DNA of 64,000 nt from Halorussus halophilus (lineage in GTDB: Archaea > Halobacteriota > Halobacteria > Halobacteriales > Haladaptataceae), in contig NZ_CP044523.1 in assembly GCF_008831545.1 (NCBI RefSeq), positions 1,488,001-1,552,000 of the forward strand, in the 5' to 3' direction. This document shows positions 1 through 64,000 of the stretch, piece by piece (positions within the stretch are counted from its first letter, which is position 1; every line of letters starts with the position of its first letter). The translations under genes were made by a program, and so were the position numbers. The notes under the pieces are model-generated. The model saw nothing but the letters and a program-made list of their open reading frames with translations, was not told the origin of the DNA and ran no database searches.

Positions 1-635
1 CGCTTCCCAGCCTCGACGCCGAATTCGTCGAGCAGTTCGAGCGTGATATCGACGTACGGCGCGGATTTGAGTTCGGTTTCGAGTTCGACTTCGATGCCCT
101 CGTCCGTAACCGCTCCGGCCATGAGAAGCGACGTGACGAACTGCGAAGACACGTCGCCGGGCATCGAGACGGTATCGCCCGAGATAGGTCCTTTGACGAC
201 CAGCGGGGCCTGTCCGTTGTTTCGCGTGCTCTCGGCGCGACCCCCGAGGTCGTCCACAGCGGAGAGGAGTGGGTCGTGCGGCCGCGAGCGCAAGGAGCTA
301 TCGCCGGTCAGCACAGTAATGCCGTCACCGAGTGCGGCCGTGCCGGTCACCAGACGCATGGTCGTCCCGCTGTTGCCGCAGTCGATGACGTCGCCCGGAA
401 TCTCGGGGCGACCGTCGAAGCCGTCCACGACGAGATGGTCCGACTCGATGGTCACGTCGCCGCCGAAGGCGTCCACTGCTCGCATCGTCGCTTTCGTGTC
501 TGCGCTCACTAGCGGGTCGTACACTAGCGCGCCGCCCGCGTACCCGGCGGCCAGAATCGCCCGGTGGGTGTAACTCTTCGAGGAGGGTGCCCGCGCGACC
601 CCCGAGAGCGTCGATGGCTCGATTTCTACGTCCAT
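1..635 (-). CDS. aroA: 3-phosphoshikimate 1-carboxyvinyltransferase (EPSP synthase), C-terminus cut off by window
   Basis: Transfers enolpyruvyl from PEP to shikimate-3-phosphate in the cytoplasm, the sixth step of the shikimate pathway. Reading leftward from an ATG at 633-635 the frame stays open to the window edge (211 codons). It opens [20 protein letters not shown], where APSSK is the substrate-binding signature near the N-terminus of the family, followed by SYTHRAI, a GNSGTTMRL motif (family GNAGT/S-x-R) and LSSQF-like [10 protein letters not shown]. The full protein should be about 430 residues, so roughly half is present. Other aromatic pathway genes (tyrA, chorismate mutase, aroK, aroC) lie further right in the window. 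Confidence 0.95.
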
Positions 636-721
636 GTCCGACCCGACGACCGCATTCCGTATCAGGATACCGGAGGTGGCAGTGTTGTCGAGCCCAGAGA
701 ACTATCTTGTTACCGGCATCG

Positions 722-1168
722 TCACCTGACGACCGTCACCGGCACCGTGGCGCGCCCGACGACTTCCTTGGCGGTACTCCCGAGCAGTCCCTCGAATCGC
801 TCGGAGAGGCCGCGGTGGCCGATGTAAATCACGTCTACGTCGTTGGCGTCTGCGTACTCCACGATGGCTTCGACTGGTTCGCCGTACAGTAGACCGGTTT
901 CGAGGTCGATACCTGACTCCTCGGCGCGCTCTTGGGCACGTTCGAGAGTTCGCTGTCCGCGCTCTTCTGCGTCGGTGGCGTCGTCCAGCAGTTCTTCGGA
1001 CGCCTCGGCGAAACTCGTGGGCGCTTCGTCGTCACCGATGAAGGTCAGTTCCGGGACGACGACGTGGAGAGCGACGACCGACGCACCGGTCGCTTCGGCG
1101 GTTTCGAGTGCGGTGGCGAGTGCGTCCATGCTCGACTCCGAACCATCGACTGCGACGAGGTATTTCAT
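722..1168 (-). CDS. Universal stress protein (UspA family)
   Basis: A 148-residue single-domain UspA protein, the usual family length. It starts MKYLVAVDGSESS at an ATG at 1166-1168; the frame extends 18 codons further upstream, but the extra residues (MQSLAETEIFVRVELIPI) are not family-like. The C-terminal part carries the nucleotide-binding pattern G-H-R-G-L-S-x9-G-S-T-A-K-E-V, close to the ATP-binding G-2x-G-9x-G(S/T) consensus. Role is inferred from the family: a cytoplasmic, stress-induced nucleotide-binding protein. It stands alone between aroA and a small membrane protein. Confidence 0.92.
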   Translation of the reverse strand: MKYLVAVDGSESSMDALATALETAEATGASVVALHVVVPELTFIGDDEAPTSFAEASEELLDDATDAEERGQRTLERAQERAEESGIDLETGLLYGEPVEAIVEYADANDVDVIYIGHRGLSERFEGLLGSTAKEVVGRATVPVTVVR

Positions 1169-1289
1169 GATCGGAATTAGTTCGACTCGCACGAAGATTT
1201 CCGTTTCGGCTAGAGACTGCAACTTGTAGAACGCCCTTGTAAAACCTCAGGCAGTGTATACTTACTTTCAGATAGATTGTGGGAGAGGT

Positions 1290-1637
1290 ATGTCAAGTGG
1301 TTCGGAACGTTACTCGAATTCGTTCGACGACGAAATACCGACAGCTGACTCCGAACGAGCCTATCGCCGGACTATCGAAGATTCGGGATGGTGGCGAGCC
1401 CACTTTCTCGTTTTGGCCACCGGCGTCTTTGTAATCACGCTCGGCGTCTTTCTGCTTGCTCTCGTCTGGCTTTCGTCATACGGTTCCACCCTCTACTGGA
1501 CGAGCGCAAATCTTCTCGGATACGTCGTCTGGGGTTCGTTCGTGGTCTTCATGGGGAGTTCGTTCGCTTCGCTCTACGGCTACTACGCAGAAGCGAAGAT
1601 CCTCCGGGAGTCGAACGCGGATTGGCAACCACACTGA
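1290..1637 (+). CDS. Small membrane protein, two predicted TM segments
   Basis: Function not recognised. The product is 115 residues from an ATG at 1290, which I prefer to the in-frame start at 1254 because a purine-rich GGGAGAGGT lies directly before it. A polar, acidic N-terminal 40 residues is followed by two hydrophobic stretches, roughly residues 38-62 and 75-98, and a short charged tail. Acidic soluble part plus hydrophobic hairpin is typical of a haloarchaeal membrane protein. Confidence 0.6.
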   Translation: MSSGSERYSNSFDDEIPTADSERAYRRTIEDSGWWRAHFLVLATGVFVITLGVFLLALVWLSSYGSTLYWTSANLLGYVVWGSFVVFMGSSFASLYGYYAEAKILRESNADWQPH

Positions 1638-1786
1638 TGGCTCTACGTCGTCGCGACGCCGTTGTTGTCAATTTTCATCACCTCACTGATATATCTCGTC
1701 CAGCGAGGGAGACACGTCGGGATTCGATGGGAGCAGTTGGCCGTTTGGCGGTGAGTCGGCACTTCGATTCGACGTTTCGTTCGTCG

Positions 1787-2074
1787 TCAGAACTCTCGTT
1801 CTCGCTCGACTTCCTCCGAACCCACTCGACTACCAACCGAATCGTCTCCCTGCTCCATCGAATCTGCAATCCGTTCCAATGCGACCACGAACCGCTTGGC
1901 GATACCTAAAAACTGCCACGCGAGATACGCGAGGAACAGGAAGACGACGAAGAACACGCCCAGAAGCGGTTGCGTGGCGATGAGAATGCTGTACAGAAAC
2001 ACGACCGTGGCGAGGAAGACGAGGAACGCTCGAAGCATCTTCGAACGACGACTCTCCAATCCGTCAGTTGACAT
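1787..2074 (-). CDS. Small membrane protein of 95 residues
   Basis: Function not recognised. After a short charged N-terminus two nearly adjacent hydrophobic segments (about residues 13-32 and 36-58) form a probable TM hairpin, then a cytoplasmic tail ending in a highly charged stretch (GSEEVEREREF). The gene is divergent from the M24 peptidase at 2154, and the region between them would have to hold both promoters. Confidence 0.6.
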   Translation of the reverse strand: MSTDGLESRRSKMLRAFLVFLATVVFLYSILIATQPLLGVFFVVFLFLAYLAWQFLGIAKRFVVALERIADSMEQGDDSVGSRVGSEEVEREREF

Positions 2075-2153
2075 TATCGGCTCTTACGAACACCCGACGT
2101 AAATCCATTCCGCAACCCGTACCGTTTTGCCCTTCCGGGCGGTTCGGCCGTGT

Positions 2154-3329
2154 ATGGAACCGGACCTCTCCCCACTCGCCGACGCACTCGAATCGGTAGG
2201 CGTAGACGGCTATCTCGTCTCCGCCGCCTCAGACGACTCCGACCAACTGTACCTCTCGGGCTTCGACGCTCCAGACTCGTTCGAGACGCTCTACACGCCC
2301 GAGGGAACCTACCTGCTCGTCTCCGGGTTGGAGTACGGCCGCGCGAAGAAGGAGAGTCGTGCCGACGAAGTCGCCAGACTCGGCGACTACGACTTCGCCG
2401 AGAAAGTCTCGAAGTACGGCCGCGAAGAGGCGATGAACCGGGTGGCCGCAGCGTTCCTCGACGACTACGGCGTCGAGTCCATCGCCGCGCCCGAACGCTT
2501 CCCGTTGGGTCTCGCCGACGGTCTGCGGGAGCAGGGCGTCTCCGTAGAGGTTCTCGACGGCGAAGTCGTGACCCAAATTCGCGCGGTGAAGACCGACGAG
2601 GAAATCGAACACGTTCGTGAGGCACAGAAAGCCAACGAAGCCTCGATGCGCGCCGCCGAACAACTCCTCGCCGAAGCGTCAGTGGAGGACGGCCAACTCT
2701 ACTACGACGACGAGGTGCTGACCAGCGAGCGCGTCAAGGAGGAAATCGAAGTGACGCTCCTGCGCCACGGGTGCGCACTGGACGAGACCATCGTCGCCTG
2801 CGGGGCGGACGGCGCGGACCCGCACAACCGCGGGAGCGGACCACTCCAAGCAGACGAGCCAATCGTCGTGGACATCTTCCCGCGGAGCAAGGCCAGCAAG
2901 TACCACGCCGACATGACTCGAACGTTCTGCAAGGGCGAGGCCAGCGACGAAGTCAGAGCGCGCTACGAGGATACCTACGAGGCGTTCGAGGCGGCGATGG
3001 AGGTTGTCGAGGCTGGCGTCACTGGTGCGGACGTCCACGACGCGGTCTGTGACGTGTACGAAGAGAAGGGCTACGACACGCTTCGAAGCAACTCCGCGGC
3101 CGAAACCGGATTCATCCACAGCACGGGCCACGGCATCGGACTCGACGTGCACGAACTCCCGCGAATCGCGGGCGACGGCCAGCAACTCGAAGCGGGCCAC
3201 GTCATCACCATCGAACCCGGCCTCTACGACCCCGACTTCGGCGGCGTCCGCATCGAAGACCTCGTGGTCGTGACCGAAGACGGCTACGAGAACTTGACCG
3301 ACTACCCCAAGCACCTGTGCGTGGAGTAA
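2154..3329 (+). CDS. M24 family metallopeptidase (Xaa-Pro dipeptidase/aminopeptidase P type)
   Basis: A creatinase-type N-terminal domain (about residues 1-130) is followed by a pita-bread M24 catalytic domain. All five expected metal ligands are visible in order: Asp in VVDIFPRSK, Asp in HADMTRTF, His in STGHGIGLDVHELPR, Glu in TIEPGLYD and Glu in VRIEDLVVV. It should cleave X-Pro or similar peptides in the cytoplasm with two divalent metal ions. The chosen ATG (MEPDLSPLADALE) matches usual M24 N-termini; the frame begins nine codons earlier. Size (391 residues) is normal for the family. Substrate is not deducible. Confidence 0.9.
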   Translation: MEPDLSPLADALESVGVDGYLVSAASDDSDQLYLSGFDAPDSFETLYTPEGTYLLVSGLEYGRAKKESRADEVARLGDYDFAEKVSKYGREEAMNRVAAAFLDDYGVESIAAPERFPLGLADGLREQGVSVEVLDGEVVTQIRAVKTDEEIEHVREAQKANEASMRAAEQLLAEASVEDGQLYYDDEVLTSERVKEEIEVTLLRHGCALDETIVACGADGADPHNRGSGPLQADEPIVVDIFPRSKASKYHADMTRTFCKGEASDEVRARYEDTYEAFEAAMEVVEAGVTGADVHDAVCDVYEEKGYDTLRSNSAAETGFIHSTGHGIGLDVHELPRIAGDGQQLEAGHVITIEPGLYDPDFGGVRIEDLVVVTEDGYENLTDYPKHLCVE

Positions 3330-3393
3330 CACCAGACCAACTCGGTTTGCACCGCCGTAATGGCGAAGTGGTTCCCGGTGGTATCGCAGATGC

Positions 3394-4497
3394 ATGTTTG
3401 GCCGCCAGCGAACGGACGAGCAGGACGAGGTAGCGCAGGCGTCGGGCAAAACGGGGGACGCGACGACGGGGACTCGGAGTCGAGGGTTGCTCCGGCGTGG
3501 TCTCCTCTTCGTCGGCGCGTTCGTCGCCGGATACGTGCTCGGACGACGCTCACGGAAGAGTAGTCGCTCGACAGAGATGGAGCACGAACGCGAAGGAGCG
3601 GGAACTTTCGAGGCGGTTTCGGAGACTGGTGAGCCCACGGAGGTGACGGAAGAACCTGAAGCGGAAGCCGAATCGGAACCGCCCTTCACGCCGCCAACCA
3701 CGCACGGAATGCCGATGCTCGGTCTCGGAACCTACCAAATCGACGACTACGACGAGTGCGTCGATACCGTCACGAACGCGCTCGAAATGGGGTATCGACA
3801 CATCGACACTGCACAGGGGTACGACAACGAAGAGGCAGTCGGTGACGCCATCGCCGAGAGCGACGTGCCACGGGAGGACCTGTTCGTGGCGACGAAAGTC
3901 AGCCCCGAGAACCTCGCCTACGACCACGTCATCGAGACGACCGAAGAGAGTCTGGAGCGACTCGGATTGGACTACGTCGATTTGCTGTACGTCCACTGGC
4001 CTACCGGTGAGTACGACCCCATGGACACGATGGACGCCTTCGGGGAACTCAAAGAGGAGGACAAGATTGGGGAAATCGGCGTGAGCAACTTCGAACCCGA
4101 GCAACTGGAGGAGGCGATGGAGTCGTCCGACGCACCCATCTTCGCCAACCAAATCGAGATGCACCCGTTGCTTCAGCAGTCGGAACTCCAGCAGGTCTGT
4201 GCCGAGGAAGACATCGAAATCGTCGCCTACTCACCGCTCGCTCGCACCGAAGTCGAGTCGGTCGAAGAACTCCAAGACATCGCCGAGAAACACGACACGA
4301 CGCCCGAACAGGTCAGTCTCGCGTGGCTTCGCGCGAAGGACGTGACCGCGATTCCGAAGGCGACGACTGGCAAGCACCTCTGGGAGAACTGGGAGAGTTT
4401 GACCGTCGAACTGGACGAAGAAGACGTGGCGAAAATCGACGACGTCGAGCAGACTGACCGGCAGGTAGACCCGGACGTCGCGCCGTGGAACGAGTGA
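3394..4497 (+). CDS. Aldo/keto reductase with an N-terminal membrane anchor
   Basis: The C-terminal 260 residues form an NAD(P)H-dependent aldo/keto reductase. The catalytic tetrad is present: Asp138 and Tyr143 in HIDTAQGYDNE, Lys in VATKVS, His in YVHWP. GVSNFEPEQL and IPKATT are the usual coenzyme and substrate loop motifs. Unusually, about 100 residues precede the enzyme: a basic stretch, a hydrophobic segment (about residues 36-50, LLFVGAFVAGYVLG), another basic cluster, then an acidic linker rich in Glu and Pro. This predicts a membrane-tethered reductase. Translation from the Met at 3577 would remove the anchor, so the start is the main uncertainty. Confidence 0.88.
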   Translation: MFGRQRTDEQDEVAQASGKTGDATTGTRSRGLLRRGLLFVGAFVAGYVLGRRSRKSSRSTEMEHEREGAGTFEAVSETGEPTEVTEEPEAEAESEPPFTPPTTHGMPMLGLGTYQIDDYDECVDTVTNALEMGYRHIDTAQGYDNEEAVGDAIAESDVPREDLFVATKVSPENLAYDHVIETTEESLERLGLDYVDLLYVHWPTGEYDPMDTMDAFGELKEEDKIGEIGVSNFEPEQLEEAMESSDAPIFANQIEMHPLLQQSELQQVCAEEDIEIVAYSPLARTEVESVEELQDIAEKHDTTPEQVSLAWLRAKDVTAIPKATTGKHLWENWESLTVELDEEDVAKIDDVEQTDRQVDPDVAPWNE

Positions 4498-4504
4498 GTT
4501 GCAG

Positions 4505-4846
4505 TCAAATCCCGGTTTCTCTGTTGACGTAGCCACCGACTCCGCCGCCCACGGTGGCCCAGAACGCGACGTGGAGCGACTGGGTGAGAATTCGACCGAG
4601 GAACGTCAACCAGTGAGAGTTCCCGTGGCGGACGGTTTCGAGGGGGAACGAGAACAGCAGGAGACCGACGACGGCGACGAGAGCGACGCCTACGCCAGCG
4701 ACGCCACTCTCGAACACGTCTCTCCCCTCAAGGTACCCCGCGAGTCCGCCACCGAGGAGCGCGCCGGGGACGCCTCCGAACCCGATTGCGACGAGTCCGC
4801 CAGCGATTGCGTTGACCTTCGTGCGGTAGTTCATATCGGGAGTCAT
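4505..4846 (-). CDS. DUF5518-like small membrane protein
   Basis: A 113-residue protein with several hydrophobic glycine-rich segments, starting MTPDMNYRTKVNAIAGG (ATG at 4844-4846; a second ATG at 4834 is possible). The pattern of an N-terminal glycine-rich hydrophobic hairpin followed by AGYLEGRD resembles the haloarchaeal DUF5518 family, by recall. The open frame reaches 5074, but the upstream part is Arg-rich and lies antisense to tyrA, so it is not coding. Function unknown. Confidence 0.65.
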   Translation of the reverse strand: MTPDMNYRTKVNAIAGGLVAIGFGGVPGALLGGGLAGYLEGRDVFESGVAGVGVALVAVVGLLLFSFPLETVRHGNSHWLTFLGRILTQSLHVAFWATVGGGVGGYVNRETGI

Positions 4847-4929
4847 CAATCGGCAATGAATAATTTGGCGCTTTCGAGGTGGACAGACGAACGAACTCCT
4901 TTTGACAGTACGTCGGCTATCACCTGCCA

Positions 4930-5685
4930 ATGGAGATACTCGTCGTCGGCGCGGGCGCGATGGGTCGGTGGCTCGGCGGAGTAGTGGACGCCGACGTCGC
5001 GTTCGCTGATGCCGACCCCGCGGCCGCAGAGCGCGCGACCGAAGCCCTCGGCGAGCGTGCGCGCACCGTCTCACTCGACACCGACGAGCGATTCGCGGCG
5101 GTCTGCGTCGCCGTGCCGATTTCGGCCGCCGAGGACGCTATCGCCGACCACGCGCCGAAAGCTGAGCAGGCCGTCTTCGACGTGACCGGGACGATGGCTG
5201 GACCACTAGCGACGATGGGGGAGGAGGTCCCTGACCGCGAGCGGGCGAGTTTTCACCCGTTGTTCGCGCCGGAGAACGCGCCGGGGAACGTCGCAGTCGT
5301 GGTCGAGCAGTCCGGTCCCGTCATCGACGCCGTGCGCCAACAGATGCGAGCGCATGGCAACGAGTTGGTCGAGACGACGGCACAGGAACACGACGAGGCG
5401 ATGGAGACCGTACAGGCCAGTACCCACGCCGCGGTCCTCGCGTTCGCGTTGGCGGCCGAAGACGTGCCCGACGGCCTGACGACGCCTGTCTACGACGAGT
5501 TAGCCAAACTTTCCGAACAGGTGACCGGCGGGACGCCGCGCGTCTACGCCGAAATTCAGGACGCCTTCGACGGTGCAGACCGGGTCGCGGAAGCGGCGAC
5601 AGAACTGGCCGAGGCAGATTCGGAGACGTTCACAGATATCTATCGAGTGGCAGGAGAGGGCGAGCAGACGGAGACAGACGAATGA
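4930..5685 (+). CDS. tyrA: Prephenate dehydrogenase
   Basis: Oxidative decarboxylation of prephenate to 4-hydroxyphenylpyruvate in tyrosine synthesis. The N-terminus MEILVVGAGAMGRWLGG is a Rossmann NAD(P) fold with GxGxMG. A conserved FHPLFAPENAPG region (family H-P-M-F/G-P) supplies the substrate-site histidine, and a helical dimerisation domain completes the 251 residues. This short form without a chorismate mutase domain is usual in haloarchaea; a separate chorismate mutase is encoded at 23878. The methyltransferase at 5744 follows after a short gap in the same direction and may be co-transcribed. Confidence 0.9.
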   Translation: MEILVVGAGAMGRWLGGVVDADVAFADADPAAAERATEALGERARTVSLDTDERFAAVCVAVPISAAEDAIADHAPKAEQAVFDVTGTMAGPLATMGEEVPDRERASFHPLFAPENAPGNVAVVVEQSGPVIDAVRQQMRAHGNELVETTAQEHDEAMETVQASTHAAVLAFALAAEDVPDGLTTPVYDELAKLSEQVTGGTPRVYAEIQDAFDGADRVAEAATELAEADSETFTDIYRVAGEGEQTETDE

Positions 5686-5743
5686 CGAACGAGACTCTCA
5701 AGACGCGTCGAGAGGCGACAATGACGAACCAGAACCGAGGACG

Positions 5744-7180
5744 ATGAACGACGAGCAACGAGAGCGAATTCGAGAGAACGCGAAGTATCTGCGCAACGTC
5801 CGGCCTATCGACCCCGAGGAGGTCAGTGACTACGTCGATGGACAACCGCACCCCGCCGTCGTTCGGCAGGTGTTGCGCGAGGAAGCAGTCTCGCTCGGAC
5901 TGGTCGAGCGCGACGACCGCACCTTCGAACCGGTCGAGGAAGGGCAGATACAGTCCGTCTTCCACGGCGTCGAGGCGTTACCAGACGAGCACGCTCACCG
6001 CCTCGAAGACCTGCTGGTCGAGCAGTTCGGACTCGACTGGGCAGAGGGCGAGTCGGGCGACCGACTCCGCGAGACGATTCGTCGACTGAAGGCGGACTAC
6101 TTCGAGAACAACCCCGTCGAGTACGACGAGACGGCGGCACTCGGCTACGCCATCTACCACCTCCCGGACAACTACGCGGTGGCGCAGTACGTGCTGGACG
6201 AACTGGGTGAACAGGGACTGCTCGACCACACCCTCAAAATTCTGGACGTGGGCGCTGGCGTCGGTGGCCCGGCACTCGGGATTGCGGATTACCTGCCAGA
6301 CGACTCGCTGGTGCAGTACGACGCCGTCGAACCGAGCGCGGCCGCCGACGTGTTCGAACACATGCTCGCCGACTCGCGGCCGAACTTCCACTGGTCGCTC
6401 AGTAGGGAGACCGCCGAAGAGTACGATTTCGGCGACGAGACAGAGTACGACGTCGTCTTGTTCGCGAACGTCCTCAACGAGTTGGACGACCCACAAGCGG
6501 TCGCGCTTCGGTATCTCGACGCACTCGCCGACGACGGGTCGCTATTGCTCGTCGAACCCGCAGACAGAGAAACGAGCATCGGACTGCGGGACGTGGAGCG
6601 CGCGATTGCGGACGAAAAACGAGCAGCGACCGTCTACTCGCCGACGCTCCGGCTCTGGCCGGAAGAGCGCCCGACGGACCGCGGGTGGTCGTTCGACGTG
6701 AAACCGGACCTCGAAGTCCCGGCGTTCCAGCGAAAGTTGGACGAGGCCGCAGGCAAAGACGACCCCGACGACGAACACGAAGACGGCGAGTTCGTCAACG
6801 TGGACGTGCAGTACTCCCACGCGATTCTCCGACCCGACGGGAAGCGGAAGGTCGAGTTCACGGCCAACCGAGAACACGGTGCGAAGATGGCCGACATGGA
6901 GGACCACGTCACCCAACGACTCAACCTCGTGGCGGTGAAACTCAGCCACTCGCTGTCGGAGGGCGACGCGAACCCCCTGTTCAAAGTCAGCGACGGGAGC
7001 GAGTCGGTCGGCAACTTCGCCGTGCTGACCAGAGAGACGTCGCTGAACCGCGACCTCTCGACGGCCGACTACGGCGACTTGCTGTCGTTCGAGGGCGTCC
7101 TCGTCCTCTGGAACGACGACGAGGGGGCCTACAATCTGGTCGTGGACGAAGAGACCGTCGTGGACAGGATTCCGGTGTGA
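5744..7180 (+). CDS. Class I SAM-dependent methyltransferase, Rsm22-like layout
   Basis: A 478-residue protein. SAM motif I is LDVGAGVGGPALG (about residues 165-180), with an acidic post-I end at YDAVEPS and motif IV-like FANVLNELDD. The helical N-terminal region, central methyltransferase fold and C-terminal beta-rich tail resemble the Rsm22/ribosomal methyltransferase-like group, but no substrate can be assigned. The frame runs 57 codons upstream of the chosen ATG; those residues overlap the end of tyrA and are basic and unlike a haloarchaeal protein, so the start at 5744 is preferred. Confidence 0.8.
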   Translation: MNDEQRERIRENAKYLRNVRPIDPEEVSDYVDGQPHPAVVRQVLREEAVSLGLVERDDRTFEPVEEGQIQSVFHGVEALPDEHAHRLEDLLVEQFGLDWAEGESGDRLRETIRRLKADYFENNPVEYDETAALGYAIYHLPDNYAVAQYVLDELGEQGLLDHTLKILDVGAGVGGPALGIADYLPDDSLVQYDAVEPSAAADVFEHMLADSRPNFHWSLSRETAEEYDFGDETEYDVVLFANVLNELDDPQAVALRYLDALADDGSLLLVEPADRETSIGLRDVERAIADEKRAATVYSPTLRLWPEERPTDRGWSFDVKPDLEVPAFQRKLDEAAGKDDPDDEHEDGEFVNVDVQYSHAILRPDGKRKVEFTANREHGAKMADMEDHVTQRLNLVAVKLSHSLSEGDANPLFKVSDGSESVGNFAVLTRETSLNRDLSTADYGDLLSFEGVLVLWNDDEGAYNLVVDEETVVDRIPV

Positions 7181-7243
7181 CGTCGCAGTTCCACAACTAG
7201 TCGCGGCGCGAGACTCTTTACCACTCGAAGATAACCTACTCGA

Positions 7244-7450
7244 ATGGAGCGAACACTCGACCTCTCGAACGTGGAGGTGCGTGACATCGAACTCCGGAAA
7301 GCCGATTTTCCGAACGCCATCGAACTCCGCGTCGAAGCAGTCGTCACCGAACTGAGCGACGAGGCGGTCGAAGCCTTCGTCGGCAAACAGTTCGAGCCGA
7401 AAGCACTGATTCTCGAGGAGGCCGAGGACGAAGGCGGAGAAGCGTCGTAA
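7244..7450 (+). CDS. Small acidic protein of 68 residues
   Basis: Function not recognised. MERTLDLSNVEVRDIELRKA starts an acidic protein with alternating beta/alpha character and no Cys, no TM segment. The gene sits between the methyltransferase and the DtxR-type regulator and is convergent with the latter. Codon composition is like its neighbours, which supports coding. Confidence 0.65.
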   Translation: MERTLDLSNVEVRDIELRKADFPNAIELRVEAVVTELSDEAVEAFVGKQFEPKALILEEAEDEGGEAS

Positions 7451-7462
7451 AAATACGCAGTG

Positions 7463-8179
7463 TCAGTCGTCCACGAGGGCTACGAGGACTTCTGCCGCGA
7501 CGCTCTCCGGGAGACTCGTCTGGCGGCCGGTCTCCGAGACAGCGACGGTTATCAGTCCGACCGGGGTCTTCTCTTCGAGGACGAGAGACGCCGTGGGTTC
7601 GATGCCAGCGGAGACGAGGTAGTCGAGCGTCTCGTCGTCGTGAGAAAGGATGCGCGTGACTTCGACCTGCGACCCTTCGGGTGCCTCGACCAAGGAGAGT
7701 GTTGCTTCCTCGTCGTGAACGTCGAGGTTCGCGTCCGGAATCGGGTCTCCGTGGGGGTCCAATTCCGGCATCCCGAGGACGCGCTCGACTTCACGACAGA
7801 GGCGGTCGCTGACGTGATGTTCGAGTACGTCTGCCTCGGAATCGACTTCGCTGAGGTCGTACTCGAACACCTCGACGAGCAGTGCCTCGACGAGTCGGTG
7901 TTTGCGCACGACGTCGAGCGCGGTGGTTCTCCCTTCCTCGGTGAGTCGAACTGGCCGATATTTCTCCCGCTCGATGAGGTCTCGCTCGGCGAGTGCGTCG
8001 AACATGCTCGTCACGGTCGGTTTGCTGACGCCGAGTCGCTCTGCGAGGCGCGTGTTCGAGACCCAGCCATCTGCCTCCCGTTCGAGATTGTAGATGTGTC
8101 GCAGGTAGTTCTCCATCGACGGAGTCACTGCCGAGCGAGACCGCGAGGAACTCTGTTCTTCCATCTCGGAGAAGTCCAT
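7463..8179 (-). CDS. DtxR/SirR family metal-dependent transcriptional regulator
   Basis: A 238-residue regulator with the MntR/DtxR layout: winged helix (SMENYLRHIYNLE ... WVSNTRLAERLGVSKPTVTSMF), a metal-binding dimerisation domain (EALLVEVFEY, LEHHVSDRLCREVERVLG with the expected His/Glu ligands), and a C-terminal SH3-like FeoA domain. It is the last gene of the metal ABC operon (9973-11067 onward); its ATG overlaps the permease stop region. It probably senses Mn, Fe or Zn and binds the palindrome at 11123. An alternative Met is five codons downstream at 8164. Confidence 0.9.
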   Translation of the reverse strand: MDFSEMEEQSSSRSRSAVTPSMENYLRHIYNLEREADGWVSNTRLAERLGVSKPTVTSMFDALAERDLIEREKYRPVRLTEEGRTTALDVVRKHRLVEALLVEVFEYDLSEVDSEADVLEHHVSDRLCREVERVLGMPELDPHGDPIPDANLDVHDEEATLSLVEAPEGSQVEVTRILSHDDETLDYLVSAGIEPTASLVLEEKTPVGLITVAVSETGRQTSLPESVAAEVLVALVDD

Positions 8180-8180
8180 C

Positions 8181-9191
8181 TCAGTCGGAGGCAGGTTCGG
8201 CCTCGTCGGCGTCGATGCTCCCGACCTCCGGGGTCTTTTCCTCACCGATTGCAGTTTGCACTTTGCCGAGGACGACCGCGCCGGCGTAGATGGCGACTGC
8301 GATGAGGACGATGACGCCGCCCGCAGTCGCTTCGCCGTAGTAGGCGGTACCGATACCGAGCAGAACCGCGAGTTCGGCGAGGACGATGGAGACCAGCAAC
8401 GATTCGTTGAAGCTTCGGGAGACCTGTGACGCCCCGGCAACCGGAACGACGAGCATCGCGGCGACGAGAATGACGCCCATAATCTGCATCGCGCCGACGA
8501 CGACCAGTGCGGTCAGCATGACCATCACGCGGTTGTACCAACTGACCGGGAGGCCGGAGACGGCCGCGGCCGTCTCGTCGAACGTGACGTAGAGCAACTG
8601 GTTGCGAGTCAGTGCGACGGTCCCGACGATGATACCGAACAGCACGAGCAGTATCGCGGCGTTCTCGGCCGAAACCGTCGAGAGGTTCCCGAACAGGTAC
8701 TGATTGACGCCGACCGCGAGACCGCCCGCGTTGATGCTGATGAGCGTCGTCCCCAAGGCGAACCCCGTCGAGAGGACGATAGCCATCGACACGTCGTTGT
8801 AGGCGTCGGTCGCCTCGGAGATGAGTTCGATGAGCAGTGCTGCAATCATAGCGACGACGACGGCTGTGAGGTACGGCGAGACGCCGAAGTCGAGGACAGC
8901 GTTGAGGAACAACCCGACCGCGACACCGGCGAAGGCAGTGTGAGCTAAGGCGTCCCCGATGAGCGCGAGTTGGCGATGAACGAGGAACGTGCCAATGAGC
9001 GGAGCCATCACGCCGATACAGAGACCGACTAGGATGGCCCGGTGCATGAACTGGTACTGGAGCAGTTCGAGACCGGTCGCTCGCCCGAGTGCGAACATGA
9101 GTTCCGACCACAGCGAGAGGAACCAGTACAGCGGTGCGAGGACCGAGTCGAGGGGACTCGACTGCAACGGACCGACGAGTAACTCCATCAT
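8181..9191 (-). CDS. Zn/Mn ABC transporter permease (ZnuB/MntB type)
   Basis: A 336-residue integral membrane protein of the ABC-3 family with about eight or nine hydrophobic segments. Typical features are GVMAPLIGTFLVHRQLALIGDALAHTAF, whose GDALAH is the family EAA-like coupling region, and a C-terminal VAAMLVVPVAGASQ. It forms the channel for metal import with the ATPase at 9188. Start and stop overlap neighbouring genes by a few bases, showing translational coupling. The initiator could be either of the two leading Met codons. Confidence 0.92.
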   Translation of the reverse strand: MMELLVGPLQSSPLDSVLAPLYWFLSLWSELMFALGRATGLELLQYQFMHRAILVGLCIGVMAPLIGTFLVHRQLALIGDALAHTAFAGVAVGLFLNAVLDFGVSPYLTAVVVAMIAALLIELISEATDAYNDVSMAIVLSTGFALGTTLISINAGGLAVGVNQYLFGNLSTVSAENAAILLVLFGIIVGTVALTRNQLLYVTFDETAAAVSGLPVSWYNRVMVMLTALVVVGAMQIMGVILVAAMLVVPVAGASQVSRSFNESLLVSIVLAELAVLLGIGTAYYGEATAGGVIVLIAVAIYAGAVVLGKVQTAIGEEKTPEVGSIDADEAEPASD

Positions 9192-9976
9192 TCTGTACCA
9201 CCCACGAAGTTCGCGGCGGTGCCGAACGCGCGACCAAGTGCATCACTCTCGACGAACTCTCCGGTCGGGCCGTCGAAGTATATCTCTCGGTTGAGACAGA
9301 CGACGCGCTCTGCGTGTTCGGTGACGGCACTCAGGTCGTGTTCGATGAGCAGAATCGTGATGCCCTCCTCGTTCAGTATCTCCAGCAGGTCGTAGAACGC
9401 CTCGACGGATTCGGCGTCCACGCCGACCGTCGGTTCGTCCAAGACGAGCAGGTCGGCTTCGCTGGCGAGTGCCCGCGCGATGAACGCTCGTTGACGCTGG
9501 CCACCTGAGAGTTGGGTCACGCGACGATTTGCGAACGAGGTCATACCGACTGTTTCGAGTGCCCGGTCTACGATGTCCCAGTCGTCCGCTGTGAGACGAC
9601 CGAAGCCGACGTGCGGGAACCGGCCCATCTTCACTACTTCCCGCACCGTGATGGGCATCTCTTTCGAGGCACTCGCGTGCTGGGCGACGTAGCCGATTCG
9701 AGCGCCGTCGTCGAACTTGTGCGACGGTTCGCCGAAGATGCGGGCAGTGCCTTCGTCTGGCCGGAGCAGACCGAGCATGAGTTTCATCAGCGTCGATTTT
9801 CCCGACCCGTTCGGGCCGACGATGGCGACGTACTCTCCCGAGTCGATGCGGAGCGAGATGTCTTCGACGACCGGAGTCGCGGTGTAGCCGAAATCGACGT
9901 TCGACAGTTCAACTATCGACGGTTGGGGCGTCGTTTCGTCGGTCTGCTCCTCGCGCGTCTGGATACTCGAACTCAT
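9188..9976 (-). CDS. Zn/Mn ABC transporter ATP-binding protein (ZnuC type)
   Basis: ATPase subunit of the metal importer. Walker A GPNGSGKSTLMKL, Q-loop YVAQHASASKEMP, signature LSGGQRQRAFIARAL, Walker B ADLLVLDEPTVG and H-loop LLIEHDLSAVTEHA are all intact. The ATG at 9974-9976 overlaps the stop of the substrate-binding protein (ATGA), so I chose it over the start nine codons upstream. Length 262 residues is normal. Confidence 0.94.
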   Translation of the reverse strand: MSSSIQTREEQTDETTPQPSIVELSNVDFGYTATPVVEDISLRIDSGEYVAIVGPNGSGKSTLMKLMLGLLRPDEGTARIFGEPSHKFDDGARIGYVAQHASASKEMPITVREVVKMGRFPHVGFGRLTADDWDIVDRALETVGMTSFANRRVTQLSGGQRQRAFIARALASEADLLVLDEPTVGVDAESVEAFYDLLEILNEEGITILLIEHDLSAVTEHAERVVCLNREIYFDGPTGEFVESDALGRAFGTAANFVGGTE

Positions 9977-11067
9977 TCGAAGTTCCTCCACTCTTTCGCC
10001 CAACCGTCGGGACCGGCCTCTTCGGGCGTCTTGTTGCCGAGGACGACTTCGAAGGTGGGCATGTTGATCTTGTATGCGATTTCTTCGTAGCCCCAGTTGT
10101 TCTCGACCCAGTCCTCACGGACGCCAGCGTACGGTGTCACCGGGAAGTACGCCTTGACTTGCGTCTCGGCGAGGAGTTGCTTGGCTGGTTTTCGGGACTC
10201 GAAGACGCCGTTGCCGATGTACTTGATGTCGTTCTCCTCGATAACTTGCTTGGCTTCCTTGATGTCGGACGGCTTCACGTCGCCGCTGGCCGCGAGGTTC
10301 ACGACGAGCGGGCGCATCTCGACGCCGTACCGAACGCCGATGTACTGGAAGGCGTTGTGGGCGGCGAGTTGGACGACCTTCCGCGATGCCGCGTCGAAGA
10401 TTTTCTGGTAATCTTCGTCGATGCGCTGTAGCACGTCTGACTTGTACGTCTTCGCGTTCTCGCGGAGTTCGTCTTCGTGGTCGGGTGCGAGCTCTACCAA
10501 CCCCTCGGTGATGTTCTCTACGGACTTCTTCGCGCGCTGCGGGTCGAGCCAGAAGTGCGGGTCTTTCCCGCGTCCCTCGCCGACGCCCTCCTCTTCGGGG
10601 TCGAGCGTCGCCGCGAGGTCAGCTAGTTCGACGCCCTTCCGGACGTTGATGAGTTGCGTATCGACGTTGTCGTCCTTGAGCGTCTGAATCGCGCGGTCAG
10701 CCCACGGTTGGAAATCCTTCCCGACGTGGATGAACGCGTCTGCTTCGATGATGTCCCTCGTAATGCTCGCGTTCGGTTCCCAACCGTGACCGTGGAGTCC
10801 GGTCGGGACGAGGTTCCGGACCTGAATCGGGGTGTCTTTGGCAATCTTGCGCCCGAAGTCGAAGAAGCTGAAGAAAGACGCGACGGCGACGGGACCGTCT
10901 CCGGAGTCGTCGTTCGAGTCCGGACTGTTCGACTGGTTCCCGCTTCCACCGGCGCTTGTGCCGCCGAGACAGCCTGCGAGACCGGCCGCGAGGAGCCCCG
11001 ACCCAGCAGTGATAGCTCGTCTTCGTGACAACGTATCGCTCGTTTTCGAGCGACTATCGTCTTTCAT
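9973..11067 (-). CDS. Zn/Mn ABC transporter substrate-binding lipoprotein (ZnuA/TroA type)
   Basis: Extracellular metal-binding protein anchored by a lipid: twin-arginine-like SRRRAITAG, then lipobox LAAGLAGC. Cluster A-I metal ligands are visible: His in GLHGHGWEPN, His in DPHFWLDPQ, His in QLAAHNAFQYIG, and an acidic ligand in the C-lobe. There is no long His-rich loop of the kind found in many zinc-specific ZnuA proteins, so Zn versus Mn is open. First gene of the importer operon, 364 residues. A TATA-like box at about 11093-11105 and the palindrome at 11123-11138 lie upstream. Confidence 0.92.
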   Translation of the reverse strand: MKDDSRSKTSDTLSRRRAITAGSGLLAAGLAGCLGGTSAGGSGNQSNSPDSNDDSGDGPVAVASFFSFFDFGRKIAKDTPIQVRNLVPTGLHGHGWEPNASITRDIIEADAFIHVGKDFQPWADRAIQTLKDDNVDTQLINVRKGVELADLAATLDPEEEGVGEGRGKDPHFWLDPQRAKKSVENITEGLVELAPDHEDELRENAKTYKSDVLQRIDEDYQKIFDAASRKVVQLAAHNAFQYIGVRYGVEMRPLVVNLAASGDVKPSDIKEAKQVIEENDIKYIGNGVFESRKPAKQLLAETQVKAYFPVTPYAGVREDWVENNWGYEEIAYKINMPTFEVVLGNKTPEEAGPDGWAKEWRNFE

Positions 11068-11092
11068 GGTTACCGACCGATAGTACCGCCGA

Positions 11093-11138
11093 ATATAATA
11101 ATACTAGGGTTCTAAAGATAGGATTAGACGCATCTAAT
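11093..11138 (-). promoter_or_regulatory. Promoter and candidate operator of the metal importer operon
   Basis: On the minus strand an AT-rich TATTATTATATTC stretch (about 11093-11105) lies 26-38 bases before the importer ATG, a normal TATA position for a leaderless haloarchaeal gene. Directly upstream, ATTAGACGCATCTAAT (11123-11138) is a perfect 6-base inverted repeat (ATTAGA/TCTAAT) around CGCA. The spacing and operon context suggest the binding site of the DtxR-type regulator encoded as the last gene. Confidence 0.6.
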
Positions 11139-11158
11139 TCACTGCCGGGTCTTCCAAC

Positions 11159-11851
11159 TCACCACTCGACGGTTTCGCCGTCACGCCACAACCGCCCGCT
11201 CGGACTTCCCGGCGCGAAGCGCGCCAGCCAGACCGGCGTCTCCGCGCCTTTTGCGACGCTTCGGGGCGCGCTCGCGCCGCCCATCTCCGTGCGGACCCAC
11301 CCCGGACAGACGGCGTTGACTAGCAAGCCGGGGTATTGGGCGTCTAACGCGTCTGTAAAGGCGTTAAGCCCCGTCTTCGAGACACCGTAGGGTAGATGTC
11401 CGGTGTCGATACCGCCGGAGAACTGGCCCGACCCGCTGGAGACGTTGACGACGCGCGAGTCGCCCTGTTCTGTGAGCATCGAAATCGCCTCGCGCGTCAG
11501 GCGCACCGGGCCGTGGAGGTTGACCGCGAGCGTCGTCTCGATTTCCTCGGGGTCGAGCGTTCCGAACTTGCCCGCGGGACCGTAGACGGCCGCGTTGTTC
11601 ACCAGTACGTCCAGCCGTCCTGCTTCGTCGGCGATTCGGTCGATGGCAGCAGTAATTTGGCGCTCGTCGGTCACGTCGAGTTCGAGCGGTCGCTGGTCGG
11701 GAGCCGTAATCTTCTCCGGGTCGCGCGCTCCGGCGTACACCGCCGCTCCAAGCTTCGTGAGTTCGCGGGCGATTGCTTCACCGATGCCCCGGTTCGCGCC
11801 GGTGACGAGCGCGACCTGTCCGTCGAGCGAGTCGAGTAGTTCGACGTTCAT
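11159..11851 (-). CDS. Short-chain dehydrogenase/reductase (SDR)
   Basis: Classical SDR of 230 residues. Cofactor motif TGANRGIGEAIA near residues 17-28, adenine-ring motif LDVTD, NNAAVYG, catalytic Ser in NVSSGSGQFS and the YxxxK pair in YGVSKTGLNAF. PGWVRTEMGG follows the active site as in the family. It reduces or oxidises an unknown small substrate with NAD(P). Convergent neighbours give no pathway clue. Confidence 0.9.
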   Translation of the reverse strand: MNVELLDSLDGQVALVTGANRGIGEAIARELTKLGAAVYAGARDPEKITAPDQRPLELDVTDERQITAAIDRIADEAGRLDVLVNNAAVYGPAGKFGTLDPEEIETTLAVNLHGPVRLTREAISMLTEQGDSRVVNVSSGSGQFSGGIDTGHLPYGVSKTGLNAFTDALDAQYPGLLVNAVCPGWVRTEMGGASAPRSVAKGAETPVWLARFAPGSPSGRLWRDGETVEW

Positions 11852-11905
11852 GGGTCGGGCACGACGGGGCAGGAGAAAACGCTACGGGGTCGATGCGACT
11901 CCGAA

Positions 11906-12808
11906 TCAGTCGCTTTTGACGAAGTTCGCATCGACGCAGTTGTTCGTCTCGCCGTCGTCGGTCACCACGTCGAAGCTTCGCGCGTCGGGGTTCTTCACGA
12001 CGTACGCGAGCAGACTGGTGAAGCCGTTGGGACCCGGATGCAGACCGAGACCGCTCCCGGCACCGACGAGTCCCGGCGGTTCGCGGTGGAGGTGTTCGCG
12101 CCACCAGTCGCCGTCGAAGAAGAGACTCGCGATTTCCATGTGCTTGGCTTCGTGCGTGAAGAGGAAACAGCCGTCTCCGAGGAGCGGCCACAACTCTTCG
12201 AGGCAGGTCTCTGCCGACGCGCGGAGGCCAACGTCGAGGAAGGCGGCCGCGACCGGTTCCTCGAACTCCGGCATGGTGTCTTCGAAGTAGCCGACGTGGA
12301 ACCGGCAGACCGACCCCGCGCCGTATCGCTCGACGTTCGACTTCGCTTCTTCGAGGGTCGCGCTCCAACTGCCCGCTTCGTAGGTGTGGACCTGTTCGGA
12401 GGCGACGAGCGTGTGCGCCGCGTCGGTTTGGTCTGGTTCGGGCATGCCCTCGAAGCAGTCGAACACTTCGAGTTGCCGACCACAGAGGTCCGCGACCAGC
12501 GAGAGGTTCGCCGTGCTCCCTCCCTTGTAACAGCCACACTCCACGAAACAGCCCTCGATGTGGGCGGGGACGTTCAGCATCTTCGTGGCCATCACGAGAT
12601 GTTCCACGAAGGTCGAACCGGTCTGAATTTCGCGGTTGTTGCGAAGCATCTTCGCCGCCAAGAGACACTTGTCGAAGAATCCGACGCCGTAGTCGCTCCC
12701 GGTACGTGGGTGGAGGTACTCCGCGAGGATGACGGGCGAGCAGAGACCGACGAGCGCAATCTTGTACAGTCTATGAATTGTTTGGATAATGTTTCTATTC
12801 GAATGCAT
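11906..12808 (-). CDS. TylF/MycF-type SAM-dependent O-methyltransferase
   Basis: A 300-residue class I methyltransferase. The SAM-binding segment FVECGCYKGGSTANLS (about residues 88-103) is the TylF ECGVxxGGS signature, and FDCFEGMPEPD matches the family DTFEGLP substrate/metal region; AFLDVGLRAS corresponds to the metal-binding strand. TylF relatives methylate sugars of macrolides or surface polysaccharides, so a role in glycan modification is possible. No glycosyltransferases lie next to it. A hydrophobic stretch near residues 15-30 may be a weak membrane contact. Confidence 0.8.
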   Translation of the reverse strand: MHSNRNIIQTIHRLYKIALVGLCSPVILAEYLHPRTGSDYGVGFFDKCLLAAKMLRNNREIQTGSTFVEHLVMATKMLNVPAHIEGCFVECGCYKGGSTANLSLVADLCGRQLEVFDCFEGMPEPDQTDAAHTLVASEQVHTYEAGSWSATLEEAKSNVERYGAGSVCRFHVGYFEDTMPEFEEPVAAAFLDVGLRASAETCLEELWPLLGDGCFLFTHEAKHMEIASLFFDGDWWREHLHREPPGLVGAGSGLGLHPGPNGFTSLLAYVVKNPDARSFDVVTDDGETNNCVDANFVKSD

Positions 12809-12960
12809 CCATTGCAGTATGTTGCTGTGAGTGACATTGTTATACGGAGGGTAGAAGACGTTAGTTTCGGACTACCGTCGTCCGAATCGGCCTGAAGACG
12901 ACGCAGTGGAAGGGTAAGCCGACAGAGATTGAGGATAGTCCCCGCGAAATCAACCAGTTT

Positions 12961-14127
12961 TCACGTCGTGTCGCGCTCCCCGTAGGACACGAGCCAGTTC
13001 GAAGGGTCGGTCAGCGAGACGCCGTCGATTCGCCACGACTCCGGGTCGAGGTCGTCTATCGGCCGGACAGCTATCGTCCGGTGGTAGGACTTGAGACGAG
13101 AGAGCGGCAACCGGTCGTTGGGCCGGAACCCGCGAGCGGTAAGGAACTCGTGGGGCAGGACGGACCCAGGAACAGTGACGATGTGCGACCGGCGATGGTC
13201 GGAGAGTAACTGGCCGAAGAGGCGCGCCAGCGCATCGAGCCATCTCCTGCCGCCGCCGAGTGGTACTACCTCGGCCACTTGCGTCCATCTGACTCCGTCC
13301 GTATTCGTTCGGGTGCGCACGATTACTGCGGCGACAATGTCGCCGTCCTCCTCGGCGAGGTACGTCTTTCGGTCCCAGACCGGACTGGCGAACCGCCAGC
13401 GGTAGAACGCCTCGTCGCGCACTGCGTGAATCTTCTCGGGAATCGCTCGCCGATACAGCGAGGCGAGCAGTTCGGCCGGAACGTCGTCGCGGCGGCGCAC
13501 CGAGACGTGACTCCTGTCGTCTGCGAACCAGTCGTGGACGGCGTTGAACCCGCTGGCGAGCGTACTACCGACGCTGCCAGCGACGCCAGACGCGACGTCG
13601 GCGTAGCGGTCGAGTCGCTCGTCCACGAGCGACGAGACCAGTGGCTCGGGGTTCTGAATCCGGTAGTACGTCGTTCTCGTCCCCGCTTCCCGCCAACCGA
13701 GTTTCTCGTAACCGGGTTGGGCCTGCCGATTCGGGAAGTTGAAAAACAGCGTCGGTTCGCGGTCGGCGTACCGCTCGATCGCCTGCTCGGTCATGCGCGT
13801 GAACAATCCTCGGCCGCGGTGGTCCGGATGAACCATCGTGTCGGCCGGTTGGAGCGCGATTTGCGTCGAGTCGCCGACGCGCAGTCGGAAAGCCAACAGC
13901 GGTCTCGCACCGACGATTTCGCCCTCGTACTCTGCGACGTGTATCGGTAGGTCCGAGACGTAGGGGTTCTGTTCGTACTTCCACGCGAACCACTCCGGAC
14001 TCCGCCGCCGAGACCAGACGATTCGGTCGAGTTTCAGCACGCCGTCTCGGTCGGCCCGCTCGTACGGTCGTATCTCGTAGGAATCCTTCGGGGTGGACTG
14101 TTCGTCCGCGACTGTCGAGTTACTCAT
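12961..14127 (-). CDS. GNAT family N-acetyltransferase
   Basis: A 388-residue protein. The N-terminal half is a GNAT fold: YEIRPYERADRDGVLKL, then the acetyl-CoA-binding motif MVHPDHRGRGLFTRMTEQAI (V-x-x-x-x-R-G-x-G) near residues 98-117. The C-terminal half has a second alpha/beta region typical of haloarchaeal two-domain acetyltransferases. Start chosen at MSNSTVADEQ; three more codons are possible upstream. Substrate unknown. Confidence 0.82.
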   Translation of the reverse strand: MSNSTVADEQSTPKDSYEIRPYERADRDGVLKLDRIVWSRRRSPEWFAWKYEQNPYVSDLPIHVAEYEGEIVGARPLLAFRLRVGDSTQIALQPADTMVHPDHRGRGLFTRMTEQAIERYADREPTLFFNFPNRQAQPGYEKLGWREAGTRTTYYRIQNPEPLVSSLVDERLDRYADVASGVAGSVGSTLASGFNAVHDWFADDRSHVSVRRRDDVPAELLASLYRRAIPEKIHAVRDEAFYRWRFASPVWDRKTYLAEEDGDIVAAVIVRTRTNTDGVRWTQVAEVVPLGGGRRWLDALARLFGQLLSDHRRSHIVTVPGSVLPHEFLTARGFRPNDRLPLSRLKSYHRTIAVRPIDDLDPESWRIDGVSLTDPSNWLVSYGERDTT

Positions 14128-14320
14128 TGCCGCCACTGCTATCGGTCGGACTTTCGTTATACGCAGAGTATCTTCTCGGTAGTACCACGATAAAATCCGT
14201 ATTGGATCAATTCAGAATTTAACGTCGGAATAAGCGGGTTAAGCTGTTCGAACCGACGACACCGCACGCCAGCGAACGATTGCAGATAGCTTTTAGGCGG
14301 GTCAGTCGCATCTTTGGCAC

Positions 14321-15091
14321 GTGAACGACTCCCGCGAAATCCTGCTGACGAACGACGACGGGATAGACAGCCCCGGCATTCGCGCCCTCTACGACGCGCT
14401 CTCGGAGGTCGGCAACGTGACGACCGTCGCACCCGCCGACGACCAGAGCGCCGTCGGGCGTGCGATGACCTACGAAGTGCCCGTCGAAGAACACGAACTC
14501 GGCTACGCCGTCGGCGGGACGCCCTCCGACTGCGTGGTCGCCGGACTCGCAGAACTCGGCCCGTACCCCGACATCGTCGTCTCCGGCTGTAACGAAGGTG
14601 CGAACATGGGTGCGTACGTCCTCGGGCGCTCGGGCACGGTCAGCGCCGCAGTCGAAGCCGCGTTCTTCGGCGTGCCCGCAATCGCCGCGTCGCTCCACAT
14701 TCCCCAAGAGGAGTGGGGCAGAGACACCACCGTGCCGGAGTACGAGGAAGTCGCCAACGCGGTTCGGTACTTGGTCGAGAACGCGACGGAAGCAGGCGTC
14801 TTCGAACACGCCGAGTACCTCAACGTCAACGGCTCACTCCCCAGCGAGGAGCGTGCCCCGATGACCGTGACTCGCCCGTCACACGTCTACGACATGGACG
14901 CGACCCGCGACAATGGGGTCGTCACGCTCCACGACAACACCTGGGACCAGATGGAGAGCGAAACCCTACCGGACCCCGAAGGAACCGACCGGCGAGCGGT
15001 CCACGACGGAAAGATCAGCGTCTCGCCGCTGACCGCACCGCACACGACCGAGCATCACGACGAGTTGGACGAGTTAGCTGAACGGTTCTAA
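14321..15091 (+). CDS. surE: 5'/3'-nucleotidase SurE
   Basis: Hydrolyses nucleoside 5'- or 3'-monophosphates with a divalent metal. The hallmark ILLTNDDGIDSPGI is at the extreme N-terminus (Asp-Asp metal ligands), followed by Ser in APADDQSAVGRAMT and Asn in VVSGCNEGANMG. The GTG at 14321 gives MNDSREILLTNDDG, the normal family beginning. 256 residues is usual. Its stop overlaps the stop of the convergent acetyltransferase by four bases. Confidence 0.95.
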   Translation: MNDSREILLTNDDGIDSPGIRALYDALSEVGNVTTVAPADDQSAVGRAMTYEVPVEEHELGYAVGGTPSDCVVAGLAELGPYPDIVVSGCNEGANMGAYVLGRSGTVSAAVEAAFFGVPAIAASLHIPQEEWGRDTTVPEYEEVANAVRYLVENATEAGVFEHAEYLNVNGSLPSEERAPMTVTRPSHVYDMDATRDNGVVTLHDNTWDQMESETLPDPEGTDRRAVHDGKISVSPLTAPHTTEHHDELDELAERF

Positions 15092-15636
15092 TCGCTCTCT
15101 GTCACCCGGCGCGCACACACGTCGATTGGATACCGAGTTTCTGCGACCTCGAAGACGGACTCGCCGACAGTTTCGAACCCCCGATTCGCGTAGAATCGCT
15201 TCGCGCGCTCGTTGTTCGAGAGGACGCCGAGTTTGACGGTTTCGACAGACGCAGGCAAGCGGTCGAGACCCGCATCGAGCAGTTCGGTACCGACGCCTTC
15301 GGCCCAGTGGTCGGGGTCCACGTAGAGCGACTGCAGGAGGGCGTCACCCGGTTCGACGTACGATTCGAGCGTCGGGTCGTCCCACAGAAACTGTGCGAAG
15401 CCGACGACTGAGGCGTCGTGATCTGGGTCGTCGTCTCCGTGGAGCGCGACGAGATACGCCACCGTGTCGTCGAGTCCGGCGAGCCACGTCCGCAAGTCGT
15501 CGGCGAATCTCTCGTCTTCGACCGCGTCCATGAGCGCCGGGTCGTCCACGAGGTCGGCGTAGGCCGCGCGACACGAGCGGACGGCGACGTGCTGGATAGC
15601 GTCCGCGTCGTCCGGTGTGGCGTCTCGAATCTGCAT
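15088..15636 (-). CDS. GNAT family N-acetyltransferase
   Basis: A 182-residue single GNAT domain. It opens MQIRDATPDDADAIQHVA, typical for the family, and has the acetyl-CoA motif LYVDPDHWAEGVGTELLDAG (an imperfect R/Q-x-x-G-x-G/A with AEGVGT) and C-terminal LGVLSNNERAKRFYANRGFE. Substrate not deducible. Convergent with surE. Confidence 0.88.
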   Translation of the reverse strand: MQIRDATPDDADAIQHVAVRSCRAAYADLVDDPALMDAVEDERFADDLRTWLAGLDDTVAYLVALHGDDDPDHDASVVGFAQFLWDDPTLESYVEPGDALLQSLYVDPDHWAEGVGTELLDAGLDRLPASVETVKLGVLSNNERAKRFYANRGFETVGESVFEVAETRYPIDVCARRVTESD

Positions 15637-15730
15637 CTGAGGGGTGTCTCGCGCCTCGGTACAAAAATGGTCGCGTTGACTGGGCGGAAACGTGTAGAAT
15701 TATTGTCTCTCGACGTGAGTCGGGAACTGA

Positions 15731-16120
15731 ATGGCGCTTCCTCGGTCGCGTTCTCCACGGTGGATTCTCACGTGGTCACTGCTCGTGACCGCCGCCGTGA
15801 GTACTCTCTTCGGAATTCTCGCGCTCGCTGACATACTCCTTGGAACGACGTTCTGGCTGGAAAACGTCGAGTACGGCCCGCAACTCGTCGTCGTGGGATG
15901 GCTGTTCCTCAAGTTGCGGTCCGAAAGCGAACAGGTCGAACGCTGGGAGTGGATTTCGGTTCCATGTTTCGTCGGATTCTTCTGGCTCGTACTCGCCGCG
16001 GCCTACACGAACCCAGAAGGCGTCCTGACGATACTCGCGCTGTTCCTCTTGTTCGTCGGACTCGCGTTCGGACTCGGTGGGAAGTACAAAGAGTGGTCGA
16101 AGGGGAAGACGCGCAGTTAG
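15731..16120 (+). CDS. Small integral membrane protein, about four TM segments
   Basis: Function not recognised. 129 residues starting MALPRSRSPRWILTWS, a positively charged N-terminus and hydrophobic segments near residues 12-36, 47-57, 72-90 and 96-114, ending in a basic tail. The stop is adjacent to the stop of the convergent CNNM/CBS gene. Confidence 0.65.
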   Translation: MALPRSRSPRWILTWSLLVTAAVSTLFGILALADILLGTTFWLENVEYGPQLVVVGWLFLKLRSESEQVERWEWISVPCFVGFFWLVLAAAYTNPEGVLTILALFLLFVGLAFGLGGKYKEWSKGKTRS

Positions 16121-16121
16121 T

Positions 16122-17225
16122 TCAAGCCTCGACTTCCTCGTCGAGCGGGTCTTCTATCTCGCCCGCAATCGCCTCGAAGGCGTCGGTCGCAGTGACCAGT
16201 CCGAGCGTCTCCCCATCTTCGACGACGAGCGCCAGTTCCTGTTGTTCGTCTTGGTACGTGTCTATCAGGTCACTGACCGGGATGTCGGGAGCGACCGTGA
16301 GCAGCGGCGAGGCGACGTCTTCGAAGTCGTACTCACCACTGTCGAGTTTTTCCTCGTCTCTGACGAGTGCTGGCACGTAGATGGTGCCGATGGGGTCGTC
16401 GAGACCGGCACCGACGAGTGGGAACCGCGTGTGTGGCGTCTCGCGGATCGTCTCGAAGTTCTCCTCAGTGGTCGCTCTCGTACTGACGGGCACCACCTCG
16501 TCTCGCTGGACCATGATGTCCGCGGCTTCGATGCGGTCGATAGCGAGCGCGTTGATGACCTCGCGCCGTCGTTCTGCAGGCAGGTCCATGTTCCCCAGCA
16601 CGTCTCCCATCTGGCTGAGCAGTTCGCCCCGTGTGTCTGCCTCGGGCGTCTCGTCTTCGAGTTCTTCTTCGGCCCACGAACGCGTGATGGTGACGCCGAA
16701 CAGCGAGAGGAGTCGCTTGGCAACCCAGTCTGCAAGTCGGATGATGGGCGAGAGGATTCGGGTCCACCAGTAGAGAATCGGTGCGCCGTACTTGGTCACG
16801 AACTTCGTTCGCTCGATGCCGAGATACGTCGGTGCCTGCTCGCCAACCGTGAGGTGGAGGAGGTTGATGATACCGAGCGCGCTGACGGTAGCGAGCGCTG
16901 TGTGGCCGCCTTCGCTGCCACCGCCGAGGAGTCCGTCGAGTCCCAGCGCGGAAATCGCGGGGTCGAGTACCGCCGCGAGCGCGGGTTCGGCGACGACGCC
17001 GAGACCGACACTACAGACTGTGATGCCAAGTTGACACCCCGAGAGGTAGATTTCCAATCGCTCGGTCATCTCCCACGCTCTCTCCAAACCCCGAGAACCT
17101 TGGAACTCCTCTTCGGCGAACTGCCGGACGCGGGTCATGGCAAACTCGATAGTGACGAAGTATCCGTTTCCGAGCAGTAGCACCATTCCGGCGACCAACC
17201 GTCCTGCCGTAGCGATATCGACCAT
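16122..17225 (-). CDS. CNNM (DUF21) transmembrane protein with CBS domain pair
   Basis: A 367-residue CorB/HlyC-type membrane protein. The DUF21/CNNM domain spans about residues 1-190, with GNGYFVTIEFAMTRVR in the first TM segment (family F-V-A-x-E-x-A) and SGCQLGITVCSVGLGVVAEP. Two CBS motifs follow (IMVQRDEVVPV ... LALVVEDGETLGLVTATDAF). The C-terminal CorC_HlyC domain common in bacterial homologues is absent. Relatives are linked to Mg2+ or Co2+ transport, which is the best inference here. Confidence 0.87.
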   Translation of the reverse strand: MVDIATAGRLVAGMVLLLGNGYFVTIEFAMTRVRQFAEEEFQGSRGLERAWEMTERLEIYLSGCQLGITVCSVGLGVVAEPALAAVLDPAISALGLDGLLGGGSEGGHTALATVSALGIINLLHLTVGEQAPTYLGIERTKFVTKYGAPILYWWTRILSPIIRLADWVAKRLLSLFGVTITRSWAEEELEDETPEADTRGELLSQMGDVLGNMDLPAERRREVINALAIDRIEAADIMVQRDEVVPVSTRATTEENFETIRETPHTRFPLVGAGLDDPIGTIYVPALVRDEEKLDSGEYDFEDVASPLLTVAPDIPVSDLIDTYQDEQQELALVVEDGETLGLVTATDAFEAIAGEIEDPLDEEVEA

Positions 17226-17405
17226 TTCGTATTCTGTACGTGTCGAACGACGGTATTAAAAGCTAGCTTCTCACCCAATAATTCGTCGGGAGAAACGCGA
17301 CGATTGGGTGATTTCCACGAGTCATCGTCGGGATACCCGAACAATTCACCAGTCCGTTTCGCTTCGCCCGTCTGGTTTATTGCCGGTTAGCGCGTGTATT
17401 TGGCA

Positions 17406-17804
17406 ATGTCTCGCGGACCGACGCCGGAAACTGGAGTCGCAACTGTAGGCGGCGGCAACCTGTACTACCGGGATGCGGGGAGCGGAGAGCCACTCGTACT
17501 CGTCCACGCAGGTATCGCAGACAATCGTATGTGGGACGCTCAGTTCGAGGCGCTCGCGCGACACTACCGCGTCGTCGCGTACGATTTACGTGGGTACGGC
17601 CGCTCAGATACACCGACGGCCCCATTCTACCACTACCGGGACCTCGCATCGTTGCTCGAATCCTTCGACATCGAATCTGCGCACCTCGTCGGCGCGTCCG
17701 CAGGCGGTGCGGTCGTTCGTGGAGGCCCATCCGTTCGCGCAATCTTCAGACGAGTAGCAGGCTCGCTCGCGGGGCTCCGAAGTCGCATCCACTCCGCACG
17801 CTAG
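17406..17804 (+). pseudogene. Alpha/beta hydrolase remnant with internal deletion and frameshift
   Basis: The first 103 codons read as a normal alpha/beta hydrolase: GGNLYYRDAGSGEPLVLVHAG, YDLRGYGRSDTP and the nucleophile elbow VGASAGGAV. Immediately after the elbow the frame turns into basic, family-unlike sequence and stops at 17804. In the +1 frame the DNA across the same point reads AVRSFVEAHPFAQSSDE and stops at 17757, which looks like the C-terminus of such a hydrolase. The simplest reading is a deletion of roughly 150 codons joining the two ends out of frame. Family members are normally 250-290 residues. Confidence 0.7.
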
Positions 17805-17843
17805 ACCGAAGAAAACTATCTGGGGGAGTGCGTTGGCTGAGTT

Positions 17844-18524
17844 ATGCACCAGACGTTCGCCGAACTACTGGAGCGCAATTCGGAACACGCCGCGGAGTTC
17901 GACTCGCGATTCGACGACGTACAGGACTCCCAACACCCCGACGTGGTTACGGTCTGTTGCTCGGACTCGCGGGTCCTGCAAGACCGGATGTGGGGCAACG
18001 ACCAGCCGGGTCACATCTTCACTTGTAGCAACATCGGCAACCGCGTCGTTCAGCGAACCGACTCCGGCGAAGCAGTCTCGGGAGACGTACTCTACCCGGT
18101 AGCACACACCGGCACGGAACTCGCCGTCGTGGTCGGCCACACTGGCTGTGGAGCCGTCACGGCGACCTACGACGCGCTGACCGACGGGGTTTCAGAGCCT
18201 GCGGGCATCGAACACTGCATCGACCTGCTGAAACCACGCCTCGAAGCGGGCGTCGAGGCACTTCCCGACGACGTGAGCAGAACCGACGCCATCAATCGGT
18301 TGGTCGAGTACAACGTCGATAGGCAGGTCGAGTTCCTCCGAGACAGCGAGGAAATTTCCGAGGAAGTCACCGTCGTCGGTGTCGTTTACGACTTCCAAGA
18401 CGTGTACTCCGGAAAACGTGGCGAAGTTCACGTCATCAACGTCGATGGCGAGACAGGAGTCGAGGGACTGCGCGAGGAGCATCCGGAGGTCGAGTCTCGA
18501 ATCGAGCGGCTCTGGGAGTACTGA
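17844..18524 (+). CDS. Beta-class carbonic anhydrase
   Basis: Converts CO2 and bicarbonate. The zinc site is clear: Cys39 in VTVCCSDSR with the Asp41-Arg43 dyad, then His99 and Cys102 in GHTGCGAV. The remaining 100 residues match the family alpha/beta fold, including VVGVVYDFQDVYSGKRGEVHVINVDG near the end. 226 residues is a usual length. It starts 40 bases after the hydrolase remnant. Confidence 0.95.
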   Translation: MHQTFAELLERNSEHAAEFDSRFDDVQDSQHPDVVTVCCSDSRVLQDRMWGNDQPGHIFTCSNIGNRVVQRTDSGEAVSGDVLYPVAHTGTELAVVVGHTGCGAVTATYDALTDGVSEPAGIEHCIDLLKPRLEAGVEALPDDVSRTDAINRLVEYNVDRQVEFLRDSEEISEEVTVVGVVYDFQDVYSGKRGEVHVINVDGETGVEGLREEHPEVESRIERLWEY

Positions 18525-18542
18525 ACACCGAATCTCGAATCG

Positions 18543-19412
18543 TCACGACTCACTGCCGGCGTCGGAGGTCGAAGCCCTCGGTGGCGACTCTGAATCAGCG
18601 TTCGGGCTGAGAGACAGGAGCAACCGACCCAACAACGTCCCACTGACGAGCGTCAACGCTCCGAAGATGACGATTTGGGGCAACGGCACGGCACTCCCTG
18701 CACGAATCATGAAGTAAGCCATCGCCAGCACGGCCAATCCGAGCGTCGTGGCTTTCACGAGGAGGACGGCCGTGAAGACGTACCCCCACGCCCGGCGTCG
18801 CCAGAGCCAGTACGCAGAGAGTGCGAACGCCGGAAGGACGACACCGAGGTCGAGAGCGTAGATGACTGAGGTTGGCAGTCCCGCCTCGGCGACGCTGGGC
18901 GGCGTTGTCCCGTCGAAAATCGCCGGGAGGATTTCTGCCAGCCACAGGAGTGCGATCAACGCGACGAGCAGTCCTTGGAAGAGTACGTACGACCGTACCG
19001 GGAGGTCACCGAGTGACCGTTTCAACGCGACCGCGTCGAGTCGGACCAGTCCACCGACGAACGTGACCAACGTCAACCAGAGGAGTGTGGTGTAGACCAG
19101 GTACAGTTCGTTGAACGCGGTCATGAACGAGTAAGAGGCGTACGTGTAGAGGAGATAGCCGAGTACGCCGAGCCACACGACGTATCCTCGGAGCGACCCG
19201 CGAGTGGCGAAGTACAGTGACGCGGCTAGCATCGGGAGCGCGACGAGTAGCGTCAGTAGGTCCTGCCCGTACACCTGCGGGAGGAGTGCTGGGGCGTCGC
19301 GGTAGAACTCGGGGACGAACAGGCCGACACCAGTCGCCAGCGCCGCGAGCGCGAGAATCGCCAGCGACGAAAACACGTACGGACGGGGCACGGAAACGCG
19401 GGAGGAGGTCAT
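18543..19412 (-). CDS. Polytopic membrane protein, about eight TM segments
   Basis: Function not recognised. The chosen ATG (19410-19412) gives MTSSRVSVPRPYVFSS, a short polar head leading into the first TM segment; the 33 extra codons upstream in the frame are not membrane-protein-like. 289 residues with about eight evenly spread hydrophobic segments and a charged C-terminal tail. Haloarchaeal paralogues of unknown role with this layout are common. Convergent with the carbonic anhydrase gene. Confidence 0.7.
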   Translation of the reverse strand: MTSSRVSVPRPYVFSSLAILALAALATGVGLFVPEFYRDAPALLPQVYGQDLLTLLVALPMLAASLYFATRGSLRGYVVWLGVLGYLLYTYASYSFMTAFNELYLVYTTLLWLTLVTFVGGLVRLDAVALKRSLGDLPVRSYVLFQGLLVALIALLWLAEILPAIFDGTTPPSVAEAGLPTSVIYALDLGVVLPAFALSAYWLWRRRAWGYVFTAVLLVKATTLGLAVLAMAYFMIRAGSAVPLPQIVIFGALTLVSGTLLGRLLLSLSPNADSESPPRASTSDAGSES

Positions 19413-19871
19413 ACTCCGACTCCCCGCGCCGTCTCCGTTCGTTGGCCAACTGCGATTGCCCTCGACCCCGACAGGACGAAGGTCGCTGTGCGTCGGATTT
19501 CTCGGACGCAAATTGAACGAATCACTATAGGCATCTCGGAGAGAACGACGTCTTTGTAGAGGATAATGGTAGTTGTCGGTTCTCTGGTCGTGGGAACCGG
19601 TCGCCTCCCAGTAGTGTGGGTAGGCACCGACGCCGACCTTTATCGGTCAGAATAGACGACTCCCGGACTCGACAAAGTTAGTCCGACCCTCGCAGTTTCC
19701 GGTTCTCGCCGACAGAGAATCAGCACAATGGCTTTCCGCACAGCTGTTGGATGACGTTTCAGACAGATTACCACAGCCACTGAACGAAGTCGCGTCCAGT
19801 CGTGGATAGACCGCCACCGCCTCGCAAGTTTTCTCCTCGTCACCTACGCGTTCACGTGGAGTATTCAGGCA

Positions 19872-20726
19872 GTGTTGGCGTACTCGAACATGCAAGCCTC
19901 GTGGACGCTGTCGATACTCGTAGGCTTCAGTGCCTTCGGACCGCCGGTCGGTGCCGCAGTCGTGGTTTGGGCGACCGGTGGCGACCTGCGAGCGTGGCTC
20001 TCGCAGGTGTTTCGCTGGCGAATCGGACTGCGGTGGTGGGCAATCGCTATTCTGCTTCCGTTGGCCGTTCTTGCGGTCGGAAGCGGACTCTACGTACTCG
20101 GAGGTGGTCCTACCGACTTCGAGTCGATACCGTTCGTCGGCATCTACCTCTTCGCGATGATATGGGGCGTCCTCTGGGGCGGTGGTCAAGAAGAACTCGG
20201 TTGGCGAGGGTTCATGCTTCCGGTGTTGCAGGAACGGTACAGTGCCCTCACAGCTAGCCTCTTCGTCGGAGTCGCGTGGGCAGGGTGGCACCTCCCGCTG
20301 TTCCTCAACGCGAACACCACGCACGCCGGGTGGTCTCTCTCACAGCAACTCATTTGGGTCGGGACGATACTCGCCGGGTCTATTCTGTGGACGTGGATGT
20401 ACAACAACACTGGCGGGAGCGTCCTCGCAGTCGCCGTCTTCCACGCCGGAATCAACGCGATGGGAATCTTCCACCCTGCAGACGAGGCTGCTCTCGCTCC
20501 GGGAGGCGTTCCGGACCCGTGGCTGAACTTACTCGCAGAGGGCACGACGGGCGTCGTCCTCGTCGGCATCGCAGTCGGAATCGTCCTCGTGTACGGTGGC
20601 GCTGACCTCTCGAACTCCCGGCGTCCCGGCACCGAACGCATCGGGTTGAAACCGTCCTCAGATTCGTCTGACACAGCGCGTAGCTACGGCGAGGATAGCC
20701 GTCACGAAGCGGGTGACTCCCGGTAG
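19872..20726 (+). CDS. CPBP family intramembrane metalloprotease, start uncertain
   Basis: A membrane protein of the CAAX-protease/bacteriocin-processing (CPBP/Abi) family. The three catalytic motifs are intact: EELGWRGFMLP (motif 1), WHLPLFLN (motif 2) and FHAGINAMG (motif 3). The first usable start in frame is the GTG at 19872, but the same frame is open back to 19755 and reads RHRLASFLLVTYAFTWSIQ, the expected first TM segment of the family, with no ATG, GTG or TTG in it. An ATG at 19751 lies in another frame, so a frameshift near 19755-19800 or a rare start codon is likely. The extended length would be about 310 residues. Confidence 0.8.
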   Translation: MLAYSNMQASWTLSILVGFSAFGPPVGAAVVVWATGGDLRAWLSQVFRWRIGLRWWAIAILLPLAVLAVGSGLYVLGGGPTDFESIPFVGIYLFAMIWGVLWGGGQEELGWRGFMLPVLQERYSALTASLFVGVAWAGWHLPLFLNANTTHAGWSLSQQLIWVGTILAGSILWTWMYNNTGGSVLAVAVFHAGINAMGIFHPADEAALAPGGVPDPWLNLLAEGTTGVVLVGIAVGIVLVYGGADLSNSRRPGTERIGLKPSSDSSDTARSYGEDSRHEAGDSR

Positions 20727-20789
20727 CGAGGACCCGAAGTAGCGCGTTTCACAATCACACAGTACGGGTTTCAGATTCGAACTGCAGAC

Positions 20790-22133
20790 TTACACCTTCT
20801 CCACTTCCATGGAAAGTGGCTCTGCCGGTTGCAGTGTCAACGCCGCCGAGAACGACAGCTCCGGTAGTTGGAAATCGAATTCGAATCGCTGGAGAAGCGT
20901 CGCCACCACGAGTTTCGTCTCCATCAACCCGTAACGCATCCCGATGCAGTGGCGCTTGCCGCCACCGAACGGGAAGTACGCGTACTCGGGAAGCGACTCC
21001 TCGAACTCGTCGCTCCAGCGGTCCGGCCGGAACTCCTCCGGTGCGTCGAACCACCGTTCGTCGCGGTGGACGACCCATTGTGGAATCGTCAGTATCGCTC
21101 CCTTCGGAACGTCGTAGCCGTCGATTTCCACCTGTTGATTCGGCTCGCGGAACAGCGTGTACGCCGGTGGATAGAGGCGCATCGCTTCCTTGACTGCCGC
21201 GTCGAGCCGTGAGAGCGCTGGAAGGTCGGGTACCGTCGGGTCCTCGTCGCCCAGCACTGCGTCGAGTTCCTCCCTGACTTTCTCCTCGGCCGCTGGATGT
21301 CGAGACAGTGCGATGAGCGTGTACGTCATCGCCAGCGCCGCCGTGTCGTGGCCGCCCAGAATGACGGTCGCAATCTCGTCCCGCAGCGTCTCGTCAGTCA
21401 GGTCGGTCTCCGGGTCGTCGGACGCCGCGAGCAGCACCGACAGAAGGTCCTCCTGCGAATCCTCTTCCTCCGCCTCTCGCATCTCCGCTCGGCGCGAGTC
21501 GATGACGTCGTAGATGACCGTATCGAGGTTCTTCAGTGCGCTCCGGTAGCGACGATTTCGCGGCGTAGGTATCCACGGCGGGAGGTACGTCGAGACGTGC
21601 GAGAGGTTGAACCGTTCGCTGATGGTTCGGGCGGTGTCTGCGAACTGCCCGTCGGCGTCCTCGATGTCGAACCCGAACAGTGTCCTCGCCATGATGGCGA
21701 GCGTGAGGTTCTGGAGTTCGTCGTTCAGAACGACGGTGTCACCGGAACCCCAGTCCTCGGTGCGCGCACGGGTCTCTTCGACCATCGTCGTCGCGTACTG
21801 CTGGAGTCGCTCCCGGAAGAAAGAGGGCTGGAGTCGGTCGCGTTGCTCGCGCCACGCTTCGCCCTCGCTCAACAGCAGGCCATCGCCGACGATGTCGCCC
21901 AACTGGTCGCGCTGGAACGACCCCTTGCCGTAGTACTCTTGGTCGGTGACCAGCACGCGCTCGATTTGGTCTGGGTGCGCGACCATCACGAACGTCTGAC
22001 CCGCGATGTCGGCGGCGACCACGTCCCCGTACTCGCTCGCCCACCGTTCGTAGGTCGAGAACGGGTCTCGCACGAACGAGACCGTGCTACCGACGAGGGG
22101 AAGTCCGCTCGGGCCGGGTGGCAACTCGCTCAT
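20790..22133 (-). CDS. Cytochrome P450 monooxygenase
   Basis: A 447-residue soluble P450. It starts MSELPPGPSGLPLVGS, the proline-rich hinge typical of the family with no TM anchor. I-helix oxygen-activation motif GGHDTAA, ExxR in AAVKEAMRLYPP, PERF-like FRPDRWSD, and the heme-binding loop FPFGGGKRHCIG with Cys396 as iron ligand. Haloarchaeal CYP174-like enzymes have this form. Substrate is unknown; no ferredoxin or reductase gene is adjacent. Confidence 0.93.
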   Translation of the reverse strand: MSELPPGPSGLPLVGSTVSFVRDPFSTYERWASEYGDVVAADIAGQTFVMVAHPDQIERVLVTDQEYYGKGSFQRDQLGDIVGDGLLLSEGEAWREQRDRLQPSFFRERLQQYATTMVEETRARTEDWGSGDTVVLNDELQNLTLAIMARTLFGFDIEDADGQFADTARTISERFNLSHVSTYLPPWIPTPRNRRYRSALKNLDTVIYDVIDSRRAEMREAEEEDSQEDLLSVLLAASDDPETDLTDETLRDEIATVILGGHDTAALAMTYTLIALSRHPAAEEKVREELDAVLGDEDPTVPDLPALSRLDAAVKEAMRLYPPAYTLFREPNQQVEIDGYDVPKGAILTIPQWVVHRDERWFDAPEEFRPDRWSDEFEESLPEYAYFPFGGGKRHCIGMRYGLMETKLVVATLLQRFEFDFQLPELSFSAALTLQPAEPLSMEVEKV

Positions 22134-22306
22134 CGTCTAATTGTAGTTTGAACTACCAGATGAAGTTGGTGGCAACTGAGTGAGGAGACAGTGTTCGGTG
22201 AAGCGTATGACTACCGCAACTGACTATGCGGCACTACCCTGCTCTGGAGGCGATGGCCGAAACACGTGTTCAGGAGTTACGGACCGAAGACGGAGCTTGA
22301 GCGGCT

Positions 22307-22573
22307 CTATTTCGGAGACCTGCCCGTCTTCTCGTTGGCAAAGGCCGTCGGTGACACTGCGTCGTCAGTGTCGTCCGCGTCGGACCCCTGCGACAGTACC
22401 GCGACTGGCGCCTCGTCTTGGTGTGGCTGTTCCTGTTCGTTGTCGGCTCCTAGTGTGCTCACATCTGCCTCAAGGACGGCCACAGTCAGTCGGATGACTA
22501 CCCATGGGACGACGACGAGAAGGCTCACAATCGCGGCCCAAGCGAGCAACAGGAGCAACAGTTCGACTGGCAT
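22307..22573 (-). CDS. Small single-pass membrane protein, 88 residues
   Basis: Function not recognised. One long hydrophobic segment (about residues 3-32, LLLLLLAWAAIVSLLVVVPW) is followed by an acidic tail rich in Asp, Glu and Gln. Membrane hydrophobicity plus an acidic tail supports coding, but the gene is short and its neighbourhood (22134-22306 and 22574-22867) holds nothing else. Confidence 0.5.
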   Translation of the reverse strand: MPVELLLLLLAWAAIVSLLVVVPWVVIRLTVAVLEADVSTLGADNEQEQPHQDEAPVAVLSQGSDADDTDDAVSPTAFANEKTGRSPK

Positions 22574-22867
22574 GCTGTCGGCTCTCTGGTGGTGATGAAC
22601 TTCTGCTGTCCGTGCGCTCAGATGGTTGCGTAGCTGAGCAGGAATGTGATTGTCTCGAACGTTACGTCGAGGAACATCGGTGGTATGTGCATTGAACTCA
22701 CCCCTGGATTCGACGACGTCCCCCGCGCCGATAAGTGTTATCTGAAAAACATTTAAGCCAGCTACGTGTCTGGACTTCGATTCAGCTAGACTCGTGTCTC
22801 AACCACGTTACAGCTAGAAAACCGAGGTTTGGGAGGGTATACGTACTTGTTTATCGTAGCTCCACGT

Positions 22868-23860
22868 ATGACTGAGACGGGGGAACGAGGCGACCACACC
22901 GACTCACCGCTGGAGGCGGCTGCTGGCGACGATGGGTCCCGCGCGGCTGAGGCGTTCGCCATCTTGGGGAACGAGACGAGGCTGGCGATCTTGCTGGCTC
23001 TCTGGGACGCGTACGACCCGTTCGCAATCGAAAACGCCGTTTCGTTCACCGAGCTACGCGACCAGGTTAACATCCCGCAGGGTGGCCAGTTCAGCTATCA
23101 CCTCAACCAGTTGGTCGGGCACTTCATCCGCAAAACCGACGCGGGGTACGAACTCCGGCGCGCCGGACTCCATCTCGTACAGACCGTCATCGCAGGCACG
23201 GGCATCCAAGACCCAGTTCTCGACCCGACCGAAATCGATCAGGACTGTTACCTCTGTGGCGCCCCCACCATAGTCACCTACAGGGACGAGATGCTCTTCT
23301 GGGCTTGCACCGAATGTGATGGCAAAAAAGGCCTCGCTGATGGACCCAAGGGACTGCTCGCGGCGGGGGAGTTCGACCCGGCTGGCTTTGCCGGCCGGAG
23401 TCCGAAAGAGATGCTCAATGCAGCCTGGACTGGTGGATTGTTGAACTTCGGGCTCGGCGGGGTGTGTGACGCGTGTTGGGGCCCGATGGACGGCTGGCTG
23501 CATCTCTGTGACGACCACGCCTCGGAGGGTCTGTGTCCCAGTTGCGGATTCCAGGAGTCCGTCGTCGCTCGCTTTCGCTGTTCCGTCTGCAAACGTCACC
23601 ACCAGATGGTGCCGTGGTGGCTCGTCATCGACCATCCCGCGGTGGTCGCCTTCTATTACGACCACGGTGTCCCCCTCCAGTACGAGGATGGCATCCATTT
23701 CCAACCACGTATCGAGTTACATCTCCAGGCTCACCATTCTCAAGAACTCATCTCGACGGACCCTCCTCTGGTTCGCGTAAGGATTCAGTACGAGGGCGAC
23801 GAACTCCGACTCACGCTCGACGAGGAGTTGAACGTCATCGACGTGAGTGAGAGGACTTGA
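22868..23860 (+). CDS. ArsR-like winged-helix regulator with zinc-ribbon domains (DUF7347/DUF7351-like)
   Basis: Residues about 25-115 form a winged helix (AFAILGNETRLAILLALWDAY ... FTELRDQVNIPQGGQFSYHLNQL), similar to haloarchaeal DUF7347. The rest has four Cys pairs: CYLCGAP with CTEC, CDACWG, CPSCGF and CSVCKR, suggesting two zinc ribbons, then a beta-rich C-terminus. Probably a transcription regulator. Start at the ATG of MTETGERG; a TATA-like GTTTATC about 22 bases upstream supports it over the 13-codon longer version. Confidence 0.82.
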   Translation: MTETGERGDHTDSPLEAAAGDDGSRAAEAFAILGNETRLAILLALWDAYDPFAIENAVSFTELRDQVNIPQGGQFSYHLNQLVGHFIRKTDAGYELRRAGLHLVQTVIAGTGIQDPVLDPTEIDQDCYLCGAPTIVTYRDEMLFWACTECDGKKGLADGPKGLLAAGEFDPAGFAGRSPKEMLNAAWTGGLLNFGLGGVCDACWGPMDGWLHLCDDHASEGLCPSCGFQESVVARFRCSVCKRHHQMVPWWLVIDHPAVVAFYYDHGVPLQYEDGIHFQPRIELHLQAHHSQELISTDPPLVRVRIQYEGDELRLTLDEELNVIDVSERT

Positions 23861-23877
23861 GCCACAGCCGAATTCGG

Positions 23878-24183
23878 CTATCTGCTTTCGCGCTGCTCAA
23901 CCTTGTTCAGTTCGATGAGCAACCGGAAAATCGCTTTCACCAGATTCGCGTCCACGTCGAATCGCTCGGCGTTCTCGCCCGCGCGGTCCATCACGCGCTG
24001 CTCTTGGCCCTCGTCGGTCGTGGGCATGTCCTTCTCTTCTTTGACCCGCGCCACCGTCTCGGCGACGTAGGTCCGTCTGGCGATTAGTTCGACCATCTCG
24101 CGGTCGATGCTCTCTATCTCTTCGCGGAGTTCCGCGAGGCTCATCTCGTCCGGCCGCCGTCGTTTCGTGTCGTCGTCTGCCAT
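23878..24183 (-). CDS. Chorismate mutase (AroQ type)
   Basis: Rearranges chorismate to prephenate, feeding tyrA at 4930. The 101-residue all-helical AroQ domain reads MSLAELREEIESIDREMVELIARRTYVAETVARVKEEK, giving the catalytic Arg/Lys pattern of the family, with a third helix at the C-terminus. It starts at the ATG at 24181-24183 and overlaps the end of the shikimate kinase gene by 43 bases, so the two are translationally coupled. Confidence 0.93.
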   Translation of the reverse strand: MADDDTKRRRPDEMSLAELREEIESIDREMVELIARRTYVAETVARVKEEKDMPTTDEGQEQRVMDRAGENAERFDVDANLVKAIFRLLIELNKVEQRESR

Positions 24184-25007
24184 GTAGTACCCTCTCGTTC
24201 GTTCCATCGGCTCCGCACGTCTCGTAACCTGTCCTCCTCGCCGACCGCGACGAAACTGGGGCCGGTGCCCGACAGCGAGACCCCCGCTACGTCGGGGAGT
24301 GCTTCGACCATCGGGTCGGCCGAGAAGCCTAACGCGGCGCAGAACGCGAAGCCGTTGACAGTCATCGCGTCGGCGTAGCGCCTGTCGAGCGCGAGGTCCG
24401 CGACCAGTTCCGCGACCGGTGCGATTCGCTCGCAGCGACTCGCGTCGGCGTCCGCGCTGTAGGCGCGCTCGGGCGGCGTCCAGACCAGCACATCCCACGA
24501 AATCTCCTCTCGGGCGAGCAGTTCGTCGGTGCGGTTGTCCGTGACCGTGACGCCGCCGAGCATGCTGGCGCTGGCGTCGTCGAACGCCCCAGTGACTGTC
24601 ACGCCCACGTCGCGAGCGGCGCGAACGCCGAGTCGGCACGCGTCTTCGCGCGAGACATCTCCTGTGACTCCAAGCGCGTCGAGTGTGGCCAGCACCGTCG
24701 CGTTCGCCGCCGCGCTGGAACTTTTGAGTCCCGCGGCCATCGGGACCTCGCTCTCGGTTCGGACGTGGCCACCGAACTGCTCGTTCACAGCGGTCTCGCC
24801 GTACTCAGCGACTGCGAGTTCGACGCACCGCTCGACGAGGCGCGTGTCGGCGTCCGGGTCCTCGGCGACTTCACCGGAGACGGTTCCAGAGTCGTCCAGC
24901 GTCACCTCGGCAGTCGTCTCGGCGTCGATGGCGAACGCCGAGCCTTTGCCGCAGGCTAGGGCGTTCAGTACCGTGCCCGCCGCGAGTGCCGATGCCCGGC
25001 CGTCCAT
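24141..25007 (-). CDS. aroK: Shikimate kinase, archaeal GHMP type
   Basis: Phosphorylates shikimate at O3, upstream of AroA. Archaea use a GHMP-family kinase here, unrelated to bacterial AroK. The GHMP ATP-binding motif is VPMAAGLKSSSAAANA (about residues 89-104) and the C-terminal GHMP motif is SLSGTGPSFVAVG. 288 residues, starting MDGRASALAAGTVLNALACGKGSAFAID. It overlaps the chorismate mutase gene downstream. Confidence 0.93.
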   Translation of the reverse strand: MDGRASALAAGTVLNALACGKGSAFAIDAETTAEVTLDDSGTVSGEVAEDPDADTRLVERCVELAVAEYGETAVNEQFGGHVRTESEVPMAAGLKSSSAAANATVLATLDALGVTGDVSREDACRLGVRAARDVGVTVTGAFDDASASMLGGVTVTDNRTDELLAREEISWDVLVWTPPERAYSADADASRCERIAPVAELVADLALDRRYADAMTVNGFAFCAALGFSADPMVEALPDVAGVSLSGTGPSFVAVGEEDRLRDVRSRWNEREGTTWQTTTRNDGGRTR

Positions 25008-25088
25008 GCAGGTGACTCTCTCGCGGCACGTATTGACGCTGGCGGTCGGTGCAAATGGCGGCGGTTTTGGTGGGGTCTCTTTCAGTGG

Positions 25089-25715
25089 TTACGTCTCGTC
25101 GGCATCTCCAAGTTGCCTGAGTTTTGGAAGGAATACGACCACTCCGCCGACTAGCGGTGCGATCATCACGGCGTCCATCCAGAGGCTCTCACCGAAGGGG
25201 AACCGAAACAGTGGGCTTCCGACCAGCAGTCCCACCGCGAGTAGCGAGAGGGCGACCGCAGGCCACGACGACTCCCGATGTTCGTACGTTCGGTGGCCGA
25301 CGACGGCGAGCGTGAGACCGAAGAGTGCGAGGAGACCCTCGTAGAACCAATAGGTGAACGGGAACCCACCGCCTGCGTAGGTGCTGAATCGGTAGTAGTT
25401 ACCCTGGTACTGGACGTAGTACAGACCCTTCCCGAGGTTGGAGTAGTCGCTGTAGAAGAACTCCTCTGGTACGTTGCTTTCGTAGTAGACGACGTAGTGA
25501 CCCTCGTCGTCTTCGACGGCCTTGCGGAACGCGGTTTTTCCGTCCGGCGAGAAGTTCTGGTAGGCGAGTACGTCGGCTTCTTCGGGAACGCTGTCGGCAG
25601 TGACCTCCTCAGTCGAGTGATAATATTGGTCGTGCCAGAACGACAGATAGAGCGGGTTGGAAACCACGACGACCCCGATGAGGAGTGCAGCTACTCCGAC
25701 GACTCGGCGGTACAT
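25089..25715 (-). CDS. Membrane protein with a periplasm-side domain between TM segments
   Basis: Function not recognised. 208 residues: one N-terminal TM segment (about residues 5-25), a Tyr-rich extracytoplasmic region of about 100 residues (YVVYYESNVPEEFFYSDYSN), then three TM segments towards the C-terminus. Layout matches several haloarchaeal DUF families of unknown role. Confidence 0.7.
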   Translation of the reverse strand: MYRRVVGVAALLIGVVVVSNPLYLSFWHDQYYHSTEEVTADSVPEEADVLAYQNFSPDGKTAFRKAVEDDEGHYVVYYESNVPEEFFYSDYSNLGKGLYYVQYQGNYYRFSTYAGGGFPFTYWFYEGLLALFGLTLAVVGHRTYEHRESSWPAVALSLLAVGLLVGSPLFRFPFGESLWMDAVMIAPLVGGVVVFLPKLRQLGDADET

Positions 25716-25833
25716 GTCAGAAGGGATACTGCCGTTCGGTAAGTGTCTTGTCCCCGAGCGGAGCGAAGGAAACTGAGTTTCAGGCGAGGGCTGGAGCGCG
25801 TCGCTTTTGTCGCCAGCGAGTCAACGGTCGGGT

Positions 25834-26268
25834 ATGAGCGCGCGCAACGACGTCGCCCCCGACACCCTCGGCGTGGAGTTGACCGAGGACGGCATCGTCG
25901 TCCAGTACAACGACGACCGAGAGACGTTCTACCACGGCGTCCCGAAGAAAGTCGAAGACACCCTGCGAACAGGTCCCGGCAAACTCGTCCAGATTCTCGT
26001 CACGGACCCGACGGAGACGGAGGGCGTCCTGATGTACGTCAACGACCGCAACACCCACGACAGCATCTTAGAGCAGAGCGGCGTCGGCCGACTGATGCTC
26101 GAACCGGACGAGGAAGAAGAGATGTTCCCCGGCGTCACGGTGCGCGCGGACGGGTACGCCATCGAAGTCGAGGCGGACCCTGAAGTCGCCCGCGGGCGCG
26201 TGTTCGTCTTCGAAGAGGACGAACTCGGGGAAGCGTCCTACGAGATAGTGAACGAAGCGGACGACTGA
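25834..26268 (+). CDS. DUF5796-like conserved haloarchaeal protein
   Basis: 144 acidic residues starting MSARNDVAPDTLGVELTEDG. Beta-rich, no Cys, no TM segment. By recall it matches the haloarchaeal DUF5796 family, whose function is unknown. The next gene (26282) starts 13 bases after the stop, so the two are probably co-transcribed. Confidence 0.75.
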   Translation: MSARNDVAPDTLGVELTEDGIVVQYNDDRETFYHGVPKKVEDTLRTGPGKLVQILVTDPTETEGVLMYVNDRNTHDSILEQSGVGRLMLEPDEEEEMFPGVTVRADGYAIEVEADPEVARGRVFVFEEDELGEASYEIVNEADD

Positions 26269-26281
26269 ACGAGACCAAATC

Positions 26282-26530
26282 GTGAGCTTACCGAAACAGT
26301 GGAAGCCGTTGAAGCGCAAAACCATCGGGAGCGCGCCCGAACGCTACGGCGTCTACGAGTTGGGCGACGAAGACGGCGAGATTTTGGAGGTCGGCTGGGG
26401 CGTCCTGCGCGACGAGTTGAAAGACGCGCTGGCGTACGGTCGCGGCGAGCAGGTTCGCTGGGAGACCTGCCAGACGAAATCGCAGGCGGAGGAGTTAGCG
26501 ACAGAACACCGAGAGCGCGCGGGGTTGTAG
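26282..26530 (+). CDS. Small conserved protein with a GIY-YIG-like sequence pattern
   Basis: 82 residues from a GTG (MSLPKQWKPLKRKTIG). The segment ERYGVYELGDEDGEILEVGW ... LRDELKDALAYG resembles the start of GIY-YIG domains (G-V-Y-x-L ... I-x-V-G ... L-x-x-R-L), but the second Tyr and the catalytic Arg/Glu are not evident, so a nuclease activity is doubtful. Haloarchaeal DUF7508-like by recall. Downstream of the DUF5796-like gene. Confidence 0.65.
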   Translation: MSLPKQWKPLKRKTIGSAPERYGVYELGDEDGEILEVGWGVLRDELKDALAYGRGEQVRWETCQTKSQAEELATEHRERAGL

Positions 26531-26562
26531 AGTTTTGTACTTGCGTGCCGATTTTCGTCCCA

Positions 26563-26994
26563 ATGAGTCACTCGCTCGTCGGCGAGGATAGTCTCTCGGA
26601 CCGACTGTTCTGGTCGTCGCACGCCAACCCGTGGAGCGTCTGGACGCTCGTGGTCGCGTATCCGACGCTCGTAATCGCGCTGTATCGACGACAGCGGTCG
26701 CTCCTGTTCGGGACGCTCGCCTTCGTGGCGCTGAACCCGCTCGTGTTTGGAGAACCGGCAGACGACTCGGCGTGGGCGACCAGAGTAGTGCTTGGGGAGA
26801 AAGTGTGGCTCGACGCGGGTATCCGCTCGTCGCCGCTGGACGCGCTGTTCGTGGCGCTTACCGCGCCGGTACATCTGGGGACGATTCGCTCGGCGATTCG
26901 GCGTCGGCCCGTTCGGACGACGGTCGGGACGGTGGTCTCGCTACTGTGTATGTTGCTGTTCTTCCATCGGATGGTCGAACTGTACGAGAGGTAA
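26563..26994 (+). CDS. DUF6653-like membrane protein
   Basis: 143 residues from an ATG at 26563 (MSHSLVGEDSLSDRLFWSSHANPW). Four hydrophobic segments, with a conserved-looking HANPWSVWT before the first. By recall it belongs to the haloarchaeal DUF6653 family; function unknown. The frame is open 88 codons further upstream, but that part is Arg/Gly-rich and antisense-like. Confidence 0.72.
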   Translation: MSHSLVGEDSLSDRLFWSSHANPWSVWTLVVAYPTLVIALYRRQRSLLFGTLAFVALNPLVFGEPADDSAWATRVVLGEKVWLDAGIRSSPLDALFVALTAPVHLGTIRSAIRRRPVRTTVGTVVSLLCMLLFFHRMVELYER

Positions 26995-27036
26995 TGTGAA
27001 TCGTCTGTCGAGCGAGACGAGTTCTACTCGGCGTCG

Positions 27037-27171
27037 TTACTGGATGTACGAAGGGTCCTCGTGGTCGCAGTTCTGTTCGTGCTGTTCGGCGTCCTCTTGG
27101 CTGTCGAACATCATGCCACACCCCTCGCATCGATACCACGTCATGTCGTCGCGCTCAGTTTTGACGACCAT
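27037..27171 (-). CDS. Small C2H2-like zinc finger protein (DUF7128-like), 44 residues
   Basis: MVVKTERDDMTWYRCEGCGMMFDSQEDAEQHEQNCDHEDPSYIQ-type product: a CxxC pair, then His and Cys/His spaced as in a zinc finger (CEGCGMMF ... HEQNC). Short single-finger proteins like this are widespread in haloarchaea. The ATG at 27169-27171 is chosen because the upstream part of the frame runs through the hairpin region at 27212-27278. Confidence 0.72.
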   Translation of the reverse strand: MVVKTERDDMTWYRCEGCGMMFDSQEDAEQHEQNCDHEDPSYIQ

Positions 27172-27211
27172 GCTAGAAGATACACGGTCGCCCGACAAAT
27201 CCTTTGCTCCA

Positions 27212-27278
27212 CCACCTTTTTTCGAGTCGGGTGCCGTCGCGCCGTAGGCGCTCGGCACCACTCCTCGAAAAAATGTGG
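27212..27278. repeat. 67-base near-perfect inverted repeat (long hairpin)
   Basis: Left arm 27212-27243 pairs with right arm 27247-27278 around a GTA loop. Stems are GCGCC/GGCGC, GGTGCCG/CGGCACC and CGAG with a six-base T/A tract, plus CCAC/GTGG at the ends, with only small bulges and one mismatch. It lies in the gap between two divergent genes, 41 bases before the zinc finger start codon. Confidence 0.85.
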
Positions 27279-27280
27279 AT

Positions 27281-27380
27281 CAAAAAAGGGACGCGAAGAA
27301 TTCTGGCCGACCAGGGGCCAGAATTCTCGCGTCTTCTGCATGCTGTTGCGACTCCCGCACCGCAACCGCGCGCGCCGGGT
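27281..27380 (-). ncRNA. Candidate small structured RNA with own promoter and intrinsic-type terminator
   Basis: On the minus strand a TATA-like GATAAATAAG (27401-27410) would place a transcript start near 27380. The next 100 bases contain a GTTGCG/CGCAAC stem and then a strong hairpin (27290-27333: GACGCG plus AGAATTCTGGCC pairing with GGCCAGAATTCT plus CGCGTC, one bulged A) followed at once by a run of six T (27282-27287). That is the form of an intrinsic terminator. No protein reading fits. The alternative is a long 5' leader of the zinc finger gene. Candidate only. Confidence 0.4.
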
Positions 27381-27478
27381 CGGCCGTGAAGATTCGAGAA
27401 CTTATTTATCAAGTATCAGCCACCATTGGCTACTTCGAAGGCCATCTCTTTATGCCACCTCACGCAACATTTCTCAGC

Positions 27479-27679
27479 ATGAACTGGACGAAACTCCTCG
27501 CCGCGCTCGGCGTGGCCTCACTCGCCTTCGTCGTGGTAGGCGGACTGGTCGAACTTCTCACGGCGATTGCGGGCTACACCGCCGCACTGGCTGTCACCGC
27601 ACTGCTCGTCGTCGTCGTCCTCGCCGCAGTTCGATGGGGCGCGCGGTCGAAGCGCTGGCGAGCGAACCCGTACTGGTAA
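27479..27679 (+). CDS. Small two-TM membrane protein, 66 residues
   Basis: Starts MNWTKLLAALGVASLAFVVV; two hydrophobic segments and a basic C-terminus (RWGARSKRWRANPYW). A TATA-like TCTTTATG lies about 30 bases upstream of the ATG at 27479, which supports this start over the ATG at 27452. Function unknown. Confidence 0.62.
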   Translation: MNWTKLLAALGVASLAFVVVGGLVELLTAIAGYTAALAVTALLVVVVLAAVRWGARSKRWRANPYW

Positions 27680-27748
27680 GCAGACGACCCTGACGACGAA
27701 GCGAGGCGTGCCGGATTCTCGACTGAGCAGTGAGAAGAACTGTAGTTT

Positions 27749-28381
27749 CTACCGCCCTCGTCGCCCTTTCGTCTGCCGGTAGTCGCTGTCCATCAGCGAC
27801 TCGAAGTGGTCCAGAAACGCCTCGCGCTCGCTCTCGTTCTGTTCGAGCGGGTCGGCCATCGGCACGAGTTCGAAGCCGCGGCCGCGAATCGTCGTCGCGT
27901 GGTGGTCCGTCATCTTGATTTCGTCCGCGGGCGTCGTCGTGTACTCTGTCGCGATTGCTTCGAGCGCGCGCTCGCCGACCGGTACGAGGATTTCGGGGTT
28001 TATCATCCGAATCTCGGCGTTCAGATAGGGTTCGCAGGTCGTAATCTCCTCGTCTGTCGGCGGACGCTCGGGGTGACGACAGCGCGTGAGGTAGGTGACG
28101 AAGACGTTCTCCAGTTCTGGCTCGTCGGAACTCGGCAGAGAGTTGTTCAGTCCGAGCAGGCCCAAAATGTGTTGGAGTGCCTCGCCGCGCTCGTCGCCGG
28201 TGAACGGCACACCTGTCTCGTCCGCGCCCGCGTCGGGCATCTCGCCGACGAAGAGGAAGTCCGCGCCCACGTCGCCGTAGCCGTGGACGAGCGACTTGCG
28301 GGTCTCGCAGAGTGCCGCGCAGTTCGTACACGCCTCGTCCATCCCGAAGGGGTTCGAACGAGTCTGCTGGTTCGCGTCCAT
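27749..28381 (-). CDS. Uracil-DNA glycosylase family protein, iron-sulfur type
   Basis: A 210-residue member of the family 4/5-like UDG superfamily, removing uracil from DNA. N-terminal CTNCAALCETR and later CRHPERP and TTCEPYLN provide the four cysteines of a 4Fe-4S cluster. Motif 1 is VGEMPDAGADETGVPFTG, an imperfect form of GEAPGxxE. The second (HPS-type) motif is weak (TDHHATTI), so activity should be tested rather than assumed. Start at MDANQQTRSNPFG. Confidence 0.78.
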   Translation of the reverse strand: MDANQQTRSNPFGMDEACTNCAALCETRKSLVHGYGDVGADFLFVGEMPDAGADETGVPFTGDERGEALQHILGLLGLNNSLPSSDEPELENVFVTYLTRCRHPERPPTDEEITTCEPYLNAEIRMINPEILVPVGERALEAIATEYTTTPADEIKMTDHHATTIRGRGFELVPMADPLEQNESEREAFLDHFESLMDSDYRQTKGRRGR

Positions 28382-28533
28382 CGTCCGTACCGTGGAACCG
28401 GAGCAGTAAAAGCGGGACGGGACGCCGACAGTGGTTCGGCAATCTCGGATACACGGGTTCAACGGGCTGTTTCCCGGCGAAAACGGTGTGCGAAGTTTAT
28501 CGAACTCCTCGCGGTTCGTTCGGCGGGGGTTCG

Positions 28534-29220
28534 ATGACAGCACGAAAGTCGAAGACGGAGAGAACAGAGACGACCGAAGCGTCGTCACGACGCCGATTTC
28601 TGAAAGCCACGGGTGCAATCGGCGCGGCCACAGTCGGCGTGTCGGGAACGCTCGGCGCGTTCAGCACGGACGTAGCCGCACAAGAGTCGCCGATTCAATT
28701 CGCGGGCCGCCGGGGAGGATGGCGGGGCGTCGCACCAGAGTCGATTCGCGGACGGACGAATCCGACGCTCTCGCTCGAACGCGGGACGACCTACACCGTG
28801 GTCTGGGTGAACCGCGACGGATTGCCACACACGTTCAGCATCGAGGACGCTGAGGGGAACAGGTTGGAAGTTCTGAAGCCAATCGACGCGAGCGAAGTCG
28901 ATGTCGGCGGCATGAACCAGACCGTCACGAGGGTCGAAGAGACGACTGCGATGACGAACGAGACGACAACAGCAGAGGGGACGACAACGGCGGAGGAGAC
29001 GGCGACGAACGAGACGACGGCAGCGACCGAGACGCCGACTGCCGAAGGCCGGGTGACGACGCTCGCTGGCGAACTCGTGGACGTGTCCCAAGAGTTGACT
29101 GAAGAGGGGGCCGTGCAGGCGGTGCAGTTCGTCGCCACAGTGGAGATGTCGCGCTACCGATGCACAGTTCACCCGGGGACGATGGTCGGAAACATCACGG
29201 TCGAGAGCGGCGGCCCGTAG
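28534..29220 (+). CDS. Exported cupredoxin-like (halocyanin-type) protein A, Tat substrate
   Basis: 228 residues. Tat signal: SSRRRFLKATGAIGAATVGV, with a likely cleavage after DVAA. The mature part has cupredoxin features: TLSLERGTTYTVVWVNRDGLPHTFSI (first Cu His), and Cys-His-Met in YRCTVHPGTMVG. Between them sits a Thr/Glu-rich low-complexity insert (about residues 135-178). A paralogue lies at 33263. Probably a membrane-surface electron carrier or copper protein. Confidence 0.82.
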   Translation: MTARKSKTERTETTEASSRRRFLKATGAIGAATVGVSGTLGAFSTDVAAQESPIQFAGRRGGWRGVAPESIRGRTNPTLSLERGTTYTVVWVNRDGLPHTFSIEDAEGNRLEVLKPIDASEVDVGGMNQTVTRVEETTAMTNETTTAEGTTTAEETATNETTAATETPTAEGRVTTLAGELVDVSQELTEEGAVQAVQFVATVEMSRYRCTVHPGTMVGNITVESGGP

Positions 29221-29234
29221 CTACACCCTCGTTT

Positions 29235-30173
29235 TCACGACTCCGACTCTACGTCCGACTCCGGTTCTGACTCCGATTCCGACGTCGATTCGTCGGGCCG
29301 AAGATACGGCCGAATCTGGTCGAAGTGCGGGCCGCGCGTCACTCGCTCGTACTGTCGGTCGTGGGTCACGAACCCGTACTCGCTCAGTTTCGGGAGGTGG
29401 ACCTGTAGGAGCGATATTCGGACCGACCGTCGTTCGGTCGGTTCCGCACCGGCGACCAGTCTGGTGAGTTCGTCCGTCGAGAGTCCACCGTCTGTTTCGC
29501 TGAGGGCGTCGAGGACGCGTCGGCGCAAAGATTTCCGGACGGCGGCGAAACAGTCGTCTACGGACGGTTCGGGGGATTCTCTGGACTCCGAACGGTCGAA
29601 CTCGACCACCGTATCGAACAGTGCCCGAATCGTTCGGAGACCGTCACTGTCGTGTTCGCTCGGCGTCAGACAGAAGTAGGAGTCCGCATCGTGGGCCGCC
29701 AACGAACTGAGGAAGTCGTCGAGGAACGCACGCGCGTCGGCCGCACCGACGTGGTCTACGAGCACGTTCAGCGAGTCGAAGTATACGACCGTTCGGCCGT
29801 CAACTGGCCACGAGTCGAGATAGCCTTCGACTGCACGGTGTACCGCCGCCGGGTTCGAGGGGTCGGCCACACCACGAACGACGTTCTGCGGGCCGCCCGT
29901 CGCGGAACTGCCGCTCTTGGCGGCGCTCGTCGCACGCATCGCCGCGCCGACGCTGACTACGCCGACGTTTCGCGGTGGTCGTTTTGCGTGACTCCGCCAC
30001 GTGTCGAGGAACCGACGCGGGCCGTCGTACGTAACTGCCAGAACGTCGTCGGTCGTTGGGTCGTCTACGAGCAACGACAGCGGTATCTCGTCGGGCGACT
30101 CCCGGAGTACGAGGGTTTGCCCGTCGCCGCCAACGCGCGTCCGAATTAGCGTCGTCTCGGTCACCGTTGTCAC
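29235..30173 (-). CDS. DUF7504-like RecA-fold domain fused to a DUF7344-like winged helix
   Basis: 312 residues. The first 200 read as a RecA/KaiC-like alpha/beta fold without an intact Walker A (SLLVDDPTTDDVLAVTYDGPRR; TVVYFDSLNVLVDHVG in the Walker B position). Residues about 215-290 form a winged helix (RRRVLDALSETDGGLSTDELTRLVAG ... HLPKLSEYGFVTHD) of the haloarchaeal DUF7344 type. A Ser/Glu/Asp tail follows. Probable transcription regulator. Its start overlaps the stop of the upstream HalOD1-like gene by four bases. Confidence 0.78.
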   Translation of the reverse strand: MTTVTETTLIRTRVGGDGQTLVLRESPDEIPLSLLVDDPTTDDVLAVTYDGPRRFLDTWRSHAKRPPRNVGVVSVGAAMRATSAAKSGSSATGGPQNVVRGVADPSNPAAVHRAVEGYLDSWPVDGRTVVYFDSLNVLVDHVGAADARAFLDDFLSSLAAHDADSYFCLTPSEHDSDGLRTIRALFDTVVEFDRSESRESPEPSVDDCFAAVRKSLRRRVLDALSETDGGLSTDELTRLVAGAEPTERRSVRISLLQVHLPKLSEYGFVTHDRQYERVTRGPHFDQIRPYLRPDESTSESESEPESDVESES

Positions 30174-30541
30174 TCCTCTCGCGTGGACGACGGGGCGTTT
30201 CGAATCCGTACGTGACCGTCCGCGTAGGTGGCGACTTCCAGTCCACAGAGGTAGAAGACGACGCAGGAGTTCGGGTTGGCCTCCCGGTTCTCGAACAACG
30301 TGTCGAGTGAGTCGGGGTCTACAGCCTCCGCGAGTGGGATGAGCGTCGTGGTCGGGTCTACGTCCGCGATGTCGGCGATTGCCTCGATAACCGTCTCGCT
30401 CAACGTCGCGGAACCTGCCGGGTCGTGGTACGCGTGGTACGCTTCGTCCTGTCCCTCAACTTCGAGCAGTCTCGAAACAGTTTCGTCTTCGTATACATCT
30501 GGTTTTGACACAGTTCCCGGCCTCTGGAACTTATTATTCAT
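30170..30541 (-). CDS. HalOD1 output-domain protein
   Basis: 123 residues. The C-terminal 80 (LSETVIEAIADIADVDPTTTLIPLAEAVDPDSLDTLF ... VVFYLCGLEVATYADGHV) match the haloarchaeal HalOD1 output domain, usually found in or next to signalling proteins. It is translationally coupled to the DUF7504/DUF7344 regulator (ATGA overlap), so they likely act together. Confidence 0.8.
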   Translation of the reverse strand: MNNKFQRPGTVSKPDVYEDETVSRLLEVEGQDEAYHAYHDPAGSATLSETVIEAIADIADVDPTTTLIPLAEAVDPDSLDTLFENREANPNSCVVFYLCGLEVATYADGHVRIRNAPSSTREE

Positions 30542-30730
30542 TTGAGGCTAATAAACTTATTGCAGATTTTCTGATGTTTCTGCGGTGGCGATTCGAGTCG
30601 GCGACCCGGATGTAACGAGAGCCTACGATGAGGGAAACGACACATACCGAAGCGTAGGTTCGGTTTGTTCCAAGTTAGGCGGTGTATGTCCAAAAGGGTG
30701 GCTCTCGTTTGCCATGTCGGTGTTGCAAGC

Positions 30731-30865
30731 ATGACCAAAACGCTACGCTCGCGGGTCGCCAAGCGACCCAGACTCGTCGGCGCGTTGTTCGCCCTGTTCG
30801 TACTACTCGCCTCCGTCGGAAACGCGGCCGCCGGGCGTTGTCTGGCAGTAATCTTCGGACCTTAA
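30731..30865 (+). CDS. DUF7503-like 44-residue membrane peptide
   Basis: MTKTLRSRVAKRPRLVGALF: a basic head, then a single hydrophobic segment LFVLLASVGNAAAG and a short tail. By recall this layout matches the very short haloarchaeal DUF7503 proteins. An ATG at 30686 would add 15 residues. Its stop overlaps the stop of the convergent CHAT gene within TTAA (30862-30865). Confidence 0.55.
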   Translation: MTKTLRSRVAKRPRLVGALFALFVLLASVGNAAAGRCLAVIFGP

Positions 30866-33009
30866 AGTTCGAGACCGTCGGACAGCCATCTCAGTACGCC
30901 GTCCTGTTTTACCGGTTGGTGTTCACGTTCGAGATACTCGCGTGCCGTCTCGGCCGTGACCCGGAACGGACCGATTGGTCCCGGCACGAGGAAGTGGCTG
31001 TCGTCGTCGCCGACGGTCGGCCGCGCGAGCGTGCCCATACCGCCTTCCCGCGGGGCGTACGTGTGGACCGTCAAGTCGTACTCGTCGGCACTAACTGCGT
31101 CGAGTTCGCAGAGCATGGGGAGACTCGTCTCCGACTGGACGACGGCGAATCGGCCGTCGCCGACGACTAAGTAGTGACCGCCGACGATGCTCTCGCCGCG
31201 CGCGACGGTGAGCGAGGCGTTTAGTGGGAACCCGAAGTTCAACAGTCGGGCCATCGTCGCGCCCACCCGCATCGCACCGCTGTCGATGACTTCGCTGAAC
31301 GTGACGACGCCCCCGACGCTCCCTCCTTCGAGGAGTGCCATCCCCTGCCCGTAGGACGTGCAGGCGTTCAGCAGGAAGGCGTCCACTTCGACAGTTTCGA
31401 GCGTCCTCGCGTCCAGCGACCCGTCGGCGCAGTCGAAGCCGTCGTCGTCGATGTGGCCGATGTAGTGGAGGAAGTCGGTTTCGGACGTGAGAACGTCGCG
31501 TAACTCACTGCGCGTCAGGTCGTAGTGAAACGTCACCTCGAACGGAAGGTTGTCGCGGGTACCGTAGGCTTCGCTTACCGCGTCGTCTTCCGCGCGCATC
31601 GTCGCGTCGTTGCAGACGACGGTGATGTCGATGTCCTCCGCGTTCGGTTGCCTGTCCAACCAGTTGCGAAATGCGACTGTTGTGGCTTTGCTCGCGCCGA
31701 AGGGAATCCCGTCTCCGAACCACGCCGACTCGACGGAGTCCGCTTCTGGTGGACGCACCATCGCCGGAAGCGTGAACTCGTCTGTGTCGTCCTCACCTTC
31801 GCCAGTAGTGTCGTCCTCACCTCTGTCGGCAGTGTCCTCGGTGTTGCCGCTCTCACTATCGTCGCCACTGCCCTCGTTTCCACCACTCCGAGTCTGTCCG
31901 GACATGAAGTCGTCGAGGACGGACGACCGCAACTCATCGGTCGAAACGGGCGTTCCGTCTGCGGGTCGGACGACCGCGAGGTCGCCGACGACGAACGGAA
32001 CGGCTTCGACGCCCGCCGGGTCGGGGTCTACGAACGCCGTCACGTTCCACCGCGGGAGGAACTCCTCGATAGTCTCGAACGGCACTTCGAGGTAGGCTTT
32101 CAGTCGCTCTGCCAGCGACGCGTCGTAGAGCGCCGGAAAGTCGAGGTCCACGAGCGGTTCGACCTCCGCTCGCTCGTGGAGGTCCACTTCGTAGTACCCC
32201 TCCGTCCGCGTGATGCAGTCGAAGAAGAACGTCTGCTTGAGGACGCGGGCGACCGACTGATCGAACGCCGTAGAGTCGTCTGTGTCGTCGCCGAGCGCGT
32301 GCGAGAAGCCGTTTTCGGCCTCGATACGTGGCTCCGTTCCCGGCACTAACTCTGCGCCGAGGTAGAACGCGAGCGGTGCGGCGACGACTGCCGCGCGGTG
32401 CGTCTGCGGAACCGAAATTTCGACTCCCGTGTCCGGTTTCGACAGCGGTTCGGGTACCGAAAATTCGTCGCCGAGTTCGACGAGTGGTGGGTGGCCTCGA
32501 AGCGTCGGATACGACCGCTCGACGCTCGTCGTCTTCAGCGCGGACCCGAGATAGGAGACGGCACGCAGGGCGTCTTCGGGGTCAGTCGTCGTGGTAATCG
32601 TCGCGGCTGGTTGCTCGTGGTACGACCGCGCGCCGACCAGCAGTCCGTCCGCGAACGAGACGGAGAGTCGTCCACCGTCGTTCGTCGCCTCCAGTGGTCC
32701 TACACCTCGCAAGTAGAGTTTCACGGGTGCGTTGACCTCGACTTCGTACTCACCGGCGGGGAGCGACACGGGCGACTCGGGACGAATCGCGGCGACCATC
32801 TCGCCGTCGCGGCGAACGTACGCGTCGGTGATGCCGTCTACGACGACAGAATCTGTAGCCACGGCTACCGCGGCATCGACCGGGAAGGCGAACCGACTCG
32901 GTGGAACTGTTTCCGGGCGCACGCGTCGCCCGACGGTGAGTTCGAATCGACGCCGTTCGATGGGGTCTACGACTTCGAGACCATCTGCGTGTGCATTGAA
33001 CGAGACCAC
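30862..33009 (-). CDS. CHAT-domain (caspase-like) protein, 715 residues
   Basis: The C-terminal third reads as a CHAT peptidase fold: strand and catalytic His519 in LHYIGHIDDDG, then catalytic Cys550 in FLLNACTSYGQGMALLEGG, with GVVTFSEVIDSGAM following. The 31-residue spacing fits the His/Cys dyad of caspase-like folds. The N-terminal 370 residues (MVSFNAHADGLEVVDPIERR) are a beta-rich haloarchaeal domain, joined by an acidic Asp/Glu/Gly/Ser linker (about 375-410). No signal peptide or TM segment, so cytoplasmic. It starts at GTG. CHAT proteases in other prokaryotes act in regulated proteolysis and defence; target here is unknown. Confidence 0.72.
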   Translation of the reverse strand: MVSFNAHADGLEVVDPIERRRFELTVGRRVRPETVPPSRFAFPVDAAVAVATDSVVVDGITDAYVRRDGEMVAAIRPESPVSLPAGEYEVEVNAPVKLYLRGVGPLEATNDGGRLSVSFADGLLVGARSYHEQPAATITTTTDPEDALRAVSYLGSALKTTSVERSYPTLRGHPPLVELGDEFSVPEPLSKPDTGVEISVPQTHRAAVVAAPLAFYLGAELVPGTEPRIEAENGFSHALGDDTDDSTAFDQSVARVLKQTFFFDCITRTEGYYEVDLHERAEVEPLVDLDFPALYDASLAERLKAYLEVPFETIEEFLPRWNVTAFVDPDPAGVEAVPFVVGDLAVVRPADGTPVSTDELRSSVLDDFMSGQTRSGGNEGSGDDSESGNTEDTADRGEDDTTGEGEDDTDEFTLPAMVRPPEADSVESAWFGDGIPFGASKATTVAFRNWLDRQPNAEDIDITVVCNDATMRAEDDAVSEAYGTRDNLPFEVTFHYDLTRSELRDVLTSETDFLHYIGHIDDDGFDCADGSLDARTLETVEVDAFLLNACTSYGQGMALLEGGSVGGVVTFSEVIDSGAMRVGATMARLLNFGFPLNASLTVARGESIVGGHYLVVGDGRFAVVQSETSLPMLCELDAVSADEYDLTVHTYAPREGGMGTLARPTVGDDDSHFLVPGPIGPFRVTAETAREYLEREHQPVKQDGVLRWLSDGLEL

Positions 33010-33262
33010 GCGAACACCTTGTGAACCCTTCGTTGGGCTATCTTTGTATTTCTCTTCGATGCAAAAAATCTACTGGATAGTTCGGCGTATCGTACAAATA
33101 TCTCGCCAGACGCCTGGCCCCGCCGAGAGACCCGTGCAATCGTGTCGATTTAACGGACGATTTTGCGACAGAACGACTCGTTACCCGTCAGCCGAACTGT
33201 TCCACGCACAGAACAGTGCGGGCGTTTTACCCGAGTCGCCGACGTCGATGTGTCGGAGAAAC

Positions 33263-33877
33263 ATGACACGAAGACAATCTCGTCGCCGCTTCCTGAAAGC
33301 GGCGGCCGCGACCAGTGTGGTAGCAGGCCTCAATGCTGCGGTCCTCGCACGGGGGCAAGAAACCGACGAACAGACGATTCTGCTGGGAGGCAGGACGAGC
33401 GGTTGGCTCGGCTATCGAGTGCCTGGTGGAGAGCCAGACGCCGACTCGAACCCGACGCTGAACCTCCAGCCTGGGACGACCTACACGCTACTCTGGAAGA
33501 ACGTAGACGCTCAACCGCACAACTTCGCCATCCAAGATTCGAACGGGAACAACCTCCAAGTTCTCCGGCCAATCTCCGTCAGCGCCGACCAGTTCGAATC
33601 GATGAATCAGAGCGCAGGAAATCAGACGGCTGGGAACGACTCGGGAATGATGGGCAACGATTCGGGGATGATGGGTGACAACGGAACCACGACCGCGGGC
33701 GGCGAACTCCTCGCACAGACCGAAATCATCTCCGAGCAGGGAGCGGTTCAAGGCGTCCAGTTCACCGCCACCGAGGAGATGGCGACGTACATCTGTTTGG
33801 TCCACCCGAACACGATGGTCGGCGAAGTATCGCTGTCAGGTGGCGATGGCGGAGCGGGGAACAACAGTTCGGCGTAA
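33263..33877 (+). CDS. Exported cupredoxin-like protein B, Tat substrate
   Basis: 204 residues. Tat signal RRQSRRRFLKAAAATSVVAG. The mature part repeats the layout of the protein at 28534: TLNLQPGTTYTLLWKNVDAQPHNFAI (Cu His), and Cys-His-Met in YICLVHPNTMVG. The insert between these is Asn/Gly/Met-rich (NDSGMMGNDSGMMGDNG), where Met repeats could bind Cu(I). Ends in a Gly/Asn/Ser tail. The two cupredoxins flank the regulator/CHAT block. Confidence 0.82.
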   Translation: MTRRQSRRRFLKAAAATSVVAGLNAAVLARGQETDEQTILLGGRTSGWLGYRVPGGEPDADSNPTLNLQPGTTYTLLWKNVDAQPHNFAIQDSNGNNLQVLRPISVSADQFESMNQSAGNQTAGNDSGMMGNDSGMMGDNGTTTAGGELLAQTEIISEQGAVQGVQFTATEEMATYICLVHPNTMVGEVSLSGGDGGAGNNSSA

Positions 33878-33959
33878 CTGTTGATACCACACTCGAACTA
33901 CGTTGGAGTTGCCAACCGAGATAGGTTGGAATTAAGTCGATCGACCTGAACGGATACGT

Positions 33960-34637
33960 ATGAGTAGCGGAGCGACGACACCGCTCTTCCGTGGCTCGGG
34001 GGCCACTGCGGACGAAGAGCGGTTCGTCCAGCAGTTACAGGAACTGAAGCGGTCGGGGAGTAGCGTTCTCGTCACGGGGAAAGTCCAAGCAAACGTCGCT
34101 ATGCGACACGGGCGACTGGCACTCGGCGACGAGACGAACGCGCAGGTCGTCGCGTCCGCACATTCGACGCCGGGGGCACTCCTCCCCGAGGGCGTGTCGG
34201 CACTTGACCCGACAGTGACGATGATACGTCGGACGAATCAACACCGGTCGGTCACGTTCGAGGACGCCTCCTCGGCGGCAAACGAGGCCGAGTTGAGCGA
34301 GCTTCGAGAGGACATCGGCGACGCGGTGGCCGCGTTCAACGCACAGTACGAACTGGGACCGAGCGCGCTCCGCGCGACGGTCGATTCGCTCGGTGAACTG
34401 CTGGACGAGTCCGACGTCGAGGACGCCGAGCACTTCCTCCGAGACGTATCCCGGTCCGTGAAACTCGTCAACGGCGGCTGTTACTTCTACCTGCGGCGGG
34501 CGGACGACAGCGACGTCGTCCAGCGATTGTCTTCCGTTGTCGATGCCCGCGTCGAACTCCGACAGACGAGACGCGAGGCCCAACAGCGGTGGCACATTCC
34601 CGGCGAGGGAATTACCACGGACTGGATTTCACTGTAG
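33960..34637 (+). CDS. DUF7504-like RecA-fold protein
   Basis: 225 residues resembling the N-terminal domain of the protein at 29235 (RFVQQLQELKRSGSSVLVTGKVQANVAM; AEHFLRDVSRSVKLVNGGCYFYLRR), without a winged helix or intact Walker A. Likely a signalling or regulatory protein of the haloarchaeal DUF7504 group. No partner gene overlaps it. Confidence 0.65.
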   Translation: MSSGATTPLFRGSGATADEERFVQQLQELKRSGSSVLVTGKVQANVAMRHGRLALGDETNAQVVASAHSTPGALLPEGVSALDPTVTMIRRTNQHRSVTFEDASSAANEAELSELREDIGDAVAAFNAQYELGPSALRATVDSLGELLDESDVEDAEHFLRDVSRSVKLVNGGCYFYLRRADDSDVVQRLSSVVDARVELRQTRREAQQRWHIPGEGITTDWISL

Positions 34638-34977
34638 GTATTCGTCCGACCGTATCGCCACTCGCCGACGGCGCGGGTATCGTAATCCTCGGTCTCATCG
34701 AGACTGCCCGGTTCGTCGTTCGCAAGCAGGACACTGACGAGTATCGTCGCCACGCCGCCGTTCAGCGTACGATTGCTAAAACCGGTCGGTCGGTTGGAAT
34801 ACGGTTGTTCGTAAGTTTGTGACTGCGAGATAGAGAAGTCCTGAGTTCAGCCAAGTCCCCTCTGGTCTCGACCTCACGCGACCTTCGGCAGACGAAGATA
34901 TTTAAGAGAGAACCGGGGTAACTTCGCCCGCAGAACGCTCGCAAGCCGAGATTCGTTACTCGGATAGTTACAGAACT
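34638..34977. other. Intergenic gap with a promoter for the 34978 gene
   Basis: No convincing gene. Open frames here are basic and unlike haloarchaeal proteins. The only clear signal is a TATA-like ATATTTAA at about 34898-34905 on the plus strand, about 73 bases before the next ATG. Confidence 0.55.
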
Positions 34978-35226
34978 ATGGCAGTTAGCAACAGCTATCG
35001 AGAACGACGCACCGTCCGCGAACTCCGGCAGTGGTTCGCCCTCCCTGTTTTCCGCTCCGAAGACGACACGTGTTCTGGCGTGGCCGTCGAGCGCACACTG
35101 GAGACGGAACTGGGCTACGGAGGACTGGGACGTTCGTGGTCGTATCCCAACTTGGACACTCTCGGTACGAAGGGCCTCGTCGCTATCTCTCAGTTTCCGG
35201 GGACCAGCGATGACTCGAAGGAATAG
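34978..35226 (+). CDS. Small protein of 82 residues, unknown function
   Basis: MAVSNSYRERRTVRELRQWFALPVFRSEDDTCSGVAVERTLE-type start, no TM segment; the pattern ELGYGGLGRSWSYPNLDTLGTKGLVAI could be part of a small winged-helix or beta fold, but I do not recognise a family. It ends two bases before the start of the zinc-ribbon gene at 35229, so they probably share a transcript. Confidence 0.5.
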   Translation: MAVSNSYRERRTVRELRQWFALPVFRSEDDTCSGVAVERTLETELGYGGLGRSWSYPNLDTLGTKGLVAISQFPGTSDDSKE

Positions 35227-35228
35227 CC

Positions 35229-35402
35229 ATGAGTGACGACGATGTGAACCGTATCGACTGTCCGCGTTGCGACCGCCCGATTCGCGCCGTCTCCTCGACT
35301 GGTCCGGGAACCCATCGCGCCCACCCGTGTGGGCATCTGGTCTCGGTAGCGTTCGCCCGTTGGGCGTCGTCGAAATCCGACGACGAAACTGACACGCCCT
35401 GA
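35229..35402 (+). CDS. 57-residue zinc-ribbon-like protein
   Basis: Translation from the ATG at 35229 gives MSDDDVNRIDCPRCDRPIRA, then a HRAHPCGHLVSVAFARW motif and an acidic tail. CPRC plus HPCGH form one possible zinc site (three Cys and His). The acidic head and tail and the tight spacing after the previous gene support coding. It is convergent with aroC. Confidence 0.6.
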   Translation: MSDDDVNRIDCPRCDRPIRAVSSTGPGTHRAHPCGHLVSVAFARWASSKSDDETDTP

Positions 35403-35412
35403 ATCTCTGTCG

Positions 35413-36573
35413 CTACTCGTTCTGTGGACTGCTCGGGTGGTACTCGGTGTCGTACTCGCCGGGCTTGCCGTCCATCCGGTCGGGGTTCACGCGTCCCGAC
35501 AGCAGCATGAAATCGACCAGCGTCAGGGCCAGCATCGCTTCTACGACCGGCACGCCGCGCGGCGGTAGCACCGGGTCGTGACGCCCGATGACCTTCTCCT
35601 GTTTCTCCTCGCCGGTCTCCCAGTCTACGGTGGTCTGGGTCTTCGGAATCGACGTCGGCGCGTGGAGCGTCACCTCGCCGTAAATCGGTTCGCCCGAGGA
35701 GATGCCGCCCTGAATCCCGCCGTGGTCGTTCTCTTTGGGAACGGGGTCCGCATCTTCGCCTTCCCCAGCAAACTCCCAGTCGTCGTTTCGCTCTTTTCCT
35801 GTCCACTCGCGAGCCTCTCTGCCGAGTCCGAACTCGAAGGCGGTGGTGGCTGGCACGGACATCATAGCCTGTCCGAGTCGCGCGCTCAGCGAGTCGAATC
35901 GCGGCGCGCCGAGGCCTCTGGGGACGCCGCGCGCTTCGAAGTAAATCGATCCGCCGATGGAGTCGCCCTCCTCCTGATACTCGTCGATTCGTTCGCGCAT
36001 CTGTTCGGCCGTCTCGGGGTGCGCGCATCTGACCTCGTTCTCTTCGCTGTGTTCCAGTATCTGCTCGAAACTGACTTCGGGCGCTTCGATGTCGCCGATT
36101 TGGTTGACGTGCGCTTTGAGTTCGACACCTTCGCTTTCGAGGATTTTCTTCGCAATCGCTCCCGCCGCGACCCAGTTCACTGTCTCGCGCGCGGACGAGC
36201 GGCCGCCACCGCCCCAATTGCGCGTGCCGAACTTCGCCGAGTAGGTAAAGTCGCCGTGGGAGGGCCGAGGTGCGGTGATGAACGGTTCGTACTTCTCCGA
36301 GCGGGCGTCCTTGTTGTCGATGACCATCCCGATTGGCGTCCCGGTCGTGTAGCCGTCCTGAAGGCCAGATTTTATCGAGACGTGGTCGGGTTCGCCGCGG
36401 CTAGTCGTTATCATCGACTGGCCGGGTTTGCGCCGGTCTAAGTCTGCCTGTACGTCCTCCTCGGAGAGTTCGAGACCGGCGGGGCATCCCGAGACGGTGA
36501 CGCCCATCGCCTCCCCGTGACTCTCGCCGAACGTGGTGACTTGAAAGAGTCGCCCGAAACTGTTGCCGTTCAT
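35413..36573 (-). CDS. aroC: Chorismate synthase
   Basis: Last common step of the aromatic pathway, converting EPSP to chorismate with reduced FMN. 386 residues starting MNGNSFGRLFQVTTFGESHG, the family N-terminus with the active-site His. Other signatures: RRKPGQSMITTSRGEPD, DYTYSAKFGTRNW-like FTYSAKFGTRNWGGGGRSSARET, and GRHDPVLPPRGVPVVEAMLALTL at the C-terminus. Transcribed away from the gene at 36753. Confidence 0.96.
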   Translation of the reverse strand: MNGNSFGRLFQVTTFGESHGEAMGVTVSGCPAGLELSEEDVQADLDRRKPGQSMITTSRGEPDHVSIKSGLQDGYTTGTPIGMVIDNKDARSEKYEPFITAPRPSHGDFTYSAKFGTRNWGGGGRSSARETVNWVAAGAIAKKILESEGVELKAHVNQIGDIEAPEVSFEQILEHSEENEVRCAHPETAEQMRERIDEYQEEGDSIGGSIYFEARGVPRGLGAPRFDSLSARLGQAMMSVPATTAFEFGLGREAREWTGKERNDDWEFAGEGEDADPVPKENDHGGIQGGISSGEPIYGEVTLHAPTSIPKTQTTVDWETGEEKQEKVIGRHDPVLPPRGVPVVEAMLALTLVDFMLLSGRVNPDRMDGKPGEYDTEYHPSSPQNE

Positions 36574-36752
36574 TGCAGGAGTGTTGGGGTGGGCTGGTAT
36601 TTAGGGTTTTGAGAAGGTGCAAATACGCGTTCGAGGTGGTCGGAGAATAGCGTTCGAGCCGGTGAGATGAAGAGTCGCTGACCAAGAGTCGCTCGTTTCG
36701 TCACCTTTTCCAAAACATCGCTTTCAAGAGTGCAGCACCCCGACCTACAGCC

Positions 36753-37508
36753 ATGACCGTACTCGCCGTCGTCACCGACCCACCGCGGGAGGGCCTCGTC
36801 CTCCCAGACCTCGCCGACTCGTCGCCGCTCACCGAGCGCGAAGCCGCCGACCTCTACGCCGCGATGGTCAAGGACACCATCCGGGCCGCCGAACGGAGCG
36901 GCGGCGACGTGTTGGTCAACTACCGGCCGGACGACCTGATTCCAGAGGAGTTCCACGGCGAGCAGAGCGCGGAGGCGGAGGTCCGCGCGCTCGCCAAGAC
37001 CGCGCTCGAATCGTTCGAGGACGCGCGATTCGAGAAACAGGTCGGTTCGACGTTCTCTGCTCGCGTTGGCAACACCGTCACTCACCTACTCGAACAGGAG
37101 GAGGTACAGTCGGCCGCAGTCGTGGACGGCCTCGCACCGACGCTGACCCGCAAGGACATCGACAGTGCGGCGATGAAACTGCGGCGCAACGAAGTCGTCC
37201 TCGGTCCCAGCGAACGCGGCCGGGTCTTCTTCGCTGGCTTCACCGACACCATCGACTTCGAGGACGCATACCAAATCCCGGAACTGGAGACGCTGACCCA
37301 TCGCGCTGTGGACGCGGGCCACGAGGTGGACTATCTGCCCCAGATGCCGACTGTCGAGACGGGTGACGACCTGCTGACGCTCGTCTCGCTACTCGAATCT
37401 CGCGTGACTGCCGGGCGCGTCGTGCCCGAACACACGGCGACCTTGCTAGACGAGTTGAATCTGCGGGTCAGAGCGGACGACGGAGAGCGGATGCTGGTCC
37501 GCGAGTAG
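36753..37508 (+). CDS. DUF2064/glycosyltransferase-like protein
   Basis: 251 residues with a nucleotide-diphospho-sugar transferase-like alpha/beta order: MTVLAVVTDPPREGLVLPDL, AADLYAAMVKDTIRAAERSG, DVLVNYRPDD, and VVLGPSERGRVFFAGFTD, where DUF2064 proteins have the G-P-x-x-D/E-G-G-Y region. Activity unknown. The tRNA-Ser gene follows 41 bases downstream. Confidence 0.68.
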   Translation: MTVLAVVTDPPREGLVLPDLADSSPLTEREAADLYAAMVKDTIRAAERSGGDVLVNYRPDDLIPEEFHGEQSAEAEVRALAKTALESFEDARFEKQVGSTFSARVGNTVTHLLEQEEVQSAAVVDGLAPTLTRKDIDSAAMKLRRNEVVLGPSERGRVFFAGFTDTIDFEDAYQIPELETLTHRAVDAGHEVDYLPQMPTVETGDDLLTLVSLLESRVTAGRVVPEHTATLLDELNLRVRADDGERMLVRE

Positions 37509-37549
37509 ACCGACACTTCTTAGACGCCCGCCCCTGAAATTAGGGGTGT

Positions 37550-37632
37550 GGTGGGATGGCAGAGCGGCCTATTGCGCCTGCCTTGAAAGCAGGTGGCGTC
37601 AAGCCTCTTGGGTTCAAATCCCAATCCCACCG
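37550..37632 (+). tRNA. tRNA-Ser (anticodon UGA)
   Basis: Acceptor stem GGTGGGA (37550-37556) pairs exactly with TCCCACC (37625-37631), with discriminator G at 37632 as in serine tRNAs. Anticodon arm CCTGC-CTTGAAA-GCAGG carries TGA. The long variable arm expected for a class II tRNA is present, and the T arm contains GGTTCAAATCC. CCA is not encoded. The 3' end is repeated downstream (37759-37780). Confidence 0.95.
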
Positions 37633-37780
37633 TCTTCTGACGCGAGCAAACGGCGAACACCTCGTGTGTTCGCCACGCGCGAGCGTCGAATCGTGTTCGA
37701 TTGGAATTTGAATTACGGAAGAGGCAGTCTCGCCGGAGGCGAGGAAGCGTCTTCAGGTGGTTCAAATCCCAATCCCACCG
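37611..37780 (+). repeat. 22-base direct repeat of the tRNA-Ser 3' end: probable attachment-site scar
   Basis: The last 22 bases of the tRNA (37611-37632) recur without mismatch at 37759-37780, 148 bases away. Beyond both copies the similarity continues weakly (a CTTCT...GACG pattern). The segment between holds no gene; it includes two small hairpins (CTCGCC/GGCGAG and GAAG/CTTC) that resemble a decayed tRNA arm pattern. Tyrosine integrases use tRNA 3' ends as att sites, so this is either an att scar after element loss or a tRNA remnant. Confidence 0.75.
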
Positions 37781-37839
37781 CTTCTCCGACGAACAAGAGG
37801 AGAGCGACCGCTGTGTCGCTCGCAACTCGCTCGCCGAAG

Positions 37840-38241
37840 TCACGATAGCCACTGTCGCTTGCGAACGAGGACGAACGAGACGAAGTATGCCATCGCGAAC
37901 AGTACGGCGCGCGGGAGCGGGTCGCTCCCCGACAGTTCGATACCGAAGACGACGATACCGATAGCAGCGAGGAGGCCGATTCCGAGTGCCGAGGCAGTGA
38001 AGACGAAGATGTACTCCCCGAGAAGTCCGAGCGACCAATCGCCAGCGACGAAAGGATACGACCCGCCGAGGGCGAGAATCACGACGAACAGCGTCACCTC
38101 CGAGTCGGTGAGTGGCGTGCCCAGCATCGCGTTGGTAGTCAGCACGATTGGGTAGAAGAGCATCCCGAGACCGAACGTCGCGAGGAACACGTCGGTCGTC
38201 GCCCAGAACGTGTCCTCCAACTGCCGACGAATCGCTCCCAT
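37840..38241 (-). CDS. Membrane protein, four predicted TM segments
   Basis: Function not recognised. 133 residues: MGAIRRQLEDTFWATTDVFLATFGLG, then four hydrophobic segments separated by short loops and a basic end (RKRQWLS). Encoded on the minus strand towards the tRNA repeat. Confidence 0.65.
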   Translation of the reverse strand: MGAIRRQLEDTFWATTDVFLATFGLGMLFYPIVLTTNAMLGTPLTDSEVTLFVVILALGGSYPFVAGDWSLGLLGEYIFVFTASALGIGLLAAIGIVVFGIELSGSDPLPRAVLFAMAYFVSFVLVRKRQWLS

Positions 38242-38289
38242 ACTTCGAAGGTAGCCAACGACGATAGATAAGTGTTGGCGAGCGTTGAT

Positions 38290-38610
38290 TTAATGCCCCG
38301 CAGTCAGCTTCAGTCCCGCGACTCCGGACACGATGAGCAAGATGAAGACCAGTCGCGCAGCGTTCCGCGGTTCGCCGAACAGCACGATACCTGCGATTGC
38401 AGTCCCCACCGCGCCGATGCCAGTCCAGACGGCGTAGGCAGTGCCGATGGGGAGCGTCTTCACTGCCTGCGCGAGCAAGCCCATGCTCAGAATCATCGCC
38501 CCGACGGTGCCGACGCTCGGCCAGAGTTCAGTGAAGCCCTCGGTGTACTCCAGTCCGACTGCCCACGCGACCTCGAAGACGGCGGCGAGAAACAGATAGG
38601 TCCACGACAT
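38290..38610 (-). CDS. sugE: Small multidrug-resistance family exporter, Gdx/SugE type
   Basis: 106 residues with four TM segments. [32 protein letters not shown] carries the essential membrane Glu in the first helix. [17 protein letters not shown] and [18 protein letters not shown] fit the Gdx (guanidinium) subgroup more than EmrE. It works as a dual-topology dimer driven by protons. I see no guanidine riboswitch upstream. Start set at the ATG 18 codons into the frame. Confidence 0.9.
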
Positions 38611-38688
38611 GGCTCTTCGTCGGGGCGGTGGGGGTCTATGCGTTTCGAATGCATTCTTGCTCACGAGCCACCACCGACACGCCGTGGT

Positions 38689-38722
38689 TCACCACGACGC
38701 GTCAGTCACCACGACGCGTCAG
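38689..38722. repeat. Tandem duplication of a 17-base unit
   Basis: TCACCACGACGCGTCAG occurs twice head to tail (38689-38705 and 38706-38722). The second copy covers the stop codon of the gene at 38719 and the first lies just beyond it, so the duplication probably arose recently at the gene end. Confidence 0.85.
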
Positions 38723-39186
38723 TCGAGTCGCTCTGCGACCATTTTCGAAGTCCATCTCGCGGTCGTCCCGGCGACGAAGCCGACGACTGCGGAAGTCAGG
38801 CAAATCACGCCGTAGGCGAGGACGAGCGCCCACGCTGGCGAATCGCCCGGCGGAACCGCACCCCGGAGCCACGCCGCGAGGTCTACGGTTCCGAAGACGA
38901 CGCCGACGACTGTCACTGGTGCGAGTCCGATTGCGAGGCTCAGAAGTAGACCGCCGTGGCGAAACGCTGCGACGGCCGAGACGAAGCCGGGTCCGTAGAA
39001 GAGCAGAATCGGAACCATTCGGGCGTAGAAGGCGTTCGCGAACCCGCCCGCACCGACGGCGCGGGCGACGAAGACCAGCGCGAACGCGGTAGCGACGACT
39101 GCCGTGAGGCCACCGACGAACCGCGTCCAGCGGCGGCGGCGGTTCCGCTCGCGGCCGAAGAGGAGTCGGCGGCCGAGCGTTCCCAT
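38719..39186 (-). CDS. Membrane protein, four predicted TM segments
   Basis: Function not recognised. 155 residues from MGTLGRRLLFGRERNRRRRW, a strongly basic head (positive-inside) followed by four hydrophobic segments. A nine-codon longer version starts at 39213. The stop lies in the tandem 17-base repeat. Confidence 0.65.
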   Translation of the reverse strand: MGTLGRRLLFGRERNRRRRWTRFVGGLTAVVATAFALVFVARAVGAGGFANAFYARMVPILLFYGPGFVSAVAAFRHGGLLLSLAIGLAPVTVVGVVFGTVDLAAWLRGAVPPGDSPAWALVLAYGVICLTSAVVGFVAGTTARWTSKMVAERLD

Positions 39187-39257
39187 GGGTAGAAGCTCTC
39201 GTTCGAGCGACAAAAATGAGCGGGTCGTAATCGAAAGTACTCCGACTTATGCGCGGT

Positions 39258-40304
39258 TCACGCCACCGCTAGCGCTCGGTCGAGCAGGTCCGCGTCGTAG
39301 TACTCGGTGGTCTGGGACTCGCGGGCGTCGTGGACTGCCCGAACCGTGGCTACCGTGTTCTCGAAGTTCTTTAGCGTCGCTTCGTCAACCATCTGGCCGT
39401 CGATGGCCACCGCGCCGGTGCCGGTGTCTTTCGCTTCGGTGAACCGCTCTATCTTCCGGACTGCCGTACGAAGTTCGTCCTCGGTCGGCAGGTGGATGCG
39501 GTTAGCTTGCGCAGTTTGGTTCGGGTGGAGCGACCAACTACCGTCGAGTCCGACACGGGCCTCGCGCACCACGTGGTCGGCGTAGCCGTCGCCGTTGTAG
39601 AAGGTCACGCCCGCTCGTTCGCGGAACAGACGGTCGAAGGGGCCGCCGACGGCGAGCAGGTCGCTCGCGCTCGCTTCGTTCGAGAGTGCTTCGTAGAGAC
39701 CGGGCCACGTCGGGCGATTATCTGCCAAGGGGGTGTCAGACTCGCCGAGTTCCCGACCACCGAGTTCTGCGGTGTAGTCCACGGGACCGAACACGAGCGC
39801 AGTAAGGTGAGAACTCGCGCCGAACTTCGCTATCTCGCGCAAGTCCGAGCGAGCGCGGGCCGTTTCGACGATGACGGCGAGTTCGAGGTCCCGATTCGTC
39901 TCGCGAGAGGCCGCGGCGACGACCGACTCGGCGGCCTGCACGTCTTCGAGGCGGCCGACTTTCGGAACGACGACGCCGTCGAGGTGGTCGCCGACGCTCT
40001 CGGCGAGCGTTCGAATCTGTTCCTCGCCGCGCTTGCGCGTTGCTTCGTCGTCGTAGGCCCACTCGACGCGCGGCCAGATTTCTCCGGCGAATCCAGGCGC
40101 GTACTCCGGCAGGAGGTCTCGAACGTTGTCGAGCGCTTCGTCTTTCATGTCGGGCGCGGTGCCGTCTTCGAGATCTGGTACCAACCAATCGGGGGCCTGA
40201 AAACCCTCCGTGGTCAGGCCTGAGCGGAGGTACTTCGCGCTGTCGTCGCGGGGGACGCCAGCGGGTGCGGTCTGGAACGTTCGGCAGAGTCGTGTGTTCG
40301 TCAT
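39258..40304 (-). CDS. citE: HpcH/HpaI-type CoA lyase: probable beta-methylmalyl-CoA lyase of the methylaspartate cycle
   Basis: A TIM-barrel lyase of the CitE/malyl-CoA lyase family, 348 residues. LVPDLEDGTAP provides the metal-site Asp/Glu region near the N-terminus, VPKVGRLEDV, VIVETARARSDL (catalytic Glu) and VFGPVDYTAELGG (metal Asp) follow, with the C-terminal SWSLHPNQTAQANR. Last gene of the operon running from 44613, so it should split beta-methylmalyl-CoA into glyoxylate and propionyl-CoA. Confidence 0.88.
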   Translation of the reverse strand: MTNTRLCRTFQTAPAGVPRDDSAKYLRSGLTTEGFQAPDWLVPDLEDGTAPDMKDEALDNVRDLLPEYAPGFAGEIWPRVEWAYDDEATRKRGEEQIRTLAESVGDHLDGVVVPKVGRLEDVQAAESVVAAASRETNRDLELAVIVETARARSDLREIAKFGASSHLTALVFGPVDYTAELGGRELGESDTPLADNRPTWPGLYEALSNEASASDLLAVGGPFDRLFRERAGVTFYNGDGYADHVVREARVGLDGSWSLHPNQTAQANRIHLPTEDELRTAVRKIERFTEAKDTGTGAVAIDGQMVDEATLKNFENTVATVRAVHDARESQTTEYYDADLLDRALAVA

Positions 40305-40309
40305 GGTGG

Positions 40310-41380
40310 TTAGGTTCGCTTGCGAATCAGTGCGGTTCGGGTGCCCGAGTAGACGGGGCGTCCGGTCTGGTCGAAGGCGTAGTGGCGGAAGGTGACTTCT
40401 CCCGATTGCGGGTGGCTGTGTCCCGGCTGGTCCGCTTCGTTCGCGTCGAGGACGCGCGTGAAGCCGTAAATCGTGTCGCCAGTCGTCACGAAGTCGTGGA
40501 ACCGCTCGTCGTCACAGGTCACTTCGCAGACAGTCTCCTCGTCAGAGCGAGCGTGCGCGAGCGCGACCGACCGGGTCACGTCACCGTAGGCGACGATTTC
40601 GCCGGACGGCGAGTCGGCCATCACGTCGGCGTTGTGGTGCTGTTTCGCGGTGTTGAGCGTGGCAAGCGGGAGCGCGGCGACCGTGGTGTCGTCCATCGTC
40701 CGCCCGCGCTCGTGGCGGTAGGCGACTGCGGCGTCCCGGTCTGCCGCCCTGTCGAGTACTTCTCGGAAGTCTTCGAAGTAGCCGCCGTCTGGCGTGAGCA
40801 GTTCGTCCGGGAGGCCCGGTTCGGAACCGCCACTGGCCTCGGTTTCTCCACTTCCATCGCTCGCCATCGGTTCCCTGCGCGAAATCATGTTCGTTCGGTT
40901 GTACGACACCAGTCGGTCACCAGTGTCGGCGTCGTAGCCGGTGGTCTCCCACGTCACGATGCCGAACTCCGGGCGGGAACTCGACTCGCGCGTCGCTTCG
41001 ACAGTTGACTCGACTCGCAGTTCCGTGCCCGGCGAGACAGCGGGGTCGTGGTACCGAAGGCCGTCGCGGCCGAGGAAGTAGCCGCCTTTCTCGCTCAGGT
41101 CCTCGACGCTCGCCCCCATCACGCAGGCAAGCAAGTAATCGGGGTGAACCGGCGGTTCGTCGTGACCCGCCGATTTCGCCACCGAGGGCCGCCAGTAGGT
41201 CGGGTCGTAGTTGAGCGTCTGGCCCATCCAGCACTCGCTGGCGCGCCGTGAGAGGACGAGTCCGGGGTCGTGCTCGATGGTGTCGCCCGCCGCGAAGTCC
41301 TCGAAGCAGTTGCCCTTCTCTTTCGTCTCGGCGCGGTCGAGCAACTGCGCGAAGGCCTCGGGGTCGGTCCACTCCGTCAT
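40310..41380 (-). CDS. mch: Mesaconyl-CoA hydratase, double hot-dog MaoC type
   Basis: 356 residues from the ATG at 41378-41380, overlapping the stop of mal (ATGA). Two MaoC-like hot-dog domains: first with GNCFEDFAAGDTIEHDPGLVLSRR, second with RTMDDTTVAALPLATLNTAKQHHNAD and TTGDTIYGFTRVLD. This tandem form is typical of mesaconyl-CoA C1 hydratase, which makes beta-methylmalyl-CoA. A longer open frame upstream overlaps mal and is Arg-rich, so it is not part of the gene. Confidence 0.9.
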   Translation of the reverse strand: MTEWTDPEAFAQLLDRAETKEKGNCFEDFAAGDTIEHDPGLVLSRRASECWMGQTLNYDPTYWRPSVAKSAGHDEPPVHPDYLLACVMGASVEDLSEKGGYFLGRDGLRYHDPAVSPGTELRVESTVEATRESSSRPEFGIVTWETTGYDADTGDRLVSYNRTNMISRREPMASDGSGETEASGGSEPGLPDELLTPDGGYFEDFREVLDRAADRDAAVAYRHERGRTMDDTTVAALPLATLNTAKQHHNADVMADSPSGEIVAYGDVTRSVALAHARSDEETVCEVTCDDERFHDFVTTGDTIYGFTRVLDANEADQPGHSHPQSGEVTFRHYAFDQTGRPVYSGTRTALIRKRT

Positions 41381-42729
41381 TTGCGGCCTCCGTCGTGAGA
41401 CTCGGACCCATCGACGGCGTCGGCCAGCGCGAGCGTTCGGCGCATCTCGTTTGCCATCACCATGTAGCCCTCGTCGAATCCCATGCCGGGCTTGGCCAGC
41501 ACCTGCGCGGCGTCGGTGGCCAGTGCGACGTGCGCGCATGCCCTCGCCGATTCGACCGTCTCGTTGCACGTCCCGCCGAGGTACGCCCGCGTGTCTGTTC
41601 CGCGGCAGTACAGCACTGCTTCGGCGCTCCGCTGGATGCCGCCCAAGTCGGGCGTCTTCACTTGCACGAGGTCGGCCGCGCCTGCGTCTACGAAGGCCTG
41701 CACGTCTTCGAGCGTGTTGCACCACTCGTCGGCCACGACGTCCACGCCGACCCCCGCGTCCGCGAGGCCGTCGCGGAGTTCGGCCATCGAGTGAATCTGC
41801 TCTGCGCGGCCGCCCTCGTCCATCGGTCCCTCGACTTGCAGGGGGTACGGTCCTGTCGCGTCCCGAAGGTCCGCGAAGTAGTCCGTGACTTCCGGCCGGT
41901 CGTACGGCGGACTGAAAATCTCGCCGAGGACGCCGTACACGTCCACGTGGAAGCGCGGGTCGTATTCGGAAGGTCCGAGTTCGTCCGCGCGCGTAGCGAG
42001 CCAATCGAGATAGTCGCGCAATCGACTCCCGTCCTCACCGATCTTCTCGACGCTGTTGAACAGGCCGTGGGGCAGGACCGGGACGCCCTTCAGGACCATC
42101 TTCTCGGCGTTTCGGCGGCGGTCGTCGCCCGACTGGCCGAACACCGGAATCGGCTCCGTGGCTGGCTTCGTTCCGAACTCGTCAGTGAGGACGTCGGTCT
42201 TCGTCGTCCGCCGGGCCTTTCCAGCGGCGTCGAGCAGGGCCTGCGAGACGCCGTAGCGGATGGCCGTATGCAGTCGATTTCCATCGATTCGCGTCTCCTC
42301 GACGGCGGCCGCGTTCGCGCCGAACGCGGCCGCTTCGCGACCGAGCAGTTCCTCGGCGACTGGACCTTCCACCACCGGAACGAACGAATCGGCTTCGAAC
42401 AATGGGTCGCGCCCGCCTGCACCGGAGTACTGCACGGCGGCGCAGTCGCCCATGGCGACGGTGCCATCGCTGAGTTCAAGCAGGACGCTAATTGCTTCGC
42501 CCGCCTGGCGAACGCGGTCGAAGTTCGGCGTGACTGGGTCGCCATGGTAGGCGAACCCGTCCTGTTCGGCTCCGGCCTTGATAGCGCGCTGGTCGTCGAA
42601 GAAGAATCCGGAGACGCCGGGAACGGCGCGCACGGATTCGATGACAGGGTCGCCGCCGACGCGGGCGTCGGCGACCCGCGTTTCCATCTCGTGCGTTCTC
42701 GTCTCGCTCTCTCGTGCTTCTCCATTCAC
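41377..42729 (-). CDS. mal: Methylaspartate ammonia-lyase
   Basis: Deaminates threo-3-methylaspartate to mesaconate. 450 residues with an enolase-superfamily TIM barrel. The catalytic Lys is in LVQVKTPDLGGIQ and the second base His in VLPHGLFNSVEKIG; metal ligands lie in FHVDVYG, QVEGPMDEG and VADEWCN. The N-terminal capping domain begins around DPVIESVRAVPGVSGFFFDDQRAI. The start at 42729 overlaps the glutamate mutase stop by four bases; a Met 14 codons later is also possible. Confidence 0.95.
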   Translation of the reverse strand: MNGEARESETRTHEMETRVADARVGGDPVIESVRAVPGVSGFFFDDQRAIKAGAEQDGFAYHGDPVTPNFDRVRQAGEAISVLLELSDGTVAMGDCAAVQYSGAGGRDPLFEADSFVPVVEGPVAEELLGREAAAFGANAAAVEETRIDGNRLHTAIRYGVSQALLDAAGKARRTTKTDVLTDEFGTKPATEPIPVFGQSGDDRRRNAEKMVLKGVPVLPHGLFNSVEKIGEDGSRLRDYLDWLATRADELGPSEYDPRFHVDVYGVLGEIFSPPYDRPEVTDYFADLRDATGPYPLQVEGPMDEGGRAEQIHSMAELRDGLADAGVGVDVVADEWCNTLEDVQAFVDAGAADLVQVKTPDLGGIQRSAEAVLYCRGTDTRAYLGGTCNETVESARACAHVALATDAAQVLAKPGMGFDEGYMVMANEMRRTLALADAVDGSESHDGGRK

Positions 42730-44159
42730 GCCTGCTCACCTCCTCGGCGGCCGATGAGTCGCCCTTCGCTAATCGCGTCCACGTCGTCGGCGACCATCTG
42801 GAACGAACGGTCGCGGTTCTCCTTCCTGGCTCGGCGGTCCAGTCGCTCGGTGTGAACGTCCTTGAGGTCCGAATCGAGCGCGAGGTCGCCGAACTGGAGG
42901 ATGCGGACCCGTCCGTCGTCGTCGCGGGCCGGAAGCACCGCGCTCTTGGCGCTCTGACTCGGCGCAAAGGGCACGTCGAGGTTGCCGGTCTCGAACGCTC
43001 GGACCGTCCCCTGCGCCACGTCCTCGTCGCCGAGTTCGAGGACGGTGTCCATCAGCGAGCGGGTCGATTTCTCGATGAACTGCTGTTCTCTGTCCACGCC
43101 GTCGAGTTCGATGGCTTGCTCTCGAATCATATCGATGAGCTGTCTGGTGGTTCGCAGGCCAGCGGCGTTTGCCTCTTTCGTGGGGACGCCGCCGAACTCC
43201 TGCGGAGACTTGGTGATGACTTTGTCGGGGCCAGCGATGGCGGCGGTGGCCGCACCGAGCGCGATGACACCGTTCGCGCGGGCCTCGTCAGGTGGGAACC
43301 CGCCCATCCACTCGTGGAAGACGGTGGTGACGGTGACTGCATCAGGCAGGTACTCCTCGCCGAGTGCGCGGAGCGCGCGAAGCGCGGCGATGTCCTGCAC
43401 GAGATTGCCGACCTGTCCATAGCCGAGCGTGACGCTCTCGACGCCCTGCGTGGCCGCGAGCATCCCTTCGATGAGCCCGATGGCTATGGCGATGCTCGGC
43501 GGGACGAGCGTCCCGGTCAGCGGGCCGAACGGTTCCCGGTTGATGGTGATTCCACGTTCGGTGTACGCGCCCGCGAGTCGGTCCACGTACTGCCAGTGTT
43601 CGATGGTTTCGGCGAGGTCGCGCTCCTTGGTGTAGGGGATGTTGTACGAGATGGGGCCCCCCTCGAAGCTCTGGAAGCCACCCGCGAAGGTGACTGCCGC
43701 GAGCAAGCGGGCGTCGGGCGTTCCGTGGCGCACCTCGATTGGCGCATCGAGTGCTTCGATTAACTGGCGACAGCCCTCGACTCCATGATTCACCGCTGGA
43801 AAGCCGTTGAGGGTGTCTTCGCTTTTCTCTCGGGCTTCTTCGAGGCCTTGTTGGGCTTTTTCGTACTCGTTGTCGCGCGTGTAGGAGTCGATGGTCGTTG
43901 GGAGCAGGTCTGCCTTTCCGGCGTCTTCAAGGTGGCCGAGCAGTGCTATCTGGTCGTCCAGTAACGGCACGCCAGCGCGGGGCTGGAGCAGTGGACGGTC
44001 CGCGGACTCCAAGACGCGAGCGAACTGCTTTCCCGCAGGAAGCGATTCGTGGTACGCCACCGCTTCCTCGAAGTCGAGGTCTTCGACTGGCCAGTGCTGT
44101 CGTATTTCGTCGTCGATACTCGTCAGTGTCTCTGGGGAGAGTCGTTGGTCACGTAACAT
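42726..44159 (-). CDS. mamB: Glutamate mutase epsilon (catalytic) subunit
   Basis: 477-residue B12-dependent TIM-barrel subunit that converts glutamate to threo-3-methylaspartate with the sigma subunit encoded just upstream. Signatures: QPRAGVPLLDDQIALLGHLE, VRHGTPDARLLAAVTFAGGFQSFEGGPISYNIPYTK, and ANGVIALGAATAAIAGPDKVITKSPQEFGGVPT, with substrate-binding Arg and Glu residues. Length matches clostridial MutE/GlmE. Confidence 0.95.
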   Translation of the reverse strand: MLRDQRLSPETLTSIDDEIRQHWPVEDLDFEEAVAYHESLPAGKQFARVLESADRPLLQPRAGVPLLDDQIALLGHLEDAGKADLLPTTIDSYTRDNEYEKAQQGLEEAREKSEDTLNGFPAVNHGVEGCRQLIEALDAPIEVRHGTPDARLLAAVTFAGGFQSFEGGPISYNIPYTKERDLAETIEHWQYVDRLAGAYTERGITINREPFGPLTGTLVPPSIAIAIGLIEGMLAATQGVESVTLGYGQVGNLVQDIAALRALRALGEEYLPDAVTVTTVFHEWMGGFPPDEARANGVIALGAATAAIAGPDKVITKSPQEFGGVPTKEANAAGLRTTRQLIDMIREQAIELDGVDREQQFIEKSTRSLMDTVLELGDEDVAQGTVRAFETGNLDVPFAPSQSAKSAVLPARDDDGRVRILQFGDLALDSDLKDVHTERLDRRARKENRDRSFQMVADDVDAISEGRLIGRRGGEQA

Positions 44160-44172
44160 CGTGTAGGGGAGA

Positions 44173-44613
44173 TTAGGACGTGAGTGTCACCCGTTCGGTG
44201 TCGGTTTCGGTGACGTTCAGGTCGGCTTGGAGCGCCGCGATAGCCTCCATCGGCTTGGTCTCGGAGTCGAAGACGCGGTCGAAGCCCATCTCGCGGAACT
44301 GCTCGCGAGTCTCCGCGAACTCGTCCTGACCGACCGAGAGATTGCCGCCGATGTAGGTGACCGGATCGAGTCCCGCCGCCTCGATGGCGTCGTGGAACCC
44401 CCGGCAGTCCTGCTCGGCGTGCCCGTAGAGCGAAGAGACGAGTACAGCCTCACCCCCGTGTGCCTGCGTGGCGTCGATGAACTCCTGCTGACTGGTCTGG
44501 ACCCCGAGGTTGACGACTTCGAAGCCCGCCGCGTCCAGTGCCTGTTCGAGAATCGTGATACCGACGGCGTGTGCGTCGGACCCGATAACACCGAGGACGA
44601 CTGTCGTTGACAT
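44173..44613 (-). CDS. mamA: Glutamate mutase sigma (B12-binding) subunit
   Basis: 146 residues. The cobalamin-binding motif GSDAHAVGITILEQALD (D-x-H-x-x-G) is at the N-terminus, followed by SSLYGHAEQD and YIGGNLSVGQ. It forms the active site at the interface with the epsilon subunit. First gene of the operon; the ATG at 44611-44613 is preferred to one eight codons earlier, since a TATA-like box lies about 30 bases upstream of it. Confidence 0.94.
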   Translation of the reverse strand: MSTTVVLGVIGSDAHAVGITILEQALDAAGFEVVNLGVQTSQQEFIDATQAHGGEAVLVSSLYGHAEQDCRGFHDAIEAAGLDPVTYIGGNLSVGQDEFAETREQFREMGFDRVFDSETKPMEAIAALQADLNVTETDTERVTLTS

Positions 44614-44625
44614 CGCGTTCGTATC

Positions 44626-44730
44626 TCCAATTAACAATACTTAAAGATAATCATTGTTCATGATTAATTGGCCTTAAGGTCCTTTCAGGCCCCCTATGAG
44701 CCTTCTACACAAACCACATGATTTATTGGG
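44626..44730. promoter_or_regulatory. Divergent promoter between mamA and mct with nested inverted repeats
   Basis: CCAATTAA (44627-44634) is mirrored by TTAATTGG (44664-44671), and inside it AACAAT (44633-44638) by ATTGTT (44653-44658). A minus-strand TATA-like TTTAAGTA lies between them, about 30 bases upstream of mamA. For mct, GATTTATTGG (about 44720-44729) is the likely TATA element, 37-46 bases before the ATG. A CCTTAAGG palindrome sits between. The repeats are placed where a regulator could cover the mamA TATA box. Confidence 0.6.
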
Positions 44731-44765
44731 AAGGTTTTTGTTACGCTCTCTCGACGGATGCGAAC

Positions 44766-45977
44766 ATGGCTGCGCTGGACGACGTGCGCGTTCTCGACTT
44801 GACGCAGGTGCTCGCTGGCCCGTACTGTACGATGTTGCTCGCAGACTTGGGCGCAGACGTAGTGAAGATAGAGCGCCCCGGCGGCGACCTCATTCGGCCC
44901 AATCCGCCGTTCGTCGGCGACGAGGACGCCTACGGGGGCTACTTCCAGAGCGTCAACCGGGGCAAGCGAAGTTTGGAGATGGACTTGACGGACGAAGAGG
45001 ACCGTGAGGACTTCCTCGGTCTGGTCGAAGACGCTGACGTCGTCGTCGAGAACTTCCGCGCGGGCACGATGGAGAAGTTCGGTCTCGAATACGAGCGACT
45101 CCGCGAGCGGAACCCGCAACTCGTCTACGCCTCCATTCGTGGCTTCGGCGACCCCCGGACGGGAGAAACCAACCGACAGGGACAGCCGTCTTTCGACCTC
45201 ATCGCCCAAGCCCTCGGCGGCGTGATGCAGATAACTGGTCAGGAGGACGGCCCGCCGACGAAGGTCGGGCCGGGCATCGGCGACCTGTTCACCGCTACGC
45301 TGAACGCCGTCGGAATTTTGGCCGCGCTCCACCACCGCGACCGGAGTCGGGAGGGTGACGAGAGCTGTGAAGATGGCGAAAGCGGAGAGGGTCAATACGT
45401 CGATACTGCGATGTACGATTCGATGATTTCGATGTGCGAGCGAACCATCTATCAGCACTCCTACACCGGCGAAGTGCCCGAGCGCCGGGGGAACTCCCAC
45501 CCGACGCTGTTCCCCTACAACGCTTTCGAGGCCCGAGACGGCTACGTGGTGATTGCAGCTTTCGGGGACAACCACTGGAGCGCGCTCTGCGAAGCGATGG
45601 ACCGACCGGACCTCGCCGCCGAGTTCCCAACTGCGGAGGACCGACTGAAAAATCGAAAGTCGCTCCGCGAGGAAATCGCCGACTGGACGAGTGAGCGAAC
45701 TGCCGACGAACTCTGCAAATTACTCGAAGGCTCGGTTCCCAGCGCGCCCGTGCAGGACGCCAGCGACGTGTTCGCAGACCCGCACGTCCACGCTCGGGAC
45801 ATGCTCGTTGAAGTCGAACAACCGGGCACGGACGAGCAAGTCACGATTGCTGGCTCGCCAATCAAACTGAGCGAGACGCCGACGAAACCGGGCGAGCGCG
45901 CACCCCTGCTGGACGAGCATCGGGCGGAACTGCTCGGAGATCGGGCGGACCCCGCGGAAGCGAGCGACGACGACTGA
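44766..45977 (+). CDS. mct: Mesaconate CoA-transferase (family III CoA transferase)
   Basis: 403 residues from MAALDDVRVLDLTQVLAGPYC, the family III (CaiB/BaiF) opening. Catalytic Asp in FDLIAQALGG and conserved GPGIGDLFTATLNAVGILAAL, EGQYVDTAMYDSM and RRGNSHPTLFPYNAF. It transfers CoA to mesaconate for the hydratase. Divergent from the mamA operon. An acidic insert (about residues 200-215) is unusual but short. Confidence 0.92.
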   Translation: MAALDDVRVLDLTQVLAGPYCTMLLADLGADVVKIERPGGDLIRPNPPFVGDEDAYGGYFQSVNRGKRSLEMDLTDEEDREDFLGLVEDADVVVENFRAGTMEKFGLEYERLRERNPQLVYASIRGFGDPRTGETNRQGQPSFDLIAQALGGVMQITGQEDGPPTKVGPGIGDLFTATLNAVGILAALHHRDRSREGDESCEDGESGEGQYVDTAMYDSMISMCERTIYQHSYTGEVPERRGNSHPTLFPYNAFEARDGYVVIAAFGDNHWSALCEAMDRPDLAAEFPTAEDRLKNRKSLREEIADWTSERTADELCKLLEGSVPSAPVQDASDVFADPHVHARDMLVEVEQPGTDEQVTIAGSPIKLSETPTKPGERAPLLDEHRAELLGDRADPAEASDDD

Positions 45978-46046
45978 TGGACGACGGGACTAGCGACCGA
46001 CCGCCGAACGATAAACTCTTTTTGTACCCGCTTCGACGTGCCACGT

Positions 46047-46367
46047 ATGGACTGGCCGCACGACCCTGACGGCGAAGAAGGTAGCGAAGGCGGGCGTAAG
46101 TACGGCATGGCGATTCTCGCCAAGAAGGTAGACGAAGACGAGGACTTCCCGCTGGCGAAGTCCGACTTCGTGGACGAACACGCAGACGAACCGATTCGCA
46201 TCAACTACAAGCGCGTCGTCAGCGTCGGCGATATCTTCGAACACGTCACCGAAGACGAGTACGAGGACATCGTCCACTTCCACAAGGCAGTCGGCAAAGG
46301 CATGCGCGCGGGGGGCTTCTGGGACTACCACCCGGTCGGGAGCGACCCCGAGAAGAAGAGCGCCTGA
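46047..46367 (+). CDS. DUF5785-like small acidic protein
   Basis: 106 residues from MDWPHDPDGEEGSEGGRKYG. Conserved-looking FVDEHADEPIRINYKRVVSVGDIFEHV and a C-terminal GGFWDYHPVG. By recall it matches the haloarchaeal DUF5785 family; function unknown. A T-rich stretch precedes the start. Confidence 0.75.
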   Translation: MDWPHDPDGEEGSEGGRKYGMAILAKKVDEDEDFPLAKSDFVDEHADEPIRINYKRVVSVGDIFEHVTEDEYEDIVHFHKAVGKGMRAGGFWDYHPVGSDPEKKSA

Positions 46368-46385
46368 GGAACTGAATCGGTCGAA

Positions 46386-47159
46386 TCAGTCGTCTAGCGG
46401 AAACTCGTCGTCTTTCTCTCTAACTGCGTCTTTCTCCGCGTCCTCCATTCGCTCTGCACCACCACCCGCGACAGCGTAGCGGTCGCGCTCGGGGTCCTCG
46501 CGCTCGACGCCCTCCTCGCCGAGCGTCCACGCCGACCCCGAATCGGTGTAGGTCTCCGCGCGGACTTTCTCTTCGAGCAAGTTGACTGCGACGGCGTTCG
46601 CGCCCTCGGGGATGATGAGGTCCGCACGTTTCTTGCAGGGTTCGACGAACTGCTCGTGCATCGGTTTGACCGTCGAGAGGTACTGGTCGATGACGCCCTC
46701 CAAGTCGCGTCCCCTATCGACCACGTCGCGCTCGATGCGCCGCAGAATCCGAACGTCGGCGTCCGTCTCGACGTAGACGTGCAGGTCGAGCATGTCGTTT
46801 ACGTCCTCGTCGTACAGCGCGAAGATGCCCTCCAAGACGATGACGTCGGTCGGTTCGACCGTCTTCGTCTCGTCCTTGCGGTTGTGAATCTCGAAGTCGT
46901 ACTGGGGCATCTCGATAGACTGGCCAGAGAGGAGGGCGTCCATGTGTTCACTCAGAAGGTCCCACTCGAACGCCGAGGGGTGGTCGTAGTTGACCTCCGC
47001 GCGCTCCTCGAACTCCATGTGGCTGAGGTCCTCGTAGTAGTTGTCCATCGGGATTCGCGTCACCGATTCTTCGGCCTCCTCGGTGATTTCGCGGGCGACC
47101 GTCGTCTTTCCGGCCCCGGTTCCCCCCGCGATGCCGATGACGAACGACGGGATTGTCAT
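46386..47159 (-). CDS. udk: Uridine kinase
   Basis: Phosphorylates uridine and cytidine in pyrimidine salvage. P-loop IGIAGGTGAGKTTVAREI at the N-terminus, MDNYYEDLSHM (uridine-binding), DVIVLEGIFALYDE and DADVRILRRIERDVVDRGRDLEGVIDQYL are family hallmarks. 257 residues; the C-terminal 45 residues (an acidic, charged extension after ETYTDSGS) are longer than in bacterial Udk. Confidence 0.93.
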   Translation of the reverse strand: MTIPSFVIGIAGGTGAGKTTVAREITEEAEESVTRIPMDNYYEDLSHMEFEERAEVNYDHPSAFEWDLLSEHMDALLSGQSIEMPQYDFEIHNRKDETKTVEPTDVIVLEGIFALYDEDVNDMLDLHVYVETDADVRILRRIERDVVDRGRDLEGVIDQYLSTVKPMHEQFVEPCKKRADLIIPEGANAVAVNLLEEKVRAETYTDSGSAWTLGEEGVEREDPERDRYAVAGGGAERMEDAEKDAVREKDDEFPLDD

Positions 47160-47347
47160 TGTCCCTGTTGAGGGAATATGGGGGTTTGAATCTCCCGGAA
47201 TTGGAGCAGGCGGGTGTCGGAATTTGTTAACCGTTATCCATCACCCCCACTGAAGCAGATTGGAGTCCTCCAATCGTCCACGTTGGACTTTACGCGCATG
47301 CAAAATTCCACACAAAAGATTTAGGGCAGAATATGTAATTTACCCCG

Positions 47348-48631
47348 ATGACAGGACCCTCCACCCGCCGTGGTGCGTTACGACTCTTCGCATCCATCGC
47401 CGCCGGGGGTGTTGCCGGGTGCGCTGGACGAACAGACCAAAAGCAGACTGAGAAATCGAGTTCGAGTACGACGACAACGACCGTGGCATCCGAACGAGAC
47501 ACTGCCACCACCACTACGCAACGGAAAACAACGGAGCAAATCGACCTACGAGGAGGGTCCGTACCGGCGAGTGGCGAGTGGCGCAATTACCGCCACGACA
47601 ATCTGAATAGTTCGTACGCTCCCGAGGCGACCGGTGCTCCTGAATCGGGGACGCCCTACTGGCGGATTACGAATGGATACATGCCCGCTATCTCAAAGAA
47701 GACGATGTACCTCAGGAGTGGCACGGGCGGTGTTCTGGCACTCGACGCACGAACTGGTGACAGACGTTGGCGCACGGACGTAGATGCGAGTGGTCCCGCA
47801 CCGGCAATCGCAAACGATGACGTGTTTTTCACTCATTCCGAGAGCATCACCTCGCTTGACGCGACTAGCGGCTCTGTCAACTGGACAACAGAGTTGAAGC
47901 GGGGAATCGTCTCTGCACCGACGGTCGTCGATGAAACGCTCTACTTCGCTCACAGCGAGTATTACGACAAACCCGTTTCGTTGTTCGCCATCGATGCGGC
48001 GACCGGGGAGGAAATCTGGAACGCGGAGGTCGGTGGAGAGTATAGCCCTAGCGACATCGTCGTGACCTCCGGGGAGATATTCGTAACGACGGAAAAATTG
48101 CACTCGATTGATAGAAAAACCGGAACCGAACGCTGGAGCGTTTCTGTGAGTGGTTCGGTCGATACGGTACCGGTTGTTCGGGATAGTCTCGTATTCGTCG
48201 GCGACCTCGACGGTGTCGTGTACGCCATCGATATAGAGTCTCAGCAGGTAATCTGGCGCGCGGAGACGGGGGCATCTAACGACAGTGGTGGAATTGCTGT
48301 AACCGATGAAATAGTGTTCTACAGCGGCACAGAAGCAGTCCATGCACTCGAATCTCGAACCGGCGAGCAGCGGTGGCGATTTTCGACGCAGTCCACGGCC
48401 GCACCAGCGACAGTCGCCGACGAGACCGTCTACTTCGGAACTGGCGTTCACGGGCGATATCTTCGGGCATTGGACACCACCACCGGAACCGAAAACTGGC
48501 GCTACCGATTTCCACGAATCGAGAAGGGTGACATGATCACCGGCGGCGTGCTAGATGCGCCGGTCGTCGTCGACGACGCGCTCTACGTGCGGACCGCTGG
48601 CGACTTCCTCTACGCATTCGGTAACGAGTGA
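47348..48631 (+). CDS. PQQ-type beta-propeller lipoprotein
   Basis: 427 residues. A lipoprotein signal: RRGALRLFASIAAGGVAGC, with a Thr/Ser linker (about residues 35-60). The rest repeats the PQQ-blade pattern: GVLALDARTGDRRWRTDV, SLDATSGSVNWTTEL, FAIDAATGEEIWNAEV, SIDRKTGTERWSVSV, YAIDIESQQVIWRAET, HALESRTGEQRWRFST, ALDTTTGTENWRYRF: seven blades visible. Lower GC content than its neighbours and no PQQ ligand set visible; likely a surface protein-interaction or BamB-like protein. Confidence 0.85.
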   Translation: MTGPSTRRGALRLFASIAAGGVAGCAGRTDQKQTEKSSSSTTTTTVASERDTATTTTQRKTTEQIDLRGGSVPASGEWRNYRHDNLNSSYAPEATGAPESGTPYWRITNGYMPAISKKTMYLRSGTGGVLALDARTGDRRWRTDVDASGPAPAIANDDVFFTHSESITSLDATSGSVNWTTELKRGIVSAPTVVDETLYFAHSEYYDKPVSLFAIDAATGEEIWNAEVGGEYSPSDIVVTSGEIFVTTEKLHSIDRKTGTERWSVSVSGSVDTVPVVRDSLVFVGDLDGVVYAIDIESQQVIWRAETGASNDSGGIAVTDEIVFYSGTEAVHALESRTGEQRWRFSTQSTAAPATVADETVYFGTGVHGRYLRALDTTTGTENWRYRFPRIEKGDMITGGVLDAPVVVDDALYVRTAGDFLYAFGNE

Positions 48632-48792
48632 CTTGTGGACCAAGATGCCAGATCCTGAATCAACAGGGTCGAAGGCGCAAGCCTTTCTAACTCAAATCGA
48701 TACACCCGAACCCAGAACGAACTCACCACTCCTCAAATAATGTCCAGAGAAAAGCGCAAATCTGACCGCCGTCAAACGGTCCGATAGCGTAT

Positions 48793-48987
48793 TTAAAGTC
48801 GCGTCAGGTTCTGCGCGCGCGGCCCCTTCGGGGCGTCTTCGATACTAAACTCTACGTCGGTTCCCTCTTCGAGGTCCGGGCCGCCGATGTCTTCCATGTG
48901 GAAGAAAACGTCGTCGTCGGAGTCGTCCGTCGTAATGAAACCGTAACCGCCAGTGTCGTTGAAGAAGTCAACGTTGCCTTCTGCCAT
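48793..48987 (-). CDS. cspA: Cold shock domain protein
   Basis: 64 residues from MAEGNVDFFNDTGGYGFITT. RNP1 motif GGYGFITT and RNP2 DVFFHMEDI are both present, for single-stranded nucleic acid binding. The frame extends upstream by 39 codons, but a TATA-like ATACTTATCC about 30 bases before the chosen ATG shows the true start. Confidence 0.94.
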   Translation of the reverse strand: MAEGNVDFFNDTGGYGFITTDDSDDDVFFHMEDIGGPDLEEGTDVEFSIEDAPKGPRAQNLTRL

Positions 48988-49277
48988 TGCGATTAGACGA
49001 ATGACCGTCCAACGGATAAGTATTGGGTATTCGTTTTCTGTAAAACAATATTTTTGAACAGATGTTTTTATTATCCGGGTTCGAATAGACAAGCGCGACT
49101 GCACGGTCGGCTCTAGAGCAAATCGCAGTCGTTTCCACTATTCGGCCCGTGATTCCGTGCGTATCGGCAATTCGTATCGGAATCGTCCGCCGACCGCCTC
49201 GCCCTTCAACTCACTTCTGGAACGCCTACCACGATTAGGATGGCTTATAACCCAGAAGGCCGAACCCCGAACCAACT

Positions 49278-50039
49278 GTGACGAACGCGCAGGTCACTCT
49301 GATTCAGATCGACAACTACGGACCGTGGACCGTGACGCCCGAACCCCGCCGTGAAGTGGACCTCCAGACGCTGCAATCGCGGCTCTACGCCGACATCTCA
49401 CAACTCGTCGGCAACCGGGAGGGGTACGTCTTCTTCACGCGCTTCGACAACATGATCGCCGTGACGAACGGCATCGACGAGGAGGCACACGCGCTCATGC
49501 AGGAGTCGGTGGCGAATCGGTACCCCGTCACCGTGAGTTTTGGCGTGGCGACCAGTCCCCGACCGGTCGAGGCGCTCGGGGAGGCGACCGAACTAATTCA
49601 AGACGCCGGGAGTGCCCAAGACGGCCAGCGAACCGAGATTCTACGCGGCCAGACGCTCCCGGACGACGAGCGAGCGGACGACGACGTGCAAATCGCACAC
49701 TTCGACGTGAACGACGCGACGGGCAAGTACACCGACCAGATGAACGCCTTCGACTCGTTCATCCACATCGAACAGGGCTACGCCGAGTTGATGCAGTACA
49801 TGCGCCGCGCGCACGACGCCCTCTCCTTCTTCGTCGGCGGCGACAACGTCATCGCGGTCTGTCCGGACTTAGACGAAACCGAGTACGAGGATGCCATCGA
49901 ACACGTCCAAGAGGCCGCCGAAGTCGAACTGAAGGTCGGTGTCGGCACTGCGGCAACTGCACAGGGTGCGGGTATGAGCGCGAAACACGCACTCGAAGAC
50001 TGCCGCGACGACGGTCATCGGGTCGTCTTCGATAGGTAG
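49278..50039 (+). CDS. gch3: GTP cyclohydrolase III
   Basis: Makes the formamidopyrimidine from GTP that feeds archaeal riboflavin and F420 synthesis. 253 residues from a GTG: TNAQVTLIQIDNYGPWTVTPEPRRE, then RFDNMIAVTNG, SVSFG-like VTVSFGVATSP, and FFVGGDNVIAVCP in the second half. The two halves are related cyclase-like folds. Usual family length. Confidence 0.93.
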   Translation: MTNAQVTLIQIDNYGPWTVTPEPRREVDLQTLQSRLYADISQLVGNREGYVFFTRFDNMIAVTNGIDEEAHALMQESVANRYPVTVSFGVATSPRPVEALGEATELIQDAGSAQDGQRTEILRGQTLPDDERADDDVQIAHFDVNDATGKYTDQMNAFDSFIHIEQGYAELMQYMRRAHDALSFFVGGDNVIAVCPDLDETEYEDAIEHVQEAAEVELKVGVGTAATAQGAGMSAKHALEDCRDDGHRVVFDR

Positions 50040-50189
50040 TCGGCCGTCTTCGACTGTTGATTCACGTCGGCTTCGACCGTCGAGTGACGTCGCCTTCGGT
50101 GAGTTACGTAGCAACTATTAACGTAGGTCGGTGACGGTGATAAAACTGCCGGGGATAGCTTTTAGGCCGACTGTGTGAATCTTTCTCAT

Positions 50190-50771
50190 ATGGAAGGCGA
50201 AGTCACCGTCCGAGACGTGATGACCCGCGACTACGTGGGGGTCAGCGAGTCGGACACGGTGCTGGGAGCAGTCCAGCTCATGCGCGAGGAGAGCGTCGGC
50301 AGCGTCGTCGTTCTCCGGGGCAGTGAACCGGTCGGCATCATGACTGAATCTGACGTTCTGGGGCTCGTCGCCGACGAAGGCGACCCCGCCGAGACGCCCG
50401 TCTCCGAAGTCATGTCGAACCCCGTCATCTCGATGCACGGCGAGCGTGCGCTCTCCGACGCCGCCGGGACCATGTCCAGAAACGACATCCGGCGCATCGT
50501 CGTCACCGACGACACCGACATGGTCGGCGTCCTCACCGAACGGGACGTGATTTCTGCGTCGGCCTCGCTATCAGGGGCACCGTCGGTGGCCGACGACTCG
50601 ATGCCCCCGGTTGGTAGCGACATCGGCGACGAACTCGGCGGCAACGTGAGCGACAACGGTGACCGCGCGGAGTACTCCGACCGGAGTATCTGCGAGACCT
50701 GCGGCACCCTTAGCCGAGAACTCACTAACGTCAACGGGCAACTCATCTGTGCAGATTGTCGAGAAGTATAG
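50190..50771 (+). CDS. CBS-domain pair with C-terminal zinc ribbon
   Basis: 193 residues from MEGEVTVRDVMTRDYVGVSE. Two CBS motifs (about residues 8-65 and 70-128; EPVGIMTESDVLGLV and DMVGVLTERDVISA) are followed by a disordered acidic linker and a zinc ribbon CETCG ... ICADC at the very end. Such proteins sense adenosine nucleotides; the ribbon suggests protein or nucleic acid contact. The Liv operon begins 160 bases downstream. Confidence 0.9.
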   Translation: MEGEVTVRDVMTRDYVGVSESDTVLGAVQLMREESVGSVVVLRGSEPVGIMTESDVLGLVADEGDPAETPVSEVMSNPVISMHGERALSDAAGTMSRNDIRRIVVTDDTDMVGVLTERDVISASASLSGAPSVADDSMPPVGSDIGDELGGNVSDNGDRAEYSDRSICETCGTLSRELTNVNGQLICADCREV

Positions 50772-50928
50772 CTAAGCCGAGAGCCGAAAACTGCCGAACG
50801 TGTCGCCTTTCTCGCAGTTATCTTTCAATTCGTAGACGTGCTAAAAAGCACAAGACACAAATAGGTTCCCCTTGCCAAGATACGTAACATGGTACGTTGT
50901 CACACGTCCCCACCTGAGGTGGTCGTCG

Positions 50929-52365
50929 ATGCCACCTAGCACGGGACTTGCGAACGCCGTCGTCAACGGTTTAGTCACCGGAAGCATCGTCGCGCTGGGT
51001 GCCATCGGACTCGCACTCGTCTACAACATCGCCGAGGTACCGAACTTCGCGCACGGCGAGTTACTGATGATCGGCGCGTACATGGCGCTGTTCGTCAACC
51101 AACCGGGTACCGTCCCCATATTCGACGCGCTGACGAATGCGTCCCGAAGTCTCGGAACGTTGGGTTACGTGGTCCTATTCGTCCTCACCGCCGGAGCGGC
51201 GTTAGGGGCGGTGTATCTACTCGGGGGTGAAGCCGCGCTGAAAGGGTCGTGGTGGCCCGGCGACCCGAATCCGGGGCTGGCGGTCGGAGTGCAACTTATA
51301 GCCGCGTCGGCCCTCGGACTCGTGGTCGTCGTCGGCTTCCCGTCCATCTGGGCCGGGCTACTCCTCGCGGCGATCCTGCTCGCCGCAATCGCACCGCTGT
51401 TGGAGAAGGTCGTCTTCCAGAAGTTCCGGGCGAAAGACGCCTCGTTGGCGACGATGCTCATCGTCACCCTCGGACTCTCCTTCGTCCTTCGGTTCGGCAC
51501 GCAGGCCGTCTACGGCGGTGAAGTCCGAACCTACAACGTCCCGCAGGTCGGTACCGTCTTCGGCTACGACGTCGGCCTGTCGGCGGCGAAGTTCTTCGAC
51601 TTCTACGCCAGCGGGGCCGGACTCGTCCTGCGAGTCATCGACAGCGGCCCGAACCCCGACCAGACGATGTTCACGTGGGGGTACTCGTGGCTCGCCGTGG
51701 CGATAGTCGTCGTCGGCACGCTCGCCGTCACAATCGGCGCGTACCGCTGGCGGCGCGGCGACGACGCACTCGGAGCCTCCCAGACGATTGGCCCGAAGCT
51801 CACCGCGTCCGTCGCGGGTCTGTTGACCCTCTCCGTGCTACTCGTGGTTTTGAGTGGCGAAGGGACGGTCCCCAACTCGGGGTCCTCGACGCGCGTCAGG
51901 CTCTCGGTCATGCGAGCGTCCGTCATCTTCATCGCCGCCGGCATGATGGCGTTCCTGCACTTCCTGTTGCAGGAGACGAAACTCGGCAAGGCGATGCGCG
52001 CGTCCAGCGACAACATCGACTTGGCGAAGATTACTGGCATCAACACCGACCGGGTGATGATGGCGACGTGGATCATCGCGGGCGCGTTCGCCGCCGTCGG
52101 CGGTGTGATGCTCGGCGTGCTGTTCAACCAACTGACCGTCAACATGGGATTCTTCCTGCTACTACCGATGTTCGCAGGAGTCATCCTCGGCGGGCTTCAG
52201 TCGGTGTACGGCGCGATTCTCGGCAGTTACATTGTCGGGCTCTCGATGGACGTGGGCATCTTCGCCATCCCCGGCATCGGTTCGACGTATCGGATTCCAA
52301 TCGCGTTCGTCATCCTGTTCGTCGTCTTACTTGTGAAGCCGGAAGGCATCACGGGAGGTGCCTAG
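50929..52365 (+). CDS. livH: Branched-chain amino acid type ABC permease (LivH)
   Basis: 478 residues from MPPSTGLANAVVNGLVTGSIVALGAIGLALVYNIAEVPNFAHGELLMIGAY, the LivH opening. The EAA-like loop is LGKAMRASSDNIDLAKITGINTD. Insertions between TM segments (about residues 85-125 and 220-330) make it longer than the usual 290-310 residues. The start is the ATG at 50929; the frame has a TTG 19 codons upstream. First gene of the livHMGF operon. Confidence 0.9.
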   Translation: MPPSTGLANAVVNGLVTGSIVALGAIGLALVYNIAEVPNFAHGELLMIGAYMALFVNQPGTVPIFDALTNASRSLGTLGYVVLFVLTAGAALGAVYLLGGEAALKGSWWPGDPNPGLAVGVQLIAASALGLVVVVGFPSIWAGLLLAAILLAAIAPLLEKVVFQKFRAKDASLATMLIVTLGLSFVLRFGTQAVYGGEVRTYNVPQVGTVFGYDVGLSAAKFFDFYASGAGLVLRVIDSGPNPDQTMFTWGYSWLAVAIVVVGTLAVTIGAYRWRRGDDALGASQTIGPKLTASVAGLLTLSVLLVVLSGEGTVPNSGSSTRVRLSVMRASVIFIAAGMMAFLHFLLQETKLGKAMRASSDNIDLAKITGINTDRVMMATWIIAGAFAAVGGVMLGVLFNQLTVNMGFFLLLPMFAGVILGGLQSVYGAILGSYIVGLSMDVGIFAIPGIGSTYRIPIAFVILFVVLLVKPEGITGGA

Positions 52366-52366
52366 C

Positions 52367-54274
52367 ATGGCGCTTTCGAGCAGTCTCGTCTCGCTCGGCA
52401 TCATCGTGGGAATCTACGCGATTCTCGCGCTCGGACTGAACATCAAGTTCGGCTACACCGGCCTGTTGGACATCGGGCACGTCGCGTTCTATCTGGTCGG
52501 TGCGTACGTCACTGCGCTGCTGGTACTCCCACCTGCCAGCACGCAGCAGTTCGCGACCTACATCCTCGGGTGGGAAGTGCCGTGGCTCGTCGCAATCCTC
52601 GTCGGGACGATTGTGGCTGCACTGCTAGGAATGCTGGTCGCCCTCCCGGCGATACGACTCCGGGAGGACTACCTCGCAATCGCGGTGCTGGGAATCTCGG
52701 TCATCCTCAAGCGCGTCGTCCAATCGGAAGGCTGGCTCGCCAACGGTCCCGGTTCGCTCCGTGGCTTCGAACAGCCGTTCCGGAGCTTCTTCCCGCTGCC
52801 GGGCGACACGCTCGGGGCCGCCGCACTGCTCGGGTTCGTAGTGTTCGTCCTCTGGACGGTCGCGACGTACGCGCTTTCGACGGTCGGAACGCGGCCAGAC
52901 TCGGAACTCACGACTGATGGAGGGCAGCGCGCCGATGGCGGTGTCACCGCCGACCGAAGCACCATCGCAGGCACGGGCGTTCGCGGAAAACTCGTAGACG
53001 CCCTCCTCGCGCTGACGACGCTCGGCGTCGGCTACTTCGCCGCTCGGCGAGCGCGCGCGACGAAGAGCGAGACCGAACAACGGTACCTGCTCGGTATCGG
53101 CGTCGCCTTCGCGGCGGCCGCGGGCGTCGTCACGTGGCAGGCCTTCGAGTGGTGGTCCGGACTCTCGATTCTGTTCGGGGTCATCGTGTTCGCAGTCATC
53201 TCCGCGGCCTTCTACGGAGTCAACGAGCGATACATTCCGCTCGCTGGCATCGTAACCGCGGGAGTCGCGTTCGTCGCCGCGTTCGTCCTCGGCGAGTCGC
53301 CGATGGTGCCGTTCGTCTTCCTCGGCTTCGCGTCGCTGTTCACGTGGGTATTCGGCGGTGTCGCCGTCGCTCGCCGATACAGCGACCTCTCGCGCCGGGA
53401 CTTCCTCGTCGCGCTCGTGTTGGCCATCGTCTTTGTCGCAACCTTCGTGCCACTCATCGTCCTCGGCGGCGGTGGCGACGCGAGTAGCAGTCTCGGCCTG
53501 TTCCTGACGATGGGCCTGCTCGCGGCGTTCCTGTACGGCGTCTACTACGTCGGTTCGAACTGGGAGCGCTTCGGCCAGTCTGACGTTGGCTTCGTCCGCA
53601 TCGTCGGCGTCGGTGCAATCTGGTTGTTCCTGCTCCGGTACTTCGTGATGGCCAGCATCGAACCCTTCCGGTTCGGTGGTGTCGGTGCCGTCGTGTCGAA
53701 CACCGTCCAGAACCTGCTGTGGCTGCTGAAGTTCCAAGGCGGCGGCTTGGAGTTCGACTACTCACGGTTCCTGCTGATACTGACGCTGGCGTCGCTCGCC
53801 GTCGTGTACTACCTCGTGGAAGTCACGGTCGAGTCTCCGTTCGGACGGGTCCTCAAGGCCATCCGCGAGGACGAGGACGTTGCGACCTCACTGGGCAAGA
53901 ACACCTTCTCGTACAAGGTCCAGAGCATGATGCTCGGTTCCGCCCTCGCCGGATTCGCGGGTGGGCTGACCGCCATCTACTTCCAGAGTCTCGTCCACAC
54001 GATGTTCGCACCGCGCGTGACGTTCATCGCGTTCCTCGCGCTCATCATCGGTGGGACCGCCAACAACAAGGGGATGATTCTCGGCGCGGCCATCTACTGG
54101 GCGTTCCAGAAGGCGACGGCCGACATCGCCGGGTTCTTCCCGACTGCGGCGGCCTCGCGGGTGCAGGCGCTTCGCCTCGCGTTCATCGGCGCACTGTTGA
54201 TAATCATCCTGTACTACCGCCCCGAAGGGCTGTGGGGCGAGAAGCGAACCGTCGCGGATGTGACCGAAGAATGA
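52367..54274 (+). CDS. livM: Branched-chain amino acid type ABC permease (LivM), enlarged
   Basis: 635 residues. The N-terminal part (LSSSLVSLGIIVGIYAILALGLNIKFGYTGLLDIGHVAFYLVGAY) and the C-terminal part (LKAIREDEDVATSLGKNTFSYKVQSMMLGSALAGFAGGL) are normal LivM. In the middle, about residues 165-430 contain an extra hydrophobic region with roughly six or seven TM segments not found in typical 300-420-residue LivM. The ATG follows the livH stop directly. Confidence 0.88.
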   Translation: MALSSSLVSLGIIVGIYAILALGLNIKFGYTGLLDIGHVAFYLVGAYVTALLVLPPASTQQFATYILGWEVPWLVAILVGTIVAALLGMLVALPAIRLREDYLAIAVLGISVILKRVVQSEGWLANGPGSLRGFEQPFRSFFPLPGDTLGAAALLGFVVFVLWTVATYALSTVGTRPDSELTTDGGQRADGGVTADRSTIAGTGVRGKLVDALLALTTLGVGYFAARRARATKSETEQRYLLGIGVAFAAAAGVVTWQAFEWWSGLSILFGVIVFAVISAAFYGVNERYIPLAGIVTAGVAFVAAFVLGESPMVPFVFLGFASLFTWVFGGVAVARRYSDLSRRDFLVALVLAIVFVATFVPLIVLGGGGDASSSLGLFLTMGLLAAFLYGVYYVGSNWERFGQSDVGFVRIVGVGAIWLFLLRYFVMASIEPFRFGGVGAVVSNTVQNLLWLLKFQGGGLEFDYSRFLLILTLASLAVVYYLVEVTVESPFGRVLKAIREDEDVATSLGKNTFSYKVQSMMLGSALAGFAGGLTAIYFQSLVHTMFAPRVTFIAFLALIIGGTANNKGMILGAAIYWAFQKATADIAGFFPTAAASRVQALRLAFIGALLIIILYYRPEGLWGEKRTVADVTEE

Positions 54275-55323
54275 GTGAGACGACAGACCAAACGGCCGAA
54301 AGAACGGCTCAGACGGACGAGGTGCACGACGTAGACAGAGACCACCAGACGCACGGCACTGGTGAGGCAATTCTCGAAGTCGAAAACCTCCGCAAGACCT
54401 TCGGCGGCATCACCGCCGTCGATGGCGCGACCTTCGAGGTCGAGGAGGGAACCGTCACCGGCCTCATCGGCCCGAACGGAGCCGGAAAGACGACGACGTT
54501 CAACCTCATCAGCGGGTTCTACAAACCCGACAGCGGGTCGGTCCGCTATCGGGGGCAAGAACTCCAAGACATCATGCGGCCGAGCGACACCGAGCAAGGC
54601 ATCTGGATGGGTGCCTCCGGGCTGAGTTTCGGCGGTATCGGACTGGCGTCGGCCGCCGCGGCGGGCGCGTCTACCGTCGCGCTCGGCGGCGCGGCAGTCG
54701 TCGGTGCTGGCGTCGGTGCTGGCATCTACCAAGCCCAAGAGAAGGTGAAAGACGACGTACTCGACTACAAGCACACGCGGCCGTTCCGCGTCTCGCAGGC
54801 CGGACTCTCCCGGACGTTCCAGTTGACGAGAGAGCTTCAGGGACTGACCGTGCTGGAGAACCTCCTGCTCGCTCCGCAGGACCAGCGCGGCGAAAATCTG
54901 GGGAACGCGTGGTTCCGCCGCGGGTCGGTCGCCGAAGAAGAGGAAGAAATCCGCGAACGGGCGCTCGACATGCTCGACCTACTGGAACTCGACCACCTCA
55001 CGAACGAGTACGCGGGGAACCTCTCGGGGGGTCAGCGGAAACTGCTCGAACTGGGTCGCGTGCTAATGACCGACCCAGACCTCATCCTGCTGGACGAACC
55101 AGTGGCTGGGGTGAACCCCGCGCTGACCCAAAAGCTGTTGGCACGAATCGAGACGTTGCGGGACGAAGGCTACACGTTCTGCATCGTCGAACACGACATG
55201 GAGGTCATCATGAACCTCTCGGACACGATTATCGTCATGGACCAAGGCAAGAAGCTGATGCAAGGCTCACCAGCGGAAGTACAGAGCGACCAACGAGTTA
55301 TCGACGCCTATCTGGGGGGATAA
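54271..55323 (+). CDS. livG: Branched-chain amino acid type ABC ATPase (LivG) with a Q-loop insertion
   Basis: 350 residues. Walker A GPNGAGKTTTFNL, signature NLSGGQRKLLELGRVL, Walker B PDLILLDEPVAG and H-loop CIVEHDMEVIM are intact. Between the beta strand after Walker A and the Q-loop (SRTFQLTREL) there is an extra stretch of about 55 residues, mostly Ala, Gly and Ser (GIGLASAAAAGASTVALGG ...). An acidic N-terminal tail of about 25 residues is also extra. It starts at 54271, overlapping livM by ATGA. Confidence 0.92.
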   Translation: MSETTDQTAERTAQTDEVHDVDRDHQTHGTGEAILEVENLRKTFGGITAVDGATFEVEEGTVTGLIGPNGAGKTTTFNLISGFYKPDSGSVRYRGQELQDIMRPSDTEQGIWMGASGLSFGGIGLASAAAAGASTVALGGAAVVGAGVGAGIYQAQEKVKDDVLDYKHTRPFRVSQAGLSRTFQLTRELQGLTVLENLLLAPQDQRGENLGNAWFRRGSVAEEEEEIRERALDMLDLLELDHLTNEYAGNLSGGQRKLLELGRVLMTDPDLILLDEPVAGVNPALTQKLLARIETLRDEGYTFCIVEHDMEVIMNLSDTIIVMDQGKKLMQGSPAEVQSDQRVIDAYLGG

Positions 55324-55326
55324 TCG

Positions 55327-56082
55327 ATGGCACTACTCGAAGCCCACGACATCGTGTCTGGCTACGGCGACGCTCAAATCCTGCATGGCGTCTCGATGGA
55401 CGTTCACGACGACGAAATCGTCTGCATCATCGGGCCGAACGGCGCGGGCAAATCGACGTTCATGAAGGCCGTCTTCGGCCTCATCGACTGCTGGGAAGGC
55501 TCCGTCGAGTTCGACGACAAGGAGATTACGGACCTCCGACCGGACGAAGTCACCCGCGAGGGGATGTGTTACGTCCCGCAGGTCGAGAACGTCTTCCCGA
55601 CGCTCACCGTGCGAGAGAATCTGGAGATGGGCGCGTACATCTTGGACGAGATGCCCCAAGACGCCCTGCAAGAGGTGTTCGACCGGTTCCCGATTCTGGA
55701 AGAGCGCCAGAACCAGAAGGCCGGGACGATGTCCGGCGGGCAACAGCAGATGCTCGCCATGGGTCGCGGCCTGATGGTTGACCCAGACCTGATGCTGGTG
55801 GACGAGCCGTCGGCGGGTCTCGCGCCCGACCTCGTGGACGAGGTGTTCGAGAAGATAATCGAAATCAACGAGGCTGGCACGGCCATCCTGATGGTCGAGC
55901 AGAACGCCCGGAAGGCACTGCGCAACTCCGACCGCGGCTACGTGCTGGAGATGGGTGAGAACCGCTTCGAGGACACCGGAGACGCACTGCTCGACAACGA
56001 GGAAGTCACGGAACTCTACCTCGGTGGCGGCGGTGGCGACACGGGCGAGACGAGTGATTCGTCTGCTGAGAGTCAGGCATAA
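55327..56082 (+). CDS. livF: Branched-chain amino acid type ABC ATPase (LivF)
   Basis: 251 residues. Walker A GPNGAGKSTFMKA, Q-loop YVPQVENVFPTLT, signature MSGGQQQMLAMGRGL, Walker B PDLMLVDEPSAGLAP, H-loop MVEQNARKAL. Normal LivF. Last gene of the transporter operon; no substrate-binding protein gene is next to it. Confidence 0.94.
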   Translation: MALLEAHDIVSGYGDAQILHGVSMDVHDDEIVCIIGPNGAGKSTFMKAVFGLIDCWEGSVEFDDKEITDLRPDEVTREGMCYVPQVENVFPTLTVRENLEMGAYILDEMPQDALQEVFDRFPILEERQNQKAGTMSGGQQQMLAMGRGLMVDPDLMLVDEPSAGLAPDLVDEVFEKIIEINEAGTAILMVEQNARKALRNSDRGYVLEMGENRFEDTGDALLDNEEVTELYLGGGGGDTGETSDSSAESQA

Positions 56083-56084
56083 AC

Positions 56085-56121
56085 GTCGCTGTTCGCGGTT
56101 GCCGTCGCGGTTTTATTTTTG
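56085..56121 (+). terminator. Probable terminator of the liv operon
   Basis: A GC-rich segment with short self-pairing (CGCGG ... CCGTCGCGG) ends in TTTTATTTTT at 56111-56120, immediately after the livF stop. T-rich tracts like this end haloarchaeal transcripts. Confidence 0.5.
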
Positions 56122-56757
56122 AGCGCGGTCCTCTCAGACGTAGCCGGACTAGTGGTCGAAGACCCGACGAATTCCGACCGAGAGCGTCCGGCGCGAGTTG
56201 GTCACGGCTTCGTATTTGAACTTTGGCAAGCAGTTGGCGCGCGCTGGCGCAACCCGAAATGGTTGCGCCAAATCCCGTGCGAGGGACGAGTATCACAGCG
56301 TGGAAGACGCGACCACACCGGTCGCGTCTTCCAACCCCGAGAAACGGAGTCGGCTGGGGAGGGTGTGGCTGTCACGCGAGCGAAGCGAGGGTGACCTCGA
56401 CGGACACGGTTTATCCGTCAGCGCTCGCGGTGGCGGTGCTATGCGGTCTCTCATCGGTTTCGGGAATAGCGAGCCTCACTGCGTTCGTCGTCGCCACGTA
56501 GCAGTGACTTACACCGCGGTTTCTTCCTCGAAAGCCCCCGCCCGGTCGCGATTGCTCTGCGGGATATTCGGCACTCTCAACACAGCCCGCGCCGAATAGT
56601 TGCCCACAGCGCAACCACGTCCTTGGGACGCGACCGGGCGGCCCCTTTCAGTCCCATCCAGTGTTTGTGTCACTGGGCGTTACGATAACCCCAAGCCGTC
56701 CATCCCCAAGCCCACAATGCGAACATTCAAATTCCAAGCCACGACCAACTCGTCTCC
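56122..56757. other. Gene-free gap with strong hairpins and a possibly recurrent haloarchaeal sequence
   Basis: No open frame here looks like a real protein (Arg/Ser-rich products). Two hairpins are clear: a 10-base perfect stem at 56245-56270 (TGGCGCAACC around CGAAAT) and a 14-base perfect stem at 56301-56333 (TGGAAGACGCGACC around ACACC). The 56500-56670 segment ends with CGACCGGGCGGCCCCTTTCA, a type of sequence I recall in other haloarchaeal intergenic regions (not verified). A short promoter for the ParA gene should lie at the right end. Confidence 0.6.
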
Positions 56758-57399
56758 ATGCTCGCAATCGCCGGGGGAAAGGGAGGCTGTGGCAAGACGA
56801 CGAGCGCACTCGGTGTCGCCGCGGCGTTCGCGCGCCAACGCCGGTCCGTCCTCGTCGCCGACGCAGACGCCGAGATGCCTGACCTGCACCTCGTGGCGGG
56901 CGTCGAGCGCGAACCGGGACTGGACGCGGTGGCGGCGGGTCGGAACCCGAACGAAGTCGCGCAGGGTCATCCGACTGTCTCGGGACTGTCGATTCTTCCG
57001 GCGACAGAAGGCGGTGGACACAGCGGTTCGACGGGGCTGTTCGACCGTCTGTCCGGTGCCACCGACGCCATCCTACTCGATGCACCTGCGGGAGCGGGAC
57101 CAGACGCCGTCGCGCCACTTCGCGCCGCCGACAACGTGGTGGTCGTGACGACGCTCGACCCCGCGTGTCTCCGCGACACGGCGAAAACTGCGGCGATGGC
57201 GCGGCAACTCGGAACGACAGTTGCAGGCGTGGTGGTCTCGCGCGCGAAAGCAGTCCCCGAAGCGGTGACAGAACTGTTGAACTGTCCGTCTCTCGGGGCG
57301 ATTCCGCATACGGGCAGAAGCACCGACCCACTGGCCGACGAGCGGGTTCGGTCGGCGTACGACCAAGTCGTGTCAAGCCTACAGCCCAAATATTTATAA
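56758..57399 (+). CDS. ParA/MinD-type ATPase
   Basis: 213 residues. Deviant Walker A GGKGGCGKTTSALGVAAAF, Walker A' region VLVADADAEMPDLHLV, and Walker B AILLDAPAG. C-terminal helical part ends with VVVSRAKAVPEAVTELL. It belongs to the Mrp/MinD/ParA group that moves or positions cargo on DNA or membrane. No membrane-targeting helix is evident. The RecA-like gene at 57425 follows after 25 bases. Confidence 0.9.
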   Translation: MLAIAGGKGGCGKTTSALGVAAAFARQRRSVLVADADAEMPDLHLVAGVEREPGLDAVAAGRNPNEVAQGHPTVSGLSILPATEGGGHSGSTGLFDRLSGATDAILLDAPAGAGPDAVAPLRAADNVVVVTTLDPACLRDTAKTAAMARQLGTTVAGVVVSRAKAVPEAVTELLNCPSLGAIPHTGRSTDPLADERVRSAYDQVVSSLQPKYL

Positions 57400-57424
57400 T
57401 TTCTACCTGTGTGAACGAAAGACA

Positions 57425-58051
57425 GTGGCGCGGCGACTCTCGACTGGTATCGACGTGCTGGACAGAAAACTCGACGGCGGTCTCCCGAGCGGGTCTCTCG
57501 TCGCTCTCTCGGCACCTCCAGCGAGTCAGGCGGAGTTGCTACTCTACGAGTTTTCGTCCGCGCGCCAGACGCTGTATCTCACGACCGACCGCGACGAGGT
57601 GGCGGTCAGGGCAGGCTTCGAACGCGCGCCCGGACGGACGGAGACGCCGGACGTGCGGCGGGTTCCGAGCGACACGCCGCTGGACCAATGCCAACGACTC
57701 TTCCGGCGACTACCGGAGAACTCGAACCTCGTCGTGGACCCAATCGACCTGCTAGAGACACAGTCGGAGAGTCGCTACCGAAACTTCTTGAACGACTTGC
57801 AGAACCACCTGCACAACACGGGCAGCGTCGCGGTCCTGCACTGTCTGGACGGTCGGAGCGTGCCCGACGCCCGAGACCTGACCGAACACGTCTCGGACGT
57901 GGTGTTTCAGTTGCACACTGAGTACTCGAGCGACAGCGTGGAGACGCGGTTGGCGGTGCCGAAGTTCCGCGGTGGGCGAGCGCTCGGCGAGACCATCAAA
58001 CTGGAACTGGGAGAGTCGGTCAGCATCGACACGAGTCGAGACATCGCCTGA
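57425..58051 (+). CDS. RecA/RAD55-fold protein lacking a Walker A motif
   Basis: 208 residues from a GTG. TGIDVLDRKLDGGLPSGSLVALSAPPASQAELLLYEF is the RadA/KaiC opening, but the P-loop GxxGxGKT/S is replaced by APPASQAE, so ATP binding is unlikely. SNLVVDPIDLLE takes the Walker B position. In an apparent operon with the ParA gene, it may be its structural partner or a regulator. Confidence 0.8.
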   Translation: MARRLSTGIDVLDRKLDGGLPSGSLVALSAPPASQAELLLYEFSSARQTLYLTTDRDEVAVRAGFERAPGRTETPDVRRVPSDTPLDQCQRLFRRLPENSNLVVDPIDLLETQSESRYRNFLNDLQNHLHNTGSVAVLHCLDGRSVPDARDLTEHVSDVVFQLHTEYSSDSVETRLAVPKFRGGRALGETIKLELGESVSIDTSRDIA

Positions 58052-58060
58052 CTCAGTTGC

Positions 58061-58456
58061 TCACGCCTTTCGGCCGACGAGGACGCCAGCGCCGAGCGTG
58101 ACGACCAGCGCGCCGACCGAAGCCGTGGACGTGTCGAGGCCGAGAGCGGACCCGCTGAGCGCGATAGTGAGGAACGCGACAGTGAACAGTATCGCTGCGA
58201 CGAGTCCCCACGTAGCGGCCGCTCGGTAGCTCTGTCGTTCGTGCTGGCCGTTCTCGTGAGCGAGCGACGGACCGATTCCTGCGGTCGTCAACAGCGGAAC
58301 CAACAAGTGTGGCTGGTCGGTGACGATGGCGACCAGAAACGCGGTCGGGAGCGCGACAGCTACCGACACCGCGGCAACGACCGTATCGGCCGAGTACAGC
58401 TCCGCTTTCCAGCGTCTGACTATTTCGGCGCGGAGGGAGTTCGATTGGTCTGCCAC
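58061..58456 (-). CDS. Membrane protein with several TM segments, 131 residues
   Basis: Function not recognised. From a GTG near 58456 it reads MADQSNSLRAEIVRRWKAEL, then four hydrophobic segments (VVAAVSVAVALPTAFLVAIV and later). The frame also allows a GTG at 58498, but the added residues are not needed. Convergent with the RecA-like gene. Confidence 0.65.
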   Translation of the reverse strand: MADQSNSLRAEIVRRWKAELYSADTVVAAVSVAVALPTAFLVAIVTDQPHLLVPLLTTAGIGPSLAHENGQHERQSYRAAATWGLVAAILFTVAFLTIALSGSALGLDTSTASVGALVVTLGAGVLVGRKA

Positions 58457-58558
58457 ACCGACAATTGTAGCTTCGGAAATATAAATCGAGGGTGTCACTC
58501 AGCACCGAGATAGCGACCACTTATTGTCTCAGGCCGACACCACGCAGACGAATCTCGA

Positions 58559-59302
58559 ATGAACTCCATCGACGAGGTCCACATCGCTCCGCTCGGCTAC
58601 GAGTACGACCGCATCCTCGGTCCCGTCGAGAAGTACGGCGTAGACGTCGTCTACCTCCTCGAACACGAAGGCCCGAGCGACGCGCCGTATCACGACGACC
58701 TGCGCGAAGAGATCACCGACCTCGGCGTCGAAGTTCGCTCCCGGCCGGTGGACCTGATGGACATCTACGACGTTCTCGGAGAGGTGACGACGGTCGTCGC
58801 CGACCACGCCGACGACATCGTGCGCGTCAACGTCTCCAGTGGGTCGAAACTCTCGGCCGTCGGCGCGGCCATCGCCTGCATGGCGACGGAAGCGACGGCG
58901 TACTACGTTCACCCCGAAGGCTACCCCTACGCCGACGAGAAACAGCGTCAGAGTTACGGCTACGAGAGCGACGAGGTGCTTCCGACGTACCCTATCGAGT
59001 CGCCGACGCCCGACCAAGTCGCAGTCATGGAGTTTCTCTCGGAGGCCAACACCGAGACGTACACCGTCAAGAAGAAAGACGTCATCGAGTACGCAGAAGA
59101 GGCCGAACTCTCCTTCATCGCGGACAACCAACCGGCCAACGACAAAGCGAAGTTCGCGCTGTTGAACGCGAACGTCGTGGACCCACTGCTCGAAGACGGC
59201 TACGTGGACGTCGAACGCGTCGGCCGCCGCAAGCAGATCACGCTCACCGAAACTGGTGTCCACGCGCTCCGGGCGTTCCAACACAAGATTAGAGAGTCGT
59301 AG
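58559..59302 (+). CDS. HFX_2341/DUF6293-type regulator: CARF-like domain plus winged helix
   Basis: 247 residues. The N-terminal half (VHIAPLGYEYDRILGPVEKYGVDVVYLLEHEG ... DIVRVNVSSGSKLSAVGAAIA) has the Rossmann-like order and a VNxSSGxK-type motif resembling CARF nucleotide-sensor domains. The C-terminal half is a winged helix (KAKFALLNANVVDPLLEDGYVDVERVGRRKQITLTETG). By recall it fits the haloarchaeal DUF6293 family, proposed to be transcription regulators. No CRISPR or cas genes are near. The AT-rich repeat cluster at 59348-59411 starts 46 bases downstream. Confidence 0.8.
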   Translation: MNSIDEVHIAPLGYEYDRILGPVEKYGVDVVYLLEHEGPSDAPYHDDLREEITDLGVEVRSRPVDLMDIYDVLGEVTTVVADHADDIVRVNVSSGSKLSAVGAAIACMATEATAYYVHPEGYPYADEKQRQSYGYESDEVLPTYPIESPTPDQVAVMEFLSEANTETYTVKKKDVIEYAEEAELSFIADNQPANDKAKFALLNANVVDPLLEDGYVDVERVGRRKQITLTETGVHALRAFQHKIRES

Positions 59303-59347
59303 CGGTTCTCCTCCGAACTTTACTGGCTAATCAACCGACGTGAGTCG

Positions 59348-59420
59348 ATAGTATAGGCAGTTTCTATACTATTTACTGTAGGAATAGTATCGATAGTACT
59401 TTGATAGTACTGAATATATA
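59348..59420. promoter_or_regulatory. AT-rich repeat cluster with TATA box: candidate operator/promoter
   Basis: ATAGTATAG (59348-59356) mirrors CTATACTAT (59364-59372). Direct copies of ATAGTA follow at 59384 (ATAGTAT), 59393 and 59404 (ATAGTACT). Several copies are 9-18 bases apart. TATATA at 59415-59420 then precedes a 20-base hairpin (59440-59459). It stands out from the GC-rich surroundings and looks like a multi-site operator in front of a promoter. Confidence 0.6.
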
Positions 59421-59760
59421 CCCCGGAGTACGACTAAGTGGAGGTCGAAGACGACCTCCCCCAACTGGTCGCGCATGGCTCTCCACGACGGGCCGCCCCG
59501 GTCCGTCGTCTTCCAGTTACGTGCCTGCCTCTCGGCCCCCGTAGCACCGGACGGTGATTCGTCGCCCTCCCCAGACGGTCGCCTCCGGTTGCCCTCCCAT
59601 TGGCCCTCCCAACGGTCGCTGTGCCGTCGCCGGTCCCCGCTGGCGCTTCACAGACTCGCCAGTTCCCCGCTGGCGCTCTTCGCCCGCCGACGCTCGTCGG
59701 CACCGTCAGTTCCCCGCTGACGCTACTCCCCCACGCTTCTGTCGCAGAGATGTGCTTGCT
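59421..59760 (+). ncRNA. Candidate non-coding RNA downstream of the AT-rich promoter
   Basis: A TATA box at 59415-59420 would start a transcript near 59443, at a hairpin GGAGGTCG-AAGA-CGACCTCC (59440-59459). No acidic protein frame follows; the one 81-residue frame (59475-59720) is Arg/Ser/Pro-rich. The region has three copies of a 14-base TCCCCGCTGGCGCT unit (59634, 59664, 59711; the last with one change) and other short repeats. Evidence is only compositional, so this is a hypothesis. Confidence 0.3.
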
Positions 59761-60384
59761 TCAGTCGTCCCGGAGCATTTTCTGTACGTTCACGACGCGC
59801 TCGGAGAGCGCGTCGCCTGCGATGGTAAACCGCGAGACGAACGGCCGGTCGGCTTCGTCGTTTGCCTGTGCTACGACCAGTTCCGGGAGGTCTCCGAACA
59901 CTCGTTCGAGTCCCGCCAGCACCTCGTCGGGGTCGGAGACTCGGAGTTCGACTTCGGTGAGATGCCCGGAATCCCAGTCTCCCAACGACGACTCCAGGTC
60001 GCTTCCGTCTCGATGCACCTCCACGCGAAAGCCCCACGGCGTCATCACGAACGGTCGGCGGCCGTCGGTGTCGCGCACCGACCACCCAACGTCTTCGGCG
60101 CGCGCGACTACTCGGTCGAACTCACTCGTACAGACGCCGAGGTGGTCGAAGTGCGGTCGTGTTCCCGGCGCGAGTGTGACATCGACGTAGCCCCGTCTGT
60201 GACTTTGCAAACGAAGTCGGAAGTCTTCGGGAGCCTCGTCGTCAGGTGCGAGCACGACCGATTCGCCGGAGACGTGCCCGAACTTCTGACGAAGCGGGAC
60301 GCCGTGGTCGGCCAGCGCGCGTCGTGCGCTGGCGACGGCGGGCGTGTTGAAGTGCAGATGGAAGAGTCGCGTCTGGTGGTGCAT
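59761..60384 (-). CDS. VOC superfamily (glyoxalase/dioxygenase-like) protein
   Basis: 207 residues. Two VOC-like beta-alpha-beta3 units: TRLFHLHFNTPAVASARRALADHG and HFDHLGVCTSEFDRVVARAEDVGW, with MTPWGFRVEVHRDG providing a metal-site Glu and His. Metal-dependent activity is likely but the substrate is unknown. The C-terminal domain (VELRVSDPDEVLAGLERVFG) is an additional unit. Confidence 0.75.
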   Translation of the reverse strand: MHHQTRLFHLHFNTPAVASARRALADHGVPLRQKFGHVSGESVVLAPDDEAPEDFRLRLQSHRRGYVDVTLAPGTRPHFDHLGVCTSEFDRVVARAEDVGWSVRDTDGRRPFVMTPWGFRVEVHRDGSDLESSLGDWDSGHLTEVELRVSDPDEVLAGLERVFGDLPELVVAQANDEADRPFVSRFTIAGDALSERVVNVQKMLRDD

Positions 60385-60472
60385 GCGGTTCCGTCACCGC
60401 ACTAGGAGATAGTGATTCCGAACGCAGTCGCTGAAGGGTGAGAGAAATTGGGGGAATCGGGGGCGAGGCGAC

Positions 60473-61417
60473 TTACTCTTCGGTTTCTTCGGCTTCGAGT
60501 TCTTCGACGATTTCGTCTTCGTCCACGTCGGCGTCTTCGAGCGCTTCTTCGAGGTCCACGTCGCCGCCGCCCATGCCGCCGCCCATCATGCCGCCCATGC
60601 CGGGCATGCCGCCGCCGTCGATGGTCTCCTGGACGATGACGCGGTCGAGACCGAGTTGGTCGATGACCTGCTGTGCGATCTGCTGCTTCTGGAACATCCA
60701 CTGCTGGTTCATCGCCAACTGCGGCGTGCTCTCGATGTACAGCGTCTCCTTCTCGACGGTCTGGGTCTCCGTCTCGGGTTCGGCGTCCTCGTCGTCCTCG
60801 TCGGGTTCGACGACGGTCTCTTCTTCGACTTCGTCCGTCTCGATCCACATTTCGAGGTCCGCGTCGAGGAACATCGAGATGAGGCCCTGTGCCTTCTCCA
60901 CGTCGTCTTCGACTTCACCGACAACTTCGTAGTCGTACTCGATGTCCTCGCCCGCGAGCGGGTGGTTGAAGTCCACGCGAGCGCGGCCGCCGATGATGGT
61001 CTCGACGTGGCCGTGTTCGCCATCGACGTTGACGTGCGCGCCAGGGTAGCGTTCGTCTTCCGGAATCTTGTCGGCGCTGACGGTCTTGACTTCCTCGTTG
61101 TTGTACTCGCCGAACGCTTCCTCGGCGGGGATGGTGACGTGACCTTCGTCGCCGACTTCCTTGCCCGTGATGTCGTCTTCGACGCTCTGGAAGATGTGGC
61201 CCTGACCGAGGACGATGGTGCGCGGTTCGAACTCGCGCTCCTCCTCGTCGAGTCCTTCTTCCTCGGCGACTTCGGGGTCGGTCGTGTCTACGACGTTGCC
61301 GTCCTCGATGGTGCGCGCGGTGTAGTCGAGGCGGATGAAGTCGCCCGACTGGAGTCCATCCTCCACTTCTTCGGTTGCTTCGTCTTCGGCTACTTCGGCC
61401 TCTTGTTCTTCACTCAT
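60473..61417 (-). CDS. FKBP-type peptidyl-prolyl isomerase, SlyD-like with C-terminal extension
   Basis: 314 residues from MSEEQEAEVAEDEATEEVED. FKBP domain with an inserted IF domain: FIRLDYTARTIEDGNVVDTT, FEPRTIVLGQGHIFQSVEDDI, TIPAEEAFGEYNNEEVKTVSADKIPE, and VNVDGEHGHVETIIGGRARVDFNHPLAGEDIEYDYEVVGEV. After this an acidic region and a C-terminal helix pair plus Met/Gly-rich GGGMPGMGGMMGGGMGGGDVD and an acidic end. Cis-trans proline isomerisation and chaperone function are expected. Confidence 0.93.
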   Translation of the reverse strand: MSEEQEAEVAEDEATEEVEDGLQSGDFIRLDYTARTIEDGNVVDTTDPEVAEEEGLDEEEREFEPRTIVLGQGHIFQSVEDDITGKEVGDEGHVTIPAEEAFGEYNNEEVKTVSADKIPEDERYPGAHVNVDGEHGHVETIIGGRARVDFNHPLAGEDIEYDYEVVGEVEDDVEKAQGLISMFLDADLEMWIETDEVEEETVVEPDEDDEDAEPETETQTVEKETLYIESTPQLAMNQQWMFQKQQIAQQVIDQLGLDRVIVQETIDGGGMPGMGGMMGGGMGGGDVDLEEALEDADVDEDEIVEELEAEETEE

Positions 61418-61634
61418 ACGTGGAACGTCGCCTGTTCGCCCCTTAAGAATCACGTTTCTGGTGCGCGAGCGATTCGGCGTGAATCCAACCGGTTCGACCC
61501 GAGGATCGATGCGCTCACGCCGTGAGCGACGACTTCATCCGAGTCGGGGCGTGCTATCGAACTCGTGGGTAGCGTCCGAGTACCGCGATTGCACCCTGCG
61601 AAGGAGGCGCACGCACCCGACCCCTTTCGAAACG

Positions 61635-61641
61635 ATTTAAA
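61635..61641 (+). promoter_or_regulatory. TATA element of the zinc ribbon/EF-1beta operon
   Basis: ATTTAAA at about 61635-61641 lies 24-30 bases before the ATG at 61665, which points to a leaderless transcript. Confidence 0.6.
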
Positions 61642-61664
61642 GTCGCGGGCGGGAACTGAGTGGT

Positions 61665-61844
61665 ATGAGTCAGTCCGAACAGAGACAGGCGCGCCGATGC
61701 GTCTCCTGTGGGATCAACATCTCCGGGAGCAACGCGGCGTCGTTCAAGTGCCCCGACTGTGGGCAACAGATTTACCGCTGCGCGAAGTGCCGCAAGCAGA
61801 GCAACCTCTACGAGTGCCCCGACTGTGGGTTCATGGGTCCGTAA
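61665..61844 (+). CDS. HVO_2753-like zinc-finger protein, 59 residues
   Basis: [20 protein letters not shown], then [29 protein letters not shown]: four CxxC knuckles (two zinc ribbons). It matches the haloarchaeal HVO_2753 zinc finger family, which is encoded in front of elongation factor 1-beta. The stop is two bases before the ATG of that gene. Confidence 0.9.
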
Positions 61845-61846
61845 AC

Positions 61847-62113
61847 ATGGGAAAAGTAGCAGCCAAAATCAAGGTCATGCCGCAGAGCCCGGAAATCGAC
61901 CTCGACCAGCTTCAGGACCGACTCGAAGAGTCGCTCCCCGAGGGTGCGAAGATCAACGGCTTCGAACGCGACGACGTCGCGTTCGGTCTGGTCGCGCTCC
62001 TCCCGACGGTCATCGTCCCCGACGGCACGGGCGGGACGGAAGCCGTCGAAGAGGGCTTCGCCAGCGTCGAAGGCGTCGAGAGCGTCGAAGTCGAGAACGT
62101 CGGCCGGATTTAA
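61847..62113 (+). CDS. ef1b: Elongation factor 1-beta
   Basis: Guanine-nucleotide exchange factor for aEF1A. 88 residues: [24 protein letters not shown] ... [45 protein letters not shown], ending as the archaeal family does. ATG at 61847, co-transcribed with the zinc finger gene. Confidence 0.96.
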
Positions 62114-62174
62114 CGACCGTTTTTCTCGCGACGTTTTTCTGACATCGTGACCACGTAGCGGTTTGTAAGCGTGA

Positions 62175-62537
62175 CTACGCAGGGGTTACGGTGACGAACG
62201 GGGCGATGGCCATGACGAGCAGTGCAGCCGTGAGGAATGCTCCGTACCGTATCTCTCGACCGACTTCGGTCGTCGTCTCGGGTGGGTTGGGTTTCCGGTA
62301 GAGGCGTCGAAAGCACAGTTCGTGTTCGATAGCTTGCTCTCTATTCTTCGCGATGTAGACCGTCTTCGCACCGTTCGAGAGGACGTAGACGAACAATCCG
62401 ACTGCAAGTAGTATCCCGCCGAGGACGAACGCGTACTCGTTCAGCAAGAGGTACGCCAAACCCCAACACGGGAGCGCGATTAGGAGTCCAAGGAGTGGCA
62501 GCTTTTGGACGAACCAAGCGGCATTCTCATCGTTCAT
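62175..62537 (-). CDS. Membrane protein, 120 residues
   Basis: Function not recognised. MNDENAAWFVQKLPLLGLLI starts two close TM segments (about residues 10-30 and 33-53), a cytoplasmic loop rich in Glu, Arg and Lys (NREQAIEHELCFRRLYRK), and a third TM segment at the C-terminus. The frame is open upstream to 62966 but that stretch is antisense to the VOC gene. Confidence 0.65.
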   Translation of the reverse strand: MNDENAAWFVQKLPLLGLLIALPCWGLAYLLLNEYAFVLGGILLAVGLFVYVLSNGAKTVYIAKNREQAIEHELCFRRLYRKPNPPETTTEVGREIRYGAFLTAALLVMAIAPFVTVTPA

Positions 62538-62625
62538 ATAATAACGCAGACCTAAAACGGAAGTCACAAAAGTGTTTCTGGGAACTCCCCGGGTAGCTGT
62601 TCGATTGTTAATCTGCCAGGCCCGT

Positions 62626-63255
62626 TCACACACCCGACCCGGTCGGCGCGTCCGGCAGTTCGTGTTTGGTCGCGTCGAGTCCGAGTTCTTCGAGGGCTTG
62701 CTCCATGTGGCGCTCCTCGGCGAACTCGGAGCCATCTTCGACGCGGAGTTCGTGGGTTTTCGCCAGCACCTCGCCACGTCGGTCGTCCGGGATGTCGAAC
62801 TTGTCAGTCGCGAGTTCGATGACCAGTCCGTTGTGGTCCTGCGTGTACAGCGAGTGGAAGATGCCGCGGTCGAATTCGTTGTAGCCGCGCCACTCCTCTT
62901 CGAGGGCTTCCCGGACCTCCACGAACCGCTCGGGGTCGATGCTAAAGGAGAGGTGATGCACCCCACCGACGCCTGCGCGTTGCGGCCCGCGGTGGGACGC
63001 CCGGTCGTCGCTCACGAAGAACGTGATGATGCGGCCGTCGCCCGTGTCGAAGAACAGATGCGTCGAAGTCGGGTCGTCCAGATTCGGTTGGCGAAGCACG
63101 AGCGGCATTCCCAGAATGTCTCGATAGAACTCCACCGTGTCCTCGGTGTTGGACCCGATGAGCGTGATGTGGTCGGTTCCGGTGGTATGGATGGGGCTAT
63201 CTGGCAGTTCCGGAGTGATTTCGAACTCTTCGGCGGGTTTTCGCTCGTTGCTCAT
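62626..63255 (-). CDS. VOC family protein (ring-cleaving dioxygenase-like)
   Basis: 209 residues. TTGTDHITLIGSNTEDTVEFYRDILGMPLV starts the VOC fold with a His, GGVHHLSFSID gives a second His, and DHNGLVIELATDK the Glu: the 2-His-1-Glu iron or other metal site of extradiol dioxygenases and glyoxalases. A helical C-terminal extension (VEDGSEFAEERHMEQALEELG) is added. Substrate unknown. Confidence 0.85.
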   Translation of the reverse strand: MSNERKPAEEFEITPELPDSPIHTTGTDHITLIGSNTEDTVEFYRDILGMPLVLRQPNLDDPTSTHLFFDTGDGRIITFFVSDDRASHRGPQRAGVGGVHHLSFSIDPERFVEVREALEEEWRGYNEFDRGIFHSLYTQDHNGLVIELATDKFDIPDDRRGEVLAKTHELRVEDGSEFAEERHMEQALEELGLDATKHELPDAPTGSGV

Positions 63256-63428
63256 AGCGGTGCGTACGGGAGCGAAATCAATAGCTCTCAGGTAACATGG
63301 GTGTCACCGCGTTATCGGAATCAGAGAGTGAGATGGTCAGAAAAACCCGGCTCTCACGCAATTCAAGCGTTGCGCTCTGCTCGCCACTCTTCCATCTCCT
63401 AAACAATTCTGGGACGACAATTCCAGAC

Positions 63429-64000
63429 TCAGTTCAGACTCTTCTCGAACGCCTGCTCTAAGTCCCGTTTCAAGTCGCTCACACTTTCAATCCCGATGCT
63501 CGCGCGAATCAGACCGTCACGAAGCCCCGCCGCGAGTCGCTCCTCTTTTGGAATCGCAGCGTGGGTCATCGTCGCCGGTTGCTCGATGAGACTCTCGACG
63601 CCGCCCAGACTCTCTGCGAGCGTGAAGACGTTCGTCTCGGATACGACATCCGCGGTCTCTTCGAGACTCGCGTCCATCTCGAAGCTGACCATGCCGCCGA
63701 AGTCGTCCATCTGCTCGCTGGCGAGGTCGTGGTCCGGGTGGCTCTCCAGTCCGGGGTAGTAGACGCGCGAAACATCGTCGTGGGCTTCCAGCCACTCGGC
63801 CAGTTCGGCGGCGTTCTCGCAGTGGCGGTCCATCCGAACTGGGAGCGTCTTCGTGCCGCGCAGGACGAGGAAACAGTCGTGCGGGCCGGGGGTCGCGCCG
63901 ACGCTGTTCTGGTAGAAGCCGAACTGTTCGTCGAGTTCCTCGTCGTTCGTGACGAGCGCGCCGCCGACCACGTCGGAGTGGCCGCCCATGTACTTCGTCA
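63429..64000 (-). CDS. Cystathionine gamma-synthase/lyase-type PLP enzyme, N-terminus outside window
   Basis: C-terminal half of a Cys/Met-metabolism PLP enzyme. The frame runs to the window edge; the last codons read T-K-Y-M-G-G-H-S-D-V-V-G-G, where Lys is the PLP lysine. GFYQNSVGATPGPHDCFLVLRGTKTLPVRMDRHCENA and VFTLAESLGGVESLIEQPATMTHAAIPKEE are family hallmarks. It acts on cystathionine or O-succinyl/acetyl-homoserine; which one is not decidable here. Confidence 0.92.
   Translation of the reverse strand, partial: TKYMGGHSDVVGGALVTNDEELDEQFGFYQNSVGATPGPHDCFLVLRGTKTLPVRMDRHCENAAELAEWLEAHDDVSRVYYPGLESHPDHDLASEQMDDFGGMVSFEMDASLEETADVVSETNVFTLAESLGGVESLIEQPATMTHAAIPKEERLAAGLRDGLIRASIGIESVSDLKRDLEQAFEKSLN

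Follow-up and report, generated by a model that had tools for sequence, protein, structure and literature searches.

A widespread CHAT-domain protein family of haloarchaea, often encoded beside DUF7504 proteins, and its possible role as a signal-gated protease

CHAT domains (PF12770) belong to clan CD, to which caspases, gingipains, and separase are also assigned, and several characterized members are defense effectors: the SAVED-CHAT protease, known as a filament (8tl0), and the TPR-CHAT protease Csx29 of Craspase (PMC10028731). Archaea are said to lack clear caspase homologues; a strong, stress-tied orphan caspase-like activity has been measured in Haloferax volcanii (PMC3615174). HalOD1 and inactivated KaiC (iKaiC) are described in excerpts of PMC5847659 as components of a haloarchaeal signaling network, with fusions of the two reported, and these excerpts of the account mention no CHAT protease output. 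Our literature searches on CHAT in haloarchaea and on DUF7504 returned no papers. Here we describe a large and nearly unannotated CHAT family of salt-loving archaea, which is often encoded beside a KaiC-like signaling protein and suggests a proteolytic output for the KaiC/HalOD1 network.

The family was approached through one gene in the window, that is, the whole stretch of 64,000 nucleotides of the Halorussus halophilus genome that was analyzed. A reading made from the sequence alone had placed an open reading frame at 30862-33009; these coordinates are exact, the frame is genuine, and it lies on the minus strand. Its product, here called P0001, is composed as follows.

30862..33009, minus strand: CHAT-family protein gene, 715 aa with a GTG start; homologue in 83 of 99 related genomes
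32620..33009, minus strand: N-terminal region, predicted as a beta-sandwich over about residues 1-130 (AF2 block pLDDT about 70-89)
31960..32592, minus strand: conserved middle region, about residues 140-350, with many invariant columns (SYPTLRGHPP, APLAFYLGA, DCITRTEG)
31765..31887, minus strand: acidic linker peculiar to P0001, about residues 375-415, partly gapped in relatives
31123..31749, minus strand: CHAT domain, residues 421-629, including H519 and C550, from profile and fold matches
31453..31455, minus strand: codon of the predicted catalytic His519, conserved in 91/92, position computed from the ORF start
31360..31362, minus strand: codon of the predicted catalytic Cys550, conserved in 91/92, position computed from the ORF start

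The part preceding the CHAT domain had been taken for a single N-terminal domain that could not be assigned. It contains at least two conserved parts, and the lack of an assignment holds for the second of them. The modeled beta-sandwich weakly resembles sandwiches of the galactose-mutarotase/GH type (Z 8.3), which possibly reflects merely a common arrangement. In the middle region, for which no fold assignment was obtained, R165, R171, H173, C265, and R268 are nearly or fully invariant; the idea that this region is an internal duplicate of the CHAT domain was unsupported (hhalign probability 0.2). The acidic linker noted beforehand is present in P0001, but since it is partly gapped in relatives, it is not a family feature.

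The C-terminal third of P0001 is securely assigned as a divergent CHAT domain of the caspase/separase type. P0001 alone matched no model of Pfam or NCBIfam, and as sole query in a phmmer search of the PDB it found nothing meaningful; at the level of the family, in contrast, similarity to PF12770 is present. This model matched 27 of 35 CHAT-domain sequences (best 4.1e-5) and 19 of the 35 full-length sequences, and at 30.9 bits one paralogue encoded in the same genome passes the curated cut-off of 24 bits, which most members are too divergent to reach. A profile of the CHAT domain searched against the PDB retrieved SAVED-CHAT 8tl0 (E=0.0013) in a match confined to the CHAT part, in which the His and Cys motifs are aligned. 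As in PF12770 proteins, these motifs follow successive core strands: His519 lies within YIGH and Cys550 within NACTSYGQG, as the sequence-only reading had pointed out. Both residues are invariant in 34/34 and 35/35 homologues of two alignments and present in 91 of 92 full-length homologues, highly divergent paralogues included. Because of this His-Cys dyad, a protease role of P0001 is likely, as far as sequence can tell. The sole exception (L067:4543-6606, minus strand) is a Methanocella-like pseudo-enzyme in which R and D replace the catalytic His and Cys, both lost jointly, in a family that otherwise keeps the two residues.

The structural evidence points in the same direction at lower confidence. 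The AF2 model of the C-terminal part has a mean pLDDT of 48.8 and a pTM of 0.46, and a prior full-length prediction from five sequences (pLDDT 46) left the CHAT region unresolved. The top VIA-align neighbors of the low-confidence model are 8tl0 (Z 7.3), the gingipain RgpB (6.4), C. elegans separase (6.2), and caspase-6/-7 (about 6), values of around 6-7 on a model with pTM 0.46 that, as any Z below 8, may reflect only a common arrangement. The same list holds receiver domains (Z 5.9) and a TsaB-type match (Z 6.5) that is short and covers the C-terminal tail only. SAVED and TPR parts are not listed, which proves nothing about either. Taken with the profile matches, these caspase-related rows support the CHAT membership proposed for P0001.

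Homologues of P0001, mostly full-length and in many cases multicopy, are found so regularly among the related genomes (83/99) that chance is excluded. The genome of the window itself has 13 CHAT-family genes, and 5-18 matches per genome were counted in its genus and family. In a phylum-wide sample of 296 genomes, 53 of the 60 genomes listed from the same order have a family member; outside that order, matches are limited to four genomes of one other family, which we take to be Methanocella-like. These carry one copy each, two of which match the profile from position 31 to about 625 and the other two its middle and CHAT regions. Within one large family, 123/138 genomes carry a CHAT-family gene. 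The CHAT family is nearly universal in haloarchaea and often single-copy, and its members share the predicted beta-sandwich, the conserved middle region, and the CHAT domain. Plasmid matches are haloarchaeal without exception, and scans of viral contigs found no relative. Annotation is sparse: RefSeq-type records contain 25 members on plasmids, of which one is called a 'caspase family protein', one a 'CHAT domain-containing protein', one lies in an unannotated record, and the rest are 'hypothetical'. The family may have been overlooked because PF12770 misses 12 of 14 Haloferax members; for the same reason, a negative PF12770 result for H. volcanii is uninformative.

In its architecture, the family differs from the described CHAT systems. 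While 8tl0 is the best match of the P0001 CHAT domain by sequence profile as well as by VIA-align, Pfam finds no SAVED match, and the N-terminal part consists of the predicted beta-sandwich and the conserved middle region, an architecture that is new among CHAT proteins. Csx29 has the CHAT protease domain in common, but neither P0001 nor its relatives match a TPR family, and there is no cas7-11 gene, nor any other CRISPR or CBASS gene, among the neighbors examined. P0001 had been described as a haloarchaeal member without TPR repeats or a cas neighbor, which agrees with these results; it is not isolated, however, but belongs to a pan-haloarchaeal family that has 13 members in this genome alone. 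PADLOC models gave no match for P0001 and no relevant match for 35 members.

A search for conserved co-occurring genes, which the sequence-only reading had proposed, identified DUF7504 (PF24336) as the commonest partner. Among the 82 unique loci whose upstream sequence was long enough, a sample in which the closest relatives of P0001 are overrepresented, 34 have it directly upstream of the CHAT gene on the same strand, and in 44 it lies no more than 3.5 kb away. In 48 loci, the window locus among them, no DUF7504 gene is directly upstream. In the genome of the window, DUF7504 directly precedes 6 of 13 CHAT genes, though there are just 17 DUF7504 genes in 4.45 Mb. The pairing is fixed in Haloferax, where the single CHAT gene adjoins the best DUF7504 in 14/14 genomes searched; the pair shows conserved core synteny between a REC-HalX regulator/TrmB side and an Usp/aminotransferase side. 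Methanocella-like members have no detected DUF7504 neighbor. Searched against the PDB, the DUF7504 profile finds KaiC best, in a weak match (E 0.03), and the archaellum protein FlaH further down, and its alignment contains no Walker A motif. We regard DUF7504 as a putative degenerate KaiC-like protein without Walker A whose link to KaiC is weak.

At the window locus, the DUF7504 genes lie downstream and in divergent position, together with a HalOD1 gene.

30170..30541, minus strand: HalOD1 (PF18545) protein, 123 aa, E 4.5e-18, downstream of CHAT; likewise in L042, L044, and L049
29235..30173, minus strand: DUF7504 + DUF7344 (HTH-like) protein of 312 aa whose gene overlaps the HalOD1 gene at the latter's end; likewise in L042 and L049, with the DUF7504 part in L044
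33960..34637, plus strand: DUF7504 protein, 225 aa, divergent; the downstream CHAT gene of H. vallis (L042) is absent here

The order CHAT, HalOD1, DUF7504-DUF7344 is shared by the window, L042, and L049, and L044 has CHAT-HalOD1-DUF7504. H. vallis (L042:7916-11031) has a second CHAT gene behind a DUF7504 gene; the counterpart of this DUF7504 gene in the window is an orphan, downstream of which tblastn found no CHAT remnant. Moreover, a DUF7504-HalOD1 fusion protein is encoded directly upstream of CHAT in L024, L026, and L028, reminiscent of the HalOD1-iKaiC fusions mentioned above. The gene context of P0001 is one of signaling (DUF7504, HalOD1, HTH) and not of defense, and it is on this neighborhood that the regulatory setting of the CHAT protein rests.

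Among several explanations, we somewhat favor that P0001 is a cytosolic protease that is gated by a signal and takes part in haloarchaeal signal transduction, rather than a cas-linked defense protein. It would act as a CHAT-type cysteine protease through the His519-Cys550 dyad, with the beta-sandwich and the middle region probably serving as sensing or partner-binding part. Its activity would probably be gated by DUF7504, a putative KaiC-like fold that would have lost the ATP-binding loop, joined by HalOD1 and HTH proteins that belong to this signaling network as well; a signal would make the protease cleave one target or a few in the cytosol, such as a regulator. In this way, the CHAT protein would supply haloarchaeal signaling with a proteolytic output. 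That the protein is instead a suicide protease of abortive infection, a caspase-like executioner triggered by stress or virus and acting on many targets, we consider rather unlikely: The characterized defense effectors among CHAT proteins, the strong expansion and varying number of copies within the genus and family to which the window belongs, and the stress-tied activity in H. volcanii would fit such a role, whereas the neighbors are housekeeping and signaling genes, and patchy defense islands would not lead one to expect the nearly universal, single-copy, and syntenic Haloferax member. This core position in Haloferax, together with the lack of a relevant PADLOC match and the absence from viral contigs, is why the signal-gated protease is preferred over a defense executioner.

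Two further readings question the protease itself. The dyad might serve self-cleavage or peptide binding alone, making the CHAT domain a non-proteolytic or autoprocessing scaffold, for which speak the lack of a known substrate and the retention of the L067 protein despite the loss of both catalytic residues; as every other homologue strictly keeps the dyad even among highly divergent paralogues, we deem this quite improbable. Least credible by far is that the domain is no CHAT at all but a Rossmann-like or receiver-like one with a coincidental His and Cys. It could draw on the receiver domains in the VIA-align list and on P0001 alone being without a Pfam match, yet the family-level PF12770 matches, including the paralogue over the cut-off, and the alignment of His and Cys with 8tl0 argue strongly against it.

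In Haloferax, the family provides a candidate for the orphan caspase-like activity, a conserved gene present once per genome and paired with the same partner in all genomes searched. H. volcanii belongs to the same archaeal class and lay outside the search in which each Haloferax genome had one family copy; the CHAT family could contain the missing gene behind its activity. The broadest version of this idea strikes us as unlikely: a pan-haloarchaeal protease-output system of iKaiC-like DUF7504 and CHAT with HalOD1/HTH partners, present in more than 10 parallel modules per genome, whose single-copy Haloferax member causes the orphan activity.

Individual loci depart from the common arrangement around the CHAT gene. 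Open frames of 900-1200 aa suggested a DUF7504-CHAT fusion, which was dismissed as the DUF7504 matches sit in separate overlapping frames. Downstream of a complete CHAT gene, L108 has a truncated CHAT copy that is a C-terminal fragment (profile 461-692) and adjoins a DUF7504 gene (L108:2202-2984 and L108:1104-1793, both minus strand). Two frames flanking the window locus, 28312-29220 and 32732-33877 (both plus strand), weakly match plastocyanin/azurin (Copper-bind), with scores that stay under the curated cut-off. In L016 and L025, the open frame directly upstream of CHAT is histidine-kinase-like, as recognized by eye. In one subfamily, finally, an unassigned conserved gene of about 230-270 aa takes the place of DUF7504 directly upstream of CHAT (L032:5067-5882, L033:5123-5866, L034:5101-5865, L048:7237-7989).

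Follow-up and report, generated by a model that had tools for sequence, protein, structure and literature searches.

The DNA analysed here (the window) is a 64,000-nt stretch of the Halorussus halophilus genome. It contains a DUF6293/HFX_2341-like regulator gene (58559..59302, plus strand, 247 aa), followed by five ATAGTA half-sites, a promoter, a hairpin and about 300 nt of C-rich DNA, with a convergent ORF (59761-60384, minus strand) downstream of the C-rich stretch. The protein encoded at 58559 matches PF19810 (E 3.3e-44, 150.6 bits against a cut-off of 30) and PF22665 (E 8.3e-37, 126.1 bits against a cut-off of 27); both Pfam cut-offs are passed, and the protein is a member of the DUF6293/HFX_2341 family. 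Its predicted architecture combines a CARF-like N domain and a winged-helix C domain. The structure model of the protein is of medium quality (mean pLDDT 68), and its top Foldseek matches, Can2, SSO1393, Cam1, Csa3 and Csm6, support a CARF-like fold. The initial annotation had called the gene in front of the array a CARF-like regulator, and the Pfam and Foldseek matches bear this out. A PDB sequence search found no relative of weight.

The ATAGTA array and its promoter

Five ATAGTA sites, including an inverted pair, had been described initially, and all were located at 59348-59409. Numbered by their lattice positions relative to the promoter, they are half-site 1 at 59348..59353 (plus strand, -75), the inverted half-site 2 at 59367..59372 (minus strand, -56), half-site 3 at 59384..59389 (plus strand, -39), half-site 4 at 59393..59398 (plus strand, -30) and half-site 5 at 59404..59409 (plus strand, -19, aligned), which occupies the BRE position and abuts the core promoter. 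The arms of the inverted pair (59343-59356/59364-59377) are 86% complementary. The core promoter, CTGAATATATA (59410..59420, plus strand), is a TATA element that reads TTGAATA or CTGAATA in relatives. The TATATA and the hairpin with which the array was said to end are indeed there, at 59415-59420 (within the core promoter) and 59440-59459. Only one further copy of ATAGTA occurs in the window; the total of six is not rare (10 of 100 shuffles reach 6), and it is the clustering that is rare. A strict ATAGTAN{2,4}ATAGTA pattern has a single match in the 4.45 Mb genome, at the array, and a backwards-read control also has one; no further ATAGTA arrays were found elsewhere in this genome. A comparison of 34 loci placed the half-sites at fixed distances from the TGAATA core promoter, on a 9-bp lattice, with neighbour spacings most often of 9 (15 times), 19 (12 times), 10 (11 times) and 17 (8 times). 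A lone ATAGTA pair at its locus L272 lies beside two ORFs that read, from their translations, as subtilisin-like proteases.

A predicted C-rich RNA

Downstream of the promoter we predict a C-rich non-coding RNA (C-RNA; 59438..59750, plus strand), its start being deduced from the promoter spacing and its probable end set by the last hairpins and the position of the convergent gene. The plus strand of this region folds better than 100 of 100 shuffles (z -4.7), and the position is conserved; an Rfam search found no match at gathering score. The GC skew at 59401-59700 (-0.194) is the most negative among the 300-nt steps of the window. The region had also been called the strongest composition break in the window, which was not confirmed by GC content: the lowest 300-nt step has a GC content of 0.490 (48901-49200), below the 0.543 found at 59101-59400.

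At the 5' end of the predicted RNA there is a perfect hairpin, GGAGGTCG-AAGA-CGACCTCC (59440..59459, plus strand). This start hairpin, GGAGG...CCUCC, recurs at a near-constant distance 3' of the promoter in 13 distinct Halorussus sequences. In their alignment 98.1% of the cells are paired and two pairs have both sides changed, a value matched by 14 of 500 shuffles. For the RNAs of Haladaptatus, Halocatena, Actinarchaeum and family f4, the predicted fold pairs the 5' start with a downstream stretch, and the sequences of this closing helix differ between these lineages. Repeated units in the C-rich stretch, another feature of the initial annotation, are present as TCCCCGCTGGCGCT at 59634 and 59664 with a one-change copy at 59711; matches to TCCCCGCTGGCGCT with up to three mismatches number 16 in the window, which is near chance. 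A protein gene in 59303-59760 was considered and rejected, in line with the earlier statement that there is no credible protein frame. The best ORFs, of 81 and 89 aa, are not conserved, and tblastn against the remaining 33 C-RNAs gave no convincing relative of either (lowest E 0.22 and 0.07). With its own predicted promoter, its structure and no conserved ORF, the C-RNA may be a separate non-coding transcript. The initial observation is partly confirmed, and its interpretation as an operator with a non-protein gene is supported at the level of sequence.

Conservation and association with DUF6293

When this DNA was compared with 59 genomes, the part comprising array, promoter and hairpin was recovered at 69-76% identity in genus and family relatives. 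The DUF6293 gene was present in 9 of 10 such stretches inspected (L002-L010, L016), being absent in L009. The initial annotation had proposed searching relatives for the operator next to DUF6293 genes, and the array is conserved there in several genera: array and C-RNA form a unit beside DUF6293 in Halorussus, Haladaptatus, Halocatena, Halomarina, Actinarchaeum and two f4 genera. Other families have a comparable array on the upstream side of DUF6293, running as far as the start codon and accompanied by a promoter of this type in divergent orientation. In four Halorussus-group genomes a search did not find the DUF6293 protein (it included no positive genome; the same query protein finds relatives in another search), and array and C-RNA are absent in all four. 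In these genomes the flanking DUF7125 and FKBP genes directly adjoin, and the joint absence may represent one deletion of neighbours. In a Haladaptatus genome (L138/L017, G024), some 1.6 kb separate array and promoter from DUF6293, apparently owing to an inserted transposon-like gene.

A conserved candidate RNA complementary to the C-RNA

The word CGCTTCGGCCCTCC, common to many C-RNAs, is present in 37 of 40 genomes, against 2 of 40 for its backwards control. Thirty loci were retrieved with this word, and 17 of them contain a second candidate RNA of about 110 nt with its own TATA box and extreme conservation (G-RNA). It consists of a hairpin with a UUGGAGGGC loop, a linker GCGGGGACCAAUUCAGGGCGGC and a variable 3' hairpin, followed by pyrimidines. 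The possibility that this conserved 14-mer RNA is a C-rich homologue of the C-RNA was rejected, because it is the G-rich strand that carries the TATA box (TTTAAG, some 27 nt ahead of TGACG) and the pyrimidine-rich end. Since the TATA box and the fixed start lie on the strand opposite CGCTTCGGCCCTCC, the transcript should be G-rich, and the repeats near the array are therefore the reverse complement of G-RNA. Both the TCCCCGCTGGCGCT units here and the CTTCGGCCCTCC units found in relatives are the reverse complement of its near-invariant part. A covariance model of G-RNA matched 143 of 145 genomes from the order, mostly with a single copy, though often with two in family f5. In a phylum sample of 147 genomes it matched 24, every one of them from the same order, and no match was found outside the order. 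An Rfam search of the G-RNA loci found no match at gathering score. The copy of the genome studied here is at G000:C1:1053451-1053560, on the minus strand (L186/L239). The C-rich repeats look like antisense copies of a near-universal RNA, a relation beyond the single-sequence view of the initial annotation.

Six sites of the window C-RNA, all on the plus strand, are complementary to this partner. Two face the G-RNA loop: GCCCTCC at 59591..59597 and TTGGCCCTCC, with one G-U, at 59600..59609. The longest is an 18-nt site complementary to the genome's own G-RNA (GGTCCCCGCTGGCGCTTC, one G-U pair, 59632..59649), with a predicted duplex energy of -38.9 kcal/mol. It is followed by a 14-nt site (TCCCCGCTGGCGCT, 59664..59677) whose loop TTCCCCG is mostly unpaired, a weaker site (CCCGCCGACGCT, 59683..59694) and a perfect 14-nt site, also with a mostly unpaired loop (TCCCCGCTGACGCT, 59711..59724). 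A large part of each site lies inside predicted C-RNA stems (mean unpaired probability 0.36-0.69).

Complementarity was assessed for 34 distinct C-RNAs, using the G-RNA copy of the same genome for 9 and that of a relative for 25. Outside this set are the copies from species present in two collections (L031, L032, L042, L043, L049, L053), L045/L138 (array far from the gene), L052 (C-sites without array) and all divergent DUF6293 loci; the distinct loci among these are still included in the DUF6293 counts over 103 loci given below. For complementary 9-mers, 29 of the 34 C-RNAs had at most 10 of 1000 dinucleotide shuffles reaching their value, the five missing this mark being L033, L035, L044, L047 (cut by a contig end) and L074. 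With the G-RNA read backwards as a control, 28 of the 34 had no 9-mer at all, and the repetitive L067 had 16. Because the G-RNA had been found via a word shared with the C-RNAs, which makes the test partly circular, it was repeated on the part after the search word. Without the 14-mer by which G-RNA had been detected, 21 of the 34 C-RNAs remained at p<=0.05; the combined p without the search word is 7e-23, a value that ignores the relatedness of the C-RNA sequences, because of which the p-values are not independent. In total there were 103 complementary sites in the 34 C-RNAs, compared to 13-25 in ten shuffled sets, with complementarity of up to 24 nt. It falls mainly on the G-RNA loop, the 3' arm and the linkers GCGGGGACC and CAGGGCGGC, with little on the 3' hairpin. 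Mismatches that keep a G-U pair, with the C-strand taken as RNA, made up 17 of 43, against 8 of 81 in shuffles (p 2.5e-4). As judged from these comparisons, the predicted C-RNA carries several sites complementary to one candidate sRNA. The notion that the C-rich loops are general Shine-Dalgarno binders was set aside, because the complementarity extends far past CCUCC.

Two or more half-sites lie downstream of the gene at 32 of 103 distinct DUF6293 loci; complementary sites were found on the promoter's strand in 28 of these 32 and on the opposite strand in none. A site within 600 nt was found at 68 of the 103 loci, against 15 of 103 in the backwards control and 8 of 296 distal tile-strands, and two or more sites on one strand at 28 of 103, against 1 in the backwards control and 2 of 296 distal tile-strands. 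Both strands were scanned at the 103 loci, so the reverse complement was not usable as a control. When the search word was left out, 48 DUF6293 loci had a site and single sites were still enriched (p 4.5e-8); site pairs near DUF6293 (8 of 412 against 1 of 296 tile-strands) were not significantly so (p 0.088). At several loci without the array the sites are placed differently: Haloprofundus, Halogeometricum and f5 relatives have them upstream of DUF6293 and on its strand. At the f7 DUF6293 loci, where the array was not seen, repeated complementary units are convergent with DUF6293, in the apparent 3' UTR of a convergent gene.

Discussion

From the array, the promoter lattice, the conserved C-RNA, its complementarity to G-RNA and the linkage to DUF6293, we infer a chain that runs from protein binding and transcription to pairing in the cell. 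The ATAGTA array would be the operator-promoter of the C-RNA, whose hairpin loops and linkers would present several reverse-complement copies of G-RNA. These would pair with G-RNA at its exposed GGAGGG loop and its GCGGGGACC linker, loop contacts coming first, and the pairing would titrate or inactivate G-RNA. The adjacent DUF6293 protein, with its CARF-like sensor and winged helix, would bind the 9-bp-phased ATAGTAT half-sites and switch the promoter. It is most likely a repressor, since the last half-site abuts the promoter, which makes repression likelier than activation, and a nucleotide ligand may set its binding. For an RNA that carries many sequences complementary to one single-copy sRNA, titration is the most economical function. 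Overall, we consider it reasonably probable that the C-RNA is an antisense sponge that titrates G-RNA and is switched by the adjacent CARF regulator.

The sites might instead be UTR targets through which G-RNA regulates neighbouring mRNAs, of DUF6293 or of convergent genes, with no free sponge involved. This would suit the C-sites that follow stop codons of other genes (L182, L192, L195, L211), the tandem row of sites after a gene in L261 and the sites just upstream of DUF6293 in Haloprofundus-like loci. Given the C-sites located after stop codons elsewhere, an additional action of G-RNA on 3' UTRs is possible. The UTR-target reading fits poorly with Halorussus and others, where a conserved promoter and array separate the DUF6293 stop codon from a C-RNA that has a fixed start hairpin or closing helix, and with the persistence of the pair while its position relative to DUF6293 shifts between families. 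As a full account of the locus we find it rather unlikely. We regard as very improbable a CsrB-like role, in which an RNA-binding protein is bound by the C-rich motifs and the complement to G-RNA is incidental. The repeated hairpins and their C-rich loops are reminiscent of protein-titrating RNAs, but complementarity of up to 24 nt, in separate segments and with an enrichment of G-U-compatible changes, is what base pairing would be expected to leave, unlike recognition of the C-strand by a protein.

The control of the promoter could be questioned separately, as the array might be the operator of another regulator with DUF6293 linked by position only. There are DUF6293 and C-RNA loci without an ATAGTAT array (f7, Haloferacaceae-like), and where ATAGTA-type sites lie upstream of DUF6293, they may belong to winged-helix genes in divergent orientation. 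On the other hand, where the array is not downstream it extends upstream to the DUF6293 start codon, as expected for auto-regulation, and it disappears together with DUF6293 in the four genomes described above; we consider a different regulator unlikely. That GC-rich intergenic DNA with C-runs happens to neighbour an unrelated AT-rich promoter is hardly credible. C content alone does yield the 13-25 sites of the shuffled sets, and approximate unit matches in the window are near chance, but the shuffled and reversed controls and the lattice fixed across genera contradict such a coincidence.

An antisense sponge under a CARF regulator would have parallels in bacteria. SroC and AgvB are reportedly sponge or anti-sRNA RNAs with sites complementary to a regulatory sRNA, which they can titrate. 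The C-RNA resembles them as a separate predicted RNA with sites complementary to an sRNA; it differs in being archaeal, in its many loop-presented copies, in adjoining a gene for a CARF-type regulator and in its target, a near-universal single-copy RNA of an order. In a literature search for archaeal sponge RNAs, none of the matches listed concerned an archaeon by title. No description of the array/C-RNA/G-RNA system was found in the literature searched, nor were the tested G-RNA and C-RNA words found there in a haloarchaeal context.

The DUF6293 protein HFX_2341 ('crr') of Haloferax mediterranei, of the same family as the 58559 protein by name and Pfam, is described in the accessible part of its report as a CARF/Csa3-like global regulator, mostly a repressor of many genes (PMC11434293). 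That part mentions no binding site or operator, adjacent RNA or RNA target. It also reports that no other hotspot of self-spacer acquisition in H. mediterranei is as strong as the HFX_2341 locus (PMC11434293); a C-rich RNA locus close by might be relevant here. The fold predicted here is like that of Csa3a and the CARF-winged-helix regulators of Sulfolobales (Foldseek 2wte_A, E 2.1e-4). Unlike Csa3a, DUF6293 is not tied to cas genes here and is proposed to control an RNA promoter.

The G-RNA candidate joins other haloarchaeal sRNAs, among them sRNA132, SHOxi, sRNA_61 and STRG.2577.4 of Haloferax volcanii. Excerpts of the respective reports describe sRNA132 as confined to Haloferax (PMC6560208), an intergenic 111-nt RNA as the most expressed sRNA of H. 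volcanii (PMC5892119), and H. volcanii sRNAs that are 111 nt long, very abundant or ribosome-associated (PMC5892119, PMC12482152). The 111-nt sRNA is close to the 110-nt G-RNA model, the two being compared by length only. Going by the excerpt available, H225.2R (19 genomes) and hts10 (18 genomes) are widely conserved H. volcanii sRNAs (PMC3956466), and either could be G-RNA.

A wider reading is an order-wide haloarchaeal RNA circuit, in which a near-universal and possibly very abundant G-rich sRNA is met by dedicated antisense sponges that arose repeatedly at DUF6293 loci and elsewhere, and a sponge is the means by which a CARF-type nucleotide sensor controls a global sRNA, with no part played by CRISPR. 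We put this forward tentatively, as a reading not far short of an even chance; if it is true, we know of no earlier sponge RNA system from Archaea. An orphan haloarchaeal CARF regulator would gain a binding site and an output, a near-universal haloarchaeal RNA without an Rfam match would be exposed, and a sponge-type RNA circuit would be placed in Archaea.

Complementary sites were also noted at other loci. In the genome studied here, one follows the stop codon of a DUF7344 gene (L211). Another, at L222, comes after the stop codon of a gene for an HVO_1552-like regulator, from which a promoter-like stretch separates it. L222 belongs with L194, L193 and L264 to a second kind of C-rich RNA candidate; these lie downstream of an HVO_1552-like winged-helix gene and share a conserved 'CTAAAAC...TTTGAGCTTACGG' promoter region as well as a CTTCGGCCCTCC-type site. 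Genes that resemble each other in different Halorussus-group genomes retain CGCTTCGGCCCTCC after the stop codon (L182 and L192, L211 and L191), and these sites are possible G-RNA targets in 3' UTRs. Genes in L261 (G018), L262 (G029), L082 and L102 are followed by tandem rows of short units with complementarity to the loop or the linker of G-RNA.
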